A stretch of 64,000 bases of DNA, from NCBI GenBank assembly GCA_016933965.1, contig JAFGTS010000053.1, positions 1 through 64,000 of the forward strand. Direction: 5' to 3'. Position 1 is the stretch's first letter. Each line of letters opens with the position of its first letter. Shown piece after piece: positions 1-64,000 of the stretch. The translations under genes and the position numbers were made by a program. Source of the DNA: Deltaproteobacteria bacterium (GTDB lineage Bacteria; Desulfobacterota; Syntrophia; Syntrophales; UBA2210). A model generated the notes under the pieces. That model saw nothing but the letters and a program-made list of their open reading frames with translations, was not told the DNA's origin and did no database searches.

Positions 1-6
1 AATAAA

Positions 7-83
7 TGGTCGGGATGGCGCGATTCGAACGCGCGACCCCTGCGTCCCGAACGCAGTGCCCTACCAGACTGGGCCACATCCCG
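7..83 (-). tRNA. tRNA-Pro (anticodon CGG)
   Basis: Read on the minus strand, this 77-nt stretch folds as a complete cloverleaf. The acceptor stem pairs CGGGATG (83-77) with CATCCCG (17-11), the anticodon loop is TTCGGGA with CGG at 49-47, and the T-loop is TTCGAAT. The 3' CCA is encoded (TGG on the plus strand at 7-9). It serves proline CCG codons, which suit the GC-rich codon use of the neighbouring genes. It is transcribed out of the left edge, divergently from the next gene. Confidence 0.95.
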
Positions 84-179
84 ACACTGCTTTCCCTATT
101 AAATTTGGGTGAAAATGTCCACAGAAAAATGGGGGGTACCGAATATTGATCCGGGTTTTTTGCGAAATAGCAAAATGTA

Positions 180-208
180 TTGATAATTGGGCATCACACT
201 GCTATATT
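180..208 (+). promoter_or_regulatory. Probable sigma-70 promoter for the DUF1178 gene
   Basis: TTGATA (180-185) and TATATT (203-208) are separated by exactly 17 bp, close to the -35/-10 consensus. The site lies 56 nt before the GTG start of the only downstream gene, in the gap that separates it from the divergent tRNA. Confidence 0.55.
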
Positions 209-264
209 TTTCGCCGCTTGAGTGAGGATGAAGAAAACGTGAAGAAATCCAGGGAGCAGGACCG

Positions 265-681
265 GTGATCATATACGATCTCAGATGCAGGAAAGATCAT
301 ACCTTTGAAGGATGGTTCAAGGACAGGGCAGCCTTTGAGGCACAGAAGAAAAAAAGGCTGATCGTCTGCCCTGTCTGCGGAAGTCTGGATATCGAGATGG
401 TTCCCTCGACCATCGCCGTCATGGGGAGGGATTCACGGGACAGTGACAAGGAAGGGACAGCCCCGGTGACGCCCGCCAGAGCCCTTGAGCTGTTTAATGA
501 ATTCGTCACGAAAAATTTTGAGGATGTGGGGAACCGTTTTGCCGAAGTAGCCCTCAATATTCACCGGGGTAAGGAAAACGAAAGGAATATCAAGGGTGTT
601 ACGACTCGCGAGGAAGATGAACTGCTGCGGGATGAGGGCGTAAAGTTTTTCAAGATTCCAATTCCGAAATTCGATAGTTGA
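265..681 (+). CDS. DUF1178 family protein
   Basis: This 138-residue protein begins MIIYDLRC and has the family's opening pattern: a short strand, then DHTFEGWFKD, then a CPVCGS zinc-knuckle-like pair near residues 35-38. A Lys/Glu-rich tail includes a GVTTREEDELL segment. Its length is usual for the family. The start is GTG at 265 with AGGGAG eight bases upstream. The family occurs widely in proteobacteria without an established function, so none is assigned. It appears to be transcribed alone: a promoter lies just before it and an intrinsic terminator follows within about 45 nt of the stop. Confidence 0.85.
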   Translation: MIIYDLRCRKDHTFEGWFKDRAAFEAQKKKRLIVCPVCGSLDIEMVPSTIAVMGRDSRDSDKEGTAPVTPARALELFNEFVTKNFEDVGNRFAEVALNIHRGKENERNIKGVTTREEDELLRDEGVKFFKIPIPKFDS

Positions 682-724
682 AGCGGCCCGGACCATCGCG
701 TGGCGGACCGGTATATTCGCGGAG

Positions 725-750
725 AAGGGTCGGAGACCGGCCCTTTTTTT
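725..750 (+). terminator. Intrinsic terminator after the DUF1178 gene
   Basis: AGGGTCGG and CCGGCCCT pair across a 3-nt loop (one G-T wobble) and are followed by a run of seven T. Its position between 681 and the ATG at 771 argues that the longer in-frame extension of the next ORF, back to 678, is not translated. Confidence 0.75.
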
Positions 751-770
751 ATCGGCGGAACAGGGTGCAT

Positions 771-3074
771 ATGCGGTACGACTCCATTCTCGACATGATA
801 GGGAACACCCCCCTCGTTGAAATCAGGAAGCTGAATCCCAACGAACATGTGAAGATCTACGCCAAGCTGGAATCATGCAATCCCGGCGGGTCCATAAAGG
901 ACCGGGCCGCACTGAACATGATCGAGCAGGCGGAGAAGAAAGGACTGCTCACACCGGGGAAGATAATCCTCGAGGCCACCAGCGGCAACACGGGGATCGG
1001 CCTTGCCCTTGTCGCCGCCGCGAAGGGGTACCAGGTCACTCTGGTCATGTCCGAAGGGGCGAGCGAAGAGCGGAAAAAGATCACGGCGGCGCTGGGTGCC
1101 GAGCTCATTTTTACGCCGGCGCACCTTGGTACCGACGGGGCCATCGAGGTGGTGTACGAGATGCTCCGCGAAAACCCGGAAAAATATTTCGTGCCTGACC
1201 AGTACAACAACGAAGATAATCTCATGGCTCATTATTACGGCACGGCCCCGGAAATATGGGAACAGACCCGGGGCGCCGTCACAATGGTCGTCGCCACCCT
1301 GGGAACGTCCGGAACGGCCATGGGGCTTTCCCAACGACTCAAGGAATTCAAAAGTGATATCAGGATCATAGGAGTTGAGCCCTATCTGCGTCACAAGATA
1401 CAGGGGCTGAAGAACATGAAGGAATCCTATCGCCCCGGTATCTTTGATAGAGGACGTCTTGATGAAAAGGTAAACATCCTCGACGAGCATGCCTTTGAGA
1501 CGGCACGGGAACTGGCGCGTGTTGAAGGCCTGCTCGTGGGCATGAGTTCCGGTGCCGCCCTGTATGTGGCCCTGCAAAAGGCCCGTGAATTGCAGGACGG
1601 CGTTATCGTGGTTATTTTCCCCGACAGCGGGGAACGATACCTCAGTACGGAGCTCTTTGCCGGCAAAGAAGAGACCACAGTGCGCCTGTACAACACCCTG
1701 GTGCGGAAGAAGGAATTTTTCAAACCCCGCGATTCGGAGAACGTTCTCATACATTCCTGCGGTCCCACGGTCCATGAAATTCCTCATGTCGGGACCTACC
1801 GGAGATTCGTCGTGACCGACCTGCTCGTCCGGTATTTGACGTACCGCGGTTACCGGGTCAGGCAGGTGACCAATGTCATCGACATGGCGGACCGGTCCAT
1901 CAGCGGTGCCGAGCGCTCAGGCATGGAGCTGAAGGATTTCACGGGTCGCAACATGGCCGTTTTCTTCAGTGATGTCGGGAAGCTGAGCATTTCAAACGAT
2001 ACCCTCTACCCCCGGGCAAGTGAACACGTGAACGACATGGTCGCCCTGGCTGAGAAGCTTGTTGAAAAGGGATATGCCTATGAGAAGTTGCGGTCCCTCT
2101 ATTTCGACATATCACGGCTCGAGGATTACGGTATGCTGTCGAACATCGATCTGAAACAGGTCCGGCACGCAAGTACGACCGACCAGGATGATTATGAAAA
2201 GGAAAGTCCCGTTGACTTTACCCTTCTCAAGCGGTCGACGCTGGCGGAACTGAAGAAAGGGATCTATTTCAAGACCCGATGGGGGAATGTCCGGCCGAGC
2301 TGGCATCTTGAGTGCGCCGCCATATCCATGAAATATCTCAATGAATCTTTCGATGTTTTCCTCAGCGGAACCGATATCATATTTCCTCACTGTGAAAATG
2401 TCCTTGCCATCGGGAAGGCGGCCACGGGAAAGAATATCGCCCGGTATTGGCTGAACAGCGAGCTGGTCATGGTGGACGGGAAGAAAATGTCACGTTCTCT
2501 GAAAAACGCCTATACTATCGAGGACCTGGAAAAAATGGGCTATACCGGCAGAGAGCTCCGCTATTTTCTTCTCAGCTCCCATTACCGCAAGCCGCTGAAT
2601 TTTTCCTTCGGCGCTCTCGACACGGCCCGGAATACCATCAGGAGACTGGATCACTTCATCCAGCGGCTGAGCCACTATTCGCCGGGAAGCGGGCATGCCG
2701 ATGTGGACCAGCACATCTACGATGTGCGTCAGGGATTCAGGGAAGCAATGGACGACGACCTCAACGTGTCAGGTGCCCTTGCGGCGATCTCCGAGTTCGT
2801 TCGTGTCGTAAATATCCCCCTTACCGAGCGTCGACTCGGCGGAGAGCAGGCTGATGAAATCCTCAGGACCCTGGGGCGGATGGACGCCGTTCTGGGGATA
2901 ATGGATTTCGGGGTACGGAAGATCGGCAGTGATATCGTGAAACTCATCGAGGAACGGGAGGATGCGCGCAAAGACCGCAGGTGGGATGAGGCGGACAGGA
3001 TCAGGCGTGAGCTCGCCCGAAAGGGGGTCATGGTTCACGATACGCCGGACGGACCCTTCTGGACGCTCCAATAG
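771..3074 (+). CDS. Cysteine synthase / cysteinyl-tRNA synthetase fusion protein
   Basis: A 767-residue two-domain protein. Residues 1 to about 295 are a PLP-dependent O-acetylserine sulfhydrylase (CysK/CysM type). The PLP lysine is K43 in NPGGSIKDR, the phosphate and substrate loops are SGNTG (from S71) and GTSGTAMG, and the domain ends PDSGERY (from P284). Residues about 303-767 are a class I cysteinyl-tRNA synthetase with C330, HVGT (H339), WHLEC (C515), FPHCENV (H540-V544) and KMSRS (572-576). The C-terminal tRNA-binding tail is typical of the family. C330, C515 and H540 match three zinc ligands of canonical CysRS. The fourth, a Glu, is Val544, and DIHGGG is replaced by DVFLSG. The protein could therefore make cysteine and load it on tRNA-Cys, but the synthetase half is divergent. 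The start at ATG 771 is chosen because a terminator lies just upstream. Confidence 0.88.
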   Translation: MRYDSILDMIGNTPLVEIRKLNPNEHVKIYAKLESCNPGGSIKDRAALNMIEQAEKKGLLTPGKIILEATSGNTGIGLALVAAAKGYQVTLVMSEGASEERKKITAALGAELIFTPAHLGTDGAIEVVYEMLRENPEKYFVPDQYNNEDNLMAHYYGTAPEIWEQTRGAVTMVVATLGTSGTAMGLSQRLKEFKSDIRIIGVEPYLRHKIQGLKNMKESYRPGIFDRGRLDEKVNILDEHAFETARELARVEGLLVGMSSGAALYVALQKARELQDGVIVVIFPDSGERYLSTELFAGKEETTVRLYNTLVRKKEFFKPRDSENVLIHSCGPTVHEIPHVGTYRRFVVTDLLVRYLTYRGYRVRQVTNVIDMADRSISGAERSGMELKDFTGRNMAVFFSDVGKLSISNDTLYPRASEHVNDMVALAEKLVEKGYAYEKLRSLYFDISRLEDYGMLSNIDLKQVRHASTTDQDDYEKESPVDFTLLKRSTLAELKKGIYFKTRWGNVRPSWHLECAAISMKYLNESFDVFLSGTDIIFPHCENVLAIGKAATGKNIARYWLNSELVMVDGKKMSRSLKNAYTIEDLEKMGYTGRELRYFLLSSHYRKPLNFSFGALDTARNTIRRLDHFIQRLSHYSPGSGHADVDQHIYDVRQGFREAMDDDLNVSGALAAISEFVRVVNIPLTERRLGGEQADEILRTLGRMDAVLGIMDFGVRKIGSDIVKLIEEREDARKDRRWDEADRIRRELARKGVMVHDTPDGPFWTLQ

Positions 3075-3129
3075 GATACCCCGCGGCGGGAGAGGGTTCT
3101 TTTTCTTCCGGGATACGGTCAGCGTTGCC

Positions 3130-3711
3130 ATGAACGGTTACAGTCACTATAAAACGGCCGCTGTGGCGGCCTGCCTGGTTGTATTCATGACTGCATTCGC
3201 GCGGCCGGCCAGCGCGGACATCTTCATGCGTGTCGACGAGCAGGGGACCATCTGCCTGACCAATCTTCCCGGGTCTCCCGATTACCGGTTGCTGATAAAG
3301 GAACGGCGTCCCCGGAGTAATGCGTTGCCCGGCACCTATGACGTCATTATTAAGGAAGCTGCAGAGGCTTACCGTGTCGAAGCCCCTCTCCTGAAGGCGA
3401 TGGTAAAGGTTGAATCCGATTTTGATCCCCGGGCCGTTTCCGCCAAGGGTGCCCGGGGACTCATGCAGCTCATGCCGCAAAATTTTGATATGCTGGGTGT
3501 GAAAAACCCCTTTGATCCCCGCGAGAACATCATGGCCGGGACCCGGTATCTGAAAGGCCTGCTCGATCGTTACGAAGGTGATATCGATCTGGCCCTGGCC
3601 GCTTATAATGCGGGTCCTGACGCGGTCGACCGGTTCGGAAGGATTCCCCCCATAGAGGAAACGCAGAAATATGTTCAGCGGGTACTGGAATACTACCACC
3701 TTTTAAAATAG
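3130..3711 (+). CDS. Lytic transglycosylase with DUF4124-like N-terminus
   Basis: This 193-residue exported protein has a signal peptide ending around ARPASA. A short DUF4124-like segment (IFMRVDEQGTICLTN) follows, then an SLT lysozyme-like domain. The catalytic Glu lies in KVESDFDP, followed by GARGLMQLMP and the AAYNAGPDAV motif that are standard for soluble lytic transglycosylases. It should cleave peptidoglycan glycan strands in the periplasm. The ATG at 3130 is preferred because it puts the signal peptide at the N-terminus. The frame is open further upstream, but that part overlaps the end of the fusion gene. It lies 55 nt after that gene and may be co-transcribed. Confidence 0.9.
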   Translation: MNGYSHYKTAAVAACLVVFMTAFARPASADIFMRVDEQGTICLTNLPGSPDYRLLIKERRPRSNALPGTYDVIIKEAAEAYRVEAPLLKAMVKVESDFDPRAVSAKGARGLMQLMPQNFDMLGVKNPFDPRENIMAGTRYLKGLLDRYEGDIDLALAAYNAGPDAVDRFGRIPPIEETQKYVQRVLEYYHLLK

Positions 3712-3862
3712 ATGACTTCGCAAAACTGTATCAGGGGATCTGAAATCAGGGATCAGGGATACAAGGGGTCTGCAGGATCAATGATCGGATCATTTGCATA
3801 CTCACACTTAACGCTTTCAGATATCCTTTTTTAAGCGGCTATTGAAACGGTTTATGGTTTTT

Positions 3863-3944
3863 CTCCTCCCTTTGTAAAGGGAGGCCGGGAGGGATTTTCG
3901 TATGTAAAATCCCCCCAAACCCCCTTTTATCAAAGGGGGGCTTT
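3863..3944. repeat. Imperfect palindromic intergenic element (CTCCCTTT/AAAGGGAG type)
   Basis: The left arm is CTCCCTTTGTAAAGGGAG and the right arm is CCCCCTTTTATCAAAGGGGG. They are joined through GGGAGGGATTTT and AAAATCCCCCC, which are complementary to each other. The whole can fold into one long stem with hairpinned ends. The layout is typical of miniature inverted-repeat elements. No open frame lies inside. Confidence 0.6.
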
Positions 3945-3983
3945 TCACTTTGTCGCTCTGTCGCTTTGCCCCTCTGCCACTGC
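3945..3983 (+). repeat. Short dispersed repeat, copy 1
   Basis: The stretch contains GTCGCTCTGTCGCTTTGCCC and CTCTGCCACTG. A near-identical copy lies in the opposite orientation at 28318-28357. Both copies sit in non-coding DNA, and both read through as a spurious MSLCRFAPLPL peptide. Confidence 0.7.
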
Positions 3984-4067
3984 TTTCGGGCCGGCGAAAA
4001 AGGGATTCGGAACCTGGATTAGAGATTCGAAATTCGGATCTTTCGCTGAACCCTTCACGTCTCTTTT

Positions 4068-4724
4068 TCAGCGGCTCCTGCCGACGCCGACCCGTTCACA
4101 GAATGCCTCCAACGGACACCGGCTGCACAGAGGTGAGAGGGGAAGACAGGTGTTCCTCCCGAAAGCGACCATCAGTGTGTTGTAATCGATCCAGTATTCC
4201 TTCGGAAGCTTTGACCTGAGGACATGTTCGGTCTCCTCGGGGGTCTTTGTCCTCACGTATCCCAGGCGGTTCGATATCCGGTGGACATGGGTGTCCACGC
4301 AGATACCCGCCCCTCCATAACCGAGTGTGACGACGAGGTTCGCCGTCTTTCTTCCAACACCTTTCAGCGTGAGGAGTTCTTCAAGACTGTCCGGTACCCG
4401 GGAGTCGTACTTCTCCATGAGCTCATGGCTGATGTGAAGAATGGTTTTTGCCTTGTTACGGTAAAAACCCACGGGATAGATGGCCTCGATGATCTGCTCT
4501 TCCGAAAGTTCCAGCATTTTTCGGGGGGACCGGGCCAACGAGAAAAGGCGGTGCGCTGCTTCCGCCGTTACCTCGTCCTTGGTACGAAGGCTGAGAATGG
4601 TGGAGATCAGGATTTCATAAGGCGTTCGCTTCCGTTCGGCGAGGTCGGTGACGATGGGAAGCGTTTTTGACCGCAGGTGTTCTCTCAGGAGGGATATGAC
4701 AGTGGAAATGTCTGTGTCGTGCAT
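4068..4724 (-). CDS. nth: Endonuclease III
   Basis: A 218-residue DNA glycosylase/AP lyase for oxidised pyrimidines. The helix-hairpin-helix is [12 protein letters not shown], with the catalytic Lys in GRKTA, and the catalytic Asp is in [13 protein letters not shown]. The C-terminus carries the [4Fe-4S] ligand pattern C-X6-C-X2-C-X5-C ([17 protein letters not shown]). Length and motif order match the family. It lies downstream of fdhE on the same strand, separated by a 70-nt repeat-filled gap, so co-transcription is possible but unproven. Confidence 0.95.
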
Positions 4725-4737
4725 GACTTAAAAAAAG

Positions 4738-4792
4738 TGCCTGAGTGCCTGAGTTCCTGAGTTCCTGAGTGTGATCGTAATCCGTAATCCCC
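4738..4792 (-). repeat. Composite short tandem repeat after fdhE (GGATTACG and ACTCAGG units)
   Basis: In the sense direction of fdhE this reads two GGATTACG-like units, then about four ACTCAGG(A/C)(A) units. It starts a few bases after the fdhE stop. Related arrays are at 13987, 19443, 26789, 40057 and 44245. Confidence 0.75.
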
Positions 4793-4795
4793 GTT

Positions 4796-5629
4796 TCACT
4801 CATACCCTTCTTCGTCGGCGAGGATATCCAGGTGCAGGGTGGCGATGTCCTCCACGTCGAGGTTCGGTTCTTCCTGGGTGTCCCTGAAGTCAACGATTTT
4901 CAGGTAGCGGTTGCAGACGTTGCAGACATCGACGCGGTAATTCTCCTCACCTTCGATGGTGAAATAGGCCAGGGTCTGCTGGTCTTCGTTCCCGCAGAAG
5001 GGACACTTCACCCGCTGGAAATGCCATTCGATCCCGCACTGGCTGCAGAAAAGATAGCGCCACCCCTCTTCGTGTTTGAGTTCCCCTATCTTCGGCTCCC
5101 GGCCGCAGATCGGGCAGTATCCTTCCGACCACTGCGCCTTTTTCACGGCCTTGCCGTATTTTTCGGAGAGGTGCTCCAGGTAGGGCCGCAGGCTCTCCTC
5201 GATGAGAAACCCGAGGAGATCGAAAAGGGTGGATTCTCCATCATTCTCGTCTTCCTCTTCGACCTCGCAGAGGAAGGACGTGCGGACAAGTTCCGAGAAA
5301 TCGAGCGATCCCTTCTCGATCCCGTCTATTATCTCCCTGGCTTCTTCCGGGGTGCGCTTCTTGGCAATGTCGAGAAGGGCGAAAAAGTAGTCCTTCGGGC
5401 CACTCAGGTCGAACTTTTCCCCGGCAAAATCGACAAGGGGAAGCCCCCCCTTCAGTTTTGCATCAACCAGTTCGTCCTTGACGTTGAAAATGTCGCCGGT
5501 GATCTTCCGGCGGTATTCCTCGCGGAGGATAAGGATCTCCTCAAGTATATCCAGCAATTCCACGTAGTGCGGGCTTGAGTTCTTATATCGCTCGATAGTT
5601 TTCAATGTTTCCTTCAATATGTGTTTCAT
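4796..5629 (-). CDS. fdhE: Formate dehydrogenase accessory protein FdhE
   Basis: A 277-residue cytoplasmic protein with the FdhE arrangement: a helical N-terminal half, then two rubredoxin-like zinc/iron knuckles. The cysteine pairs are CPICGREPKIGEL, LFCSQCGIEW, KCPFCGNED and VCNVCNRYLK. FdhE proteins are needed to assemble active, exported formate dehydrogenase. The gene lies directly downstream of fdnGHI in the same direction, with a strong terminator between, so it probably also has its own promoter in the 180-nt gap. The acidic end (LADEEGYE) is common in the family. Confidence 0.93.
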   Translation of the reverse strand: MKHILKETLKTIERYKNSSPHYVELLDILEEILILREEYRRKITGDIFNVKDELVDAKLKGGLPLVDFAGEKFDLSGPKDYFFALLDIAKKRTPEEAREIIDGIEKGSLDFSELVRTSFLCEVEEEDENDGESTLFDLLGFLIEESLRPYLEHLSEKYGKAVKKAQWSEGYCPICGREPKIGELKHEEGWRYLFCSQCGIEWHFQRVKCPFCGNEDQQTLAYFTIEGEENYRVDVCNVCNRYLKIVDFRDTQEEPNLDVEDIATLHLDILADEEGYE

Positions 5630-5806
5630 TCTTCTACCCCCACGGGTGTGGTTTACGAAAACGAGTCTTCCTCTATATATCCTTTTGCCGGCAACTTCAA
5701 GAAAATATCAGAAATGTTTTCATGAAGTAATATTGCAGTGAGAACAGGAAGTTATATCTTTCCGGAGGGTTGTTTCCGAACCGGTTCGTCCTGTGGCAGG
5801 CCGGGC

Positions 5807-5847
5807 ATATAAAAAAGGCCTGCCGGATAGCCGGCAGGCCTTTCCGT
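5807..5847 (-). terminator. Terminator of the fdnGHI operon
   Basis: A perfect inverted repeat, AAGGCCTGCCGG / CCGGCAGGCCTT with loop ATAG, lies just after fdnI. On the minus strand it is followed by a run of six T. Confidence 0.9.
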
Positions 5848-5868
5848 CAAATGCTCATTGGCTTATCA

Positions 5869-6540
5869 TCAATGATGAGCCGCTCCTTCCCTTTCTTCTC
5901 CGAAGACTTCCAGTTTTCCTGACTCTTCCATTTCTCTGAGCCACTTGGGGCACTGCTTTTCACACCATGTACGGGTGACATAACCGGTGAATATCGCCGG
6001 CGCGGAGCCGGGAACACCGATGGTGCCGAGGTACAGGTGAATGAAAAAGAAGGGAAAGATGACCAGCATGCCCAGGGCATGGAGGGGATACATCCAGCTC
6101 ACCAGGATGCGGGGCAGGCTCAGGGGAAACCACATGATCAATCCCGATATGACCATGAGGATGCCAAAAACCGCCACGGCCAGGAAGAACGCCTTCTGCC
6201 CTGGGTTGTATTTTCCCGTTTCCGGTGGATTTTCCACGTGCCAGAGGTATCCGCCGGCGCACATGATCCACTCCAGGTCCTCGGGGAATTCAAAGATGCC
6301 CGCTTCGCGCCACCATTTGAGGATGGCGAAGAACAGGGCTGGAATGAAGAAGAGTCCCGTGAAGTTATGGACCAGTTTCAGGTTCTTCAATCCTCCCAGG
6401 GGAATCGCCAGAAAGTTGAAGGAATGGAACATCATGCCCAGACCCGTTATGATGAGGATCAGGCAGGTGATGGCCAGCCACCAGTGTATGATCCGCTCAA
6501 AGCCGTCGCTTACTTTTATCATTCCTTTTTTGGGTATCAT
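5869..6540 (-). CDS. fdnI: Formate dehydrogenase cytochrome b556 (gamma) subunit
   Basis: A 223-residue integral membrane protein with about four transmembrane helices and histidines placed for two b haems (RIIHWWL, LVHNFTG, YPLHALG, FFIHLYLG). It matches the FdnI/FdoI family. It anchors the GH dimer in the cytoplasmic membrane and passes electrons to quinone. The ATG at 6540 is preferred to the upstream GTG (6549) because GGAGGAGG is correctly spaced from it and overlaps the GTG. It begins one base after the fdnH stop. Confidence 0.92.
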   Translation of the reverse strand: MIPKKGMIKVSDGFERIIHWWLAITCLILIITGLGMMFHSFNFLAIPLGGLKNLKLVHNFTGLFFIPALFFAILKWWREAGIFEFPEDLEWIMCAGGYLWHVENPPETGKYNPGQKAFFLAVAVFGILMVISGLIMWFPLSLPRILVSWMYPLHALGMLVIFPFFFIHLYLGTIGVPGSAPAIFTGYVTRTWCEKQCPKWLREMEESGKLEVFGEEREGAAHH

Positions 6541-6541
6541 C

Positions 6542-7333
6542 TTATTCACCTCCTCCCTGGCCTGCCTGGTCCCCGCTCGTGTCTTTCGGCCCGTGCAGGA
6601 TGTAATGCAGGAAGGCGCCGAGAAGGACGCCGCCCGTAGCCAGCAGACTGAGCGGTTTCAGCAGATCTTTCCAGGCAAGAACTGAAAGGGGTACTCTCGG
6701 TTTTTCCGGCAGACCCTCGTACAGACCGGCCTTTTCCGGCAGGACATAGATCATGTGAGTTCCCTTCACGTACTTATCGCCGTACACCGACGCATCACCG
6801 CCCAGTTCCTTTACTCTCTGGTAGGCGAGTTTGATCATTTCATCCTTGTCGCCGAACTGCAGGGCGCCGGTCGGGCAGGCCTTCACACAGGCGGGTTCCA
6901 AGCCGTTGTCGATACGCGAGAAGCACATGTCGCACTTTGCCACCTTATCCGTCGCCGGGTCGTAGCGGGGAATGTTGAAGGGACAGGCGAAGATGCATTC
7001 CTTGCAGCCGATGCATTTCTTCTCGTCGAGAGCGACGGTGCCGTACTTCGTATAGTGAAGGGCCCCGCTCGGACAGACCTTTACGCAGGCCGCGTCGGTG
7101 CAATGCATGCAGGCTTCCTTCCGGAAGAGCCATTTCACATCGCCGTTGCCGTTGGATACTTCCTGAAAGCGGATCAGCATCCACGTGTTTGGCTGGAGGT
7201 CCGGGGGGTTCTGATATGTCCCTCTGTTATAGGTCTGCTTTGCGGGCAGCTGATTCCATTGCTTGCAGGCAAGCTGGCATCCTCTGCATCCGGTACATTT
7301 TGAAAGATCGTAGAGTTTGACTTTTTCGGACAT
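6542..7333 (-). CDS. fdnH: Formate dehydrogenase iron-sulfur (beta) subunit
   Basis: A 263-residue protein with four ferredoxin-type clusters: CTGCRGCQLACKQW near the N-terminus, CMHCTDAACVKVCP, CIGCKECIFACP and CDMCFSRI...CVKACP. A single C-terminal transmembrane helix (about residues 225-245) anchors it as in FdnH. It relays electrons from the catalytic FdnG to the cytochrome b subunit. The start is ATG 7333, three bases after fdnG, with AAGGAAGGGGG upstream. Operon position and domain content agree. Confidence 0.95.
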   Translation of the reverse strand: MSEKVKLYDLSKCTGCRGCQLACKQWNQLPAKQTYNRGTYQNPPDLQPNTWMLIRFQEVSNGNGDVKWLFRKEACMHCTDAACVKVCPSGALHYTKYGTVALDEKKCIGCKECIFACPFNIPRYDPATDKVAKCDMCFSRIDNGLEPACVKACPTGALQFGDKDEMIKLAYQRVKELGGDASVYGDKYVKGTHMIYVLPEKAGLYEGLPEKPRVPLSVLAWKDLLKPLSLLATGGVLLGAFLHYILHGPKDTSGDQAGQGGGE

Positions 7334-7336
7334 GGC

Positions 7337-10300
7337 TTACACCCCCTTCCTTTCGATATTCACCATGAACGATTTGCTCTCCGGTATCATGGTGTTCGGG
7401 TCACCGATGAAAGGCGTGAGCAGGTTGGCCGCGTCGCCCGTGGTAAATATCTCGGGTTTCTTGTCGCCATGGACATATTTTCTCATGGCCGTCGTTACCC
7501 AGCCATAGTGCCAGGGGATGCCGACCTGATGAATGACCTGTCCGCCAATGTTGAAGGGTTTGAACCGCTCCGTGACGATGGCCGTGCATTCCACTTCGCC
7601 CCGCACCGATCTGACGACGATCAGGTCACCGTTCTTAACGCTTTTCAATTTCGCCAGTTCCGTGCCCATTTCAACGAACATGCCGGGCTGCATTTCGGCG
7701 AGCCATGGTGTCCAGCGCGTCATGACGCCCGTCTGCCAGTGTTCACTCACGCGATACGTCGAACAGACAAAGGGAAAACGGGGATCACAGGAGGCCCGTG
7801 ACGCCGCTTCATCGCCCTTGAGGTCGAACCGGAATATAGTGGGGTTGATGAACTGCGGTGAGAGCAGGTTTTTCTCGATGGGACACTCAAGCGGTTCGTA
7901 GTGCTCAGGGAAAGGACCGTCCTTGAGCCCCGGACCGAAGATACTTCCCACACCGTGGGGTTTCATGATGAAGGGCGGCCGGCCGGAACCGGGTGCGCCG
8001 ACACCGTCGGGGACATCGCCGACCCAGGTGGAACCGTTCCACATGATGACGGGATGTTCCTTGTCCCAGGGTTCGCCTGTTTCAGGATCAACGGAGGCTC
8101 CATTGTAGATGATCCTCCTGTTCAGAGGCCAGCACCAGGACCACTCGGAATAGAGACCGACACCGGAACGATCCTTGCCGCCGCGGCGTGCCGCGTTGTT
8201 GCCGTCCGCATTGTAGGACTGGCAGTAGAGCCAGTTGCCTGATGAGGTCGAGCCGTCGGCCTGAAGGAAAGTAAAATTAGGAACCAGGTCGCCCTTCTTG
8301 AACTGCTGGCCCTTGACCTCCCTGTCCTCCAGGAAGTAGCCGTTGATCTCCCTGGCGATGTAATTCGTATCGAGATGGCGTATCCTTCCGTCGGCGCCCA
8401 TGGGACCGTAAGGCCAGGTCATCTTGGTGAATGCCTCGGCCAGGGGACCGCCTTCTTTCTCATAGAGTTCCTTTACCTTGAAGTAGAGCTCCGTGATGAT
8501 CTCGCCGTCGGGAAGTGCGTCTCCTGGCGGTTCGACCGCTTTGTACCGCCACTGCATCCAGCGTCCGCTGTTGGTGATGCTTCCCTCTTTCTCAATGGAA
8601 GCCGCGCAGGGGAGACTGAATACCTCGGTCTTGATCTTTGCCGGGTCCATGCCGGGACCCCGCCAGAAATTACCCGTCTCCGTGTCGAATATGTTGACGT
8701 TGACCATCCAGTCCAGCTTGGTCATGGCCTGCCTTGTCTTGTTGGAACTGGCACCGCTGCAGGCGGGGTTCTGCCCCCAGGAGAAGAAGCCCGTGAATTT
8801 CCCGACGCCCATTTCATCAAAGATATTCAACCATGTATAGGTCTTACCGTCATCCAGCTTGGGAAGGTAGCCGTAAGCCTCTTCCAGTGCTGCGTTCGTT
8901 CCGTAATGTGCCCGCAGCAGGCTGGCCATGTACACGGGTGTGTTCTTCCACCAGTTCAGGCTCTTCGGCTCCTTTGTGACCGGGGTGACGGCCTTCAGGT
9001 ATTCTTCCAACGTTGTCTGCGATCCCGTCGGTGTTTTCAAATAGCCGGGGAGAATGTGGAAAAGCAGGCACTGGTCTGTTGACCCCTGGACGTTTGATTC
9101 GCCCCGGAGCGCGTTCACGCCCCCGCCGGTGACCCCCATGTTGCCCAGGAGCAGCTGAATAATTGACATGGTCCGGATATTCTGCACGCCCACCGTATGC
9201 TGGGTCCAGCCCATGGCATACATGATGGTGCCCGCTTTGCCCCTCTCGCCGGTCTTGGCGTATTCCTTGTAAACTTCAAGCAGCTTGTCCTTGGGCGTTC
9301 CCGTGATGTTCGATACCATGTCCACGTCGTACCGCGAATAGTGTTTTTTCAGGAGCTGAAATACACAGTTCGGGGCCGTGAGGGACGTGTCCTTTACGAC
9401 GACGCCCTCCGGGTCCGTCACGAAGGACCAGGTGGACTTGTTATACGCCGCTCCCTCGAGGCCCGAGAAGACACCGTTGTTATCGCCGGGCATCCTGAAA
9501 TCGGGATTTACCAGGAACGATGCGTTTGTGTAATATTTGACGTATCTTTCGTTATAGAGGCCGTTATCCAGGATGTACTTGATCATACCTCCCAGAAAAG
9601 CGATGTCCGTGCCGGACCTGAGAGGCGCGTAAAGATCGGCCTTTGCCGATGTCTGCGTGAATCTCGGGTCGACACTGATCAGTTTTGACCCCTTTTCCAT
9701 TGCTTTAGTGACGTACTTGAAGGAGATGGGGTGGTTCGAGGCGGGGTTGCTCCCCATTGCCAGGATACAATCACTGTATTGAATGTCAATCCAGTGATTG
9801 GTCATCGCGCCGCGTCCGAACGACTCTGCCAGAGCCGCAACAGTCGCGGAGTGTCAGATACGGGCCTGATGTTCAATATAAACCAGACCCAACCCCCTCA
9901 GAAATTTTTGGTACACGAAACATTCTTCGTTGTCCATGGCGGCGCTGCCCACCGATGCCAGCCCTTCGGTGCGGTTCACCACCTGGCCTTTGTCGTTTTT
10001 GAAAACGAAGCTCTCATCCCGACTTTTCTTGATGTTACGCGCAATTTTCTCCAGAGCCCATTCCCAGGTGACTTCCTTCCATTCCGTGGCATAGGGTGCC
10101 CGGTAGAGAACCTTGTCAAGCCTGTTTTTGTTCTGGGAAAGCTGGTAGATAGAACCGCCTTTGCTGCAAAGCGATCCTCTGTTGATAGGATGATCCGGAT
10201 CCCCTTCGGTATTGATTACTTTGCCGTCCCGGCTGGATACGATAATACCGCATCCGACGGAACAATAGGGGCAGATCGTGGTAGTCTCTTTCGCGTACTT

Positions 10301-10411
10301 TATCTTCAACGGCTGCGCAAAAGCGGAAACGGGCTTCAAGTTGATGCCGATGCCGCCGGCCATCAAAGCAGTACCAGAGATCTTTAGGAACCCTCGTCTG
10401 CTGACATCCAT
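7337..10411 (-). CDS. fdnG: Formate dehydrogenase catalytic subunit, selenocysteine at UGA codon 186
   Basis: A 1024-residue molybdopterin (Mo or W) enzyme in two open segments, 10411-9857 and 9853-7337, joined in frame through one TGA at 9856-9854. The sequence around it is HQARI-[UGA]-HSATVAALAESFGRGAM, the same position as the active-site selenocysteine of E. coli FdnG. A twin-arginine signal (SRRGFLKI) directs export. A [4Fe-4S] motif, CPYCSVGC...SLCSKGG, follows. The length matches the family (1015 residues in E. coli). It oxidises formate in the periplasm. The UGA is read as selenocysteine rather than as a frameshift because the frame is continuous and the conserved block resumes at once. 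Confidence 0.96.
9821..9856 (-). promoter_or_regulatory. Bacterial SECIS element of fdnG
   Basis: Directly after UGA (9856-9854) the mRNA can pair CGACU with AGUCG, with an inner stem that has a bulged U and an apical loop GGCUCUG. The loop begins 17 nt after UGA with G in first position, as expected for a SelB-binding hairpin. It is the internal standard for the other UGA candidates in this window. Confidence 0.75.
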
Positions 10412-10921
10412 AACAACGCTCTCCTTTCTTCAAAATGTTGAACAGAAACTTTTCGTGATTCGCTATTCTTACAAAACGGATTTCGTAATTTTTTTATGAA
10501 GATTACAATCCGCGTAACGCGCACCGGGTTACTGTGTTACATGATTTGCAGACGATACTCAGGATAATCGAGAACTATGTACAACATGTGACCGGTAATC
10601 ATGCCTTTTCACTCCGCAATAGCTTCCCGTGTCCGATGAGCACTGACTTCAATTGCTGACCACTGGTCATAAGTTCATTTTTTCTAGCAACGACGAGGTT
10701 CAATGTCAAGACAAATTTCAAATATCAACAGTAATTTCTACCCTTTGTGTCATAATTGACATATGAAGCTATTGAAATGATTATTACCTCGTACTGAGTG
10801 TCATTACTGTTTAGGATATCACTATTGCAATATCAATATTAAAGTGATACTTCATCACTATTATTGGTTGGAAGGTAGTGCAACAGAGCAGGCTGACAGC
10901 TTGGCTTGTTACAAACGATGG
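10412..10921. promoter_or_regulatory. Divergent AT-rich control region between fdnG and the ModE-like gene
   Basis: This is about 500 nt without a credible gene, clearly richer in A+T than its surroundings. It contains a perfect 13-bp palindrome TGACCACTGGTCA (10657-10669) and an AGTGAT-N5-ATCACT repeat (10843-10859) close to the regulator's start. AAGGAGAG for fdnG lies at about 10421-10428. No clear -24/-12 site was seen on either strand. The palindromes are candidate operators; the binding protein is unknown. Confidence 0.5.
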
Positions 10922-11317
10922 ATGTGTTTTTCAGGTCTTTATCGGGGAGAATCGGCTATCAAAATTCATTATAAAGTATGGCTTGAAAAAGACGGTCGTG
11001 TTCTTTTCGGCAGGGGACGCGAGGAACTTCTACGAGCCATTGATGAATGTGAAAGCCTCAACGCAGCGGCGAAGAAACTGAATATGTCCTACCGGGCAGC
11101 ATGGGGTCGTCTAAGGGCGTCCGAAGAACGTCTTGGAGTGAAATTGGTTGAGCATTCGAGAGGAAAGAGCATGAGCTTAACGCCGCTGGCCCGTGAACTT
11201 CTGGCTCGGTTCGACCGCCTTGAGAGAGAAATTGAAAGGCTTATAGAGAAAAACGAGGGCGGATTCTTCCAAAAAACTGAAAAGAGCGATCCTCCCGACA
11301 CCTCGAATACCATATAA
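10922..11317 (+). CDS. ModE-like winged-helix regulator (N-terminal domain only)
   Basis: The conserved part runs from KVWLEKDGRVLFGRGREEL through SLNAAAKKLNMSYRAAWGRL to RLGVKLVEHSRGKSMSLTPLA. This is the LysR-type DNA-binding domain found at the N-terminus of ModE. The molybdate-binding TOBE domains are absent, so molybdate sensing cannot be assumed. The start is uncertain. ATG 10922 is given (131 residues), but family similarity begins only at about codon 13 (ATC 10958), which has GGGGAG eight bases upstream. A GTG at 10844 is also in frame. The divergent position beside fdnGHI suggests it may control formate dehydrogenase or molybdenum genes. Confidence 0.75.
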   Translation: MCFSGLYRGESAIKIHYKVWLEKDGRVLFGRGREELLRAIDECESLNAAAKKLNMSYRAAWGRLRASEERLGVKLVEHSRGKSMSLTPLARELLARFDRLEREIERLIEKNEGGFFQKTEKSDPPDTSNTI

Positions 11318-11352
11318 ATTCCAAGGAATCCTGTAAACCAGGACGGAATCCC

Positions 11353-12006
11353 TCAATTTTCTTTTTTTCCACCTGTATGTTTTGATACACAGTACAGGGC
11401 GATGCCGAAAAGCCCGAATATGTATCCGATGCCGCCCATGATCTCCGTCCAGGAAGGACCGCTTTGACGCGATTCGAGCATGGCGGCGATCAGGGGCTTG
11501 AGCCGCGCGTCCAGGGCCTCATCTACGATCGCCCGGATTTCTTCGGGGCCGGCGCAGACACAGGGTCCTTCAGCCGGGCCCTCGCGGGGCGATGCCGTTT
11601 CCCCCGCCGTGCCGGCCGGAGACAGACCGGGTTCCTGGACGGTGTCCACTGAGGCCGGGGAAGTGTCATCCCCGGCTGATACGGTACATTCCGCCCGATG
11701 ACCCATGGATGCGTGGAGGACGATCCGAAGATCGCCCCGTTTCGGCAGCTCGAACACGAATTGTCCTCCGTCGTCGGTCGTACCCTCCAGGATCTTGACG
11801 CCCTTTTCGTCAAAAACCTCTACCCGTCCGTTCTGCACTTTCTTTCCGTCTCCGAAGTACCCTTCGGTGTAAACGGTGTTGTTTTCAACGTAGGCGAAGA
11901 GGTTGACCTTGTGCGCGAGGGCGGGTGAAAGCGCGAACAGGAAGAACCACACAACGGCGATGATGGTGGCTTGGCAGCCTCGTGTCAGGGATTTGTTCCG
12001 TTCCAT
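11353..12006 (-). CDS. nikL: NikL-type accessory subunit of a nickel ECF transporter
   Basis: A 217-residue membrane-anchored protein. It has an N-terminal signal/anchor ending ALA, then a carboxypeptidase-regulatory-like beta domain starting HKVNLFAYVENNTVYTEG. A Pro/Gly-rich linker follows, then a C-terminal transmembrane helix (IGYIFGLFGIALYCV) and a positive tail. This is the NikL/CbiL-like layout seen beside NikM in nickel energy-coupling-factor systems. It begins one base after nikM ends. No nikQ (T subunit) or nikO (ATPase) follows: the next gene is the convergent ModE-like one. Confidence 0.8.
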   Translation of the reverse strand: MERNKSLTRGCQATIIAVVWFFLFALSPALAHKVNLFAYVENNTVYTEGYFGDGKKVQNGRVEVFDEKGVKILEGTTDDGGQFVFELPKRGDLRIVLHASMGHRAECTVSAGDDTSPASVDTVQEPGLSPAGTAGETASPREGPAEGPCVCAGPEEIRAIVDEALDARLKPLIAAMLESRQSGPSWTEIMGGIGYIFGLFGIALYCVSKHTGGKKEN

Positions 12007-12007
12007 G

Positions 12008-12607
12008 TCACATCTCCAGAAGTTCCGGTTTCACCCGCTTCAGAAAGACTAGGCAGAAGGCGGTGATGATCCCCTCAATGACCATTACCGGCAGGTGGGC
12101 GATCAGGATGATCTTCGCGGGGGTCAGGAACGCCCGGTCGATGCAGGCAAGGGAGAGCGCGACGAGCAGGGCGCTCACGGCGATGGAGAGAAAACCGCAG
12201 AAAAAACCCGCGGCCATGACCGCCCGGGTGCTTCGGGTCCTCACGATCCTCCTGAAAAGGTAGAAACAGAGAACAGCGGGAAGCGCCATATTGACGGTAT
12301 TGATGCCGAGGGTCGTTATGCCGCCGAACTGGAACATCAGTGCCTGCATGGCCAGGGCCACGGCGATGGCGGGGAATGCCGTCCATCCCAATATGATACC
12401 GGTCAGGCCGTTGAGCACGAGGTGCACGCTTGAGGGACCGATTGGAACGTGGATCAGGGATGCTATGAAAAATGACGCCGAAAGAACGGCGATCTTCGGC
12501 ATATTGTGGGCATCCATTTTCTTGATTCCCACGGCAAGTCCCGCTGCGGTCGCTGCAAACCCCGCCACCAGAACGGGCGCGTTCAGAACTCCTTCGGATA
12601 TATGCAT
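12008..12607 (-). CDS. nikM: NikM/CbiM-type substrate-binding membrane subunit
   Basis: A 199-residue protein that begins MHISEGVLNAPVL. The second residue His and the nearby metal-binding N-terminus are characteristic of CbiM/NikM, where the N-terminal amine and His2 chelate Ni or Co. The family block HVPIGPSSVHLVLNGLTGIILG is present, with about six transmembrane helices. No CbiN part is fused. Placement between nikK and nikL, and nikR upstream with its operators, favour nickel over cobalt. Confidence 0.9.
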   Translation of the reverse strand: MHISEGVLNAPVLVAGFAATAAGLAVGIKKMDAHNMPKIAVLSASFFIASLIHVPIGPSSVHLVLNGLTGIILGWTAFPAIAVALAMQALMFQFGGITTLGINTVNMALPAVLCFYLFRRIVRTRSTRAVMAAGFFCGFLSIAVSALLVALSLACIDRAFLTPAKIILIAHLPVMVIEGIITAFCLVFLKRVKPELLEM

Positions 12608-12612
12608 TCGCC

Positions 12613-13380
12613 TTATCTCATGTTTTCAAACTTGACCCAGATGACGGCGCCGATCTCAACATCCTTGCCCTTTATCTGGGTATCATCCATTCCCAGCGCG
12701 GCGAATCCCCACCATCCGGCGCACGGGGCGGCGTAGGTGAACACCCCGTTCTGATCGGCCTTGATGACCTGGGTTATCAGGGACTCGTTCGGCGCTGTAT
12801 AGCTCACGCCATCGCTGCCGTTATAGAGCTCCACCTCTACTTCCGCGTACGGCACGGGCTTTCCCTTGATCTTGACGATACCCTGAAAGACATTGCCCGC
12901 ATAGAGGCCGAAGGGCCTTGTCAGAGGAACGATTTCCGTTTTCAGCCCGATTTCCTCGTCCCAGCCGTCTTCAAGACCGAAGGCACTGAGTATGACCTTT
13001 GTATAATGCACGATATAGCAGTCCTCGGCGGGTTCCCAGTAGGGCTTTGGTACCATGAAGAACTGGTACACGCCGGGACGCTTCACGGGGTACGTGACGC
13101 TCCAGGATTTTCCACCCATGAACGTCGCGGGCTTCAGGTCATCGAGAATATCCGTCGTTTGGCCGTTGAAGAACACACCAAAGCGGGCCGGCTTCTCAAG
13201 GTTCATGCCGGATTGCTCGAAGGGGTGAGCGAACATGGCATGGATCTGGACATTTTTTGCGTCCTCCGATGACAAAACCTGCTTCGTGGGAATAAGCATG
13301 CCGAAGTGGGCCGTCGCGCCCGAGACCATGACGAACATCAACGCGGCCGTTAAGAGAATAATGCTGAACATTTTTTTCAT
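12613..13380 (-). CDS. nikK: NikK-like DUF4198 periplasmic protein
   Basis: A 255-residue exported protein. Its signal peptide ends around ATAHFGML, leaving a histidine near the mature N-terminus. The body is a DUF4198 beta-sandwich ([14 protein letters not shown] and [18 protein letters not shown]). In nickel ECF loci such proteins (NikK) are thought to help capture metal outside the membrane. CAGGAGCAGG precedes the ATG. It is the first gene of the nikKML operon and has a NikR-like half site at 13409-13435. Confidence 0.85.
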
Positions 13381-13408
13381 GAGAACCTGCTCCTGTTTTT
13401 TTTACTCA

Positions 13409-13435
13409 ATGGCATGAAAGTAATATTCGTAACAC
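13409..13435 (-). promoter_or_regulatory. Candidate NikR operator upstream of nikK
   Basis: On the minus strand the left half is GTGTTAC followed by GAATATTACTTTC. It matches the nikR-upstream site almost base for base through GAATAT, but its right half (ATGCCAT) is degenerate. It lies about 29-55 nt before the nikK start. Confidence 0.6.
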
Positions 13436-13445
13436 CATTGAACAC

Positions 13446-13479
13446 AAAAAAAGGGGTCGCTGTCGGTTACCCCTTTTTA
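13446..13479 (-). terminator. Terminator after nikR
   Basis: AAAAAGGGGT (13447-13456) and ACCCCTTTTT (13469-13478) form a stem with an 11-12-nt loop. On the minus strand the T-rich arm follows the stem. It separates nikR from nikKML, which therefore needs its own promoter. Confidence 0.75.
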
Positions 13480-13485
13480 TTCGTT

Positions 13486-13902
13486 CTACTCCGACTCTTT
13501 TCCGAGACTTGACATGCTCAGCGTTCCATATTTGACACCCTTTACCGAGCGCAAACGGTCCGCAACTTCCTCCACATTCCGAGCCTTCCCCCTGACGACG
13601 ACCACTTCCAGGCAGTTGTCGTGGTCGAGGTGGATGTGCTGGGTGGAGACGATGATGTTCTGATAGTCATGCTGAATACTGACGAGACGGTTGAGAAGTT
13701 CCCGCTTGTGGTGATCATAGACATAGGTGATGGCCCCCGCGACCTCGCTGTCCCCGGCCCATTCCTTCCGGACCAGTTCCGCCCGTATCAGGTCGCGCAA
13801 TGCCTCCGAGCGGTTCGTGTAATTCTTGTTCCTGATGAGACGATCGAACCGGTCGAGGAGCTTTTTTTCAAGGGAGACACCAAATCGAACCAATTCAGAC
13901 AT
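13486..13902 (-). CDS. nikR: Nickel-responsive regulator NikR
   Basis: A 138-residue protein with a ribbon-helix-helix N-terminus (VRFGVSLEKKLLDRFDRLI...NRSEALRDLIR) and a C-terminal ACT-like nickel domain. The metal ligands are visible in STQHIHLDHDNCLEV: His, His and Cys in the family spacing. The start is taken at ATG 13902 (MSELVRF) because RHH similarity begins there and the operator lies just upstream. A longer in-frame ORF back to 14013 would read through that operator. With nickel bound it should repress nikKML and itself. Confidence 0.95.
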   Translation of the reverse strand: MSELVRFGVSLEKKLLDRFDRLIRNKNYTNRSEALRDLIRAELVRKEWAGDSEVAGAITYVYDHHKRELLNRLVSIQHDYQNIIVSTQHIHLDHDNCLEVVVVRGKARNVEEVADRLRSVKGVKYGTLSMSSLGKESE

Positions 13903-13913
13903 AGACACCAGCC

Positions 13914-13940
13914 GTGTTATGAATATCAGATTTGTAACAC
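13914..13940. promoter_or_regulatory. NikR operator upstream of nikR
   Basis: GTGTTAT-N13-GTAACAC is an inverted repeat with one mismatch, starting 12 nt before the nikR start. It fits the GTGTTAC-N13/14-GTAACAC form I recall as proposed for NikR in deltaproteobacteria. This implies autoregulation. Confidence 0.75.
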
Positions 13941-13986
13941 ATGTTCTTCTTGTGTCAAGAAATAAATAAGACGGCTTCGCCGTTTC

Positions 13987-14042
13987 CCCTCGATCCCTGA
14001 TCCCGTAATCCACTAATCCGTAATCCGTAATCCCTTAATCCC
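13987..14042 (-). repeat. GGATTACG tandem repeat after the cytochrome gene
   Basis: In the sense direction of the upstream cytochrome gene this reads GGATTAAG, GGATTACG, GGATTACG, GGATTAGT, GGATTACGG, with degenerate ends. It begins within ten bases of the stop codon. Confidence 0.75.
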
Positions 14043-14047
14043 GACGC

Positions 14048-15466
14048 CTACCAGGTGCGCCGGTGGCAGGTGAGGCAGGGTTCGTCCTTCTTCGTGAAGA
14101 TGCTCCGGCTGACTGATGCCGGGTGCCTTTCCGGGAGCGGTTTCATTTCCGGCGCAAGGACCGTTTTGTTCGCCGCTGCTTCGCCGTCGCGCAGGTCCGT
14201 TATGCTCAGGAAGAGCGAGCCGTTACCGTGGCATGCCGTGCACCGGGCGTTCTGCGGTGTTCTGCGGCGTATGGAGTGGGGGGTCGCCGGTTTCCAGGTG
14301 GGGGCCCGGTCGAAGTTCTTCAGGCCATCGGGACCGTAAAAATCGAAGGTTCCCTGAGTGACCGGCACGTGCCGGAGGGTCACATAGCGTTCAGGCCGCT
14401 CCCTGCATCGCTGAGGGTTCAGGCCGATCTTGAGATCCATCGAAGGGGGGTGGCTTGTGAAGACCGGCATGCCTGAGGGATCCTTGCCTACATGGCAGTT
14501 GAAACAATTTTTATAGGGAAGGGCGTGGCATACCTGGCAGCTGACCCTGTTTCTGTGGATGGCATGACAGGTCAGGGCGAAGGGTTCCTGCGAGCTCTTC
14601 GGGTCATGACAGGCGGTACACCGCGGGCGGGTTGAGACCCCGTAGCGGTCGACCGTCCCCTGTCCCTTTCCGTGCATTTCGCCGGCGCCATGACAGTCTA
14701 CGCAGGGCATTCCCGCCCGTTCACTGTGGACGTCCGGCTCCATTCCCGGATTGCGGCCACGGTATTCATCCCCCACCCTCGTTCCATGACAGGCGATGCA
14801 GCTCTCATCATCGGACGGTCGCTTCAGGAATCGGTGACCCGCCGCAAGGCCGCCGCCGACCTGGGCGGGACGGCTCACATGGCAGCCGCCGCACGTCGCG
14901 TGACAGCTCATGCAGTGCTGCTGAACGGCACCGTCCACGAAGGAAGCCTTTTCGGGGAGCTCATGTTTCCTGATGTCTATTTTCTTTTGGATCCCGGCGA
15001 GCGTTGTATGAAGACTTCCGATGCCGAGCCGCGTTATCTCCGCGTGACAGGTGCCGCATCGTTTCGATGGAGCGGGATGGGAAGGGTCCTCGATGAGGCC
15101 TTCGTGTGCTTCCCGTGGATCTTGGGTATCGGGATCACCCCCGTGGCAGGTTGCGCAGGAGATTTTTCCGTGGACGTCCTTTTTCAGGAAATCCGTGTCG
15201 ATCAGGTATTTTCTAAAAGGCTCCACCGGAGCCGCTTCCCCGCCTCACCCCTCTCTGTCGTCATCTGCGGACCGGCAGCCGGTGCCGGCCGATCCATCGG
15301 TCTGGACACCAGTCAGGCCCTTCAGCCCCTCCTCGCTGGTGTGGCAGGTGATGCAGCCATCGGAAGCAATGGATACGGACGGTATGGTCATTACGAAAAG
15401 AAACAGCAACAACGGCAGTATTATGATGTATGAAGCATCAGGGATGCGGTGTCTCCTTCGTTTCAT
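14048..15466 (-). CDS. Multihaem c-type cytochrome with in-frame UGA (candidate selenoprotein, Sec74)
   Basis: Two segments in one continuous frame are separated only by TGA at 15247-15245. The first (start ATG 15466, AAAGGA eight bases before) encodes a signal peptide (n-region KRRRHR, long hydrophobic core) and one haem motif, CITCH. The second has eleven more CXXCH motifs (CATCH, CGTCH, CMSCH, CGGCH, CIACH, CVDCH, CTACH, CQVCH, CFNCH, CTACH, CLTCH) but no export signal of its own. The joined product is 472 residues with 12 haem motifs and an EG-[UGA]-GGEAAP junction. It follows resB and ccsA, whose products attach haem to exported cytochromes. Alternatives are a nonsense-mutated pseudogene or a sequence error. 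The intact frames on both sides and the hairpin after UGA favour recoding. Confidence 0.75.
15219..15247 (-). promoter_or_regulatory. Candidate SECIS hairpin in the multihaem cytochrome gene
   Basis: After the UGA (15247-15245), GGCUCC and GGAGCC form a perfect 6-bp stem (15233-15219) closed by the loop GGU. The loop starts 18 nt after UGA and has G in its first two positions, within the loose bacterial SECIS rule. Such short GC hairpins also occur by chance. Confidence 0.5.
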
Positions 15467-15509
15467 GCCCCGATCCTTTATGATGATCATCGGTAACCCC
15501 CGTCATCCG

Positions 15510-16337
15510 TCACATGTAGCTGTGCAGGCCGGCAAGAATATAATTGACGCCGAGATATGTGAATATCACGGCGGCGAATCCGATTATCGCCAGAAGGGAC
15601 ATCCTGAGTCCCCGCCACCCCCGGGTGACCCGCGCATGCAGATAGGTACCGTAAATAAGCCAGGTTATGAAAGACCAGGTCTCCTTCGGGTCCCATCCCC
15701 AGTAACGACCCCAGGCCATGTCGGCCCATGCCGCGCCCGTCACGATCCCCAGGGTGAGGAGGACGAAGCCGATGGAGATCATTCGATAGGTCACTTCATC
15801 AAGGAGTTCCTTGTCGGGGAGCAATGAAACGAAACGGCCGACCTCTTGACGCTTTACAAGATACATGATGCTGGTGGCGAAAGAGATGGCGAAACAGGCA
15901 TAGGCGAGAAAGGAACTCATTACGTGACTGATCAGCCAGTTGCTTTGCAGTGCCGGGATCAGGGGCTCTATTTCACCGGCGACCCTCCCCGACAGCGACG
16001 CGTAGGCAAGAAGCAGAAAGGCAAAGAAACAGGAGACGGCGCCGATCAGACTGCCGCGGTACCGTTTTCTCATGAAAAGAAGCATGACCGTGATGGACCA
16101 TGAAAAGAATACCAGCGATTCGTAGAAATTTGCCAGAGGGGCGTGGCCGTATCCGATATGGTAGGAATGGACCCACCTGAGAATTATGGCGGCAGTCTGT
16201 GTAATAAAACCGATGACGGTGATGACCGCCGCGCCCCTGTTTGTTCTATCGCTCCGGAATATGAAGGCCGTCAGGAACAGGAATGCTGAAAAGAAATACA
16301 CAAAGGTGACGATGCTGATCAGGTAGGTATCCTTCAT
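15510..16337 (-). CDS. ccsA: Cytochrome c biogenesis protein CcsA/ResC
   Basis: A 275-residue membrane protein with about eight helices and the tryptophan-rich haem-handling WWD motif WGRYWGWDPKETWSF. External histidines (RWVHSYH, ISHVMSS, YLHARV) are placed for haem ligation. With ResB it forms the System II cytochrome c synthetase. The start is at ATG 16337 (MKDTYLIS), four bases after resB. The ORF is open further upstream, but that part is resB coding sequence. The cytochrome gene follows 43 nt downstream, so the three genes probably form one operon. Confidence 0.93.
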   Translation of the reverse strand: MKDTYLISIVTFVYFFSAFLFLTAFIFRSDRTNRGAAVITVIGFITQTAAIILRWVHSYHIGYGHAPLANFYESLVFFSWSITVMLLFMRKRYRGSLIGAVSCFFAFLLLAYASLSGRVAGEIEPLIPALQSNWLISHVMSSFLAYACFAISFATSIMYLVKRQEVGRFVSLLPDKELLDEVTYRMISIGFVLLTLGIVTGAAWADMAWGRYWGWDPKETWSFITWLIYGTYLHARVTRGWRGLRMSLLAIIGFAAVIFTYLGVNYILAGLHSYM

Positions 16338-16341
16338 GAGA

Positions 16342-17667
16342 TTATGCCAGACCCGCCTTCCGCGCCTTTTCCCGGATCCGCTCCTCAAAGGCGGCCGCGT
16401 TTCTGTCCGCCTGTGCCGCCACGGTTATCCGTGATCCTCCTTCACCCGTTTCGACGCGCACCCACATACGCTGCCGGCTCACCATGAGGCTCAACGCAAC
16501 GCCCACGACGATGAGAATGAAGCCCGCCCTGACGATGTTGACACCGGGATCTTTCCGTATCTGCAGGCCCGAATAGTACAGGCCGTCAAAATCTTCGAAG
16601 GTGAAGATGAAATCCCCCGTCGCGCCGGCCTGTGATGGTCTGTTGCGCGGAAGCCAGAAGATCTGGTGGGGGGTTCCGGGTTCGATATACACGGCCAGGA
16701 CCGCCGGGCCCTGTCCCTCGAAATTGGGAACGAACCGGCCCACCGCGATACTGGCGTCGACGCCGGGAAGAGAGGCCTTCTTCATGGGAAGTACCGTGAG
16801 CCGATGGTTCTCGCCGGTCCTCTGATCCCGGGCGTCGATGGTGAAATCTTTGACGGCGGCGAGCTCGTAAGTGGATTGATGGAACTTCAGGCCGCGATAG
16901 AAGAGCGGGTGGTTGACCTGAATCGAATCCGAGAGAACGGGCTTTTCATTTTCAAGTATCGTCACGTCCGTTTTGAACACCCGGGGCATTCCCGACGGAT
17001 AGAAATCCACGGTGAAACGGTCGCAGCGCACGCTGAAATCAAGGGTCACGCCGTCGTCATCACCGGAACGGAAGATCATATTCGATTCCTGCCCCTCGAT
17101 GAGCGTCATCGAGCCGGTGAAGCCCCAGATCGTTCCGATCAGGGCCCCTCCAAGGATAAGCAGGACACTCAGGTGAACCAGCGGCATTCCCAGCTTCGCC
17201 CACCGCCATCGCTCACAGAAGAAGTACATTTTCCCGTCCCTCCGGGTGATCCGGGGAGACGGGCCGAAGGCTTTCAGAAAAGAGATCGTCCGCTCTTCGA
17301 TTACCGGAAGAGGGTCATCGCTGTGAATGGCGATTCTGGTCCGGGAGTCGGTGAATACCGAGTCGTCCGCCTCGCGTGCTTCACGCGCGATCTGCCGCCG
17401 AATCGCCGGGATGCGCTGGATCGTGCAGGCTGTTATGTTCATGGCGAGCAGCACCAGGAGAGAGATGAACCACCATGAATGGTACATGTCGAAGAGATCG
17501 AAGAACTCAAGAATGGAGAACATCCGGGGGCTGTACAACGTTTCATACCGTTCAAGCGGCAGGCCCTGTTGGATGATGGTTCCGAAGATGGATGCGACGG
17601 CCAGCGTGAGAAAGAGGACGATGGTCAGTCTCACTGAAGCCAGAAAGTTGTAAATGCTCTTACCCAT
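16342..17667 (-). CDS. resB: Cytochrome c biogenesis protein ResB
   Basis: A 441-residue protein with three N-terminal transmembrane helices (SVRLTIVLFLTLAVASIFGT, WWFISLLVLLAMNITACT, PLVHLSVLLILGGALIG), a large periplasmic beta domain (VNHPLFYRGLKFHQSTYE) and a final helix (FILIVVGVALSLMVS). This is the ResB/Ccs1 arrangement. ATG 17667 has GGGGGAACGG upstream, and ATG 17706 is also possible. The far longer ORF to 18390 is antisense to the divergent DUF364 gene and is not real. It chaperones apocytochrome for the CcsA synthetase. Confidence 0.93.
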   Translation of the reverse strand: MGKSIYNFLASVRLTIVLFLTLAVASIFGTIIQQGLPLERYETLYSPRMFSILEFFDLFDMYHSWWFISLLVLLAMNITACTIQRIPAIRRQIAREAREADDSVFTDSRTRIAIHSDDPLPVIEERTISFLKAFGPSPRITRRDGKMYFFCERWRWAKLGMPLVHLSVLLILGGALIGTIWGFTGSMTLIEGQESNMIFRSGDDDGVTLDFSVRCDRFTVDFYPSGMPRVFKTDVTILENEKPVLSDSIQVNHPLFYRGLKFHQSTYELAAVKDFTIDARDQRTGENHRLTVLPMKKASLPGVDASIAVGRFVPNFEGQGPAVLAVYIEPGTPHQIFWLPRNRPSQAGATGDFIFTFEDFDGLYYSGLQIRKDPGVNIVRAGFILIVVGVALSLMVSRQRMWVRVETGEGGSRITVAAQADRNAAAFEERIREKARKAGLA

Positions 17668-17836
17668 TCCATCCGTTCCCCCGAGTGTTGTGGTGATAAT
17701 ATCCATTTCACACCCTCTGTCAAGGCAATAACAAGAGCGGCGATGATGATCCCTCCGGGAAACCGTTCCGCCACGAACAGGATTGACCGTCCGGGGACAA
17801 TCATGTAAGAAGCAGATAAAAATGAGGATAGTATAT

Positions 17837-18610
17837 ATGTTGCAGACAGGACATATAGCTTCCGCTCTTTTCGATCTCCTTTCTGAACGGGCGGAGAACA
17901 CGACGATACAGGATGTACGCATCGGGCTTGGGTATGCGGGCGTCAGGATTGCGGAGGGGAGACTGGGGCTGGCGGCGATCCTGAGGAACGAGTTACGAAG
18001 GGGATGCTCCCTGCTGGACCGGGCGGGGACTCTTGCCGGGAGCGGCGCGGTGGAGTTGCTGCGTCTGGTCGTCGACGGCCGGAACCCCCTGGAAAAGGCC
18101 CTGGGCCTGGCAACGGCCAACGCCCTGTCCGGGCCGGTCGAGGAACCGGAGAGTGATGCCCTGGAGGAAATGAACCTGTCACCCGATGACCGGGTAGCAA
18201 TGGTGGGATTTTTCGGTCCCCTTCTGGGACGGATACGGAAGCGTGGCGCGTCCCTGGACATTATCGAGAAGGACCCGTCCATGGGGCCTTCATCACCGGT
18301 ACAGGAACGGCGGAAAATACTCGGTGACTGTACGATCGCCATTATAACGGCAACATCGATACTGAATGATTCCATCGAGGAGATCCTCAACGAGTTGAAT
18401 TCCCCCCGTCATGCAGTGATCCTGGGGCCCTCGACGCCGCTGTGCCCGGAAGCTTTTCTGGGGACCCCCGTAACGTATCTCGGGGGGTCGGTTCCCCGGG
18501 ATCCCGAAAAGGTTCTCACGATCATTTCCGAGGGCGGAGGAACGCCCGCCATGCGTCCCTGCCTCAAGTTCGTCAACCTTCGTCTGCAAGGAAGTGATGG
18601 GTCGCCGTGA
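17837..18610 (+). CDS. DUF364 (putative heavy-metal chelation) family protein
   Basis: A 257-residue cytoplasmic protein. The C-terminal half has the DUF364 pattern: VAMVGFFGPLLGRI, ASLDIIEKDP, CTIAIITATSILNDSIEEIL and HAVILGPSTPLCPEAF. The N-terminal half resembles the associated DUF4213 module. The ATG at 17837 is chosen for GAGG nine bases upstream; in-frame ATG 17822 and TTG 17783 remain possible. It overlaps mobB by four bases (GTGA), which suggests translational coupling and a link to molybdenum-cofactor enzymes. The biochemical role of the family is not settled. Confidence 0.82.
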   Translation: MLQTGHIASALFDLLSERAENTTIQDVRIGLGYAGVRIAEGRLGLAAILRNELRRGCSLLDRAGTLAGSGAVELLRLVVDGRNPLEKALGLATANALSGPVEEPESDALEEMNLSPDDRVAMVGFFGPLLGRIRKRGASLDIIEKDPSMGPSSPVQERRKILGDCTIAIITATSILNDSIEEILNELNSPRHAVILGPSTPLCPEAFLGTPVTYLGGSVPRDPEKVLTIISEGGGTPAMRPCLKFVNLRLQGSDGSP

Positions 18611-19110
18611 AGGGAACGATTCCGATCCTGTCCATTGTCGGCAGGTCAAATTCGGGCAAGACCACCCTGATCGAAAAACTGGTCAGGCGGCTGGTGGGAG
18701 AAGGGTACCGGGTGGCGACCATCAAGCACAACCGGGGTGGTTTCGATATCGATCACGAAGGAAAGGACAGCTGGCGCCACAAACAGGCGGGGGCGAGAAT
18801 GACCGTGCTCGCGTCACCCGGCAGGGTCGCCGTTATTGAAGATGTGGGACGGGACCTTTCGATCGGTGAACTGCGGGAGCGGTATGTTCATGACGTGGAT
18901 ATCATCATTGTGGAAGGATTCAAGGCGAACCCCTATCCAAAAATAGAGGTGTCCCGTTCGGTGACGGGACAGGAACTGCTCTGTTCCGTCGACGACAACC
19001 TCATCGGCGTGGCGACCGACCGGCCCGTTGTTCCGGGGATGACCCGTTTTGATATTGATGACATTGAACCCCTGTTCGAGCATATCGTGGATCTTTTTCT
19101 GACGGAGTGA
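18607..19110 (+). CDS. mobB: Molybdopterin-guanine dinucleotide biosynthesis protein MobB
   Basis: A 167-residue P-loop GTPase-like protein. It has Walker A GRSNSGKTT near residue 11, the family motif VATIKHNRGGFDIDHEGKDSWRHKQAGA, and VEGFKANPYPKIEV with its Glu-Gly-Phe block. MobB binds GTP and assists MobA in adding GMP to molybdopterin, the cofactor form used by FdnG. The GTG start overlaps the preceding stop (GTGA). Length is as expected for the family. Confidence 0.95.
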   Translation: MKGTIPILSIVGRSNSGKTTLIEKLVRRLVGEGYRVATIKHNRGGFDIDHEGKDSWRHKQAGARMTVLASPGRVAVIEDVGRDLSIGELRERYVHDVDIIIVEGFKANPYPKIEVSRSVTGQELLCSVDDNLIGVATDRPVVPGMTRFDIDDIEPLFEHIVDLFLTE

Positions 19111-19126
19111 GGTCGGCGGATCGATC

Positions 19127-19450
19127 ATGAGAGAAATAGACTGGATGGAGGTTTTCAAATGGGTGTTCATCGTTCTCCTGGCCGGTTTTATCGGCCAGTT
19201 CGGGAAACGGTTGGCCGATCATCTGGTGAAACGGGGAACCCGCCTGAAAAAGGGCTCACAGAAGGAGGGGGGCGAAGCACCAGCTGCTGAGGGTGGGACC
19301 ATCGAGCCGGCGGAGCAACTCTCTTCACCATCAAAAGCGGTAGAGGGAATATCCCCGGAAGAAGATGTGAAGGCCCGGGCAAAACGGGAGAAAAAGGAAG
19401 CAAAGGCCCGGTTGAAGCTCATGAAAAAAGAAGGGGGAAAGACGGATTAG
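19127..19450 (+). CDS. Small single-pass membrane protein of unknown function
   Basis: A 107-residue protein with one N-terminal transmembrane helix (VFKWVFIVLLAGFIGQFG). A basic and then low-complexity Glu/Ala/Lys tail follows and ends with KREKKEAKARLKLMKKEG, likely a charged coil. It follows mobB by 16 nt on the same strand and may be co-transcribed. The stop codon TAG itself lies within the first GGATTAG unit of a tandem repeat, so the last residues may derive from repeat sequence. No family is recognised. Confidence 0.6.
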   Translation: MREIDWMEVFKWVFIVLLAGFIGQFGKRLADHLVKRGTRLKKGSQKEGGEAPAAEGGTIEPAEQLSSPSKAVEGISPEEDVKARAKREKKEAKARLKLMKKEGGKTD

Positions 19451-19510
19451 CGGATTACGGATTAAGAGATCGTTATTCGTGATTCGGGAATCGTACTTTG
19501 GGAATCGGAT
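19443..19510 (+). repeat. GGATTACG-type repeat overlapping a stop codon
   Basis: The units GGATTAGC, GGATTACG and GGATTAAG, followed by degenerate GATTCGGGAATCG units, begin at the stop codon of the preceding gene. They lie in the same sense orientation as the other arrays of this family. Confidence 0.7.
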
Positions 19511-19526
19511 AACGAGATCACTCATT

Positions 19527-19660
19527 GTGTCATTCCCGCGCAGGCGGGGATCCATTGAGTCGATCACCCTCGTCTTTTATGGAATAATAGTCATTCCCGC
19601 GCAGGCGGGGATCCATTTTTGTTAAGATTCTGCAGAGATCCCTGGATTCTGGAATGACGG
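19527..19660. repeat. REP-like element (GTCATTCCCGCGCAGGCGGGGATCCA, two copies)
   Basis: Two direct copies of GTCATTCCCGCGCAGGCGGG followed by GATCCA lie at about 19529-19555 and 19591-19617. The second ends in CTGGATTCTGGAATGAC, the inverted partner of GTCATTCC...ATCCA. The unit at 19591-19659 therefore has inverted ends. This is a common proteobacterial intergenic repeat type. Confidence 0.75.
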
Positions 19661-19724
19661 ACGTACCATTGGGAAAGGTGAAAGGTTGTTTTTCCGGGCG
19701 ACGGCCTCGAGGAAAAAGCTACGA

Positions 19725-21086
19725 ATGAGCAGTATGGAAGACAGGAACGGCAGGAAGGAACGGGATATCATCCTTGATTCGATCACCGATGGCGTCTTTA
19801 CCGTCGATCACCGGTGGCGGATCACCTCTTTCAACCGGGCGGCCGAGGAGATCACCGGTGTGTCCCGGGAGGATGCTGTGGGGCAGCTCTGCAAGGACGT
19901 GCTGAAGGCCGACGTCTGTGAAGGGGAGTGCGTTCTGCGACAGACCCTGGAAACGGGGGAGCCCATCGTCGACCGTACCGTTCATATCGTCAATGCCGAG
20001 GGAGAGCAGATCCCGATCAGCATTTCAACGGCGCTGCTGCGGGATGCCGACGGTACCGTGATCGGTGCCGTCGAGACCTTCCGGGATATCACCGACGTCG
20101 AAAAGCTGCGCAAGAAGATCGAGCAGAAGTATACCTTTGAAGACATCATATCGAAGAACCACCGGATGTTTCAGCTTTTCAGCATGCTTCCCGATATCGC
20201 CGAGAGTGAGAGCACCGTATTGATCGAGGGAGAAAGCGGAACGGGAAAGGAGCTCTTCGCACGGGCGGTCCATAATCTGAGCCCTCGAAGGAACGGTCCC
20301 TTTGTGACGGTCAATTGCGGTGCCATCCCCGATACCCTCCTTGAATCGGAACTCTTCGGATACAAGGCCGGTGCCTTCACCGATGCAAAGCGGGACAAAC
20401 CGGGACGGTTCAGGCGGGCCCAGGGCGGGACCATTTTTCTTGATGAAATAGGAGATATTTCGCCGGCCCTGCAGGTTCGCCTTCTGCAGGTCCTTCAGGA
20501 CAGGACCTATGAACCGCTGGGTTCCGTGGCAAGCGAAACGGCCGATGTCCGGATCATCGCCGCGACGAACAGAAACCTCCAGGAACTGGTGAAAAAAGGG
20601 ACCTTCAGGGAGGACCTGTTCTACCGGATCCATGTGATCGCCCTGTCATTGCCGCCGCTGCGCGATAGAAAGGAAGACATCCCTCTTCTGATCGATCATT
20701 TCATCAAAACCTTCAATTCACTGCAGAACAAGAGGATCGCCGGCATCACCGACGAGGCGCTTGCATGCCTGATGTCTTATGATTATCCGGGCAATGTCAG
20801 GGAACTGGAGAACATCATCGAGCGGTCCTTTGTCCTGTGCAAATCAACTCATATACAGCGGGAGCACCTGCCCGAACCGATCTGCAGCACCGGTGAGATC
20901 AGCTATGCCGACCATTCCGAGGCCATGTCGCTCGGAGAAATGGAGGCTGTGTTCCTCACGAACGCGCTGCGGAGGAACAACTGGAACCGCTTGAAGACCG
21001 CCCGGGAACTGGGCATGCACAAGAGCACCCTCTACAGGAAAATAAGATCGCTGGGCATCACCATACCGGGAAGAAAAATTAAGTGA
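19725..21086 (+). CDS. Sigma-54-dependent regulator, PAS-AAA+-Fis
   Basis: A 453-residue activator. The PAS sensor (residues about 15-125) has an internal Cys pair region DVCEGECVL. The AAA+ domain has Walker A GESGTGKE, the sigma-54 loop as GAFTDA instead of the textbook GAFTGA, Walker B GGTIFLDEIGD and the arginine finger region FREDLFYRI. It ends in a Fis-type HTH (NWNRLKTARELGMHKSTLYRKI). ATG 19725 has GAGG upstream. GAFTDA occurs naturally in a subgroup of these activators, so loss of function is not implied. It could be the activator for the sigma-54 promoters at 28694, 29663 or 62480, but nothing here proves which. Confidence 0.93.
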   Translation: MSSMEDRNGRKERDIILDSITDGVFTVDHRWRITSFNRAAEEITGVSREDAVGQLCKDVLKADVCEGECVLRQTLETGEPIVDRTVHIVNAEGEQIPISISTALLRDADGTVIGAVETFRDITDVEKLRKKIEQKYTFEDIISKNHRMFQLFSMLPDIAESESTVLIEGESGTGKELFARAVHNLSPRRNGPFVTVNCGAIPDTLLESELFGYKAGAFTDAKRDKPGRFRRAQGGTIFLDEIGDISPALQVRLLQVLQDRTYEPLGSVASETADVRIIAATNRNLQELVKKGTFREDLFYRIHVIALSLPPLRDRKEDIPLLIDHFIKTFNSLQNKRIAGITDEALACLMSYDYPGNVRELENIIERSFVLCKSTHIQREHLPEPICSTGEISYADHSEAMSLGEMEAVFLTNALRRNNWNRLKTARELGMHKSTLYRKIRSLGITIPGRKIK

Positions 21087-21240
21087 CGAAGGTGGTACTT
21101 CACGTGGGGGATACGAATTCGGGGACATACATGGGTTGAGATGGGCGTAATGAATTGATGGCTCATAGTGTGGGATAAAGGTCCATTATGCCCCCGTCAT
21201 CGCTTTCGGATCAGCGGTTTCCCGCCGCCTCCGACCGTAT

Positions 21241-21266
21241 CGGCCGTCATTCCGGCCGGCCTTTTT
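21241..21266 (+). terminator. Possible terminator after the sigma-54 activator
   Basis: CGGCCG-TCATTC-CGGCCG is followed by GCCTTTTT, about 155 nt after the activator stop. The stem is short and the distance long, so the call is tentative. The rest of 21087-21350 shows no gene. Confidence 0.45.
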
Positions 21267-21350
21267 CCGGGAGAGCGTTTGGGCTCCGCCTCCCGGGACA
21301 GGGATTACATAAGGCAAACCACGAGTGCTGTTAATCAGGGAATCCCTGAT

Positions 21351-21878
21351 TCAAGGGGTGGAAAAACCTGATTGCTGGTGCGGGGCAGGAGGATTCTCGA
21401 ACATCATATCGAGCAGGCCGGGGCTCAGGTAGAGACCGCCGCACATGCACCGCCGGATCCCCGTTGCCAGTTCCCGGCAGGCGCAGTCCTTCAGGATGTA
21501 AGCTGACGCCCCCGCCTCAAGCAGCCGGGACACCAGTTGCCGGTCGTTGAAAAGTGATAGGATCATGACCTTCGTTTCCGGCGACGCTCTGAGAATTCCC
21601 CGTACCATTGCAAGCCCGCTCATGTCCGGCATGCTGATATCCATGACAACCGCGTCGGGAAGGTATTCTCCGGCCCGCTGGACCGTCGTCCGCCCGTCCA
21701 CGGCTTCCGCGACGACGTTCATGTCACTCTCGCGGGTGACAAGCGTCCGAATGCCGTCGCGAACCATCTTCCGGCTGTCCGCTATGAGCAGTGAGATCAT
21801 AGGGTACATGCTCCGTCCTGTCAGTGCACTTTTCGCGAAGTTCTCATCTATTGGGCTTTTCGATTGCTTCTCTTCCAT
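21351..21878 (-). CDS. Response-regulator receiver domain without output domain
   Basis: A 175-residue NarL-family receiver. It has phospho-acceptor Asp in DAVVMDISMPDMSG, conserved Lys in AYILKD, and opens MISLLIADSRKMVRDGI. It stops soon after the receiver (GGLYLSPGLLDMMFE), where the full-length paralogue at 24201-24854 continues into a LuxR-type HTH. It overlaps the end of the CoA-transferase gene by 31 nt if started at 21878; ATG 21800 is an alternative start that removes the overlap. It may act as a phosphate sink or protein-interaction switch, or be a decayed duplicate. Confidence 0.8.
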   Translation of the reverse strand: MEEKQSKSPIDENFAKSALTGRSMYPMISLLIADSRKMVRDGIRTLVTRESDMNVVAEAVDGRTTVQRAGEYLPDAVVMDISMPDMSGLAMVRGILRASPETKVMILSLFNDRQLVSRLLEAGASAYILKDCACRELATGIRRCMCGGLYLSPGLLDMMFENPPAPHQQSGFSTP

Positions 21879-23305
21879 ATCTTCATTTCTTCCGCCCGGC
21901 GGATGAGTTCTTCCCTGAACCGCGGATGGGCGATATTGATCAAGGATTCGGCCCGTTCCCAGGTCGACTTTCCCTTGAGCAGGGCGATGCCGTATTCCGT
22001 GACGACGTAATGTACGATCGACCGGGGGACGGTGACGATCGAACCGGGCCTCAGGGTCGGTGTGATGCGGGAATGAACCGTTCCGTCACGATCGGTATGG
22101 GTCGAGCTGAGGCAGATGAATCCTTTGCCGCCATGGGACTGAAAGGCGCCGAAGATAAAATCGAGCTGTCCTCCCGTTCCGGACTTGTGAGCCGGCCCGA
22201 TGGATTCGGAACAGACCTGGCTGAAGAGGTCTACCTCTATGGCGTTATTGACGGCAATCACCTTGTCGTTCACGGCAATCACCCGGGGATCGTTCACGTA
22301 ATTGACCGGATAGGACGCACATGATGGATTATGATCAAGGAAATCATAGAGTTTTCTGGTTCCCATGGCAAAGGTGTAGGTCATCTTGTAGGTGTCTATC
22401 TTTTTCCGTGCCCCCGTCGCCCTGCCGGCGCTATACAGATCGACGCAGGAGTCGACCAGCATTTCCGTGTGAATGCCGATATCCCTCAGATCACTCTCGG
22501 CGATCATCCGGCCGATCACGTTGGGGAGACCTCCGATGCCGAGCTGTATGCACGCCCCGTCCTCGATCTCAGTCATGATGTGCCGCGCTATGGCATTATC
22601 AACATCCGTCGGCTTCGGGGCGGCGATCTCACGCAGGGGCTCGTTTTTACCCTCAACAATATGATCGACACGGGATATGTGTATCGATTCCTGGTTCCCT
22701 CCGAGGCAGTATGGCACGGAGTCGCTGACCTCCACCACGATGGTCTTCGCCTTGCTCAGGACGGAGCAGGTCAGGGAATTGCAGACGCCGAAGTTGAAGT
22801 ACCCCCGGGCATCCATAGGGGCCACCGTCAGAAAGACCACGTCGTAGTCGTGGTATTTTCTGATGATCCGTGGTGCCTGGTGATAGGTCAGAGGCACGTA
22901 ATAACAGAGATTTTGGTCGTGAAGGCGTCTCGATACGGTCCCGAAGTGCCAGTCTCCCAGGCTCACATGCTCCTGGTGAGGATCGGCCTCGGCGACCTTC
23001 GGAGTTTCCGTGAAACAGGTTCCCCGGATTTCGACATCGTGAAGCTCTGCCATACGACGGGCAAGGGCCTCATCGATGGTTTTCGGGAAGAGGATGAATT
23101 CACCGTAGAAGATCCGGTTTCCCGAGTGCACCAGGCGTGCCGCCTGTTCCGGTGTAATCAGCTTTTCGCGGTACTGCCCCGTTTCGGCCGTTCGGGTTCC
23201 CGGCACCAGTTTCAGAACAGGGGATGCCCCGCCGGGGACCGGTGCCGGGATGTTTCCGAGGTTATTGTTTGTGGTGATGCGTCGCGCCCGTGGGCTGGTT
23301 TTCAT
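21848..23305 (-). CDS. Acetyl-CoA hydrolase/CoA-transferase family protein
   Basis: A 485-residue enzyme of the 4-hydroxybutyrate/butyryl-CoA:acetate CoA-transferase type. Family blocks seen are VFLTVAPMDARGYFNFG, IQLGIGGLPNVIGRM (oxyanion loop), IGIHTEMLVDS (probable catalytic Glu), SGTGGQLDFIFGA and VVTEYGIALLKGKS. ATG 23305 follows AAGGAG at correct spacing; the ATG at 23323 is less likely. It would exchange CoA between acyl-CoA and a carboxylate such as acetate, useful in fatty or organic acid fermentation. It is enclosed by two reduced two-component genes in one transcription unit. The substrate cannot be read from sequence. Confidence 0.9.
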   Translation of the reverse strand: MKTSPRARRITTNNNLGNIPAPVPGGASPVLKLVPGTRTAETGQYREKLITPEQAARLVHSGNRIFYGEFILFPKTIDEALARRMAELHDVEIRGTCFTETPKVAEADPHQEHVSLGDWHFGTVSRRLHDQNLCYYVPLTYHQAPRIIRKYHDYDVVFLTVAPMDARGYFNFGVCNSLTCSVLSKAKTIVVEVSDSVPYCLGGNQESIHISRVDHIVEGKNEPLREIAAPKPTDVDNAIARHIMTEIEDGACIQLGIGGLPNVIGRMIAESDLRDIGIHTEMLVDSCVDLYSAGRATGARKKIDTYKMTYTFAMGTRKLYDFLDHNPSCASYPVNYVNDPRVIAVNDKVIAVNNAIEVDLFSQVCSESIGPAHKSGTGGQLDFIFGAFQSHGGKGFICLSSTHTDRDGTVHSRITPTLRPGSIVTVPRSIVHYVVTEYGIALLKGKSTWERAESLINIAHPRFREELIRRAEEMKIWKRSNRKAQ

Positions 23306-23324
23306 GACAGGATCTCCTTTCATG

Positions 23325-24005
23325 CTACCGCGCGATCTCCATGGGAGTGACCATCGTTACCCGGGTGCCGACGTTTGTGATCGATTCAACATCCAGGTGA
23401 CCGCCGGCATAGGTGATCTCCCTTCGGATCCTGCCAATGCCGGTCCCGCGGGCGAACTGAACGAGGGCTTCTTCATCGCCGGCATCGAATCCCCTGCCCC
23501 TGTCTTCCACAACAACCGTCACGTTCCGTCCGTTTGTCCCGGCGGTGACCACGGCCTTCCCCGAGCCTGCATGCTGGGCGACGTTTTTCAGAAGTTCCCC
23601 TGTACTCAGGAAGAGCAGATATCCGATCCGCTTGTCCACCGGTATGCGTTCCGTTTCTTTTTTGAATTGCACTGTAATGTTCATGTTCTTTTCACATTCC
23701 GCCGCCAGCCACTCGAGGGCCGTTCCCAGTTCCTTGTACACGCAGGATGCCCGCCCCAATTTCCGGATGAAGGCGTTCCTGTCCTCTGTATGGTAGGTGC
23801 CCGTGTCGGCCATTTTTTTCATTCTGTCGATCTGGGGCTTCATCTTCATCGGTGTCACCACGGGCAGGTCATCTTCCGCCAGCAGTGTGACCAGTTGCCA
23901 GGCGATGTTGAGTGCCTTTCCACTTCCGTTTGCCGGTGTATGCCGTGGTGTTTCGAGGATCGTCTCGAGCCGTTCAACCATTTCCAACGCTTCATTTCTC
24001 ATCAT
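23325..24005 (-). CDS. Truncated histidine kinase: HATPase domain without sensor or His box
   Basis: A 226-residue protein whose C-terminal half is a NarX/DegS-type ATPase: N box ELLKNVAQHAGSGKAVV, G1 EDRGRGFD, G2 GTGIGRIRREITYAGG and the ending NVGTRVTMVTP. It aligns with the end of the full kinase at 24826-26724 (LEWLA, ELL.NV..HA, GTRVTMV). The HisKA_3 box with the phospho-accepting His is not present, nor any PAS or membrane segment. AGGAGGTACGG precedes ATG 24005. It may act as an ATP-binding partner, or be a duplicated fragment. Confidence 0.8.
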   Translation of the reverse strand: MMRNEALEMVERLETILETPRHTPANGSGKALNIAWQLVTLLAEDDLPVVTPMKMKPQIDRMKKMADTGTYHTEDRNAFIRKLGRASCVYKELGTALEWLAAECEKNMNITVQFKKETERIPVDKRIGYLLFLSTGELLKNVAQHAGSGKAVVTAGTNGRNVTVVVEDRGRGFDAGDEEALVQFARGTGIGRIRREITYAGGHLDVESITNVGTRVTMVTPMEIAR

Positions 24006-24200
24006 TGTTCCGTACCTCCTGTTTCCTTTCTTTCAGGGGTGTTGCTGTTTCCTGAAGTCGAGTTGAAGATAGGTCAGGAAGGAAGTTTTTGGTATCGGGA
24101 CAAACCCGATTCAGGGAGGTGGAAACCCTGAAAGGAAATGGGGAAAATAAAAAGAAGAGGGTGCAGAATGGATGAGACGAAGGTGGGGAAACTGGAAATA

Positions 24201-24854
24201 TCAGGTCTCCAGCGTGGTCAGCCCCTCGCGAATGGCGTATTTCACGAGTTCAGAGAGGGAATGTATGTCCAGCTTTTCCATGATGTTCGCCCGGTGTGTC
24301 TCCACCGTCTTGACGCTCAGGTTCAGCCGGGCGGCGATATCTTTCGTGCTGACACCCTCGGCGATCAGCTGCAGCACCTCGCGCTCACGTTTGGTCAATT
24401 CCGTAAAGGCCGACCGCTCCGTGCTTGCTGACTTGCTGACAAAGCGCCGTACCACGATATCGGCGATTTTGGGACTCAGGTATATCTGATTATCGACGAC
24501 GGCTCGGACGGCCCGGGCGAGCTCGTCAAAGGCGCTGTCTTTCAGCAGGTACCCCGATGCGCCGGCCTCGAGCATGCCCGATACGAAACGCCGGTCCGAA
24601 TGCATCGACAGGGCGATCACCTTTACCCCGGGGGCTTCTTCTATGATCGCCCGGGTGGCGTCAATACCGTTCAGATCAGGCATGGTAATGTCCATAATGA
24701 TGATATTCGGGTTCAATTTCTTTGCGAGCTTGACGGCCATGCGGCCGTCCTCGGCCTCGGCCACTACTTCCATGTCCCGCTCGTTCTCGATCAGGGTCCT
24801 GAGTCCGTCCCTCACTATTTTATGGTCATCTGCCAGGAGAATCGTTATGCTCAT
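24201..24854 (-). CDS. NarL/FixJ-family response regulator
   Basis: A 217-residue two-domain regulator. The receiver opens ISILLADDHK-like (SITILLADDHKIVRDGL), with Asp in NIIIMDITMPDLNG and Lys in GYLLKDSAF. A LuxR-type HTH follows: LTKREREVLQLIAEGVSTKDIAARLNLSVKTVETHRANI. The start overlaps the 3' end of the sensor kinase gene by 29 nt, so the two are co-expressed and are likely cognate. Its targets may include the CoA-transferase unit that starts 195 nt downstream. Confidence 0.95.
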   Translation of the reverse strand: MSITILLADDHKIVRDGLRTLIENERDMEVVAEAEDGRMAVKLAKKLNPNIIIMDITMPDLNGIDATRAIIEEAPGVKVIALSMHSDRRFVSGMLEAGASGYLLKDSAFDELARAVRAVVDNQIYLSPKIADIVVRRFVSKSASTERSAFTELTKREREVLQLIAEGVSTKDIAARLNLSVKTVETHRANIMEKLDIHSLSELVKYAIREGLTTLET

Positions 24855-26724
24855 CCGCTTTATATCCTTTCTCTTTCGATGCTCTGAACAAGGGGGGAAC
24901 GACCATGGTCACCCGGGTCCCCTCCCCCTTTTTTGATTCGATGCAGCACTGGCCTCCCAGGTAATCGAGCCGCTCCCGGATGCTGAAAAGACCGAAGCCG
25001 CGTGACCAGTCCCGCGAAAAGTCAAGATCAGATTCGTCGAATCCCTTGCCGTCATCCTCAACGCTGAGGATTATGGTGTCTCCCCTTTTTTCCATGGTGA
25101 TCAGGGCATTCCCGGTTTGAGCATGCTTGACGACGTTCATCAGCAGTTCCTGGGTGCTGCGGAACAGAAAAAAGGAAATATCCTTGTCAATCTCCGATTC
25201 GATCTCGCCCAATTCAAGCTGGACGTGGATAGTATACTTTTCCTGGAACAATTCGGCAAGCCATTCCAGCGCTGCTTCCAGGCCCAGGACGTAAAGGACG
25301 GGCGGGCTGAGATCGAGCGTCAGCGTCCGGGTGTCGTATATCAACTGGTCCATCAGTTTGATTATGTCCTTGAGAGGTTCCGCGAGGTATGACGAGGCCG
25401 CCTGCTTTTCCAGGCTTTCCAGCTTGATCTTCGCCACTGCCATGGTCTGGCTGATACCGTCGTGAAGCGCCGTCGCGATGAACTGACGCTCCCGTTCTTC
25501 CGTCAGTGACAGTTCCGATGCCAGGGACCGGAGGTTTTCATGGTATTCAAGAAGCTTTTCGCGGGCCTTCTTTCGTTCCGTTATGTCTTCATATACGACG
25601 ACGACCCGTTTGTCCTTGATGCTGTCGCCGATGATGGATGCGCTCATCATGCAGATTATGTCGTGGCCGTTTTTATGCCGGCAGGGGAATTCCTCCGTGT
25701 GGGTCCTTACCCCGTCACGGATGTTGTAGAACTTTTCTCCCACTTCCTCATACTCGGCGTCGGTTCGATAGAGGCGGCTGCTCTTTTCCCCGATCAGTTC
25801 CTCCGGTTTCCAGCCGAATACCGATTGAACGGCATGATTGGCGAATATTATCCGGCGGTCGGCAAGGCCGATGACGGCGTGGGGGATGGCATCAAGAATA
25901 GATGCCTCCAGTTCCTCCAGTTCTTCCATGCGCTGCCGGGCCTCACGGATTTCCGTCACGTCCATGACGTTTCCCAGCACCAGGCGTTTCCCGGAATAGG
26001 TGATGGGTGTTACCGTTTCCATCATCCACTTGATGTCACCCTTTTTGGTAACGATCCGGTAGGTATAGGGGAGGGACCGCTTGTTTTCCAATGCCCGCTT
26101 GAGATTTTCGCTGATCTTCTTTCTGTCTTTCCTGTGGACGCAGAAGAGACTGTCTTTCCCGACCAGTTCGTGGGGCAGGTATCCCGCGTATCGTGCCGCG
26201 TTCTGATTCAGGTAGATGAATTTCCGGTTCTCGACGACATAGACGCCTGCCTGCGTCTCTTCGGCGATGGTCTTGTACAGTTCTTCCGCTTGCTTGCGCT
26301 CCGCCACGTCACGGAGGGACACGACCCTCTGCATGCGGCCCATGAAAGCGATGTTCTTTCCCCTGATCTCCACCGGAAGGGTTGAACCGTCTTTTCTCAG
26401 ACACACTGCCTCATAGCACTGTTCGGAGGCGGTCTCGATGTTGTACAGGACGAAATCGCGCCATTCCGGCGCAAAGATGCTCAGAATGTTCATTCCGATC
26501 AGTTCCTGGGTCTGGTATCCGGTAATGTCGGTCATGGCCCTGTTCGCCTCCCGGATCACGCCCTCTTCACAGACACTGATACCTTCAAAGGCCGATTCCT
26601 GGAGACGGCAGCAGCTGGTCTCGCTCTCACAGAGGATATCCTTTACATCCTCGTATGATTTCACCCGTTTCTCCAGTATCTGTATCCGTTCTTCCAGTTC
26701 CTCGTATGTCGGTTTCCCTTTCAT
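24826..26724 (-). CDS. Multi-PAS cytoplasmic sensor histidine kinase (NarX/DegS type)
   Basis: A 632-residue soluble kinase. It has an N-terminal coiled coil, then three PAS domains (about residues 45-165, 170-285 and 295-405), each ending with a DVTE/DITER-type linker. The HisKA_3 box EERERQFIATALHDGISQ carries the phospho-His, and the HATPase has ELLMNVVKHA, EDDGKGFD and GFGLFSIRERL. No transmembrane helix is evident, so it senses a cytoplasmic signal. ATG 26724 follows AGAGGA; a TTG just before it is also in frame. It is paired with the response regulator at 24201. Confidence 0.93.
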   Translation of the reverse strand: MKGKPTYEELEERIQILEKRVKSYEDVKDILCESETSCCRLQESAFEGISVCEEGVIREANRAMTDITGYQTQELIGMNILSIFAPEWRDFVLYNIETASEQCYEAVCLRKDGSTLPVEIRGKNIAFMGRMQRVVSLRDVAERKQAEELYKTIAEETQAGVYVVENRKFIYLNQNAARYAGYLPHELVGKDSLFCVHRKDRKKISENLKRALENKRSLPYTYRIVTKKGDIKWMMETVTPITYSGKRLVLGNVMDVTEIREARQRMEELEELEASILDAIPHAVIGLADRRIIFANHAVQSVFGWKPEELIGEKSSRLYRTDAEYEEVGEKFYNIRDGVRTHTEEFPCRHKNGHDIICMMSASIIGDSIKDKRVVVVYEDITERKKAREKLLEYHENLRSLASELSLTEERERQFIATALHDGISQTMAVAKIKLESLEKQAASSYLAEPLKDIIKLMDQLIYDTRTLTLDLSPPVLYVLGLEAALEWLAELFQEKYTIHVQLELGEIESEIDKDISFFLFRSTQELLMNVVKHAQTGNALITMEKRGDTIILSVEDDGKGFDESDLDFSRDWSRGFGLFSIRERLDYLGGQCCIESKKGEGTRVTMVVPPLFRASKEKGYKADEHNDSPGR

Positions 26725-26788
26725 CAAAAATCCTCTTCTCCTACTGAGTATGCCTCGTATTCAGTAAGCAAACTTTGTGCCAGGGGGG

Positions 26789-26912
26789 ATAGGATTACGG
26801 ATTAACGGATTACGGATTACGGAATAGCGGATTAGCGGATTACGGGTTACGAATCCCGATTTTCCGCACTCAGGCACTCAGGCACTCAGGTACTCAGGTA
26901 CTCAGGTACTTT
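26789..26912 (+). repeat. Composite tandem repeat between the kinase and YihY genes
   Basis: About eight degenerate GGATTACG units are followed by seven or so ACTCAGG(C/T) units. It is the longest array in the window. Unlike the others it lies antisense to both flanking genes. Confidence 0.8.
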
Positions 26913-26918
26913 TTTTTC

Positions 26919-28253
26919 TCACAGATCCTTCAGCAACAGGTTGGACGGTGATTTTTCGATGGTTTCGCTGAATGAGCGGAGGGTTTCCGACAGAGCCGTG
27001 AATTCCCTGGTCTGGGCAAAGGGGATGGTTTCGATCCCCCGGTGCTGCAGCGCGCTGGAAACGGCATGGATGGACAGGGTACTGATATCGAGGGCGGGCT
27101 GATAGGCCGGTTCACGGTTGTCGTCCCGATTCGTGCCTGACAGGATATGAGCCTGTTCGAGATCGAAGATGATCTCGTTCACCAGGCGGATCGGTATTTC
27201 AAGCTCATGGGATAGTTCGCCGGCCGTCCGGGGTGGCTTCCCCCCGGCGAAATTCTTCACAATCAGATGGGTGATCTGCAGGGTGAGAAGCAATTTCAGG
27301 TGTGGGCTGACTTTCAGAGAGTCCGGTTCGAATTCGTAGGTGTCGACATTCTGATGGGCGAATGACAGCTCGGCGCCGATGAGCATGATGAGCCAGCTCA
27401 GTTGCAGCCAGACAAGGAAGAGGGGGAGGGCGGCGAAGCTTCCGTATATGGCGTTGTATCGGGCCGCACCGATCTGGAAGGTGATATAGACCCACTGGAC
27501 GATTTGAAAGGCCGTTCCGGCTGCGATACCTGCCAGAAGGCCCGAGGTGAAACGCACCCTGGTGTTCGGCATGAATATATAGAGGAAGGTGAAGAAGCCC
27601 CATACTAGGCAGTAGGGGAGAATTTTGAAAAGGCAGGACAGAACGGGACTGATGTAGCCGAGCAGTTCGAACTTTTCGGTTATCGTCGTGAGCTGCGTTG
27701 AAATAAATACGTTGACGCTGCTTGACAGGATGATGATGACGGGACCGATCAACATGAGGGAAAGATAATCGCTGAATCGCCTGCCCATGGATCTGTGCTC
27801 TTTTATCCCCCAGATATCATTGAAGGAATCTTCTATCTGCCCCAGCACTTTGATGACGGCCCAGAAGAGTATGATGATACCGATACCCGCAAGGAGACCG
27901 CCCCGGGTGCTTTCCAGCAGCGAATGGGAAAAGGTTATGACCTTTTCGAAGATCTCCTCGTGACCGACCAGTTGTTCCCGAAGCTGCTTTTCCAGTATTT
28001 TATCAAAACCGAACCCCTTGGCGATGCCGAAGGCCATGGCGGCTACGGGGACGATGGAAATCAGTGAATAAAAGGTAAGTGCCGATGCCCGGAGCTGGCA
28101 TTTGTCTTCGTCGAACCCCCGAATGGAAAGAATAATGATCCGCAACGTGCGGAGCACGAGGGACCGTTCCCGTGGAAGGCTGGTGAGCTTGATGCTCCAG
28201 ATGTCATTTTTAAGAAAATCGATCCATGCCTTGATTTCTTTCCACAGTTTCAT
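26919..28253 (-). CDS. YihY/virulence factor BrkB family membrane protein
   Basis: A 444-residue protein with six predicted transmembrane helices. The family signature includes ASALTFYSLISIVPVAAMAFGIA, WAVIKVLGQIEDSFNDIWGI, YGSFAALPLFLVWLQLSWLIMLIGAEL and the aromatic FLYIFMPNTRVRF. A C-terminal cytoplasmic winged-helix-like region of about 130 residues follows. The start at ATG 28253 has AAAGGA nine bases upstream. The ORF extends to 28352, but that part encodes the dispersed repeat and is rejected. The transport role of the family is not established (once misnamed RNase BN). Confidence 0.9.
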   Translation of the reverse strand: MKLWKEIKAWIDFLKNDIWSIKLTSLPRERSLVLRTLRIIILSIRGFDEDKCQLRASALTFYSLISIVPVAAMAFGIAKGFGFDKILEKQLREQLVGHEEIFEKVITFSHSLLESTRGGLLAGIGIIILFWAVIKVLGQIEDSFNDIWGIKEHRSMGRRFSDYLSLMLIGPVIIILSSSVNVFISTQLTTITEKFELLGYISPVLSCLFKILPYCLVWGFFTFLYIFMPNTRVRFTSGLLAGIAAGTAFQIVQWVYITFQIGAARYNAIYGSFAALPLFLVWLQLSWLIMLIGAELSFAHQNVDTYEFEPDSLKVSPHLKLLLTLQITHLIVKNFAGGKPPRTAGELSHELEIPIRLVNEIIFDLEQAHILSGTNRDDNREPAYQPALDISTLSIHAVSSALQHRGIETIPFAQTREFTALSETLRSFSETIEKSPSNLLLKDL

Positions 28254-28317
28254 TGGAGCGAATCCTTTCATGAGGCCTGTTTCGGGCGATTTCAAAACCC
28301 GCCTGCGGCTCGGTGGT

Positions 28318-28357
28318 CTCAGTGGCAGGGGGGCAAAGCGACAGAGTGACATAGTGG
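28318..28357 (-). repeat. Short dispersed repeat, copy 2
   Basis: The reverse complement matches 3945-3983 (TCACTCTGTCGCTTTGCCC then CCTGCCACTGAG). The remainder of the 28254-28556 gap shows no gene; a 143-residue antisense ORF there has no coding features. Confidence 0.7.
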
Positions 28358-28556
28358 AAAATCACAAAACGTGAAACGGAAAAATATCGACGCAACAATA
28401 AAGCGATACTGATTTTCCGAATCACGATTCTCGAATCCCGCCCGAACGATGTTGAATGAATGCTGTAAAGTATATCCGTATGTATCAATGAAAGCAAGGG
28501 ACAATGAACCGGTGGGGAATTATGGAAAAGGAAACGGGGCTGAATGAATATAAAGG

Positions 28557-28565
28557 GGTCGCATT
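28557..28565 (-). promoter_or_regulatory. Candidate upstream activator element (AATGCGACC)
   Basis: AATGCGACC on the minus strand lies about 130 bp before the sigma-54 promoter at 28694. It matches the paired elements at 29533 and 29566 that precede the second sigma-54 promoter. The adjacent TTGCGCAA is palindromic. Confidence 0.45.
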
Positions 28566-28693
28566 TGCGCAACCTTCTATGGTAAAAACTGAAGCAGTTG
28601 TGCATACCTGTAATACAACGACAGAGGAAAGGATAATTCATAACAAGCTGTATATATTATAAAAAGTTACATTGTGCCGGTAAGTGGAACGGC

Positions 28694-28710
28694 TGGCACG
28701 CATCTTGTTA
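28694..28710 (+). promoter_or_regulatory. Sigma-54 (-24/-12) promoter of the NifX-like gene pair
   Basis: TGGCACG-N4-TTGTTA matches the sigma-54 consensus with GG at -24 and the TTG block at correct spacing. It ends 22 nt before the ATG at 28733. Confidence 0.85.
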
Positions 28711-28732
28711 GAGTGTCATCAGGAGTGTACCG

Positions 28733-29149
28733 ATGAAAATCGCCATACCGGTCTGGAACGATTGTGTCTCAACCGTCCTGGATTTCTCGACGATTCTTGA
28801 GGTCATCGACGTTGAGAAAGGCATCCCCCTTCGTCGTGACAGGTTTTCCTTTGTGGAAACGACGGTCATGTCGAAGATCGCGCGCCTGAAAGATCTGAAG
28901 GTCGACACGATCCTCTGTGGTGCCGTTTCCCGGCCGCTCTATCACATGGCGGTGGCAGCCGGTATTCGAGTGGTGCCCTTCCTGCGGGGGGCGGTCGATG
29001 AGATCCTTCAGGCCTACCTGGCCGATCGTCTGACCGACGCGCAATTGATCCTGCCCGGCTGCGGCTGGGGAAGGCGCCAGGGCGGAAGAGGAGGCATGGG
29101 CCGCTGGGGCGGATCAGGCCGGGGAAAAATGAGAAGGGGATGGCTATGA
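28733..29149 (+). CDS. NifX/NifB-C-type dinitrogenase cofactor domain protein with Gly/Arg-rich tail
   Basis: A 138-residue protein. Residues 1-105 form a NifX/NafY-type cofactor-binding fold (MKIAIPVWNDCVSTVLDFS...VDTILCGAVSRPLYHMAVAAGIRVVPFLRGAVDEIL). It continues with PGCGWGRRQGGRGG and a Gly/Arg/Trp tail rich in positive charge. Such proteins near Mrp/MinD genes are widespread in anaerobes that do not fix nitrogen, so the nitrogenase name is only structural. The domain is expected to bind a metal cluster. It is driven by a sigma-54 promoter and overlaps the next gene by ATGA. Confidence 0.85.
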   Translation: MKIAIPVWNDCVSTVLDFSTILEVIDVEKGIPLRRDRFSFVETTVMSKIARLKDLKVDTILCGAVSRPLYHMAVAAGIRVVPFLRGAVDEILQAYLADRLTDAQLILPGCGWGRRQGGRGGMGRWGGSGRGKMRRGWL

Positions 29150-29514
29150 AGATCGTTGTTACTTCCTATGGTGAGGGGCTCTCGGCGAAATTTGACCGCA
29201 GCTTTGGTCGTGCCCGCTGGTTTGTCTGTGTTGATACCGATACCGGTGCCGTTGAGGCCCGTTCGAACGTGCAAAATATCGACGCACCCCAGGGGGCCGG
29301 GATCCAGGCGGCGAAAAATGTGTCCGAGATGGGCGCCGGGGCGATTCTGACGGGAAATGTCGGACCTAACGCATACAGAACGATGAAAGCGGCCGGGATC
29401 GAGGTGTTTGTCGTCGGAAAGGAATGTGAAACGGTAGAGGATGCTCTCGCGGCGTGGAAGGCCGGGAAAGCGGAGGTCATATCGGAACCGACCGTTGAGG
29501 GGCATTGGGTTTAG
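29146..29514 (+). CDS. NifX-like dinitrogenase iron-molybdenum cofactor domain protein
   Basis: A 122-residue single-domain protein: MKIVVTSYGEGLSAKFDRSFGRARWFV, GAGIQAAKNVSEMGAGAILTGNVGPNA and AGIEVFVVGKECETVEDALAAWKAGK. This is a classic dinitrogenase Fe-Mo cofactor biosynthesis domain, standalone as in MTH1175-like proteins. ATG 29146 overlaps the stop of the preceding gene (ATGA) with AGGGGA in front. It is a close relative of the N-terminal domain of the protein at 30702. A small cluster carrier role is inferred. Confidence 0.88.
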   Translation: MKIVVTSYGEGLSAKFDRSFGRARWFVCVDTDTGAVEARSNVQNIDAPQGAGIQAAKNVSEMGAGAILTGNVGPNAYRTMKAAGIEVFVVGKECETVEDALAAWKAGKAEVISEPTVEGHWV

Positions 29515-29532
29515 AGACATCGATTATGGTTG

Positions 29533-29577
29533 CAATAATGCGATCCATCAGGTGGGTGATTGATTCAATAATGCGAC
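29533..29577 (+). promoter_or_regulatory. Paired upstream elements (CAATAATGCGAYC) for a sigma-54 activator
   Basis: CAATAATGCGATC (29533) and CAATAATGCGACC (29566) are direct repeats 33 bp apart, three helical turns. They lie 85-130 bp upstream of the promoter at 29663. This is the usual geometry of enhancer sites for a sigma-54 activator. Confidence 0.6.
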
Positions 29578-29662
29578 CTTTTGCTGCCGAGCGATAGAGG
29601 TTGATCTTCTTATTGCATTGTAATAACTGTGTTTTATGGTGTCATCAATCTTGAATGGTAAC

Positions 29663-29678
29663 TGGCATGATTATTGCC
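29663..29678 (+). promoter_or_regulatory. Sigma-54 promoter of the DUF5320 genes
   Basis: TGGCATG-N4-TTGCC has GG and GC ten bases apart, an excellent -24/-12 match. It lies 86 nt before the ATG at 29765. Confidence 0.88.
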
Positions 29679-29764
29679 GTTACGATGGATATATCCCGTA
29701 GGACACACCGGGAATGATGGGTGTTCGTCACAGGGGAAATAATGAAACAAAGGAGGTATGATCC

Positions 29765-30088
29765 ATGCCTTGGGGAGATGGAACAGGACCATGGGGCGGT
29801 GGTCCCATGACAGGAAGAGCAGCCGGTTTCTGCGCCGGATACCCTGTTCCGGGATACGCGAACTCTATTCCCGGAAGAGGTTTCCGGGGTGGTGCATATT
29901 TTGCGGCTCCCGCGATGAGCTATCCGGCAGCTGGCAATCCTTACGGGGCGGCGGCTTACTATGGTGGATCTCGAAGCCCCTATGGATTTGGTCCTTTTTA
30001 TGGATTCGGCCGAAGGTTCGGATTCGGTAGAGGCTTCGGCAGGGGCCGGTTTGGCAGAGGCTCCGGATTCGGACGTGGCTGGTGGTGA
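29765..30088 (+). CDS. DUF5320 family Gly/Phe/Arg-rich small protein
   Basis: A 107-residue low-complexity protein with the family N-terminus PWGDGTGPWGGGPMTGRAAGFCAG and a single Cys. It continues with Tyr/Gly-rich then Phe-Gly-Arg repeats (GFGRGFGRGRFGRGSGFGRG). AAAGGAGG precedes the ATG. The family is found beside NifX/Mrp genes in anaerobes; its function is unknown. The repeated FGRG pattern suggests a flexible, perhaps condensing or nucleic-acid- or cluster-interacting chain, but that is inference only. Confidence 0.8.
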   Translation: MPWGDGTGPWGGGPMTGRAAGFCAGYPVPGYANSIPGRGFRGGAYFAAPAMSYPAAGNPYGAAAYYGGSRSPYGFGPFYGFGRRFGFGRGFGRGRFGRGSGFGRGWW

Positions 30089-30132
30089 ATTGAGGTGTGT
30101 GAAGCTGTCAAATAATGAAGGAGGTACATGAC

Positions 30133-30528
30133 ATGCCAGGTGGAGATAGAACGGGTCCCGCGGGAATGGGACCCATGACGGGAAGAGCAGCGGGATTCTG
30201 TGCCGGTTTTCCCGTGCCGGGGTATATGAATCCTGTTTTTGGCCGGGGTTTTGGTCGTGGTCGCGGTGGCGGCTGGGGCCGCCGGAACTGGTTTTATGCG
30301 ACGGGCTTGACCGCCTGGCAGCGGGGTGCTTACGGGTATGCGCCGTATGGCGCCGGACTGCAATTTGGAATGCCCTATCCCCACGCTTCTTACTCACCGT
30401 ATGCAGCGGGATTTTCCAAAGAGGACGAACTGAACGCGCTGAAGTGCCAGGCGGAATATCTGGAGGATGCCCTGGAGGGTATTAAGAAACGAATGACTGA
30501 ACTGGAAGAAGAAAACGTGGAAGGATAA
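30133..30528 (+). CDS. DUF5320 family protein with C-terminal coiled coil
   Basis: A 131-residue protein with the same N-terminal box as the previous gene (GDRTGPAGMGPMTGRAAGFCAG, one Cys) and a Gly/Arg stretch. A Tyr/Pro-rich middle follows, and a C-terminal coiled coil (KEDELNALKCQAEYLEDALEGIKKRM) typical of DUF5320 members. ATG 30133 follows AAGGAGGT. It is likely co-transcribed with 29765 from the sigma-54 promoter and ended by the terminator just after. The coil suggests oligomerisation or pairing with the coiled coil in the protein at 30702. Confidence 0.82.
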   Translation: MPGGDRTGPAGMGPMTGRAAGFCAGFPVPGYMNPVFGRGFGRGRGGGWGRRNWFYATGLTAWQRGAYGYAPYGAGLQFGMPYPHASYSPYAAGFSKEDELNALKCQAEYLEDALEGIKKRMTELEEENVEG

Positions 30529-30536
30529 AAAAGCAG

Positions 30537-30583
30537 GAAAAGCGCCGGTACCGTGTACATTCCCGCCTATGCCGGCGCTTTCA
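30537..30583 (+). terminator. Terminator after the DUF5320 pair
   Basis: AAAGCGCCGG and CCGGCGCTTT pair across a 23-nt loop, with a T-rich run at the end, directly after the stop of the second DUF5320 gene. Confidence 0.7.
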
Positions 30584-30701
30584 TGTTCTCAGCGATCGCG
30601 AGTACGCATGATTCGAGCATGGATTCATTTGTAAGAGCGGTTTTTTTGTTTTAAAGTGTTCGCGACGGATATACATATAATGGAAAAATGAGGTTATTCA
30701 C

Positions 30702-31571
30702 ATGAAAATAGCGGTAACAACAGTAGGACCATCCCTTGATGACCAGGTTGAGGCTCGTTTTGGACGGGCGCCGTATTATCTTTTTGTTGACCTGGATACA
30801 ATGGATTATGAGGCGGTACCGAATCCCAATGTGGCAGCGGGCGGCGGTGCCGGTATCCAGTCCGCCCAATTGATGTCGGAACGAGGTGTAGAGTATGTCC
30901 TGACAGGAAACTGCGGGCCGAATGCCTTTCAGGTTTTTTCGGCGGCTGGTGTTCAGGTCGTGGTCGGTGTGAGAGGAAGCGCGCGCGAGGCGGTTGATGC
31001 GTTCAGGAAAGGAGTATATTCCGCATCGAATCAGCCGAGCGTGGAGAGTCACTTCGGTATGGGCGGCGGACCCGGCACCGGCATGGACATGGGTGGCGGC
31101 CGTGGCATGGACATGGGCGGTGGTCGCGGTATGGGCATGGGTGGCGGCCGTGGCATGGGCATGGGCGGTGGTCGCGGCATGGGCATGGGCGGCGGCCGTG
31201 GCATGGGTATGGGAAAAGGCCAGGGAATGGGGCGTGGCATTGGAGGCGGTCAGCCCGGTTTTCCCGATACAGCGGCCGGCCGTTCGGGAACACTGGAAAA
31301 AAATGGTGCGCGCTCACTTCAGGAAGAAGCCCGCATTCTCGAGGAACGGCTTGCTGATATCAGGCAGCGGATCGATGCGATACAGAAAGATACAGGTACC
31401 GGGATCGCCCGTGTTGATACGCAGAAATGTAATGGCTGCGGTATATGTGTCGAATATTGTCCCGTCGAAGCGATCACGATGAACGACGTGGCGGTGATCG
31501 ATGAGAAAAAATGCACGGGATGTGAAATGTGCATTGATGCCTGTCCCCTTGCCGCCATTACCATGATATAG
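30702..31571 (+). CDS. NifX-like domain fused to Gly-Met repeats, coiled coil and 2[4Fe-4S] ferredoxin
   Basis: A 289-residue modular protein. Residues 1-115 are a NifX-like domain (KIAVTTVGPSLDDQVEARFGRAPYY...GAGIQSAQLMSERGVEYVLTGNCGPNAF). Residues about 127-185 are six imperfect eight-residue units GM(D/G)MGGGR. Residues about 200-232 form a coiled coil (LQEEARILEERLADIRQRID). The C-terminus is a two-cluster ferredoxin (CNGCGICVEYCP, CTGCEMCIDACP). It unites the cluster-carrier and electron-transfer functions found as separate genes nearby. A membrane or DNA role is not indicated. No sigma-54 site was seen upstream. Confidence 0.88.
   Translation: MKIAVTTVGPSLDDQVEARFGRAPYYLFVDLDTMDYEAVPNPNVAAGGGAGIQSAQLMSERGVEYVLTGNCGPNAFQVFSAAGVQVVVGVRGSAREAVDAFRKGVYSASNQPSVESHFGMGGGPGTGMDMGGGRGMDMGGGRGMGMGGGRGMGMGGGRGMGMGGGRGMGMGKGQGMGRGIGGGQPGFPDTAAGRSGTLEKNGARSLQEEARILEERLADIRQRIDAIQKDTGTGIARVDTQKCNGCGICVEYCPVEAITMNDVAVIDEKKCTGCEMCIDACPLAAITMI
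31080..31223 (+). repeat. 24-bp in-frame tandem repeat encoding GM(D/G)MGGGR
   Basis: Six 24-bp units (31080, 31104, 31128, 31152, 31176, 31200) differ by a few synonymous or Asp/Gly changes, and the last unit is degenerate. Unit number could vary by slippage without breaking the frame. Confidence 0.9.
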
Positions 31572-31665
31572 AACTTGGATTTACGGGGGAGAAGATAGTC
31601 GTTGTCCTTACTTAACGAAGTGGAAAGAGGCATGACAGTGCCTGTGTAGAAGGGAGCAGGGAATC

Positions 31666-32550
31666 TTGAAGATAGCCGTTGCCAGCGGAAAGGGCGGTAC
31701 GGGAAAGACCACGATCGCGACCAATCTGGCCCTTGTTCTTGCCGAGGAGGACAGGCGCGTCGAGGTGCTTGATTGTGACGTGGAAGAACCGAACTGTCAT
31801 ATATTCCTGAACCCGGAGATAAAAAGCTCATGGCCCGCGTCGGTCCTGATGCCCGAGATCATCGATGAGCACTGCACGGGATGCGGGGTCTGCGCCGATG
31901 TGTGCGAGTACAACGCCCTCGTTGTCGTTAAGGGCTCGGTCCTGGTATTTCCTGAATTGTGCCACAGTTGCGGCGCTTGCTCGCTTCTGTGCCCCGAACA
32001 GGCGATCAGGGAGGTCACGCGGGAGGTGGGTGTCATCGAGAGCGGAACATCAATGGATATTTCATTTGTTCAGGGAAAACTGAACATCGGTGAGCTGATG
32101 TCTCCCGCTGTCATAAAAGCGGTGAAAGAAACCGCCGGTGACAGTGACGTGGCGATTTACGATTCCCCGCCCGGAACATCCTGTCCCGTTATCGAAGCGG
32201 TCAAGGATGCCGATTTCGTTGTACTCGCCACGGAACCGACCCCCTTTGGTCTGAACGACCTTGAACTGGCCGTGGGTATGGTGCGGGAACTGGGGCTTGC
32301 CTGTGCCGTCGTCATCAACCGTTCCGATGTCGGTACCGGTGACGTCCGTGACTACTGCGCCCGGGAAGGCATCCCCGTCGTGATGGAGCTGCCCGATGAC
32401 CGGCGGATAGCAGAGGCATACTCACGGGGCAAAATGATAATTCATGAACTGCCGGAGTATCGCGCTTTGTTTCTCGAGTCCTGGAGGCGTATCGAATCGC
32501 TGCTTCCGTCCGGTGACCGGGAAGGCGGGACCGAAGAAAGGGAAACATGA
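31666..32550 (+). CDS. MinD-family ATPase with inserted 2[4Fe-4S] ferredoxin domain (first copy)
   Basis: A 294-residue P-loop ATPase with deviant Walker A KGGTGKTT at about residue 11 and switch motif [10 protein letters not shown]. An inserted ferredoxin has [11 protein letters not shown] and [11 protein letters not shown], and the ATPase core resumes at [12 protein letters not shown]. The TTG start at 31666 has AGGGAGCAGG upstream. It overlaps the second copy by four bases. Paired ferredoxin-MinD ATPases next to NifX genes are common in anaerobes and are thought to handle Fe-S clusters or reductive activation. The exact client is unknown. Confidence 0.92.
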
Positions 32551-33437
32551 AAGAGATCGTTGTCATCAGCGGTAAAGGCGGAACAGGGAAGACGAGCGTC
32601 GTGGCATCCTTCGCCGCGCTGGCCGGGAAAACGGTTACAGCCGATTGCGATGTCGACGCTGCGGACCTGCATCTTGTCCTCAATCCCCGGGTGGAATCGG
32701 AAACGGAATTCAGCGGAGGCAAGAAAGCGCGGATCCTTGAGGAACTCTGCATAGCCTGTGACCGGTGCTATGAGGAATGTCGATTCGACGCCGTTTCATA
32801 TCCCCATGAGATCAATGGCGGGGGTGAACGACATGTTCCCTGCATAAATCCCCTCTTCTGTGAGGGATGCGGATTGTGCGTGCGTCTCTGCCCGGTCGAT
32901 GCCATTGCCTTTGAACCGGTCGTGAATGGGAAATGGTTCGTTTCTTCAACGAATTATGGTCCACTTGTACATGCCCGGCTCGGTATCGCCGAAGGGAATT
33001 CGGGCAAGCTGGTGACTATCGTGCGGCAGGAAGCACGAAAGATCGCCGAAGGGCAGGGTCTTCCCTTTATTATCGTCGACGGTTCTCCCGGTATCGGCTG
33101 TCCGGTCATTGCCTCTCTGACCGGCGCGGACCTGGTGTTGATAGTTACGGAGCCGACGCTTTCGGGACGGCATGATCTGAAACGGGTGGCCCGATTGGCT
33201 TCACATTTCCGTATTCCTGCCACGGTATGCGTGAATAAATATGATCTGAATTCCGTCCTGTCTGAAATAATTGAAAAGGAAGCCCGCGAAATGGGCGTCA
33301 CCCCGGTGGGAAGGGTGCGCTACGACCGGGCGGTCACGGAGGCTCAGGTCATGAGGAAGAGCGTGGTGGAATATTCCGATGGACCTGTGTCCGGGGATAT
33401 GAGAACGCTCTGGAACAATATCGTTTCGGCGCTGTAA
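32547..33437 (+). CDS. MinD-family ATPase with inserted 2[4Fe-4S] ferredoxin domain (second copy)
   Basis: A 296-residue paralogue of the preceding gene with Walker A KGGTGKTS and the switch motif [11 protein letters not shown]. Its ferredoxin cysteines are [16 protein letters not shown] and [12 protein letters not shown], followed by [13 protein letters not shown] and [11 protein letters not shown]. The start overlaps the preceding stop (ATGA). The two copies probably form a heterodimer, with ATP at the shared interface and four [4Fe-4S] clusters between them (inference from MinD/Mrp dimer structure). Confidence 0.92.
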
Positions 33438-33455
33438 CGATCGAGGACAACAATT

Positions 33456-34421
33456 GTGTGTTCCGATACCCATACGTATACGTTCGGACCCGTTCCGTCC
33501 CGCCGGCTCGGTCGATCCCTGGGTATAGACTGTGCACCGTTCAAGGTCTGTACCTATGACTGTGTATATTGCCAGCTCGGCCGAACGATCGAAAAGAGGA
33601 GCAAAAGGAAGAACTTTTTCCCCCGTAAGAACATTGTTGACGCGGTTCGTCACCGCATTGCCCGGATCCCTTGCCCGGATTACCTGACAATTTCCGGTTC
33701 GGGTGAACCGACCCTGTACAGCGGGCTGAAAGGGCTCATCAAAGAAATTAAAACTGTTGCCAATATTCCCTGTGCTGTGTTAACGAATGGTTCGCTCTTT
33801 TGGAGCAAGGATGTACGGGATGCGGTGCGCGGGGCGGACCTCATCATACCGTCCCTGGATGCCGGTAATCAGCTGATATTCCAACAAATAAACCGTCCCC
33901 ACCCTGACATTGCCTTTGATGATGTGTTGCGTGGGCTGCGATTGCTGCGGGAAGAATTTGAAGGTGCTGTCTGGCTTGAAGTGTTTCTGGTGTCCGGGCT
34001 GAATGACGGTGATCGTGAGATAGCGGAAATAAAGGAATGTGTGGATCTGATAGCGCCGGATCGTGTGCAGTTGAATACAGCGGTACGGGTACCGGCGGAG
34101 CAATGGGTCACGGCTGTTGAGGGAGAACGACTCCAGCAGATCGCCTCTTTCTTTGGTGACCGGTGCGAAGTGATCGCCGATGTGGCCAGGGACCTTGAGC
34201 CGAAGGAGTTTACGGCGACCAGGAGTGATGTACTCGAACTGCTCCAGCGGCGCCCATGCACGGTCGATGATATTTCCAGGGGCCTTGCCCTGCATCGTAA
34301 TGAAGTGGTCAAGTACATTGGTGAGCTTCTCGAGACCGGCGAGATCAGGGGTGAGGAGCGGGGCACGGATGTGTTCTATACCGCACGGTGGAACGAAGGA
34401 GAGATTCGGATACAGAGATAG
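33456..34421 (+). CDS. Radical SAM protein (COG0731-like)
   Basis: A 321-residue enzyme with the [4Fe-4S]/SAM motif CTYDCVYC at about residues 32-39. The N-terminal signature FGPVPSRRLGRSLGID and SGSGEPTLY follow the Wyosine/YjjP-like COG0731 radical SAM group. The C-terminal 60 residues form a winged-helix-like segment (LLQRRPCTVDDISRGLALHRNEVVKYIGEL). The GTG start at 33456 is 18 nt after the MinD pair, in the same operon direction. The substrate is unknown; the context suggests a role in cluster or cofactor handling. Confidence 0.88.
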   Translation: MCSDTHTYTFGPVPSRRLGRSLGIDCAPFKVCTYDCVYCQLGRTIEKRSKRKNFFPRKNIVDAVRHRIARIPCPDYLTISGSGEPTLYSGLKGLIKEIKTVANIPCAVLTNGSLFWSKDVRDAVRGADLIIPSLDAGNQLIFQQINRPHPDIAFDDVLRGLRLLREEFEGAVWLEVFLVSGLNDGDREIAEIKECVDLIAPDRVQLNTAVRVPAEQWVTAVEGERLQQIASFFGDRCEVIADVARDLEPKEFTATRSDVLELLQRRPCTVDDISRGLALHRNEVVKYIGELLETGEIRGEERGTDVFYTARWNEGEIRIQR

Positions 34422-34445
34422 ACAAAGAAAGGGGATTTCAGAAGA

Positions 34446-35717
34446 ATGACCGATGACAGGAATACCCGGGACAAAAAGCCGGGAAACGGCGACGGAGGAG
34501 AAACCAAAGGCGCCGATGGGTTGAAAGCATATACTGAAAGCGAGGAACTGGCCAATAGAATGGGCCGGATAAAGCACAAGCTCATGATCCTCTCAGGGAA
34601 GGGCGGTGTCGGTAAAAGCACGGTGGCCGTGAATGTGGCGGTTGCGCTGGCAATGGAAGGGAAAAAAGTGGGCCTTCTGGACAGTGATTTTCACGGTCCC
34701 AGCATTCCGACGCTTCTTAATCTTGAGGGGACCCGCCCCACGAGCGACGGAGAGGGCATCATTCCCGTCAATTTCTCGGAGACCCTGAAGGTCATGTCCA
34801 TGGGATTCCTTCTTCAGAACCGTGATGACGCGGTCATATGGCGGGGTCCCATGAAGATGAAGGTCCTCAAGCAGCTGCTCAGTGACGTCAAGTGGGGTGA
34901 CCTTGATTATCTGATCATAGATTTTCCTCCGGGAACGGGTGATGAGCCTCTGTCCATCGCGCAACTCATACCGAAGTGCGACGGCGCGATCATCGTGACC
35001 ACCCCGCAGGACCTCTCGCTGAACGATGTGAGGAAGTGCATAAATTTCTGCCGGCAGTTGAGCGTGCCCGTGATCGGTGTGATCGAGAACATGAGCGGCC
35101 TTGTCTGTCCCAATTGCGGGACCCTCATCGACATCTTCAAGTCCGGCGGCGGTGAGAAAATGGCCCATGAAATGGGCGTACCGTTCCTGGGAAAGATCCC
35201 TGTGGAGCCGATGATCGTCGAGGCCTCCGACAGCGGGAAACCCTTCGTCTACCATTACGGAAAAACGGAGGCGGCGAAGGCCTTTTCAAAGGCCATTGGA
35301 CCCGTCCTGGATCTTGAACGTACCGCCGGGACCGGGCGACCGCCGGAAGAAAAACGGCTGGTCAGACCGGAAAATACGGTACGGATAGCCGTTCCGGTCG
35401 TTACCGGCAGGCTCAGCCCCCATTTCGGACACTGTGAAGAATTTTTCTTTTATGACGTAGATATCGATGAAAAGGTCATACGTGCCTGTGAACGGCTTAC
35501 TCCGCCTCCCCACGAACCGGGTGCACTGCCACGGTGGCTTTCGCAGAACGGAACCGACATTATTATTGCCGGCGGTATGGGGAGCCGGGCCCAGGAACAT
35601 TTTGAAGAGAGCGGGATCAGGGTGGTCATCGGTGCCCCATCGGAAGAACCGGAACGGATCGTGAAATCATATCTGGCGGGAACGCTCGACTGCGGGGAAA
35701 ATACCTGTGACCACTGA
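34446..35717 (+). CDS. Mrp/NBP35 Fe-S carrier ATPase fused to a NifX-like domain
   Basis: A 423-residue fusion. Residues about 35-290 are Mrp/NBP35: Walker A SGKGGVGKST, LDSDFHGPSIPTLL, IIDFPPGTGDEP and the bridging CXXC cluster motif CPNC. Residues about 310-415 are a NifX-like domain (VRIAVPVVTGRLSPHFGHCEEFFFYDVD...GADIIIAGGMGSRAQ-like). It ends with a cysteine-containing tail (DCGENTCDH). It transfers [4Fe-4S] clusters in an ATP-dependent way. Its 3' end overlaps the NifU-like gene by 11 nt, which supports functional coupling of carrier and scaffold. Confidence 0.93.
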   Translation: MTDDRNTRDKKPGNGDGGETKGADGLKAYTESEELANRMGRIKHKLMILSGKGGVGKSTVAVNVAVALAMEGKKVGLLDSDFHGPSIPTLLNLEGTRPTSDGEGIIPVNFSETLKVMSMGFLLQNRDDAVIWRGPMKMKVLKQLLSDVKWGDLDYLIIDFPPGTGDEPLSIAQLIPKCDGAIIVTTPQDLSLNDVRKCINFCRQLSVPVIGVIENMSGLVCPNCGTLIDIFKSGGGEKMAHEMGVPFLGKIPVEPMIVEASDSGKPFVYHYGKTEAAKAFSKAIGPVLDLERTAGTGRPPEEKRLVRPENTVRIAVPVVTGRLSPHFGHCEEFFFYDVDIDEKVIRACERLTPPPHEPGALPRWLSQNGTDIIIAGGMGSRAQEHFEESGIRVVIGAPSEEPERIVKSYLAGTLDCGENTCDH

Positions 35718-36159
35718 AGACCCGAAGGAAGCACAGGACGCCGTCGTGCAGGCCATGCTGGGCATGGTGCTTGACCAGGCGCGGCGGATGTACTCCGATA
35801 CCATCGTCGATTACGGCATCAATCCGGTCCACCACGGCATCCTGGAAGGTCCCGACGGGTACGCGAGGATGACCGGGACCTGAGGCGACACGGTCGAGAT
35901 ATTTCTTCGGGTAAGAAATGACATCATAGAAGAAGTGAAATTCAGCACCGACGGATGCGCCTTCACCATTGCGGCGGCGGAAGCGGCATCCCGGATGGCC
36001 GTGGGGAAACGGATCAGGGATTGTTTGATAATCAACCAGAGCGCCCTTCTGGAGCGTCTGGGAAATATGCCGGAGGATCATATTCATTGCGCTCTCCTGG
36101 CAGCCATGACCTTTCAGAGGGCGCTGAGAGATCACCGGGAAAAGAAAAAAAGGGGGTAG
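35707..36159 (+). CDS. NifU/IscU-like Fe-S scaffold with UGA at the first ligand position (candidate selenoprotein, Sec59)
   Basis: The frame from GTG 35707 to TAG 36157-36159 (150 residues) contains one TGA at 35881-35883. The flanks read ARMTGT-[UGA]-GDTVEIFLRV, where U-type scaffolds of this subgroup have G-x-CGDT-x-E, so UGA replaces the first cluster-binding cysteine. The other two ligands are intact: C84 in STDGCAFTIAAAEAAS and C128 in HIHCALLAA. The N-terminal part (MYSDTIVDYGINPVHHGILEGPDGYA) is also a good match, and no frameshift is needed. A hairpin follows at SECIS spacing. It overlaps the Mrp-NifX gene and precedes an MBL-fold gene by two bases. ATG 35755 is an alternative start. 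A pseudogene is possible but less likely. Confidence 0.85.
35881..35919 (+). promoter_or_regulatory. Candidate SECIS element of the NifU-like gene
   Basis: AUUUCUU (35901-35907) and AAGAAAU (35913-35919) form a perfect 7-bp stem with loop CGGGU. The loop begins 25 nt after the UGA and has G at its second position. An outer GAU/AUC pairing can extend the stem. It is the best-formed of the candidate SECIS hairpins here. Confidence 0.7.
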
Positions 36160-36161
36160 AC

Positions 36162-37118
36162 ATGCCGGCAATCACATTACAGGAAGTCGACAAGGTGGAG
36201 ATCATCACGCTGCAGGACAACTACGTGGATATAGCGGCCATGGACAACAGCGCCATAGTAGCCCGCGCCATGCCGATCAAGGACGGTGAAATAAAGAATT
36301 CCATCCTTGCCGAGCACGGCTTTTCCGCCGTTGTCAAAACGACGACGGAAGATAACGTGAGGACCATGCTGTTCGATTTCGGATTTTCCGAGCACGGAGC
36401 GGCCTTTAACGCTCGAACCATGGGGGTTCCCATGGAGGACGTGGAGGTGATGGCCCTTTCTCACGGTCACAGCGACCACTTCGGCGGTTTCCGGGAACTG
36501 GTAAAGATGATCGGACGGGACGGCATCGAGCTCGTCGCGCATCCCGCCGTCTTCGCCTATCCGCGGTACCTGAAACTCGGCGAGGATTTCAAGATATATT
36601 TTCCCCGGATCGCCCGGGAGGAGGCCGAACAGGCTCATGTAAAAATCGTTGAAACCGCCGAACCCTTCCTCCTTCTTGACGGCAATGTGCTCTTTCTGGG
36701 TGCGGTGAAACGGGCGACCGATTTTGAAAAGGGATTCCCCATTGCCCATTATGAAGAGGACGGAACGGAAAAATGGGACCCCATCGAGGATGACACGGCG
36801 GTGGTAATGAACGTTCGGGGAAAGGGCCTTGTTGTTCTTTCGGGATGTGCCCATTCAGGGATCATCAACACGGTTCGTTACGCGCAGGAAGTCACGGGGA
36901 TCGACACCGTGTATGCGGTCATGGGCGGGTTCCATCTGACGGGGCCGCTTTTTGAAGCGATCATCGAACGGACGACGGAAGAACTGAAGAAGTTCAACCC
37001 GTCCTATGTCATTCCAACACACTGCACGGGGAGAAAGGCGATCATGCATATCGAGAAGGAAATGCCGGAGGCCTTCGTGCTCAATATGAGCGGGACGACA
37101 CTGACGTTTTCAGCGTAA
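36162..37118 (+). CDS. Metallo-beta-lactamase-fold protein (COG1237-like)
   Basis: A 318-residue protein with MBL metal motifs: SHGHSDHFGG, then GCAHSGIINTV, GGFHL and IPTHCTG. It resembles the COG1237 group (archaeal-type RFA-P synthase/MJ0301-like hydrolases). ATG 36162 begins two bases after the NifU-like stop. The longer frame back to 35955 only covers that gene out of frame. The reaction cannot be assigned. The conserved position after Mrp and NifU genes suggests it belongs to the same operon. Confidence 0.88.
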   Translation: MPAITLQEVDKVEIITLQDNYVDIAAMDNSAIVARAMPIKDGEIKNSILAEHGFSAVVKTTTEDNVRTMLFDFGFSEHGAAFNARTMGVPMEDVEVMALSHGHSDHFGGFRELVKMIGRDGIELVAHPAVFAYPRYLKLGEDFKIYFPRIAREEAEQAHVKIVETAEPFLLLDGNVLFLGAVKRATDFEKGFPIAHYEEDGTEKWDPIEDDTAVVMNVRGKGLVVLSGCAHSGIINTVRYAQEVTGIDTVYAVMGGFHLTGPLFEAIIERTTEELKKFNPSYVIPTHCTGRKAIMHIEKEMPEAFVLNMSGTTLTFSA

Positions 37119-37267
37119 CGTCGACAGCCTCGCAGAACGACCACAGGCTGCCCCACTTCGTCCTTGTCAATGCGATGAATACTCCCAGGACAGGAGCCGA
37201 AGTTCGGGGAGAGGGAAACATTTTCCCGATCTTAGAGGTACTGCAGATATTGCGGGGTGGGATGGCT

Positions 37268-38077
37268 CTACCGGCGTTCCACTCCGACGATTTCCACCCG
37301 CCGGTTCAGAGAACGTCCTTCCTCCGTGTCATTCGGCGCAGCCGGATGCGATTCCCCGAATCCCTTCATGATGAGGCGATTAGGATCGATGCCGATCGTC
37401 GATGCCAGGTAGCTTTTGACGGCCTCGGCCCGTTTCATGGAAAGATTGTCGTTGTATCTTTCCGCGCCGGTGCTGTCGGTATGTCCCATCAGCACGACAT
37501 ATACCGAGGGAAGCTCGGTTTTCAGGACCGTTCCCAGTTCATTCAGAAGCATGCGGGCATCGTCTTTCAGCAGTGAAAGGTCAAAATCGAAAAGAACCAC
37601 CGGTGCCTGGCCGTTACTCATGAAACGTGACAGATCGATATACTCCAGGCCGCTTTCCTCCGGTTGGTCAGGATAGAGCCAGGCATAGGCGCCCTTGTGT
37701 CCCAGGGCGGCCGCCGTCTTCATGTCCGCCAGGGCCTGCTCGTTATTAATGACGAAGGCGTTCAGCAGCCCTCGCTCATAATAGGCATCCGCGTTCTGGG
37801 AATCCATCTCGATGACGCTTGTGAAATCCCTGATCGCGTTCTCGACATTTGAGGGCTTTAGAAGGGCATTGGATTTGCCTCGCAGGAAAAAGGCTTCCAC
37901 AAAATTCGGCTCCATATCTATCGCTTTTGTATACGCCTGGATAGCTTCACTGAAGATCTGCTGGTCATAGTAATAATTCCCCATTTCGAACCACTCATCG
38001 GCCGTTTCCGCCTGAACAAACGCGGAGACGGTAAGAAAGGCACATACGGTCAGTATGCAGATTACGACTTTTCTCAT
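37268..38077 (-). CDS. TPR-OmpA family periplasmic/outer-membrane protein
   Basis: A 269-residue exported protein. It has a signal peptide (ending VQAETADEW) and two to three tetratricopeptide repeats (EAIQAYTKAIDMEPNFVEAF, DAYYERGLLNAF). The C-terminal OmpA-like peptidoglycan-binding domain has MGHTDSTGAERYNDNLSMKRAEAVKSYL and RLIMKGFGESHP...NRRVEI. It is transcribed towards the MBL gene (convergent), with 150 nt between. A structural role at the cell wall is likely. GAGGTGCGCC precedes the ATG. Confidence 0.92.
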   Translation of the reverse strand: MRKVVICILTVCAFLTVSAFVQAETADEWFEMGNYYYDQQIFSEAIQAYTKAIDMEPNFVEAFFLRGKSNALLKPSNVENAIRDFTSVIEMDSQNADAYYERGLLNAFVINNEQALADMKTAAALGHKGAYAWLYPDQPEESGLEYIDLSRFMSNGQAPVVLFDFDLSLLKDDARMLLNELGTVLKTELPSVYVVLMGHTDSTGAERYNDNLSMKRAEAVKSYLASTIGIDPNRLIMKGFGESHPAAPNDTEEGRSLNRRVEIVGVERR

Positions 38078-38207
38078 GGCGCACCTCGAAGAGCCTGCTG
38101 TTTTCTGTTACTTGTTTTCTGATGCTGATATTCCGGTAAATTATACCAGTTAAGGCGGTTGGTCAAGCATAATCTCATGAAATACATCTATATTTCCCCA
38201 GGAAACC

Positions 38208-39869
38208 TCATCTTCGGAATACGGCCCCCGTGCTCGCTGATGTGACCAGCCGCGAATACCGTTCAAGATACCCTCCGCCGGTCACCGTTTCTTTGGGAAC
38301 ATATTCTTCTTTGCGACGGTCCAGTTCTGCCGGGTCGACCATCAGCTGAATGTGCTTGTTCGGTATATCGATGCTGATGCGATCCCCCTCCCTGACCAGG
38401 GCGATGGGACCGCCCTCGGCCGCTTCGGGTGAAATATGGCCTATTGCTGCACCGCGCGTCCCGCCGCTGAACCGGCCGTCGGTCAGAAGCGCCACCGTTG
38501 TGTCCAATCCCATGCCGGCGATGGCCGATGTGGGGGAGAGCATTTCACGCATGCCCGGTCCCCCTTTCGGGCCTTCATAGCGGATCACCACGACATCCCC
38601 GGACACGACGGCCCCGCTGAGGATCGATCCGATGGCATCCTCCTCGGAGTCGAAGACCCGTGCCCGTCCCTCGTTGATAAGCATGTCCGGAGCAACGGCC
38701 GACTGTTTGACGACGGCTCCCTCAGGTGCCAGGTTTCCCCGGAGAACAGCGATACCGCCCTTCTGGCCGTAGGGATTCTCGATGGAACGGATCACATCGG
38801 TGTTCAGAACAGCCGCCGCGGCGATATTGTCTTCGACGGTACCTCCCGTGACCGTCATGCAGCGAAGGTTCACGCGTCCCTTCTTCGACAGTTCCTTCAT
38901 GACGGCCTGAATGCCGCCGGCACTGTCAAGGTCTTCCACGTGATGCGGACCCACGGGGCTGAGGGAACAGATATTCGGCGTTTCTTCGCTGATCTCGTTG
39001 AAGAGGTCGAGGTCCAGCGTGAGCCCCGCCTCATATGCGATGGCGGGAATATGAAGTACCGTATTGGTGGAGCAGCCCAGCGCCATGTCAACGGCGATCG
39101 CGTTTTTGAAGGCGTCGAGAGTGGCGATGTCACGGGGAGTGATGTTCCTTTCCACAAGGTGCATGATCTTCATGCCCGCCTCTTTCGCCAATCGACGCCT
39201 GGCCGCCTGGACCGCCGGGATCGTGCCGTTGCCGGGCAGTCCCAGACCGAGGGCTTCGGTGACGCAGTTCATAGAGTTAGCCGTGAACATGCCTGAGCAG
39301 GAGCCGCATCCGGGGCAGGCACAGTTCTCCAGTTCCGAGAGGTCGCCCGGCGTGGCCGTTCCCGACTTGACCTTTCCCACGGCCTCGAAAACACTGATGA
39401 GGTCGACGGGGCGTCCTTTCAGGGAACCTGCCATCATTGGACCGCCGCTGACAACGATGGCGGGGATGTTCAACCTGATCGCCGCCATAAGCATGCCCGG
39501 TACGATCTTGTCGCAGTTCGGGATCAAAACGAGACCGTCAAAGGGATGTGCCATGGCCATGATCTCCACGGAATCGGCGATCAGTTCACGGCTTGCCAGG
39601 GAATATTTCATGCCCCGGTGCCCCATGGCGATGCCGTCGCAGACTCCAATGGTGGAAAATTCGACGGGGGTCCCTCCCGCGAGGCGGATGCCGGCCTTGA
39701 CATCCTCTGCGATACGGTCCAGGTGCACATGTCCCGGGACTATCTCGTTCGCCGAATTGGCGACGCCGATGATGGGTCTTGCCAATTCCTCGTCAGTATA
39801 CCCCATGGCCTTGAACAGCGATCGGTGGGGCGCCCGTTCGAGACCTTTCTTCATTAAGTCACTGCGCAT
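38208..39869 (-). CDS. ilvD: Dihydroxy-acid dehydratase
   Basis: A 553-residue enzyme that dehydrates 2,3-dihydroxy acids in isoleucine and valine synthesis. The [Fe-S] cysteines lie in [10 protein letters not shown] and [19 protein letters not shown]. Other family blocks are [46 protein letters not shown] and the C-terminal [11 protein letters not shown] 39869 follows AGAGGAA; the in-frame extension to 39920 runs into the inverted-repeat element. It is the last gene of the ilv series on this strand, after ilvC, with the repeat element between them. Confidence 0.96.
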
Positions 39870-39896
39870 TGTGTTTAATTCCTCTCTTAAAGAATG

Positions 39897-40021
39897 TTGT
39901 CGACTTTGTAAAAAATCCATATGCTACGTTGCGCATTATCCTTCGTCACCGCGAAGTACGAAAAAGTACGCCTCGTTCCTCAGGATTCGCACGCCGTGCC
40001 TCTGGACTTTTTACAAAGCCG
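39897..40021. repeat. MITE-like element with 18-bp inverted ends, copy 1
   Basis: CGACTTTGTAAAAAATCC at the left and GGACTTTTTACAAAGCCG at the right are near-perfect inverted repeats around a core that contains CATATGC and TTATCCTTCGTCA. A diverged copy with the same core lies at 62943-63058. No transposase is encoded. Confidence 0.7.
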
Positions 40022-40056
40022 TTCACTTTACTCAGTATTTTGGACTTTCCGAATCT

Positions 40057-40104
40057 CGAATCCCCTAATCCGTAATCCGCTAATCCGTAATCTGCTAATC
40101 CCCT
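40057..40104 (-). repeat. GGATTACG tandem repeat after ilvC
   Basis: In the sense direction, immediately after the ilvC stop: GGATTAGC, AGATTACG, GGATTAGC, GGATTACG, GGATTAGG, then GGATTCG. It separates ilvC from the MITE-like element. Confidence 0.75.
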
Positions 40105-41155
40105 ACTTCTTCCTCCGCTCCGGCCGCATGTCACGCAGGACGGCACCGGCCTGCCACATCTCCATGTTCCTCATTTCTTCCAGTTCGCTGTTGAGGCGCT
40201 GGCGGTAATCGGGGGCGCTGTTCGCTTCAAGGACGATCGCCGTTTCTTTTCCCGATCTGACGCTCTCGTACAGTTCATCGAACAGCGGTGCCACGACATC
40301 CCGAAACCGGCCCTTCCAGTCGAGCGCCCCCCGTTGGGCAGTAGTGCTGCAGTTGGCGTACATCCAGTCCATGCCGTTTTCGGCCACGAGCCTGATGAGG
40401 CTCTGCGTCAGTTCCTCCACTGTTTCATTGAACGCCTCACTGGGGCTGTGACCGTTCTTTCGCAGGCATTCGTACTGTGCCTCCATCATCCCGGCTAGGG
40501 CCCCCATGAGCACTCCCCGTTCGCCCGTGAGGTCGCTGAAAACTTCCTTTTCGAAGGTGGTGGGAAAGAGATAGCCAGAGCCGATGGCGATGCCGAGGGC
40601 GATGACCCGCTCTTTCGCCTTTCCCGTGTAATCCTGGTGGACGGCAAAACTGGAGTTGATCCCGCTGCCGGCGAGAAAGTTGGTGCGCACTGTCCGGCCG
40701 GAACCCTTCGGTGCGACGAGAATGACATCGACCGTGTCCGGCGGGACCACGCCCGTCAGGTTGTTATAGGTGATGGAAAAGCCGTGAGAGAAATACAGGG
40801 CGTCACCGTCCCTGAGATGTGGCTTTATGCGCGGCCACAGTTCCTTCTGGCCGGCATCGGAGAGGAGGTACTGGATGACCGTTCCCCGCCGGGCCGCCTC
40901 CTCGAGGGGAAAGAGCGTTTCTCCCGGGATGAACCCGTCCGCAACCGCCTTATCCCAGGAAGGGCTCTTTTCCCGCTGCCCCACGATCACCGTGATCCCG
41001 TTGTCCTTCATGTTCAATGCCTGTCCCGGCCCCTGAACGCCGTACCCGAGCACGGCGACCGTTTCGTTCCTCAGAACGTTCCGGGCCTTTTCCAGAGGGA
41101 ATTCCTCGGAAGTGATAACGTCTTCGATGGTACCGCCGATATTCATTTCAGCCAT
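40103..41155 (-). CDS. ilvC: Ketol-acid reductoisomerase
   Basis: A 350-residue NADPH enzyme. The Rossmann motif is VAVLGYGVQGPGQALNMKDNG. The catalytic-domain blocks are VAPKGSGRTVRTNF, LMGALAGMMEAQYECL and ANCSTTAQRGALDW with its conserved acidic residues. It converts acetolactate and acetohydroxybutyrate to dihydroxy acids. AAGGAG precedes the ATG. It lies 28 nt after the first ilvN copy, in the same operon under the isoleucine-rich leader. Confidence 0.96.
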   Translation of the reverse strand: MAEMNIGGTIEDVITSEEFPLEKARNVLRNETVAVLGYGVQGPGQALNMKDNGITVIVGQREKSPSWDKAVADGFIPGETLFPLEEAARRGTVIQYLLSDAGQKELWPRIKPHLRDGDALYFSHGFSITYNNLTGVVPPDTVDVILVAPKGSGRTVRTNFLAGSGINSSFAVHQDYTGKAKERVIALGIAIGSGYLFPTTFEKEVFSDLTGERGVLMGALAGMMEAQYECLRKNGHSPSEAFNETVEELTQSLIRLVAENGMDWMYANCSTTAQRGALDWKGRFRDVVAPLFDELYESVRSGKETAIVLEANSAPDYRQRLNSELEEMRNMEMWQAGAVLRDMRPERRKK

Positions 41156-41183
41156 GAGTTTCTCCTTGTTGATTTGTTTATTG

Positions 41184-41657
41184 TTATAGCGCCACTGTTC
41201 CCGACCGCCCCAGGTCTTCCATCCCGATGCCGTCGAGACGGTTCAGAATCCCGTTTATGTCGTCACTGCTTCCCGTAAACTCGGCGATGCAGGACCCGTG
41301 ATCCTTCTGGATGATCCTGCCGCCGAGACCTTCGATGAGGAATATCACTTCATCTTCGTTTTCATTGTTCAGGGCGGCCCTGATGAGCAGTAACTCCCTC
41401 CGGACCGAGCCTTCGCCGTTCATGTGCGTCACCCGGCGGACATCAACGAGTTTCTTCATCTGTTTTTCGATCTTTTCCACCGTCGCCGTGTCACCCCATG
41501 TCACGATGGTTATTCTCGTGATGCCCGGGTCCGGCGTGATATTGGCGCTGATGTTCTCGATATTGAACCCGCGGCCGCTGAAGATACCGGCCACCCGGGC
41601 CAGCACGTCGGGCCTGTTGCGGACAATAAGTGAAAGTACCTGTTCCTTCGACTTCAT
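41184..41657 (-). CDS. ilvN: Acetohydroxyacid synthase small (regulatory) subunit, copy 1
   Basis: A 157-residue ACT-domain protein. It opens EQVLSLIVRNRPDVLARVAGIFSGRGFNIENIS and has the family block RITIVTWGDTATVEKIEKQMKKLVDV plus a C-terminal AHAS-small domain. It binds valine-type effectors and stimulates the catalytic subunit. ATG 41657 follows GAGGAACGC; an in-frame TTG at 41684 overlaps the ilvB stop. It is the partner of the adjacent ilvB copy. Confidence 0.93.
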   Translation of the reverse strand: MKSKEQVLSLIVRNRPDVLARVAGIFSGRGFNIENISANITPDPGITRITIVTWGDTATVEKIEKQMKKLVDVRRVTHMNGEGSVRRELLLIRAALNNENEDEVIFLIEGLGGRIIQKDHGSCIAEFTGSSDDINGILNRLDGIGMEDLGRSGTVAL

Positions 41658-41680
41658 GCGTTCCTCGCTTTGTTTTCCGA

Positions 41681-43366
41681 TCAATACAATCGCATCTCCG
41701 TGATAGACGCCCCGGGATTCACCATGGGGTAAACGCTTTCCTCCTGGTCGACGGTGAAGTCCATGACCACCGTCTCCCGCAGGGAAAGACCCTGCGTGAG
41801 CACGGGTTCCACCTCTTCCGGTTTGTCGGCCCTCAGGCCGACAGCGCCGTAAGATTCGGCCAGCTTGACGAAATCAGGGCTTTTTGTCAGGACCGTATGA
41901 GAGTATCGTTTTCCGTAAAAGAGCTCCTGCCACTGCCTCACCATCCCTAGGTGACCGTTGTTGAGGATTATGACCTTGACGGGCAGTCGGTAGTTCACCG
42001 CCGTTGCCAGTTCCTGAATGTTCATCTGGATGCTCCCGTCACCGGCAATATCGATGACCGTCCGTTCGGGGAAGGCCACTTGTGCGCCGATGGCTGCGGG
42101 AAATCCGTACCCCATCGTTCCCAGGCCCCCCGATGACAGGAACGTATTTGGACGGGTGAAACAATAGTGCTGTGCCGTCCACATCTGGTTCTGTCCCACC
42201 TCCGTGGCGATGATGGCATCGCCGCCCGTCAGGTCGGAGAGCGTTCTGATGACCTCCTGGGGCTTTATGGTCCCGTTCCGGCGGAGGGGACGACGTGCCT
42301 CTGTCTTCCATTGCGCTATCTCGCCGAGCCAAGCCTTTCGTTCCTCCTCGGGAAGGTAAAAATGGTTGTTCGCAAGAAGCGTGTTCAAAAATGCCAGGGC
42401 CTGCTTCGCGTCGCCCACTACAGGCAGTTCCGTTCTGACGACCTTGTCGATCGATGCCGCGTCGATATCTATCTGAATGATCTTCGCCTTGGGCGCGAAG
42501 GTGGCTGTTTTCCCCGTGACGCGGTCGGAGAAACGGGCGCCGGCGACGACCAACAGGTCACAGTGACTGACGGCCATGTTCGCCTGGTAGGTGCCGTGCA
42601 TGCCGGGCATGCCGAGCCAGAGCGGGCTGGTGCCAGGAAACCCCCCGATACCCATCAGTGTGGCGGTAACAGGTATCCGCGCGCTTTCCGCGAACGACCG
42701 CAGTTCCTCCGCGGCTTTCGCGCCGATAACCCCGCCGCCGGCCATGATGACGGGCCGTTTACTCTTCTTGATCATCCCGTAGGCCCGTTGGATGGCATCC
42801 TGATCGAGGTGCAACGCCGTTTCTTCATCGCGGAACGTGGAAGGCGATAGGGCGGGATAGTCCGTTTCGGCCTGCATCACGTCCTTGGGGAGGTCCACCA
42901 GGACCGGTCCGGGGCGTCCCGAACGGGCGATATGGAAGGCCTCATGAACCGTCTGCTCCAGGTCCTCGACACGCCTGACGAGGAAGTTGTGTTTCGTGCA
43001 GGGCCTTGTGATTCCCGTGATGTCCGCCTCCTGAAAAGCATCCGTCCCGATGTAGGGTGTGGCGACCTGGCCCGTGAAGACCACCATCGGTATCGAGTCC
43101 ATATAGGCCGTCGCGATCCCCGTGACGGTGTTCGTGGCACCCGGCCCGGACGTCACCAGGCAGACGCCAACACGGCCTGTCGCCCGGGCGTACCCGTCGG
43201 CCGCATGGACCCCGCCCTGTTCATGGCGCACCAGGATGTGGCGGAGCCTTTCCTTGAAGATCTCGTCGTATATGTCGAGCACCGCACCGCCGGGATACCC
43301 GAAGATCGTATCCACGTCCTCCGCGATGAGAGATCTGATGAATATCTGCGCTCCTTTCAGCTTCAC
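41681..43366 (-). CDS. ilvB: Acetohydroxyacid synthase large subunit, copy 1
   Basis: A 561-residue ThDP- and FAD-dependent enzyme: FGYPGGAVLDIYDE, catalytic Glu in LVRHEQGGVHAADGYARATG, the FAD block GMHGTYQANMAV, and ThDP-binding GDGSIQMNIQELATAVNYRLPVKVIILNNGHLGMVRQWQ. It makes acetolactate or acetohydroxybutyrate. GTG 43366 follows AAGGAGGT at seven bases; the in-frame start 43393 lies before this site. It is headed by an attenuator with an isoleucine-rich leader, so its supply of isoleucine precursors is probably the controlled step. Confidence 0.95.
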   Translation of the reverse strand: MKLKGAQIFIRSLIAEDVDTIFGYPGGAVLDIYDEIFKERLRHILVRHEQGGVHAADGYARATGRVGVCLVTSGPGATNTVTGIATAYMDSIPMVVFTGQVATPYIGTDAFQEADITGITRPCTKHNFLVRRVEDLEQTVHEAFHIARSGRPGPVLVDLPKDVMQAETDYPALSPSTFRDEETALHLDQDAIQRAYGMIKKSKRPVIMAGGGVIGAKAAEELRSFAESARIPVTATLMGIGGFPGTSPLWLGMPGMHGTYQANMAVSHCDLLVVAGARFSDRVTGKTATFAPKAKIIQIDIDAASIDKVVRTELPVVGDAKQALAFLNTLLANNHFYLPEEERKAWLGEIAQWKTEARRPLRRNGTIKPQEVIRTLSDLTGGDAIIATEVGQNQMWTAQHYCFTRPNTFLSSGGLGTMGYGFPAAIGAQVAFPERTVIDIAGDGSIQMNIQELATAVNYRLPVKVIILNNGHLGMVRQWQELFYGKRYSHTVLTKSPDFVKLAESYGAVGLRADKPEEVEPVLTQGLSLRETVVMDFTVDQEESVYPMVNPGASITEMRLY

Positions 43367-43397
43367 CGAAGCACCTCCTTGAAGGTTTTTCACGAGT

Positions 43398-43434
43398 AAA
43401 AAAAAACCGTTACCAGGGCCGGTAACGGTTTTTC
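43398..43434 (-). terminator. Attenuator terminator before ilvB copy 1
   Basis: AACCGTTACCGG / CTGGTAACGGTT forms a strong stem and is followed on the minus strand by nine T, ending just before the ilvB ribosome-binding site. It lies downstream of the leader peptide. An earlier hairpin, ATTATCAG-CATA-CTGATAAT (about 43496-43515), lies within the leader coding region as a pause structure. Confidence 0.88.
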
Positions 43435-43465
43435 ATTTTCCATGTATCATGAAACGCTCAGACCA

Positions 43466-43552
43466 TTACGCAGCCCCCGTATACAGGGAGGTAATTATCA
43501 GTATGCTGATAATAATAGCGATGATCCGAATGGCTGTGTCAGTGCGTTTCAT
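43466..43552 (-). CDS. Isoleucine-rich leader peptide of ilvB copy 1
   Basis: A 28-codon ORF from ATG 43552 to TAA 43466, too short for routine gene calling. It contains nine isoleucines, concentrated in the run IRIIAIIISILII, plus two leucines and no valine. GAGG lies seven bases before the start. Position, size and composition match transcription-attenuation leaders: ribosome stalling at Ile codons when charged tRNA-Ile is scarce would prevent the 43398-43434 terminator from forming. Confidence 0.88.
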   Translation of the reverse strand: MKRTDTAIRIIAIIISILIITSLYTGAA

Positions 43553-43693
43553 CATTCATCCTCGTGTGGAGGGTACGGCTAACAGATATCGTGCATACTG
43601 TCAAGGCAATATTTACCCGGATCGCGGGAGTATGTAAAAGAGCGTCAGAAACAGGCCGGTGTGCCGCCGCCGTGACGGTATTCCGGTCCTTAC

Positions 43694-44194
43694 TCAGTTG
43701 GAATAGGTGTTTTCGACCCGCGGCAGGGCCACGGCCCCCGTCCGGGCGATCTGGGTGATGCCCAGAGGTTTGAAGAAGTTCAGCGTCGTTTCCGCTTCCT
43801 CTTTGCTGCCCGCGACCTGGAGAATGCAGTAATCCTGTTTCATGGAGATGATCCGGCATCCGAAAGCGCCGATGGCCTGGAGCACCTCAGTACGGTTGTC
43901 ACTGTTGATGGTGATGCCGATCAGGATCATCTCACGCTGAACGGAGTCGATCCGCTCCAGTTCATGGACCTCGATGACATCAACCAGGCGTTCGAGCTGT
44001 TTCCGTACTTTTTCGATAAAGGCGGAGTCGGCCTTGCTTACCGAGGTGATCCGCGAGACCTTCGGAGAGATCGTCTCCGCGACACAGAGACTCTCGATAT
44101 TGTACCCAAGCCTGCCGAAGACCCCGGACACCCGGGCGAGCACGCCCGGCTTGTTATTGACCAGCATTGAAATCGTATGTTCTCTCACTTCCAT
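43694..44194 (-). CDS. ilvN: Acetohydroxyacid synthase small subunit, copy 2
   Basis: A 166-residue ACT protein: EHTISMLVNNKPGVLARVSGVFGRLGYNIESLCV, SRITSVSKADSAFIEKVRKQLERLVDV and the C-terminal domain from VQREMILIGITI. It is paralogous to copy 1 but clearly diverged. AGAGGTTGATATC precedes the ATG. It follows ilvB copy 2, from which it is separated by a GGATTACG array. It then leads into the leader region of copy 1, so transcription of the second unit probably ends in or near that leader. Confidence 0.93.
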   Translation of the reverse strand: MEVREHTISMLVNNKPGVLARVSGVFGRLGYNIESLCVAETISPKVSRITSVSKADSAFIEKVRKQLERLVDVIEVHELERIDSVQREMILIGITINSDNRTEVLQAIGAFGCRIISMKQDYCILQVAGSKEEAETTLNFFKPLGITQIARTGAVALPRVENTYSN

Positions 44195-44244
44195 GATATC
44201 AACCTCTTTCAGTTACTCCTGTGGACCCGCATTACCCACCGGTC

Positions 44245-44288
44245 CCGTAATCCGTAATCCGTAATCCGTAATCCGTAATCCGTAATCC
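44245..44288 (-). repeat. Six tandem 7-bp units (ATTACGG) after ilvB copy 2
   Basis: Plus-strand CCGTAAT is repeated six times without change, the most regular array of this family in the window. In the sense of the preceding gene it reads GGATTACGGATTACGG, about 15 nt after the stop. Confidence 0.85.
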
Positions 44289-44302
44289 TTTCCCCCCTCT
44301 CC

Positions 44303-45985
44303 TCAATCCGATCTTCCGTATATCATCTCCATGTTCGACCGGCCCGGAGGAATGATGGGAAAGACATAGGTATCGGGATCGACCATGACCTCGAGCAGAA
44401 AAGGTCCCTGCGCCGCGCACATCTCCCTGATGCCTTCTTCAGGGTTCTCTGCGTCGGTACGTGCCGAGGCGATGCCGAAGCCCTTTGCCACGGCGGGAAT
44501 ATTGACCCGGTTGCCCAGCTCGCTGTCGGCGAACCGTGAATCGTAGAACAGGTGCTGTATCTGCCGGATCATTCCCAGGTTGCCGTTGTTGAAGACCACG
44601 ATCTTTACGGGAATGTTATAGGTGCTGATGGTCGCGAGCTCCTGCATGTTCATGAAGAATCCGCCGTCTCCGGAGAAGACGACCACGTGCTGGTCGGGAG
44701 CCGCAATCTGCGCGCCGATGGCCGCCGGGACGCTGAAACCCATGGTTCCCATGCCGCCGCTGGTTATCAGGCCGCGCGGTGTCCGTGTCCGCCAGCAGCG
44801 AACGGTCCATATCTGATTGAGGCCCACATCGGTGACGGCGATGGTGTTTTCGGGCATGGCGTTCTGGACCGCCTTTATGAGATCACCGGCGGGGCCGCAG
44901 CCGTCGCCGTTGCCCTTGTCCTGTATGATGTTCCGTTCACGATCGATCCTGCAGAGCCATTCCTCCCGCTTCTTTTCCTCCACCAGGGGAAGCAGGGCGT
45001 TCAGTGCTTCCCGCAGGTCGCTGATAAGAAAGATGTCGGGTTTGATGATCTTTCCGATGGATGTGGCATCAACATCTATCTGGGCGATGGAGGCGAGGGG
45101 GGCGAATTCTTCCACTTTCGAGGTGGTGCGGTCGCTGAACCGGGTCCCCAGAGCCAGGATGAAATCTGACTGGTGAACGATCCGATTGGCAAGGTCGCGG
45201 CCGTGGGTCCCGATAAATCCGAGATTATACCCGTTGCCCGAAGCGACGGAGCCCACCCCCATCATGGTGGTTACGAAGGGAATGTGACCTTTTTCCACCA
45301 GCGCCGTCAACTCCAGGCAGGCCCCGGCGAGTTTGATGCCCCCGCCGACAATGATGACGGGGCGTTCCGATTTGTTCAGGGAATCGGAGATCTGTGAGAT
45401 CCGCTTCAGATCGTCCCGGTCCATCGTTTGTTCCTGCTTTTTCCACACCGTTTCCGATGCCTCTTCGCTGCCGTTGAAAGAGCACCGGGCCGCCACTACA
45501 TCCCGGGGCAGGTCGATCAGGACCGGTCCGGGCCGTCCGCTCTGGGCGATCTCCAACGCCTCCTGCACCGTGGCCGCCAGGTCCTTGACATCATGGATCA
45601 GGAAACTGTGCTTTGTGATGGGCATGGTGATCCCGATGATGTCCGTTTCCTGAAAGGCGTCGCTTCCCAGGAGGTTCGAGGTGACCTGGCCCGTCAGGGC
45701 GATGAGCGGCGTCGAATCCATGAAGGCCGTCGCGATCCCCGTCACCAGATTGGTGGCCCCCGGGCCCGACGTGGCCATGCATACGCCGACCCTGCCCGTG
45801 GTCCGCGCATAGCCGTCCGCGGCGTGGGCCGCCGCCTGCTCGTGACGCATCAGGTAATGACGTATGGGGCTTTTCATCAGGCTGTCGTGGATTGGCAGCG
45901 AGTTTGCCCCGGGGTAGCCGAAAATACATTCCACCCCATGATTTTCAAGTGTTTTCAAAAGAATGTCAGCACCGGTGTGTTCCAT
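44303..45985 (-). CDS. ilvB: Acetohydroxyacid synthase large subunit, copy 2
   Basis: A 560-residue ThDP enzyme: IFGYPGANSLPIHD, YLMRHEQAAAHAADGYARTTG with catalytic Glu, FSGDGGFFMNMQELATISTYNIPVKIVVFNNGNLGMIRQIQ, and a final PGRSNMEMIYG. ATG 45985 follows GAGGATAGGAACA; the extension to 46063 overlaps the attenuator hairpins and is rejected. It sits behind a valine/leucine-rich leader, in contrast to copy 1. Together with its small subunit it forms a second, separately controlled holoenzyme. Confidence 0.95.
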   Translation of the reverse strand: MEHTGADILLKTLENHGVECIFGYPGANSLPIHDSLMKSPIRHYLMRHEQAAAHAADGYARTTGRVGVCMATSGPGATNLVTGIATAFMDSTPLIALTGQVTSNLLGSDAFQETDIIGITMPITKHSFLIHDVKDLAATVQEALEIAQSGRPGPVLIDLPRDVVAARCSFNGSEEASETVWKKQEQTMDRDDLKRISQISDSLNKSERPVIIVGGGIKLAGACLELTALVEKGHIPFVTTMMGVGSVASGNGYNLGFIGTHGRDLANRIVHQSDFILALGTRFSDRTTSKVEEFAPLASIAQIDVDATSIGKIIKPDIFLISDLREALNALLPLVEEKKREEWLCRIDRERNIIQDKGNGDGCGPAGDLIKAVQNAMPENTIAVTDVGLNQIWTVRCWRTRTPRGLITSGGMGTMGFSVPAAIGAQIAAPDQHVVVFSGDGGFFMNMQELATISTYNIPVKIVVFNNGNLGMIRQIQHLFYDSRFADSELGNRVNIPAVAKGFGIASARTDAENPEEGIREMCAAQGPFLLEVMVDPDTYVFPIIPPGRSNMEMIYGRSD

Positions 45986-46015
45986 TGTTCCTATCCTCTT
46001 TCGTTCTGTGATAAT

Positions 46016-46093
46016 AAAAAAAGCCGCAATCACTGTCATGGATGCGGCTTTCCGTGGAAACAAAAAAGCCGCGGGTTTTCGGGGCCCGCGGCT
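46016..46093 (-). promoter_or_regulatory. Two-hairpin attenuator before ilvB copy 2
   Basis: In mRNA order, hairpin A pairs AGCCGCGGG with CCCGCGGCU (46093-46067) and is followed by U6. Hairpin B pairs AAGCCGCA with UGCGGCUU (46050-46021) and is followed by U7. The 3' arm of A (GCGGCUUU) can instead pair perfectly with the 5' arm of B (AAAGCCGC), giving a mutually exclusive antiterminator. Both terminators lie between the leader peptide and the ilvB start. Confidence 0.8.
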
Positions 46094-46114
46094 CGAATCT
46101 GCTTTATCTGTTCA

Positions 46115-46201
46115 TCAGCACGGTCGAGCGGCGGTCCCCGTAAGTACTACGACGAGTACAGCAACGAAAAGGACTGCTACGACCGTAAGATGATGAAACA
46201 C
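46115..46201 (-). CDS. Valine/leucine-rich leader peptide of ilvB copy 2
   Basis: A 28-codon ORF from GTG 46201 to TGA 46115. It has eight valines and four leucines, mostly in the run LTVVAVLFVAVLVVVL, and no isoleucine. AAAGGAG lies eight bases before the GTG. It has the composition known for ilvBN-type leaders in enterobacteria. Stalling at Val or Leu codons would free the antiterminator described at 46016-46093. Confidence 0.85.
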   Translation of the reverse strand: MFHHLTVVAVLFVAVLVVVLTGTAARPC

Positions 46202-46462
46202 TGATACTGCTCCTTTAATAAAGTTCAGACGAAGCTAATGAAAAACGGACCGTTTGTCAAGCACGAATTTTGGCGGTCCAAAAAAATACGTGATCCTCTC
46301 GGTGCGGGAAATAAAATGGCCGTGTCGCGGGCTTTGCCATCAATCGTGAAACTGCCTGGTACCATCGCGCGGGGGCAAGAACCAGAAAAACCGTCCGGCT
46401 TGACAAATCAAAGGAAAAGAGTATTGTTTTCAACACATTCAAAAATATTAAGGGGGGGTAAC

Positions 46463-47023
46463 ATGCCGTCAAAGGTCCTGATACTGTTGGGAAGTCCACG
46501 TAAAAAGGGGAACAGCACTATCCTGGCCCGGGAAATAGCGCGGGGAGCGCGGTCTGCGAAAGCGACAGTGGAAACCGTTTACCTGCACGGGAAAAACATC
46601 GCGCCCTGCAGGTCCTGTTATGCCTGCCAGGGAAAGAACAGCAAAGGCTGTTCCATCAATGACGATATGCAGGAGATCTATGAAAAACTTATCGCGGCCG
46701 ATGCCTGGGTCATCGCCAGTCCCGTTTTCTGGTTCACCATGTCGGCCCAGACGAAGATCTTCATGGACCGGTGCTTTGCCCTGCTTGCTCATCCGGATCA
46801 ACCCTTTACGGGGAAACGGATCGCCATTGCCATGACCTACGGCGGCGATGATCCCTTTGATTCAGGTTGCATCAACGCGCTCCGGGCGTTCCAGGATACA
46901 TACAGGTTCGCAAGGTCCAGGATCGTGGGTATGGTGTACGGAAGCGCCATGGCAGCCGGTGAGATCCGGTCGAACACGGCGCTGATGAACAGGGCCTTTG
47001 AACTGGGCCGAAAACTGGCCTGA
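46463..47023 (+). CDS. Flavodoxin-fold NAD(P)H-dependent FMN reductase / Fe-S flavoprotein-like
   Basis: A 186-residue protein. The FMN phosphate loop is GSPRKKGNST near residue 10. A cysteine cluster CRSCYACQGKNSKGC at about residues 50-64 follows, as in iron-sulfur flavoproteins, then SPVFWFTMSAQTKIFMDR and MTYGGDDPFDSGC. It probably transfers electrons between NAD(P)H or ferredoxin and an acceptor, perhaps under oxidative stress. The ATG at 46463 follows AGGGGGGG; the upstream frame to 46238 lies in the promoter region of the divergent ilv leader. Confidence 0.88.
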   Translation: MPSKVLILLGSPRKKGNSTILAREIARGARSAKATVETVYLHGKNIAPCRSCYACQGKNSKGCSINDDMQEIYEKLIAADAWVIASPVFWFTMSAQTKIFMDRCFALLAHPDQPFTGKRIAIAMTYGGDDPFDSGCINALRAFQDTYRFARSRIVGMVYGSAMAAGEIRSNTALMNRAFELGRKLA

Positions 47024-47071
47024 GGCACACGGACGGCGTGGGCCTTTATCCAAAGACAGTGAGGTGAGCAG

Positions 47072-47440
47072 ATGTCGGTCATCGTATTGGTCATCGGGCT
47101 TATCATCCTCGGAATGGCGCTGGCGCTGCTGCTTTCTCCGGCGCTTCTGAGAATGCTTCTGGGAACGTTTATCAGAAACAACTGGTGGAATATTGCCATG
47201 ATGCTGCGCGTGGTCATAGGGGTCCTGCTCCTGCTGGCAGCCCCCGGAACCCGCGCGCCGGTGGTCGTGCAGGTCATCGGCGTCCTCTTCGTCCTGAGCG
47301 GGATCGTCATTCCCTTCATGGGAGCGGCGCGCCTCGGAAAACTGGTCAACTGGTGGCTGGCCCGGCCCGACGGCTTCCTGCGGGCCTGGGCCGTCGCGGC
47401 CGCGGTCTTCGGGGCACTGATAGTGTGGTGCGGGATCTGA
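47072..47440 (+). CDS. Small integral membrane protein, unknown function
   Basis: A 122-residue protein with about four hydrophobic helices: VIVLVIGLIILGMALALLL, IAMMLRVVIGVLLLLAA, VQVIGVLFVLSGIVIPFMG and AWAVAAAVFGALIVWCG. No charged catalytic pattern was recognised. AGTGAGGTGAGCAG precedes the ATG. It follows the flavoprotein gene by 48 nt on the same strand. Hydrophobicity supports it as real, but no family is assigned. Confidence 0.7.
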   Translation: MSVIVLVIGLIILGMALALLLSPALLRMLLGTFIRNNWWNIAMMLRVVIGVLLLLAAPGTRAPVVVQVIGVLFVLSGIVIPFMGAARLGKLVNWWLARPDGFLRAWAVAAAVFGALIVWCGI

Positions 47441-47517
47441 AAAAGAGATGTCCCTTGCAGCCCTTTGTGACGGGGTGTGGAAAAAAATTTCAAGCATCAT
47501 AAAATAAGGAGGAAACC

Positions 47518-48183
47518 ATGATATCACGACGTGCTCATAAAAGCATCCTCTGCGTTCTCCTCATGCTTGTCGCAACAACCGTCATTTCACTGGGCGTTCA
47601 GCCCCTTCACGCCGCCGGCGGGGAGACGATCATTGAACTGTGGGACACGGTCACGGCGCCCGCCCCGGTGGCACTGCAACCGGTGAAGCTCGACCCGGCG
47701 ACAACGGCCTTCCTGATCCTGGACATCGAGGAGTTGACCTGTGATCTCGACCGCCGCCCGCGGTGTATCGCTTCCGTTCCCGCGATCAAGCGGTTTCTCG
47801 ACCGGGCGAAGAGCAGCAACGTCGCCATTGTCTACAGCCTGACCAGAAGGGGGACGAGAGAGACGATCCTTCCCGAGGTGCGGCCCACGTGTGACGAGCC
47901 CATCGTCAAGTCCAGCGTCGATAAATTCTATGGTACGGACCTGGAAAACATCCTGCGCGAGCGCGGCATTACCACTGTCGTCATCGCCGGAACAACGGCG
48001 GAGGGTGCCGTCCTGCATACCGCGACGGGCGCCGCCATGCGGGGGTTCCAGGTTGTCATTCCCGTGGACGGCATGTCGGCCGCCGACCTCTACGCGGAGC
48101 AGTACACGGCCTGGCATATGCTCAACGCGCCGGGCACACGGCAGCGGACGATCCTCACCCGCTTCGGCATGATAGAGTTCTGA
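47518..48183 (+). CDS. Exported isochorismatase-fold protein lacking the nucleophilic cysteine
   Basis: A 221-residue protein with a signal peptide (ending LHAAGG) and an isochorismatase/cysteine-hydrolase fold. Asp in AFLILDIEELTC and Lys in SSVDKFYGTDLENIL are in place. The loop that normally holds the Cys reads GTTAEGAVLHTA, with Ala at that position. As in PhzD-like members that lack Cys, it could still act on another substrate type, or only bind. Periplasmic location is unusual for the family. AAGGAGGAAACC gives a strong start. Confidence 0.85.
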   Translation: MISRRAHKSILCVLLMLVATTVISLGVQPLHAAGGETIIELWDTVTAPAPVALQPVKLDPATTAFLILDIEELTCDLDRRPRCIASVPAIKRFLDRAKSSNVAIVYSLTRRGTRETILPEVRPTCDEPIVKSSVDKFYGTDLENILRERGITTVVIAGTTAEGAVLHTATGAAMRGFQVVIPVDGMSAADLYAEQYTAWHMLNAPGTRQRTILTRFGMIEF

Positions 48184-48297
48184 ACCGACGGGAACCTCGA
48201 TCTTCTCATGTTTCTGTGACCCGGAGAGACAAGTTTCCGTTTGACGTGCGGGAGAGGTTTCGGTACGGTCAGCCATACTTATTAAACAGGGGATGTC

Positions 48298-48798
48298 ATG
48301 CCAACATTGACGGCGAGAGGATTGAAATGGCTCAAGGGGTTCCACTTGATCGCGGTTTCCTGCTGGATCGGGGGCGGCGTTGCCCTGATACTGCTTTATT
48401 TCCTGAAAGGCGGTGTCTCCGATGGCGGTGTTCTCTATGGAATTAATAAAAGCATACATCATGTTGACATGGCGGTTGTGGTTGTCCCCGGTGCCTTCGG
48501 CTGCCTGGTCACCGGTTTCATATACTCATGCTTCAGTAAGTGGGGATTCTTCAGGTACAAGTGGATGATATTCAAATGGGCCGTCACCGGGGCAGCCATC
48601 CTGTTCGGAACATTTTTTCTCGGTCCCTGGGAGACGGCCATGATGGAAATCTCCGGAAAGCTCGGGATGTCATCCCTGAGCGATCCGTCGTACCGGTACA
48701 GTGAAAAAATGAACCTGATCTTCGGCACCCTTCAAATCCTCGTGCTGATGGCAACCGTGTTCATTTCAATCTTCAAACCATGGCGGTCAAAGAAATAA
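48298..48798 (+). CDS. Four-helix membrane protein, DUF2269-like
   Basis: A 166-residue protein. The first helix is preceded by LKWLKGFHLIAVSCWIGGG, a His/Trp/Gly pattern like DUF2269 and copper/haem-copper accessory membrane proteins. Further helices are DMAVVVVPGAFGCLVTGFIY, WMIFKWAVTGAAILFGTFF and IFGTLQILVLMATVFISIF. The His residues at the membrane face could bind haem, but this is inference. It stands alone between the isochorismatase-like and AEC genes on the same strand. Confidence 0.7.
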   Translation: MPTLTARGLKWLKGFHLIAVSCWIGGGVALILLYFLKGGVSDGGVLYGINKSIHHVDMAVVVVPGAFGCLVTGFIYSCFSKWGFFRYKWMIFKWAVTGAAILFGTFFLGPWETAMMEISGKLGMSSLSDPSYRYSEKMNLIFGTLQILVLMATVFISIFKPWRSKK

Positions 48799-48911
48799 TG
48801 AAAGACACCCTGAAACAAGAGTGTTACAATTCCAGACCATGATTTTCCAAGTGGGTCGATTCCGGGGACACCATTCGTGCAAAGACAGTATCACGGGAAT
48901 CCGGTGTATTC

Positions 48912-49865
48912 ATGCATGCATTCAGCAGTCTGGTAAATGCCATCCTCGTCATTGTATTGATCTACGCACTGGCCCTGCTACTGCGGCGGAGAGGGACGCT
49001 CACGGAAGACCATTCACTGGTCCTTGCCCGCATTGTAACGGACCTGTGTCTGCCGGCCATGATCTTTGTCAGCCTCGCGGGGAAACCGATCCATGCGGAC
49101 CAGGTCGTTCCGCCCCTGATCATGCTGGGGCTGGAGCTTTCCTGTATCGCCCTTGCCTGGGTCATCAGCTCCCTGCTCAAGTTCAACAGGGCACAGCAGG
49201 GAGCGATCATTTTCTGCTCGGCCTTCGGCTCATCGACGTTCCTGGGATATTCGATCATAATGCAGATGTTTCCGCACCGCCCGGAGGCTCTCGGTGAAGC
49301 GGTTCTTATTTCAGAGATCGGCGTCGGATACCCGATCTTCATTCTGGGTCCCCTCCTTGCCGCTTATTTCGGTTCGGAAAAAACCGATGTAAGGACACAG
49401 TTGAAGGACTCGCTGGATTTTTTCAGATCCCCCGTATTTTTTGCGTTGCTCATCGGTTTTCTCTGGGGGGGCTTTCGACTTCCCGGTAAGGAGAACATCT
49501 TTCTGGCTCCGGTCTTCCAACTGGGCGAAGCATTGGCCTCGGCATTGACGCCGCTTGCCATATTATCGGTCGGCCTCATGTTCAAACTGCCTCACATTCG
49601 CAAGATACTGGTGTCGCTGGCGATCGTGATCTGCATCAAGTTAATGGTGAAACCACTGTGTGCCGGTTTTCTTGCAACCTGGTTCGGGGTTCCCGAACTC
49701 TGGAAAGAGATCCTGGTGCTTTTGGCGGCAATGCCGCCAGCCGTCCTCGGGGTTGTCTTTATCAGGCGGTATGGCGGCGATGCTTCATTGGCGTCCGCGT
49801 TGCTGCTGGCTGCAAGCCTGGTGAGCTGCGTGACACTTCTGGGCGTGTTCCGGTTCGTTGGATAG
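48912..49865 (+). CDS. AEC (auxin efflux carrier) family transporter
   Basis: A 317-residue membrane protein with ten helices in two halves. It has the family blocks LARIVTDLCLPAMIFVSLAG and GAIIFCSAFGSSTFLGYSIIM in the first half. The second half has LTPLAILSVGLMFKL and LLAAMPPAVLGVVFIRRYGGDASLASALLLAASL. Bacterial members export or import carboxylates such as malate, malonate or lactate; the substrate here is unknown. The ribosome-binding site is weak. The start was taken at the ATG that precedes the first helix. Confidence 0.9.
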   Translation: MHAFSSLVNAILVIVLIYALALLLRRRGTLTEDHSLVLARIVTDLCLPAMIFVSLAGKPIHADQVVPPLIMLGLELSCIALAWVISSLLKFNRAQQGAIIFCSAFGSSTFLGYSIIMQMFPHRPEALGEAVLISEIGVGYPIFILGPLLAAYFGSEKTDVRTQLKDSLDFFRSPVFFALLIGFLWGGFRLPGKENIFLAPVFQLGEALASALTPLAILSVGLMFKLPHIRKILVSLAIVICIKLMVKPLCAGFLATWFGVPELWKEILVLLAAMPPAVLGVVFIRRYGGDASLASALLLAASLVSCVTLLGVFRFVG

Positions 49866-50005
49866 CGGCAAGGAGGCATAAGTATTTTTTAACATATTGA
49901 AATTGCAGCATAAAGTCAGAAGGAGAAAATTTAGGGCATTGGAAAGAGCAGGGGTGATATGTACCCCCCGCTTTTTTTAAAGGTGATGTGAGAGGAGGGA
50001 CGGCT

Positions 50006-50851
50006 GTGAAAAAGATCGAGGAATATCGGAAGGCCGGTCGGGAGTTGTATGATGCATTGCATCTGTCGACCTTCCCGGTGGCCATCAGATATATCAAGCG
50101 TGAACGTGAGATTCCGCAAGGGGTTCTGAGGCCATCGTCGTTCGGGAAGAAAATGGCATTATGCCAGGCGTTTACGCAGTCCCGTCGCTGGGGAACGACG
50201 GTGGCGATGACGTCAGACGATAATTTCTGCACGCCGGCGACGGCGATGCACCGGTGGGTTGACATATCAAAAGAGGATCTCATCAAAAGCCAGGTGATCC
50301 AGGGCTGGCACAAAAATGCTGCCGCGGAAAAGATGCGGATCTTGTCTTTTTTTGAGTTTCTGGGCCGGAAGGGACTTGAGAAACTGGAGCGGTACCATGG
50401 TCTTATCTGCTCACCGCTGCCCGATACGATGGTCGTTCCTGACGTGGTGCTGGTGTATGGGGATGGTGTTCAACTGACCCATATCATTCATGCGCTGAGT
50501 TATGAATACAAGTATGTGCCCCTGTCCTTTTTTGAGGGCTTTGCCGAATCCTGTGTGAAGGGCGGTCTGCTGCCCTTTGTGACCGGCCGGCCGCATATCG
50601 TTATTCCCGGTGCCGGTGACCGTTCCTTTGCCGGCATAACCGAGCATGAACTGGGCATCGGGGTACCCGCGTCGCTGCTTGCCTATGTGCTGGGTAACCT
50701 TTTTAAGACAGGCGGCATGATGAATATCGGCTATCCCCTGAGGCAGATTCTGCCGACGGACCTGAGCGAACATCTGACGCCGGGATTTCAGTTCATGCGC
50801 GAGAAAATCGATAAAAAGACGGGCCGGGGGCTCAGCAAGCGTGAAGCGTGA
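50006..50851 (+). CDS. DUF169 family protein
   Basis: A 281-residue soluble protein. The DUF169 patterns seen are LHLSTFPVAIRYIK, KMALCQAFTQSRRWGTTVAMTSDDNFCTPATAM, VVLVYGDGVQLTHIIHAL and PGAGDRSFAGITEHELGIGVPAS, with conserved Cys in ALCQA and NFCTPA. The GTG at 50006 follows GAGGAGGGACGGCT. Members are common in anaerobes and methanogens, with no established activity. Two conserved Cys suggest metal or redox chemistry. Confidence 0.88.
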   Translation: MKKIEEYRKAGRELYDALHLSTFPVAIRYIKREREIPQGVLRPSSFGKKMALCQAFTQSRRWGTTVAMTSDDNFCTPATAMHRWVDISKEDLIKSQVIQGWHKNAAAEKMRILSFFEFLGRKGLEKLERYHGLICSPLPDTMVVPDVVLVYGDGVQLTHIIHALSYEYKYVPLSFFEGFAESCVKGGLLPFVTGRPHIVIPGAGDRSFAGITEHELGIGVPASLLAYVLGNLFKTGGMMNIGYPLRQILPTDLSEHLTPGFQFMREKIDKKTGRGLSKREA

Positions 50852-50936
50852 GACGGTAAGCGTGAAGCGAAAATCACCTCTTACGATTTCAGGTGTTCCC
50901 GATTCCCGGATTAAGAAGCGTAGCTTTTCAGCCCTG

Positions 50937-52076
50937 TTACGATGAGGCCGTGAGGTCGATAACGGTGATCTCCGGCGGCGAGAGGAGGCGCATCGGCGGG
51001 CCCCAGGTGCCGGTTCCCCGGCTGACGTAGAGGTGCCCTCCCGCCGGAAGTTCATACCATCCCGAGATGCGGGGGAAAAAGCATTTCACGAGCAGCCCGA
51101 AGGGGAATATCTGTCCGCGGTGGGTATGTCCCGAAAGCTGGAGATCGAAAAGACCTTCGGAGCCTTCGGCGATGGTGGGAGGGTGTTTCAGAAGGATGGT
51201 GAACTGCTGCTGCGGCAGTTTCGAGAGCATTTCCCGTTCCGGTACTGTCTTGTGAAGGCCCATCTGTTTTCCCGTGGGGTCGTCGACCCCCGCGATGGTG
51301 ACCAGTCCGTCAATGGTCACCGCCTCCGCCCGGAGAACGGTAAATCCCGCCCTGGTCATGAATTCCAGGGAGTTGTTAAGTCCCGCGTAAAATTCGTGGT
51401 TTCCTGTGACGGAGTACTTTCCGTAGCGGGGACGCACCTGCTCGAACATCCGTGCCGGTCCCGCGAGATTGTCGATCTGCCCGTCAACGAGATCACCTGT
51501 GGATACGATGATGTCTGGATCCGCTTTCTTGACTGCTTCAAGGATGCATTTCAACCGTTTTTCACGGACGATGATGCCGAGATGAACGTCGGAAAGCTGT
51601 ACGACCCGGATCCGTGGCGTTCCTTCGGGAAGCTTGTCCGTTTCGACGGTGATGTGCTCCGTTCTGATATGGATGGCTTCCCGGTACCCATAGATCGAGA
51701 GGACAAGGGCGAGACAGAGGGGGACCAGGAACGCGAACCGCGCCGCGGGGGCAAAGGCTGACAGGTCCCTGCCGAGGATGTGCCCGGCGAGGTCTATGAA
51801 CAATCGGTACAGATCAACGGTCAGGGAGAGAGAAAAGAAGAGAAAGATGGTTCCCATCCAGGTATATCCGATGCATGCGGCCAGGCGGGCCGGAAGCTCG
51901 AACTCATGGCGCTCCAGAACGCGTACCAGCAGGGGAGCGAAGGTCATGAATGCCATGAAAAGTGCCAGAGCGGCCGCCGCCGCGGGTTCAAGGTGAAAGG
52001 CGGCCCGCACCTTGAGGAAGGCGTAGACATGAACGGCGCCGTATATACTTACTATGGTGAGCAGGAAAATGATCAT
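50937..52076 (-). CDS. Membrane-anchored metallophosphoesterase (YaeI/YkuE type)
   Basis: A 379-residue protein. Four N-terminal transmembrane helices (about residues 1-135) are followed by a calcineurin-like domain: LSDVHLG, IIVSTGDLVDGQ, SVTGNHEFYAG, TILLKHPP and LSGHTHRGQ. These supply the two-metal Asp/His/Asn ligands. It ends with SRGTGTWGPPMRLLSPPEITVIDL. Related enzymes cleave phosphodiesters or UDP-sugar lipids at the membrane; the substrate is not evident. It lies ten bases after the metallopeptidase gene, in the same unit. Confidence 0.9.
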   Translation of the reverse strand: MIIFLLTIVSIYGAVHVYAFLKVRAAFHLEPAAAAALALFMAFMTFAPLLVRVLERHEFELPARLAACIGYTWMGTIFLFFSLSLTVDLYRLFIDLAGHILGRDLSAFAPAARFAFLVPLCLALVLSIYGYREAIHIRTEHITVETDKLPEGTPRIRVVQLSDVHLGIIVREKRLKCILEAVKKADPDIIVSTGDLVDGQIDNLAGPARMFEQVRPRYGKYSVTGNHEFYAGLNNSLEFMTRAGFTVLRAEAVTIDGLVTIAGVDDPTGKQMGLHKTVPEREMLSKLPQQQFTILLKHPPTIAEGSEGLFDLQLSGHTHRGQIFPFGLLVKCFFPRISGWYELPAGGHLYVSRGTGTWGPPMRLLSPPEITVIDLTASS

Positions 52077-52085
52077 CGTCGTGTC

Positions 52086-52658
52086 CTATGCCGGCAGCAG
52101 CGCACTGTAATTCCTCAGCCGTGCCTGCAGGTCCTTCGCATCTCCGACCAGCGAATCCAGGAGTGACCAGAAATCGGGACCGTGATTCTTGACCCGCGTA
52201 TGGGCAAGCTCGTGGAGAATGACGTAATCGATCAGGTCTTCAGGTAGCCGGACAAGTTTCATGTTGAGACTGATCGTGTTCCGGGCCGAGCAGCTTCCCC
52301 ATCGCGTTCTCTGATTCCGCAGGGTTACCTTGTTATATATGAAACCATGGGTTTTGGCCAGGACCGCAAGCCGGTCCAGGAGCAGCTTCCGGGCCCCGTT
52401 CCTGCCGATGCCGGGACCGAGATCCGCGACTGGCTCGACCTGTTCCTTCATGGCCCGTATGTCAGCCAGGTGTTTTTCTATCCACGTACCTTTGGATGAA
52501 ACGAACAGCCGTGCCTCCGTGAATGAAACACCCCGAGGAACGGCAACCCGGACGCCTTTCACAGGTCTCACGGTGATGTTGAGGCGGCGCGCCCTTTGAC
52601 TGTGCTCAAAAAGCACCGGGCCGATACCCGGCATTTCGATGATAAGAGATGATTTCAT
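52086..52658 (-). CDS. YgjP-like zinc metallopeptidase domain protein
   Basis: A 190-residue cytoplasmic protein of the YgjP/DUF45 (M48-like) group. The catalytic HELAHTRVKNHGPDFW supplies HExxH plus a third His. The conserved block RNQRTRWGSCSARNTISLNMKL and LIDYVILHE lie just before it. ATG 52658 follows AAAGGACAAC; the in-frame ATG at 52679 is less well placed. It begins 26 nt after emrB. These proteins often occur with restriction or quality-control genes, which are not evident here. Confidence 0.9.
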   Translation of the reverse strand: MKSSLIIEMPGIGPVLFEHSQRARRLNITVRPVKGVRVAVPRGVSFTEARLFVSSKGTWIEKHLADIRAMKEQVEPVADLGPGIGRNGARKLLLDRLAVLAKTHGFIYNKVTLRNQRTRWGSCSARNTISLNMKLVRLPEDLIDYVILHELAHTRVKNHGPDFWSLLDSLVGDAKDLQARLRNYSALLPA

Positions 52659-52683
52659 GTTGTCCTTTTGACTTCTCATTCCA

Positions 52684-54219
52684 TCAGGTCCTGTTGTTGA
52701 GATGGTCGGGCAGACGCATGAAGATCACCAGGATGATGATCAGGACGAGAAGCACGGCGAGAACGCGGTACACGTCATTAAAGGCAAGCATGCCGGCCTG
52801 CCGGTTCAGCTGTTCGTATATCAATCCCGCCACCCCCCGGTCGGCGATGCTTTCATGGAATCCCCGATACAGCAATCCCTGGGTTGCCTGGTGAGTGGTC
52901 CAGGAATAGGGCAGGTCGAAAACGGTCATGTGGTCCGTCAGGCGGAAGTGGTGGAACTGCGACCTTCGGGACAGCAGGGTCGTTACGAAGGCGATGCCGA
53001 AACTGCTCCCGAGGTTCCGTACCAGATTAAAGATGGATGTGGCATTCCCCATTTCTTCCTTCGGAATCCCTGACAGGCTGAGCGTCATCAGAGGAATGAA
53101 AATGAAGGCCATACCGATACCGAACACTATTCTGGGCTCGACAATGGTCCAGAAGTCTACCATGAGGCTAAACTGTGACGTGATAAAGGCTGCCAGGGCC
53201 GTCATCAGGAGGCCGAAGATGATCAGGAATTTCGGATTCGTCTTGCCGATCAGTTTTCCAGCGATGGGCATGAAAAGGAGGCTCGCAATCCCCCCCGGCA
53301 TGATGACCAGGCCGGCAAGGGTGGCCGTGTATCCCATGAGCGTCTGCACATAGATTGGCGGGAGAATGATATTGCCGAAAAGATTGATAAGAACGAAGAA
53401 AAGCACCACGGTGCCCAGGGTGAACGAGTAGTTCCTGAAGACCCGCAGGTTGACGATAGGTTGTTCCGAGAACAGTTCCCGGGCGATGAAGAACACCAGG
53501 GCTATCGCCGCCGTGACGGCGAGCCAGGTGATCAGGGCGGAACCGAACCAGTCCTTACCCTGCCCCTGGTCGAGGACCATCTGGAGGCACCCCACACCCA
53601 CGGCGAGCAGCAACAATCCCCACCAGTCGATCCGGATACCCGTTTTCCTGAGATAGGGGGGGTCCGTGACCGTTATCAGGCAGGCAAGGAACGAAATGAT
53701 GCCGATGGGGATGTTGACGAAAAAGATCCAGTGCCAGGACCAGTTGTCCGTGATCCATCCTCCCAGCAGGGGACCGATGATCGGTCCGAACATGATGCCG
53801 ACGCCGAAAACAGCATTCGCCATGCCGTGTTCTTCGGGTGGAAACGTTTCCAGCAGAATGGATTGTGAGATGGGCTGCATGGAACCGCCGCCGATACCTT
53901 GCAGTACCCGGAAAAAGATGAGGCTTTCGATGTTCCAGGCCAGGCCGCAGAGAAGTGAACTGAGTGTAAAAAGGAGGATCGAAAAGAGAAGATACCGTTT
54001 CCGGCCGAACAGACGGCTCATCCACCCCGTCATTGGGATGATGACGGCGTTGGCCGCAAGATAGGACGTGATGGACCAGGTGGTTTCCTCGATGCCGGCG
54101 GAGAGGCTTCCCCGGATGTGATCGAGGGATACATTGACGACGGAGGTATCGACGATCACCATCAGGGTCGGGATCATCACCGTTGCTGCGATGATCCATT
54201 TGTTCGCCGGTCCGGCCAT
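52684..54219 (-). CDS. emrB: EmrB/QacA-family drug:H+ antiporter (DHA2, 14 helices)
   Basis: A 511-residue membrane protein. Motif C-like and DHA2 blocks are present: VIVDTSVVNVSLDHI at the start, NAVIIPMTGWMSRLFGRKRYLL, GIGGGSMQPISQSILLETFP and IGPLLGGWITDNWSWHWIFFVNIPIG. Fourteen helices are expected. It forms a tripartite-type efflux pump with EmrA, encoded 15 nt upstream. No MarR- or TetR-type regulator lies beside the pair. Confidence 0.95.
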   Translation of the reverse strand: MAGPANKWIIAATVMIPTLMVIVDTSVVNVSLDHIRGSLSAGIEETTWSITSYLAANAVIIPMTGWMSRLFGRKRYLLFSILLFTLSSLLCGLAWNIESLIFFRVLQGIGGGSMQPISQSILLETFPPEEHGMANAVFGVGIMFGPIIGPLLGGWITDNWSWHWIFFVNIPIGIISFLACLITVTDPPYLRKTGIRIDWWGLLLLAVGVGCLQMVLDQGQGKDWFGSALITWLAVTAAIALVFFIARELFSEQPIVNLRVFRNYSFTLGTVVLFFVLINLFGNIILPPIYVQTLMGYTATLAGLVIMPGGIASLLFMPIAGKLIGKTNPKFLIIFGLLMTALAAFITSQFSLMVDFWTIVEPRIVFGIGMAFIFIPLMTLSLSGIPKEEMGNATSIFNLVRNLGSSFGIAFVTTLLSRRSQFHHFRLTDHMTVFDLPYSWTTHQATQGLLYRGFHESIADRGVAGLIYEQLNRQAGMLAFNDVYRVLAVLLVLIIILVIFMRLPDHLNNRT

Positions 54220-54234
54220 GAACGGCTCCCCTGA

Positions 54235-55329
54235 TTATTGTGCGGCGAGGATGGTAGGGATGACCGACATGCCGACCCTGAGGACATGGTTCTTGTCGGT
54301 TCCTTCCTTGAGGTTAATCTTCACGGGAATTCTCTGAACGACTTTGACATAGCTTCCCGTGGCGTTTTCCGGCGGAAAAAGAGAGAAGACCGAGCCCGTT
54401 CCGGCCATGACGCTGTCCACGATTCCCTCGAAGGTCCTGCCGGGAAAGGCATCCACCCGGATCTTCACCTTCTGCCCGGGCTGTATGTTCCTGATTTGTG
54501 TTTCCTTGTAATTGGCCTCGATCCAGACGTCATCAAGGGGCACCACGGACATCAGGGGTTGCCCCGCCTGTATCTGATTTCCCCGTTCCACGGAGCGCCG
54601 GGTGATGTACCCGGAAACGGGGGCAAGGACGTGCGTATAATCCAGGCGCAGCTGTTCCTGTTCGAGGAATGCTTTCTTGTCGGTGATCAGTGCCTCCTGG
54701 GAGCGAAGGGCCGCTTCGGCCTCCGTCACCGCCGATTGCTGTGTTTCCCATGACGCCCGCGCCTGCTTCATTTGTTCCCGGGCCACGGCGACCTGCGCCT
54801 CGGCCACGGCATGAGCGGTCCGGGTCTTTTCCAGTTGTTCCTCGGGGATAGTCTTGTTCTCATAAAGGATCCGGGCGCGCTTCAGGTCCGATCCCGCCTG
54901 TTCAAGGGTCACTTCCTGGAGTCGAAGGACCGACTGGGCCGAGGAAATCCGGGATGATACTTCGGCAAGCTGCTTCCGGGCCACATCGATGCGGGAGGAC
55001 AACTCGTCCATCTTCGATTGTTCCGCCCGAAGGTTTGCTTCCGCCCGGCGAACGCTGAGCTCGTAGTCACTCTCGTCGATGGTCAGCAGGAGGTCCCCTT
55101 TTTCAACGAACCGGTTATCGTCAACTGCCACCGAACTGACGGTGCCGGGTACTTTCGCCGCGATGACGTGCAGCCTGCCGGTCACATAGGCGTCGTCGGT
55201 GCTGATATGTGTTTCCTGGTAATGGCGGTAGAGAAAAACCGTCATTATGCCGATCAGAGCGATACCACCCAGGAGAAGAAAGGCGAATTTCTTCCGTTGA
55301 TTGTTCGTGTTGTTCTGATTGGACGACAT
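54235..55329 (-). CDS. emrA: EmrA-type membrane fusion protein
   Basis: A 364-residue HlyD-family adaptor. It has one N-terminal transmembrane helix (FAFLLLGGIALIGIMTVFLY), then HISTDDAYVTGRLHVIAAKVPGTVSSV (biotinyl-lipoyl half). A long coiled coil follows (about residues 95-215, rich in E/Q/A/R), then the second lipoyl half (YTHVLAPVSGYITRRSVERGNQIQAG) and a beta-barrel (VWIEANYKETQIRNIQPGQKVKIRVD). It links EmrB to an outer-membrane channel that is not encoded in the window. Confidence 0.95.
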   Translation of the reverse strand: MSSNQNNTNNQRKKFAFLLLGGIALIGIMTVFLYRHYQETHISTDDAYVTGRLHVIAAKVPGTVSSVAVDDNRFVEKGDLLLTIDESDYELSVRRAEANLRAEQSKMDELSSRIDVARKQLAEVSSRISSAQSVLRLQEVTLEQAGSDLKRARILYENKTIPEEQLEKTRTAHAVAEAQVAVAREQMKQARASWETQQSAVTEAEAALRSQEALITDKKAFLEQEQLRLDYTHVLAPVSGYITRRSVERGNQIQAGQPLMSVVPLDDVWIEANYKETQIRNIQPGQKVKIRVDAFPGRTFEGIVDSVMAGTGSVFSLFPPENATGSYVKVVQRIPVKINLKEGTDKNHVLRVGMSVIPTILAAQ

Positions 55330-55454
55330 GGGTTCCCATCCCTTTTTGACTAAAAAAATTTCACCGCACCATAGCCTGTTCGGGAAAATGATTCAATATG
55401 AATTGCTGCACAGGGACTTTTTTCGAATCCGTCGAACAATCCGTCGAATATATC

Positions 55455-55483
55455 TTGACTTTTCTTTTCCCCTGAGGTAAATT
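55455..55483 (+). promoter_or_regulatory. Probable promoter of the cold-shock gene
   Basis: TTGACT (55455-55460) and TAAATT (55478-55483) are 17 bp apart. The resulting 5' leader of about 130 nt before the start at 55619 is in keeping with the long leaders of cold-shock genes. Confidence 0.5.
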
Positions 55484-55618
55484 CCACCCCCGAAAGTGGG
55501 ATGAAGACATTTTGAAGTGCAATAGATGGCTGCCATGTTGTTAGACTCCCGGTGGCCGTTTTATTCTGTCATAATGGCAATCCGACTTTGAAATATCCAG
55601 GAAAGGAGGATGCCAGGT

Positions 55619-55819
55619 ATGTCAGAAGGTACGGTTAAGTGGTTCAGCGACCGGAAGGGCTTCGGATTCATCGAGATGGAAGATGGTAAAGACATCTTTG
55701 TCCATCACAGCGCCATTCAGGTCGACGGCTTCAGGACCTTACAAGAGGGCCAGCGGGTCAGTTTCGATATCCAGCAGGGTCAGAAGGGCCCCGCCGCAAG
55801 TAACGTAAAGCCCCTGTAA
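55619..55819 (+). CDS. csp: Cold-shock domain protein
   Basis: A 66-residue single OB-fold protein with the RNP motifs KGFGFIEM and DIFVHHSAI. It opens [13 protein letters not shown] and ends [10 protein letters not shown]. It binds single-stranded RNA/DNA and melts RNA structure. ATG 55619 is ten bases after GAAAGGAGG; three codons upstream are open but lie inside the spacer. It stands alone between the emr operon and a transporter and has its own terminator. Confidence 0.96.
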
Positions 55820-55828
55820 ACGTAAACA

Positions 55829-55872
55829 GAAAGGCGCTCCTGTGGGAATGCTCCCTATGGGGCGCCTTTTTC
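55829..55872 (+). terminator. Terminator of the cold-shock gene
   Basis: AAAGGCGC(T)CC pairs with GGGGCGCCTTT across an 18-nt loop and ends in TTTTT, ten bases after the stop codon. Confidence 0.8.
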
Positions 55873-56004
55873 ATCGACGGGAACGCGACAGCGGAACATG
55901 TTCTCATCACTCCTTCCCCAGAATCCCCCGACCAAAGGATAGTATGGCGATATTGCCGGGAATACGGTAATTTTCGTGGATAAATAGATCAGGCTCGGAC
56001 CTGT

Positions 56005-57228
56005 ATGATCATCAGTGCGATCGTCATTTTCCTGTTTACCTATGCGGGGGTGGCCCTTGGAAGAGTGCCGGGACTGACCCTTGACAGGACAGGGATTGCT
56101 CTGCTCGGGGCGATCGCCATGGTGGTTGCCGGTATCGTGTCTATTGATGAAGCGGTTCGATCGATTGATTTTCCGACTATAATACTCCTCTACGCGTTGA
56201 TGGTGGTATCGGCCCAGCTGCGTCTGGGAGGATTCTATACCTGGTCGGCACTCCGGATTACCGTTCTGCTTGAAAATCCCCGACTGTTTCTCCTTGTCTT
56301 GATGGTGGTGAGTGCCGTCTTTTCTGCCATTCTTGCCAACGATATCGTCTGTCTTGCCTTTACGCCCGTTCTCACATGGTCGCTCCTGCGGGCCCACCTT
56401 CACCCGCTTCCCTTTCTCATCGGTCTTGCCGTATCGACCAACATAGGCTCGGCGGCAACGGTCATCGGGAACCCTCAAAACATGCTCATCGGACAGATCG
56501 GACAACTTGATTTCGCCCAGTTCCTTTTCTGGTGTGCCCCGCCTTCCATCCTCGCTTTAGCTGGAAGTTACGGGCTTATCTGCCTGATATGCCGTGGTGA
56601 TTTCCATAAAGTCGAAGGGGCGGACCCGGGCGTGGAATGGGGAGGACACTGGCCGGACTTCAACAGATGGCAGAGCGTGAAAGGCCTTATCGCCGTGACT
56701 TTTATGGTGGTGCTCTTTTTTTCGCCTTTGCCACGGGAGCTGTCGGCACTGGCGGTTGCAGGATTCCTTCTCTGCAGCAGAAAAATGAAAACCCGCCATA
56801 TTCTGGAGCTTGTGGACTGGCATCTCATAACGCTTTTCTGCGCTCTTTTCGTGGTTATACAAGGCATTGAGTCGGTACATGTACTGGAAAGGATATTTGC
56901 CTTTCTCGGCACACAGGGATTGGATATGGGAAATCTGTCCTTCCTGACGGGTGTTTCAGCGGTCATGAGCAATCTTTTCAGCAATGTGCCGGCGACAATG
57001 CTTCTGACGCGTTTCCTCGACCCATCAAATCCACTGGAATGGTATACACTGGCCCTTTCCAGCACCTTTGCCGGGAACCTGATCGTCATCGGCAGCATTG
57101 CAAACCTCATCGTCATCGAACAGGCAGCGCGTCATGGTGTGCGGATTTCTTTCGCGGATCATGCACGGGTCGGGATCCCGGTTACCCTCTTTTCTCTCTG
57201 CCTGCTTATTCTCTGGATTTATTGGTAG
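56005..57228 (+). CDS. SLC13/ArsB-superfamily anion transporter
   Basis: A 407-residue membrane protein with about eleven helices. It has the ion-transporter-superfamily blocks GLTLDRTGIALLGAIAMV, NDIVCLAFTPVL, GLAVSTNIGSAATVIGNPQNMLIG and the C-terminal partner SNVPATMLL...FAGNLIVIGSIANLIV. The paired NxxxGS/GNP hairpins are typical of citrate, sulfate, arsenite or silicon transporters of this clan. The substrate cannot be chosen from sequence. It is convergent with the Kef gene. Confidence 0.88.
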   Translation: MIISAIVIFLFTYAGVALGRVPGLTLDRTGIALLGAIAMVVAGIVSIDEAVRSIDFPTIILLYALMVVSAQLRLGGFYTWSALRITVLLENPRLFLLVLMVVSAVFSAILANDIVCLAFTPVLTWSLLRAHLHPLPFLIGLAVSTNIGSAATVIGNPQNMLIGQIGQLDFAQFLFWCAPPSILALAGSYGLICLICRGDFHKVEGADPGVEWGGHWPDFNRWQSVKGLIAVTFMVVLFFSPLPRELSALAVAGFLLCSRKMKTRHILELVDWHLITLFCALFVVIQGIESVHVLERIFAFLGTQGLDMGNLSFLTGVSAVMSNLFSNVPATMLLTRFLDPSNPLEWYTLALSSTFAGNLIVIGSIANLIVIEQAARHGVRISFADHARVGIPVTLFSLCLLILWIYW

Positions 57229-57270
57229 TATCCGACAGGTGCGCGGGAATACCCACTGTAGAGCTGCCGC

Positions 57271-59247
57271 TTACAGAAGTTCGGCGGTCCCCTCCGAGAT
57301 TGCCTTCGGTGTTCCCAGGACAAAAAGGATATCACCGGATTCGATCCGATCATCGGCAGACGGATTGTAGATAATTTCAGCGCCGCGGCGGATGGCGAGC
57401 ACCGATATGCCGTATTTCTTACGCATCTGGACACGGCCCAGCGTTTCTCCTGCCAGGAGTGACTCTCCTGTTACCCGCACAGTGCTTATTTCCACTTCGG
57501 AAAGGTTCAGTTTCAGGGGTGAGAGGGATGTAGAGTCTCTCGAAAGTCCCCGGAACATTTCGTAACCTTCTGAACGAATATCGGAAACGAAGCGTTCGAT
57601 GTCATCTCTTGCTATGAGGTAGTGAGCAAGTACGCGGGAAAAAATTTCTACCGAGGTCTCGAATTCTTCAGGTATGACGTCGTCGGCACCGAGGTCGATG
57701 AGGGGTTTCATCTCGTTCACGAAACGGGTGCGGACGATCAGATGAACCGCCGGCCCCTGCCGCCTGACGACTTCCGTGATTCTCCTTGTAGCCGCCGGGT
57801 CATTGATGGCGATAACGGCAATTCTCGCCTCCCTGACGTTTACCATCCGGACCACTTCTTCCTGCGTGGCATCGCCGTAATAAATGGGTAAGCCCCGTTC
57901 CTGCTCCCGGCGCACGGTTTCCGGGTTCATTTCGATGACAGCATAGGGTATGCCTGCCATTTCAGCCGCCTTTGCCACGTTTCTGCCGTTTACGCCGAAC
58001 CCGATGATGACAAGATGTCCCTTTGTGACCGGCTCTTCCGGTTCCGGAAGAGGGTGGAACCCGGCAACAAGTCGCGCGGGGAAGGGCACCCGGAGGATCC
58101 TTTCCGTCATGCGGGGTGCGGATGCCAGAATAAACGGTGTTGCCGCCATGCTGATAATGGTGCATGCCAGGAAGAGCTGGTATATCTGTTCGGGTATCAG
58201 GCCCGTCTTGAGACCGGCTTCTGATAGGATAAAGGAGAATTCACCGATCTGGCAGAGCGTAAATCCCGTCAGCAGGGCGATCCTGAAGGGGACGCCGAGA
58301 ATGATCGAAGCCAGCGTGCCCGTTGCCGTTTTCAATAGCAGCAACCCCAGTGTTACGAGAACGATCAGTCCCGGCTGATTCAGGAAAAAACCGACATCCA
58401 GGAGCATTCCGATGGAAACGAAGAAAAAGCTCGTGAAGACATCGCGGAAGGGTATAATGTTTCCCACTGCTTGATGGCTGTATTCGGACTCGGAAATGAT
58501 CAGACCGGCGAGGAACGCGCCCAGCGCAAGGGAAAGACCGGCGCCTGACGTGAGCCAGGCGACACCGAGACAGACGGCTATAATGGTCAGAAGAAATATC
58601 TCACGGTTCCGGGTGCGGGCGACATGATACAGGATGTTCGGAACGATCCACCGGGCGCCGGCCAGGACAAGGAAGACAATCCCCGTGATCTTCAGGGCCA
58701 GCAGTATGAGCGGTTGGACGGTAAATGATCCGGCCCCGGTCAGGAAGGGTGTCATGAGCATCATGGGAACAACGGCGATATCCTGAAAGATCAGGATTCC
58801 CAGCGATGTTCTTCCACGGGGGCTTTCCACCTCAGCTTTCTCCTGCAGGAGTTTCAGCACGATGGCGGTGCTGCTGAGTGATATGAGAAATCCCATGAAA
58901 AGCGCTTCATTGAGCGGGCGCCCGACCATGCCGGCAAGAAGGAAAACGGCGATTATTGTCAGGACGACCTGGAGCGATCCCCCCGCAAGAACGAGCTTTT
59001 CCATTGAGAGAAGCCGCTTCAGTGAAAATTCCATGCCGATGGTAAAGAGCAGGATGACGATTCCGATTTCGGCAAGAAGCTTGACCTCATGCACTGCTCC
59101 CACAAGCCCGAATCCGTGCGGGCCTGCCAGGATCCCGGTTATGAGAAATCCAACGATCGATGGGATCCTGAGGCGAAGGCAGACGAGAATGACCGCGATC
59201 GACAGGATGAAAATAATGATGATGTCCTGCAGGAGAGGTATTTCCAT
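57271..59247 (-). CDS. Kef-type cation:proton antiporter (CPA2) with TrkA-N and TrkA-C domains
   Basis: A 658-residue protein. It has an N-terminal CPA2 exchanger with about 12 helices (IAVILVCLRLRIPSIVGFLI, ISLSSTAIVLKLLQEKAEV, GAFLAGLIISESEYSHQAVG). A TrkA-N Rossmann domain follows (VIIGFGVNGRNVAKAAEMAG...GDATQEEVVRMV) and a TrkA-C domain (SLLAGETLGRVQMRKKYGISVLAIRRG). It probably exchanges K+ or Na+ for H+, gated by nucleotide or thiol ligands. ATG 59247 (MEIPLLQD) follows GGAAG; upstream in-frame codons to 59301 lack membrane character. Confidence 0.92.
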   Translation of the reverse strand: MEIPLLQDIIIIFILSIAVILVCLRLRIPSIVGFLITGILAGPHGFGLVGAVHEVKLLAEIGIVILLFTIGMEFSLKRLLSMEKLVLAGGSLQVVLTIIAVFLLAGMVGRPLNEALFMGFLISLSSTAIVLKLLQEKAEVESPRGRTSLGILIFQDIAVVPMMLMTPFLTGAGSFTVQPLILLALKITGIVFLVLAGARWIVPNILYHVARTRNREIFLLTIIAVCLGVAWLTSGAGLSLALGAFLAGLIISESEYSHQAVGNIIPFRDVFTSFFFVSIGMLLDVGFFLNQPGLIVLVTLGLLLLKTATGTLASIILGVPFRIALLTGFTLCQIGEFSFILSEAGLKTGLIPEQIYQLFLACTIISMAATPFILASAPRMTERILRVPFPARLVAGFHPLPEPEEPVTKGHLVIIGFGVNGRNVAKAAEMAGIPYAVIEMNPETVRREQERGLPIYYGDATQEEVVRMVNVREARIAVIAINDPAATRRITEVVRRQGPAVHLIVRTRFVNEMKPLIDLGADDVIPEEFETSVEIFSRVLAHYLIARDDIERFVSDIRSEGYEMFRGLSRDSTSLSPLKLNLSEVEISTVRVTGESLLAGETLGRVQMRKKYGISVLAIRRGAEIIYNPSADDRIESGDILFVLGTPKAISEGTAELL

Positions 59248-59460
59248 GGAGTGTTTACTTCCGATTACTCGTTGCGCGTTTTCATTTCGTACGTTTGCCA
59301 TACACCATACGGAATGGCAAAGGTAAAGTAAAGATATATCGATGAATATCCGGGAATAGGGGAACGGTGCTGTCGAAGGATTGACAAAGTGAGCGCCGGT
59401 GTGTTAGGAGCGGTTCGGTCCGCGGGATTCACGGGGCCGTTATACCATGGAAGGTGCGTG

Positions 59461-60384
59461 ATGAGTGCCGTTCGATTGAAGGGAAACGTGGCCAACTGGA
59501 TCAGGTTGTCCCGTCCAGCATTTCACTCCGTCGGGGTTCTTCCCTTTGTCCTCGGTACGGTCATGGCATGGAGGATCGAGAGTGTTTTCAACCTGCCCGT
59601 TTTTATCCTGGGGACGCTCGCCGTTATCCTCGTGATGCTTTCCACCTACCAGGCGGGAGAGTATTTTGACTTCCAGGAAGACAGCATTTCGAAAAGCATT
59701 TTCCCGAGCAGGTTCGCCGGCGGGTCGGGGGTGATGCAGGAGGGGGTACTTCCCCGCCGTGTCCCCCTGTGGACGAGTGTCATAGCGATGGTGGTCGCGG
59801 CACTGATCGGTATCGTCCTGCAGTTCGTTCTTGACACGGGGATTTACACCATTCTCCTCGGTGCCGTCGGGCTTTTCTGCGGGTTTTTTTATTCCACCAG
59901 ACCCCTGCGGCTCGTGGAGCGCGGCGTGGGGGAACTGGTGATCGGTTTCTGTTACGGCTGGCTGCCGGTGGCCGCTGCCTTCTATATCCAGGCGGGTTAT
60001 GTGAATCAGAGCATTCATCTGATCTCCCTGCCCATAGCCCTCACCATATTCAATGTGATCTTTCTGAACGAATTTTTTGATATTCCCGGTGACCGGGCGG
60101 CCGGCAAGAGGAATCTTCTTATCAGACTGGGGACCCGGAAAAGTGTTCTTTTGTACTGCGCCGCGTCGGTGCTTGCCTGGCTTGCCATGTTCACGACGAT
60201 AACCGCGGGTGTTTCGCCGCGGGCCCTGTGGCTCTACCTGCCGGTCGTTATTCTTTCGTTGTATATCGTCATTTCATTGATCCGTGGCGGGTACAGACAC
60301 TATCGATCACTGGAGCTGTTCTGCGGTCTGAATATCGCGGTTAACCTAGGGACAACGGGTGCCTATATACTTGCCTTCCTCTAA
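59461..60384 (+). CDS. UbiA-family prenyltransferase (MenA-like)
   Basis: A 307-residue membrane protein with eight or nine helices. Two Asp-rich regions are expected in the family: QAGEYFDFQEDSIS, the first metal-prenyl-diphosphate motif in modified form, and NEFFDIPGDRAAGKRNL, the second. It opens WIRLSRPAFHSVGVLPFVLGT as MenA/COG1575 proteins do. ATG 59461 follows GGAAGG. It attaches a polyprenyl chain to an aromatic or other acceptor, possibly in quinone synthesis. It is paired with a radical SAM gene. Confidence 0.9.
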   Translation: MSAVRLKGNVANWIRLSRPAFHSVGVLPFVLGTVMAWRIESVFNLPVFILGTLAVILVMLSTYQAGEYFDFQEDSISKSIFPSRFAGGSGVMQEGVLPRRVPLWTSVIAMVVAALIGIVLQFVLDTGIYTILLGAVGLFCGFFYSTRPLRLVERGVGELVIGFCYGWLPVAAAFYIQAGYVNQSIHLISLPIALTIFNVIFLNEFFDIPGDRAAGKRNLLIRLGTRKSVLLYCAASVLAWLAMFTTITAGVSPRALWLYLPVVILSLYIVISLIRGGYRHYRSLELFCGLNIAVNLGTTGAYILAFL

Positions 60385-60410
60385 CGCCGGATACCGGTGG
60401 GAACAGCAGG

Positions 60411-61658
60411 ATGCACCATGAGATGACTACACCAATGGAACAGACTGTAAATTCACGAAAAAGAAAAAGGGTAAAACCCGTCTTCTGGCCGCCCACGCTG
60501 CTTTTCAGGCAGCTGGGGTGTGCCCTCTTCATGGGATACCTGAACGGATGGCGTAAATTTCCTCACTGGCTGGTTCATGACAGTCTGAAGTCCATCCCTG
60601 TTTCGAACGGCGCGTTGGGCATGGGATGTATCGGCTATCCCGGCCATCCCGCCTGGGAGGTCACGTCGGCCTGCAACCTGCGCTGTATCCACTGCCACGC
60701 GTCCAGCGGAAAGCCCGCGCCTGATGATCTGACCACCGATGAGGCAAAACGCTTCATTGATGAGCTTGCCGAGGTGCCGGAATTCCGGACCCTCGTGTAT
60801 ACCGGTGGGGAACCTCTGGTGAGGCCGGACATATTCGAACTTCTGAAACATTCGAAAAATGCCGGATTCGCGAACATTATCGCCACGAACGGGACCCTCA
60901 TCGACGAGGAAACTGCCTTCAGGCTCAAGGAGCATGGTGTCGTCTGCAATGCCATCAGCCTCGACGCGGCGGACCCCGACATGCATAATTATATCCGGAA
61001 CAATCCGGAGGCCTTCGACCTCGTTCTCCGGGGCATCGAGGCAACGCGAAAAGCAGGCATCCTCCTGCAGATAAATACGACGGCCATGGAGATCAACATG
61101 CCCTATCTGCCCGAGCTGATAGATTTTGTTGACGGACAGGACGCCGCGATCATGCTCATGTACCAGCTGGTGGCCGTGGGCAGGGGGGAAAAGATAAAGG
61201 AGATCACGCTGAAAAAGTCGACGAACCAGAACCTCAGCACCCTCATTTCCGCAAAGCAGAGACATATCAAGACTATCGTGGAGCCCGTGGCGGGCCCCCA
61301 GTACTGGCCGTACCTCCTTGAAAAACGGGGGATGAGGGGTGCTCTGGCGCTCAAGTTCGCCGAACAGGTCTTTCACGGATGTGCCGCCGGTCGGGGATTC
61401 GTCTATATCAAGGCCAATGGTGATGTATGGCCCTGCCCCTTCGTGGAAGTTACCGCCGGAAACGTCAAAAAGCAAACGTTCAAGGAGATTTACGAGGAAT
61501 CGGAGGTCTTCATCAATCTGAGAAATCGTGAGAACACCCTGAAGGGAGATTGCGGAAACTGCCGGTATAGAACGATATGCGGGGGATGCCGGGGTCGGGC
61601 CTGGGCCTATTCGGGGGACTATCTGGGGGAAGACCCCCGGTGTTTCATTAAAGGCTGA
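60411..61658 (+). CDS. Radical SAM/SPASM domain protein
   Basis: A 415-residue enzyme. The SAM cluster motif CNLRCIHC lies in WEVTSACNLRCIHCHASSG, followed by YTGGEPLVRPDIFELL. The C-terminal SPASM region binds auxiliary clusters: CAAGRGFVYIKANGDVWPCPF, CGNCRYRTICGGCRGRAWAY and DPRCF. It resembles AhbC/AhbD-like and peptide-modifying SPASM enzymes. It follows the UbiA-family gene by 27 nt, so the two probably act on one pathway, for example a modified quinone or haem. No precursor peptide gene was recognised beside it. Confidence 0.88.
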   Translation: MHHEMTTPMEQTVNSRKRKRVKPVFWPPTLLFRQLGCALFMGYLNGWRKFPHWLVHDSLKSIPVSNGALGMGCIGYPGHPAWEVTSACNLRCIHCHASSGKPAPDDLTTDEAKRFIDELAEVPEFRTLVYTGGEPLVRPDIFELLKHSKNAGFANIIATNGTLIDEETAFRLKEHGVVCNAISLDAADPDMHNYIRNNPEAFDLVLRGIEATRKAGILLQINTTAMEINMPYLPELIDFVDGQDAAIMLMYQLVAVGRGEKIKEITLKKSTNQNLSTLISAKQRHIKTIVEPVAGPQYWPYLLEKRGMRGALALKFAEQVFHGCAAGRGFVYIKANGDVWPCPFVEVTAGNVKKQTFKEIYEESEVFINLRNRENTLKGDCGNCRYRTICGGCRGRAWAYSGDYLGEDPRCFIKG

Positions 61659-61786
61659 AGACCGGAAAAATCTGCCCATTCATTGTGCCTCATGGCACAC
61701 TTCTGCTATATGAAGGTCATTACGTTGGTTTTCGTATACGCATTCTTGAATATATCGCATATCAAGATAGAAAAAGGAGGAAAAAC

Positions 61787-62218
61787 ATGATCAACAATTT
61801 GAGCCTTGAACAAATGGAAGCGATCCTGGACGCATTGCCTATAGAATTCATCTTTATCGATGACCGGGAGCGGCTTGTGTACGCCAATAAAGAGGAGAAA
61901 CGATCATCACCTGCCTCAGCTGCCGTGATGGGAAAAGACATCCGCGGTTGCCATCAACCACAGAGTCTGTCATTGATGGAACAATTTGTTTCTAATCTCA
62001 AGAGCGGTGTGAAAGATGAAGAAAATTTCTGGCTTCTTTTCCCCGACCGAAAGATATTGAACCGCTTCATAGCTGTCAGGGACAAGAGTGGAAAATATCT
62101 GGGCATGATAGAATACCTTTTTGATTTCAAGGCAGTAGAAGAACTGGCAGATGCAAAGAAAGACGCCCACGTACGGGATTATTCCAAGCAGCCCTCTGAT
62201 GGTGAACCGACGGGATAA
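61787..62218 (+). CDS. Single PAS-domain protein (DUF438-type PAS)
   Basis: A 143-residue protein consisting almost only of a PAS domain: ILDALPIEFIFIDDRERLVYANKEEK, GKDIRGCHQPQSLSLMEQFVSNLKSG, ENFWLLFPDRKILNRFIAVRDKSGKYLGMIEYLFDF. The GCHQP position corresponds to the CHPP/His block seen in haem-sensing relatives. AAAAGGAGG precedes the ATG. There is no output domain, so it would signal by protein contact. The pilin-like gene follows after a 347-nt gap. Confidence 0.85.
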   Translation: MINNLSLEQMEAILDALPIEFIFIDDRERLVYANKEEKRSSPASAAVMGKDIRGCHQPQSLSLMEQFVSNLKSGVKDEENFWLLFPDRKILNRFIAVRDKSGKYLGMIEYLFDFKAVEELADAKKDAHVRDYSKQPSDGEPTG

Positions 62219-62565
62219 ACCTGCAGGAGAAGCATTGTATCCATCGAGGCAATCGTGGGTAGATATATAATAAGTAGTTGCCGGGATCACTTTTCTGATG
62301 AGCTGATATGTTCAAATCCAGTCATCTGCAACTGTATCCGGCGACAGTTCCGCTCGTAAAAAAATCCCTTAATACCAGTAAAAATCATCGATAAGGATAA
62401 AGTAATAGAACAACCGTATTGGCATAATGTTCTTGATAAACACATAAAAGTTAATATGTTACGTATGGTGAGTATCGATTGGCATTGTAATTGCGACATA
62501 ATTGATCAGCAGCTACGACGTAATAAGCCATCTTTATGGTATATATCAAAAACTGGTGGGATATT
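62219..62565 (+). promoter_or_regulatory. Non-coding leader of the pilin-like gene with sigma-54 promoter (62480-62495)
   Basis: TGGCATT-N4-TTGCG at 62480-62495 has GG and GC ten bases apart, a good -24/-12 match and the usual promoter type for type IV pilins. It lies 71 nt before the ATG at 62566. No convincing gene was found in the remaining AT-rich 260 nt. Confidence 0.8.
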
Positions 62566-62940
62566 ATGCGATGCAAATGGAATCACCGGGGATTCACGCT
62601 TATTGAGCTTCTGATTGTCATTGCCATAATCGGAATCCTCGCATCGATCGCGATGCTGCAAGTCACAGCATACCAGATGCACAGTTACCGGGCGGCGACC
62701 ATATCGGACGCAAAAAACGCCTACGATGCCATCATGAACTGGTTCGTGGATAATACCTGCGTGGCTTGACTGCCAGACATCTCCGGGCTGGAAGCCTACG
62801 GATTCAGACCATCACCAGATGTAACCACTGAAATAACCAATCAGGATATTAAAAATCTAGAAATAACGTCAACTCATGATATTGGTGGGCATGTGGTCGT
62901 TGTACATGTGGACGGTTCCTTAACGGTCACGAGTCCTTGA
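62566..62940 (+). CDS. Type IV pilin-like protein interrupted by an in-frame UGA
   Basis: Residues 1-67 form a class III-signal pilin: short basic leader MRCKWNHRG, then FTLIELLIVIAIIGILASIA with Glu5 and processing before Phe. A helix (DAKNAYDAIMNWFVDN) follows. TGA lies at 62767-62769 (codon 68). The frame continues for 56 codons (LPDISGLEAYGFRPSPDVTT, LEITSTHDIGG, VVVVHVDGSLTVTSP), which match the beta-sheet part of deltaproteobacterial pilins, to TGA 62938-62940. The stop is preceded by CVA, giving a C-x-x-[UGA] pattern. Recoding, a nonsense pseudogene or a base error are all possible. Translation may also end at UGA to give a short, PilA-N-only pilin. Confidence 0.65.
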
Positions 62941-62942
62941 TG

Positions 62943-63058
62943 ATGCGGTAAAACATCCATATGCGGCGACCACGCTTTATCCTTCGTCATTTCGAAGCAC
63001 CTTCCTCAGTAGGATCAGGGTTTGTGTGCCTTTCCTTCAAGTTTTTTACAGAGTTTTC
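62943..63058. repeat. MITE-like element, diverged copy 2
   Basis: It shares with 39897-40021 the order GTAAAA-CATCCATATGC, then TTATCCTTCGTCA, CGAAG and CTCAGGATCAGG-like sequence, then a TTTTTTACA end. The ends are only partly inverted. It fills the gap between the pilin and the methyltransferase. Confidence 0.55.
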
Positions 63059-63169
63059 CCATCTTTCATCGGTGTTTTGAATGCGATGGGGTCTATCAGC
63101 TGTCTTCCGCCGCTTGACAATTCGCCGTCGCCGGGGCAGCATGGAGCATATACAGGGAGAAACACCGCG

Positions 63170-63907
63170 GTGAAGGAACGGGAATATATTCACAGAGAAG
63201 ACAGGGCGAAAAAATATGATGATCTGATGTCACCCCTTGAATTCAGGGTGCTTTCCGTTGTGGTCGAGGAACTGATCGCGTCTCGGAATAACCGATCCCT
63301 CAAAGTCGTCGACCTGTGCTGCGGTACGGGACTGTTGGCCGGAATGCTTGGCGGTACGCCGGGTATCAGCTACACGGGCGTAGACATGGACGCGCGGTTT
63401 CTCGCGGCGGCGCGTCACAGAGTGCGCCACCGGCCCGGTTTCACCTTTGTGAGGGCAGACGTTATGACATACGGAAGCGAGCTTTCTTTTGACGCGGCCC
63501 TGATGACCTTCGGTTTTCATCATATCGAGGATACCCGAAAGGAACGGTTCCTGAAGCATGTTCGCGGACTTCTCAGGGACAGGGGTGTCTTCATCGTCGG
63601 CGACTATGTGATTCCCCCGTATGAAAACGAGGACGAGTTCGGGAAAGCCGCCACTGACTTTTACGCGCGGCGCGTGTCCTACCTGGGGGAGCATCGGCTC
63701 GTTTCCGATAGATATATTAATGAAATCAAAAAGTTTTGTGTTTCCTCAGCCGTCCACGAAGAATTTAAGATCGATTACCGCCGGACGGTGGATACCTTCG
63801 AAAGAAGCGGGTTCGAAAAACTGAAGGAGATCAAGACGTGGCCGGATGTCGATGTGTACGGTCATGAGCGGGTGGGGGATTATGTCTTCGTCTTCAGAAG
63901 GAAATGA
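63170..63907 (+). CDS. Class I SAM-dependent methyltransferase
   Basis: A 245-residue protein. The SAM-binding motif I is VVDLCCGTGLLAGMLGG, motif II is YTGVDMDARFLAAAR, and motif III-like ALMTFGFHHIEDTRKERFLKHVRGLLRDRG precedes a methyltransf_11/25-type core. The GTG at 63170 follows GGGAGA. Upstream in-frame codons to 63026 translate repeat sequence and are rejected. The substrate is unknown. The C-terminal 60 residues (YLGEHRLVSDRYINEIKKF...RVGDYVFVF) resemble ubiquinone/quinone-type methyltransferases only weakly. Confidence 0.88.
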   Translation: MKEREYIHREDRAKKYDDLMSPLEFRVLSVVVEELIASRNNRSLKVVDLCCGTGLLAGMLGGTPGISYTGVDMDARFLAAARHRVRHRPGFTFVRADVMTYGSELSFDAALMTFGFHHIEDTRKERFLKHVRGLLRDRGVFIVGDYVIPPYENEDEFGKAATDFYARRVSYLGEHRLVSDRYINEIKKFCVSSAVHEEFKIDYRRTVDTFERSGFEKLKEIKTWPDVDVYGHERVGDYVFVFRRK

Positions 63908-63978
63908 CCCTCCCTCGTGGCGATCTTCGAGATGCCCCGGAGAAATCTTCTGGCATTTCATGGGGAGGGTGGTACAAT

Positions 63979-64000
63979 ATGAACGTCGAATACCGGCAGT
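63979..64000 (+). CDS. Possible start of a further gene, cut by the window edge
   Basis: ATG 63979 is preceded by GGGGAGGGTGG, a plausible ribosome-binding site, and the seven codons to the edge are open. Nothing can be said about its product. Confidence 0.3.

Follow-up and report, generated by a model that had tools for sequence, protein, structure and literature searches.

Here we present an exported multihaem cytochrome c whose gene is interrupted by an in-frame UGA. Judged from its sequence and that of its relatives, the gene encodes one continuous protein in which SelB would decode the UGA as selenocysteine (Sec) via a hairpin 11 nt downstream, a reading to which we assign a probability of about 95 %. 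The gene lies within a 64,000-nucleotide stretch of contig JAFGTS010000053.1 of a Deltaproteobacteria bacterium (assembly GCA_016933965.1, Syntrophales), hereafter called the window. It belongs to a distinct, widespread and uncatalogued family of Sec-containing multihaem electron carriers or enzymes from one phylum of anaerobes. This family has eleven core haems (11 to 13 CXXCH motifs in most members) and one Sec, whose glycine-flanked loop links haem 1 to haem 2. A preliminary description of the locus had already proposed Sec. We now support this assignment because the UGA and its flanks are conserved (76 of 79 homologues), because the hairpin is conserved with compensated base pairs and because the genome has a complete Sec machinery, including selA, selB and tRNA-Sec. 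Taken as a whole, the combination of Sec decoding, a distinct family and a selenol-based mechanism is likely to be the best explanation of these data.

The gene consists of two open frames, 15490-15245 and 15226-14048 on the minus strand, which share one reading frame, with a single TGA (15247-15245) between them (Table 1). Rechecking the open frames and the motif count showed that the preliminary description had been right in its coordinates, in its CXXCH counts and in reporting a single in-frame TGA without a frameshift. The ATG at 15490 and the position 15466 given in the preliminary description (MKRRRH..., with a signal peptide) are equally plausible starts. The part ahead of the UGA comprises the signal peptide and one CXXCH, leaving 11 of the 12 CXXCH motifs to the part after it. 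Ten of these belong to the family core and the last (CLTCH) is common to a subgroup with 13 haems. Haem 12 just precedes the end of the protein, whose C-terminus is shorter than that of the 13-haem subgroup, and a search downstream of the gene for a remnant of the missing C-terminal anchor found none. Right behind the cytochrome stop codon, where longer relatives have a membrane anchor, stand short GGATTACGGATTA repeats (window 13990-14040). That the gene is a decaying copy, a pseudogene possibility also named in the preliminary description, was considered and rejected: every invariant position, that is all 11 core CXXCH and nine further His, is intact.

Table 1. Coordinates of the cytochrome gene, its parts and its upstream neighbours in the window.
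Feature	Position	Strand	Remarks
Gene for 12-CXXCH cytochrome c, predicted to contain Sec	14048..15490	minus	480 aa with UGA read through; homologues phylum-wide
First haem motif CITCH, ahead of UGA	15341..15355	minus	invariant in 79 rows
In-frame UGA, predicted Sec82 (numbering from ATG 15490)	15245..15247	minus	motif REG-U-GGEAAPVEP
SECIS-like hairpin GGCUCC-GGU-GGAGCC	15219..15233	minus	11 nt after UGA; G-U in apical loop
Eleven-CXXCH downstream frame	14048..15226	minus	without signal sequence of its own
CcsA-type cytochrome c maturation protein	15510..16388	minus	directly upstream; family F2, in 8 of 40 neighbourhoods
ResB-type cytochrome c maturation protein	16342..18390	minus	open frame, true start probably inside; family F3, in 8 of 40 neighbourhoods

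Comparison of the read-through protein with 100 related genomes revealed full-length homologues, nearly all of which have exactly one TGA. The search was widened to the class (155 genomes) and then to the phylum (395 genomes), and strong matches (E below 1e-60) were obtained in 48 of the 395 sampled phylum genomes. In the resulting 79 distinct homologue rows, from 75 genomes and 28 families, the codon at the site is TGA in 76 rows and TGG, GCA and TAC in one row each. The TGA codons fall in the same alignment column, with conserved flanks that give the motif EG-U-(G/A)G, and none of the 79 aligned rows has TAA, TAG or a Cys codon there. The alignment of homologues suggested in the preliminary description thus places U at the junction in 76 of 79 cases and never C. 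Homologues with neither Cys nor Sec at this position, which that description had named as speaking against Sec, number only three, with Trp, Ala and Tyr once each. Cys-containing homologues are usual, though not obligatory, for bacterial selenoproteins.

A conserved TGA without TAA, TAG or Cys in its place is not what a random stop, a pseudogene or an operon of two genes would produce. It is true that a conventional gene caller would divide the gene at this codon and that the hairpin of the window by itself is not unusually stable. However, a true stop, whether in a broken gene or between two genes for a monohaem peptide and a second protein, is very improbable given TGA and no other stop at the site across 28 families, a protein motif conserved on either side of it and downstream haem motifs that are all intact. 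In addition the second frame has no export signal, so that the downstream part could not be exported alone, as had been claimed from the start.

A hairpin follows the UGA in nearly all Sec forms. Its conserved stem of 6-7 bp starts 11 nt downstream in both counted groups and is shifted by one codon in a few divergent members. In the group of the window gene the hairpin reads GGCTCC-GTT or GGT-GGAGCC, and in two loci (L112, L113) the arms are swapped to GGAGCC-GTT-GGCTCC, changing the protein from APLEP to EPLAP while the stem is kept. An alignment of the close group (A2), which left out the most divergent members (L143-L146 apart from L145), has 97.1 % of its cells paired and two pairs changed on both sides; its covariation score was matched by 0 of 500 shuffles and collapses once the arms are slid. 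The hairpin of the second group is 94.1 % paired, with weaker support because several pairs never vary. The hairpin region folds more stably than synonymous-codon recodings that use the codons of each gene, with a mean z of -1.04 (n=73) compared with one of -0.02 (n=222) for control windows of the same genes. The effect of synonymous recoding on the window hairpin alone is small (z -0.52), and when folded alone this hairpin does not exceed shuffled sequence in stability (z -0.25). Since the energy of the single hairpin is not unusual, one sequence provides no evidence and the comparative data serve instead. The SECIS element that the preliminary description had expected downstream of the UGA was recovered as a conserved hairpin with compensatory changes, while no Rfam SECIS model matched at the cytochrome UGA. 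Elsewhere in the window (7337-10411), fdnG is split by an in-frame UGA and has a SECIS_3 match at 9859-9801 (39.2 bits, E 4.5e-6) that falls below the gathering score of 63.

The genome of the window organism itself encodes the factors for Sec decoding. Both selA and selB score over their cut-offs, and tRNA-Sec is found with a UCA anticodon (56.9 bits), its gene being cut by the contig end. Counting against a need for Sec, three homologues do without it. The first (G035, L002) has the Trp codon TGG at the site, yet retains the hairpin and the machinery (selA, selB). The second (G151, L120) has the Ala codon GCA, and its genome, 74 % complete, shows neither selA nor a selB over the cut-off. The third (G481) has Tyr, with selA and selB present and the hairpin lost. 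The single TGG might suggest that the UGA is read as another residue, such as Trp through near-cognate readthrough, but this is scarcely credible against a complete Sec machinery, a SECIS-like hairpin conserved at a fixed 11-nt spacing and the relative with Ala instead of the codon, in whose genome neither selA nor selB was found.

Within the family alignment, the 11 haem CXXCH motifs and nine further His are invariant, and outside CXXCH none of the columns of the 79 rows is a Cys column, even if an occupancy of 30 % is accepted. A maximum-likelihood tree separates two clades with 100/100 support, group A with 19 rows, including the window gene, and group B with 59 rows. Part of group A carries 13 haems plus a membrane helix at the C-terminus, and two group B members reach 17 haems through an N-terminal multihaem extension; at L028 and L097 the region fused to the group B protein is of the triheme (nanowire_3heme) kind, for a total of 17 CXXCH. 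Beside the main gene of another genome (G001, L116:4168-4764) lies a five-haem paralogue of 199 aa in which the Sec site and the central haems are lost. None of the NCBIfam cut-offs is passed by the family. An initial structure model, computed for the window protein from 31 sequences, reached a pLDDT of 45 and was discarded. The second, built for a group B protein with 71 sequences, has a pLDDT of 84, with the Sec loop at about 60 among its least confident parts.

The gene stands directly behind those for ResB (16342-18390) and CcsA (15510-16388), a linkage recognized in the preliminary description. Downstream on the same strand (window 12008-14013) are genes for a NikR regulator, a DUF4198 protein and CbiM, apparently a set for nickel or cobalt uptake that has no relation to the cytochrome. 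We compared 40 neighbourhoods of family cytochrome genes, and a rhodanese family is present in 17 of them. A frequent order in group B is Sec-cytochrome, two-domain rhodanese, eight-haem cytochrome, rhodanese, nine-haem cytochrome with a membrane part, ResB and CcsA, a set whose members are often absent or differently arranged. The neighbouring two-domain rhodanese matches mercaptopyruvate sulfurtransferase and also, below the cut-off, ExtH (67 bits, cut-off 200). At two loci (L121:2477-7243 and L122:8915-13186) the conserved neighbours have no close NCBIfam family; one is an eight-haem protein (CGGCHNY, HQDVWL), and the other has nine haems and a half that resembles a membrane cytochrome b. 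A cytochrome b561 like thiosulfate reductase cytochrome b occurs in five neighbourhoods and directly follows the gene in four (group A, L115-L118); in L117 the order is ResB, CcsA, Sec-cytochrome, b561 and formate dehydrogenase. The window itself has no rhodanese nearby, and the C-terminal anchor and b561 are absent from it. The organism's best match to the group A b561 lies on contig C3, beside another selenocytochrome.

We infer that the Sec would be a redox selenol in a flexible Gly-rich loop, and the redox role suggested for it in the preliminary description fits the data. We offer a mechanism for this tentatively, holding it at somewhat less than an even chance. The selenol would be the chemically active group and would attack a periplasmic sulfur or selenium compound; persulfide, polysulfide, thiosulfate, tetrathionate or selenite are candidate substrates, guessed from the neighbours and from a distant relative. 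The substrate might be handed over by the rhodaneses encoded next door in many relatives. The resulting Se-S or Se-Se adduct would then be cleaved by electrons of the adjacent haem chain and not by a partner thiol, with the electrons drawn from the quinol pool, in some relatives via the cytochrome b561 encoded beside the gene. More speculatively, and with appreciable doubt, the family may represent a new type of selenoenzyme: a single selenol on a mobile loop would act directly with haem and without a partner thiol, a haem wire would feed its two-electron chemistry on a sulfur or selenium compound, and Cys could not substitute. If Cys cannot replace Sec, this would explain the absence of Cys homologues. 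Cys is never at the site here but is found in the octahaem tetrathionate reductase (Otr) family, so the chemistry may need selenium specifically.

The role as an axial ligand, also suggested in the preliminary description, is less likely than a redox selenol. The Sec would then tune or open one haem as a selenolate ligand, and the protein would be mainly an electron carrier. The haems outnumber the invariant non-CXXCH His by two, so that one or two may lack a conserved distal His and an open or Sec-ligated haem is conceivable; however, the missing ligands could come from other residues. The usual ligands of haem c include Cys, Met and His, whereas the replacements seen at the site are Trp, Ala and Tyr and never Cys, Met or His. 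The Gly-rich loop is also among the parts of the model with the lowest confidence. On this balance we consider ligation by Sec, with electron transfer as the main function, unlikely.

We likewise regard as rather improbable that the Sec is present and its function is confined to reducing selenite or tellurite, like that suggested for the Geobacter Ext gene cluster. The resemblance of the neighbouring two-domain rhodanese to ExtH, the weak ExtM matches in most members and the impaired selenite and tellurite reduction of G. sulfurreducens without ExtI (PMC5877670) would fit such a role. However, all Ext matches lie far under their cut-offs, ExtKL is not matched, and a search that was not beta-barrel-specific identified no ExtI-like porin in the examined neighbourhoods.

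The family would offer a direct test of the role of selenium beside haem, since it has neither Cys homologues nor partner thiols. Automatic annotation would usually split its genes at the UGA. One relative genome, which we take to be that of Syntrophus aciditrophicus, carries a family cytochrome with the junction GEG-U-AGAPPPVK. The published list of 19 selenoproteins of this species is without any cytochrome (PMC1794560). Likewise, the present family does not appear among the 119 selenoprotein families of a 2026 compendium, whose haem proteins include ExtKL, GSU2204 and one Otr-family entry (PMC13188914). Selenocytochromes are represented in this compendium by ExtKL and by a GenBank-annotated Otr-type entry (PMC13188914), and family scores argue against that entry, WP_331457571.1, being meant to cover proteins like the present one.

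ExtKL, or MccSep (Geobacter GSU2937-GSU2936; PDB 9wt8-9wtc), is also an exported multihaem cytochrome c with one UGA-encoded Sec from the same phylum. However, all five of its haems precede the UGA and a haem-free part follows, whereas in the present family one haem precedes it and ten or more follow. We considered that the family is ExtKL and dropped this, given the different haem layout, a profile comparison that aligned 24 columns only and the lack of NF040886 (ExtKL) matches in six proteins at E 0.1 and in 71 members at E 0.001. A profile from the ExtKL loci matches the PDB entries of MccSep, including the U325A variant (E 1.9e-191), and the ExtKL family thus has solved structures, of the Sec form and of U325A. 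A 2007 study put ExtKL forward as a candidate selenoprotein and found no SECIS for it; at that time no homologue without Sec was known (PMC1914089). The protein is also discussed by Otero et al. and Jahan et al. (PMC6148476, PMC5877670). ExtM and ExtN (NF040943, NF040967) resemble the family through weak profile matches over CXXCH-rich segments in most members, but the scores of about 30 bits fall short of the cut-offs (800 and 200), and the 2026 compendium lists no Sec for them (PMC13188914). The GSU2204 family (NF041027), a selenoprotein with CXXCH in the same list (PMC13188914), differs in being a beta-barrel family and matches no member of the present one.

The Otr family (TIGR04315; Shewanella Otr, PDB 1sp3) shares with the present family a Sec or Cys ahead of a haem motif, a similar order of D-V-H and H-x-KV-C-x-x-C-H motifs and, in some members of both, a C-terminal membrane helix with an adjacent cytochrome b561. 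Many Otr members have Sec and others Cys at one place, NNF-U or NNF-C, equivalent to position 64 of 1sp3, where the Cys presumably lies near the lysine-ligated active haem. A second selenocytochrome of the window organism, outside the window on contig C3 (L182:6543-7973), is of this octahaem family; its UGA is at LNNL-U-VTPQSNW, its relatives have U or C there (NNF-U or NNF-C), and a cytochrome b561 follows. Otr differs from the present family in having eight haems against eleven core haems, and in that its Sec or Cys stands between the first two of its haems, the counterparts in the alignment of haems 3 and 4 of the present family, while the Sec of the present family sits before the aligned region. 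Only 6 of 71 members match TIGR04315, weakly (best E 2.4e-7), and none reaches the cut-off of 375 bits. Profile comparison by hhalign gives 99.2 % (E 3.7e-19), a score of the kind that CXXCH-rich profiles inflate, and 1sp3 is the top Foldseek match in the PDB at a level that is not significant (E 0.057, TM 0.38). Because CXXCH repeats raise such scores, we read the link as probable distant kinship with Otr and not as membership. The present proteins would form a third selenocytochrome family, larger than and separate from both ExtKL and the Otr type.
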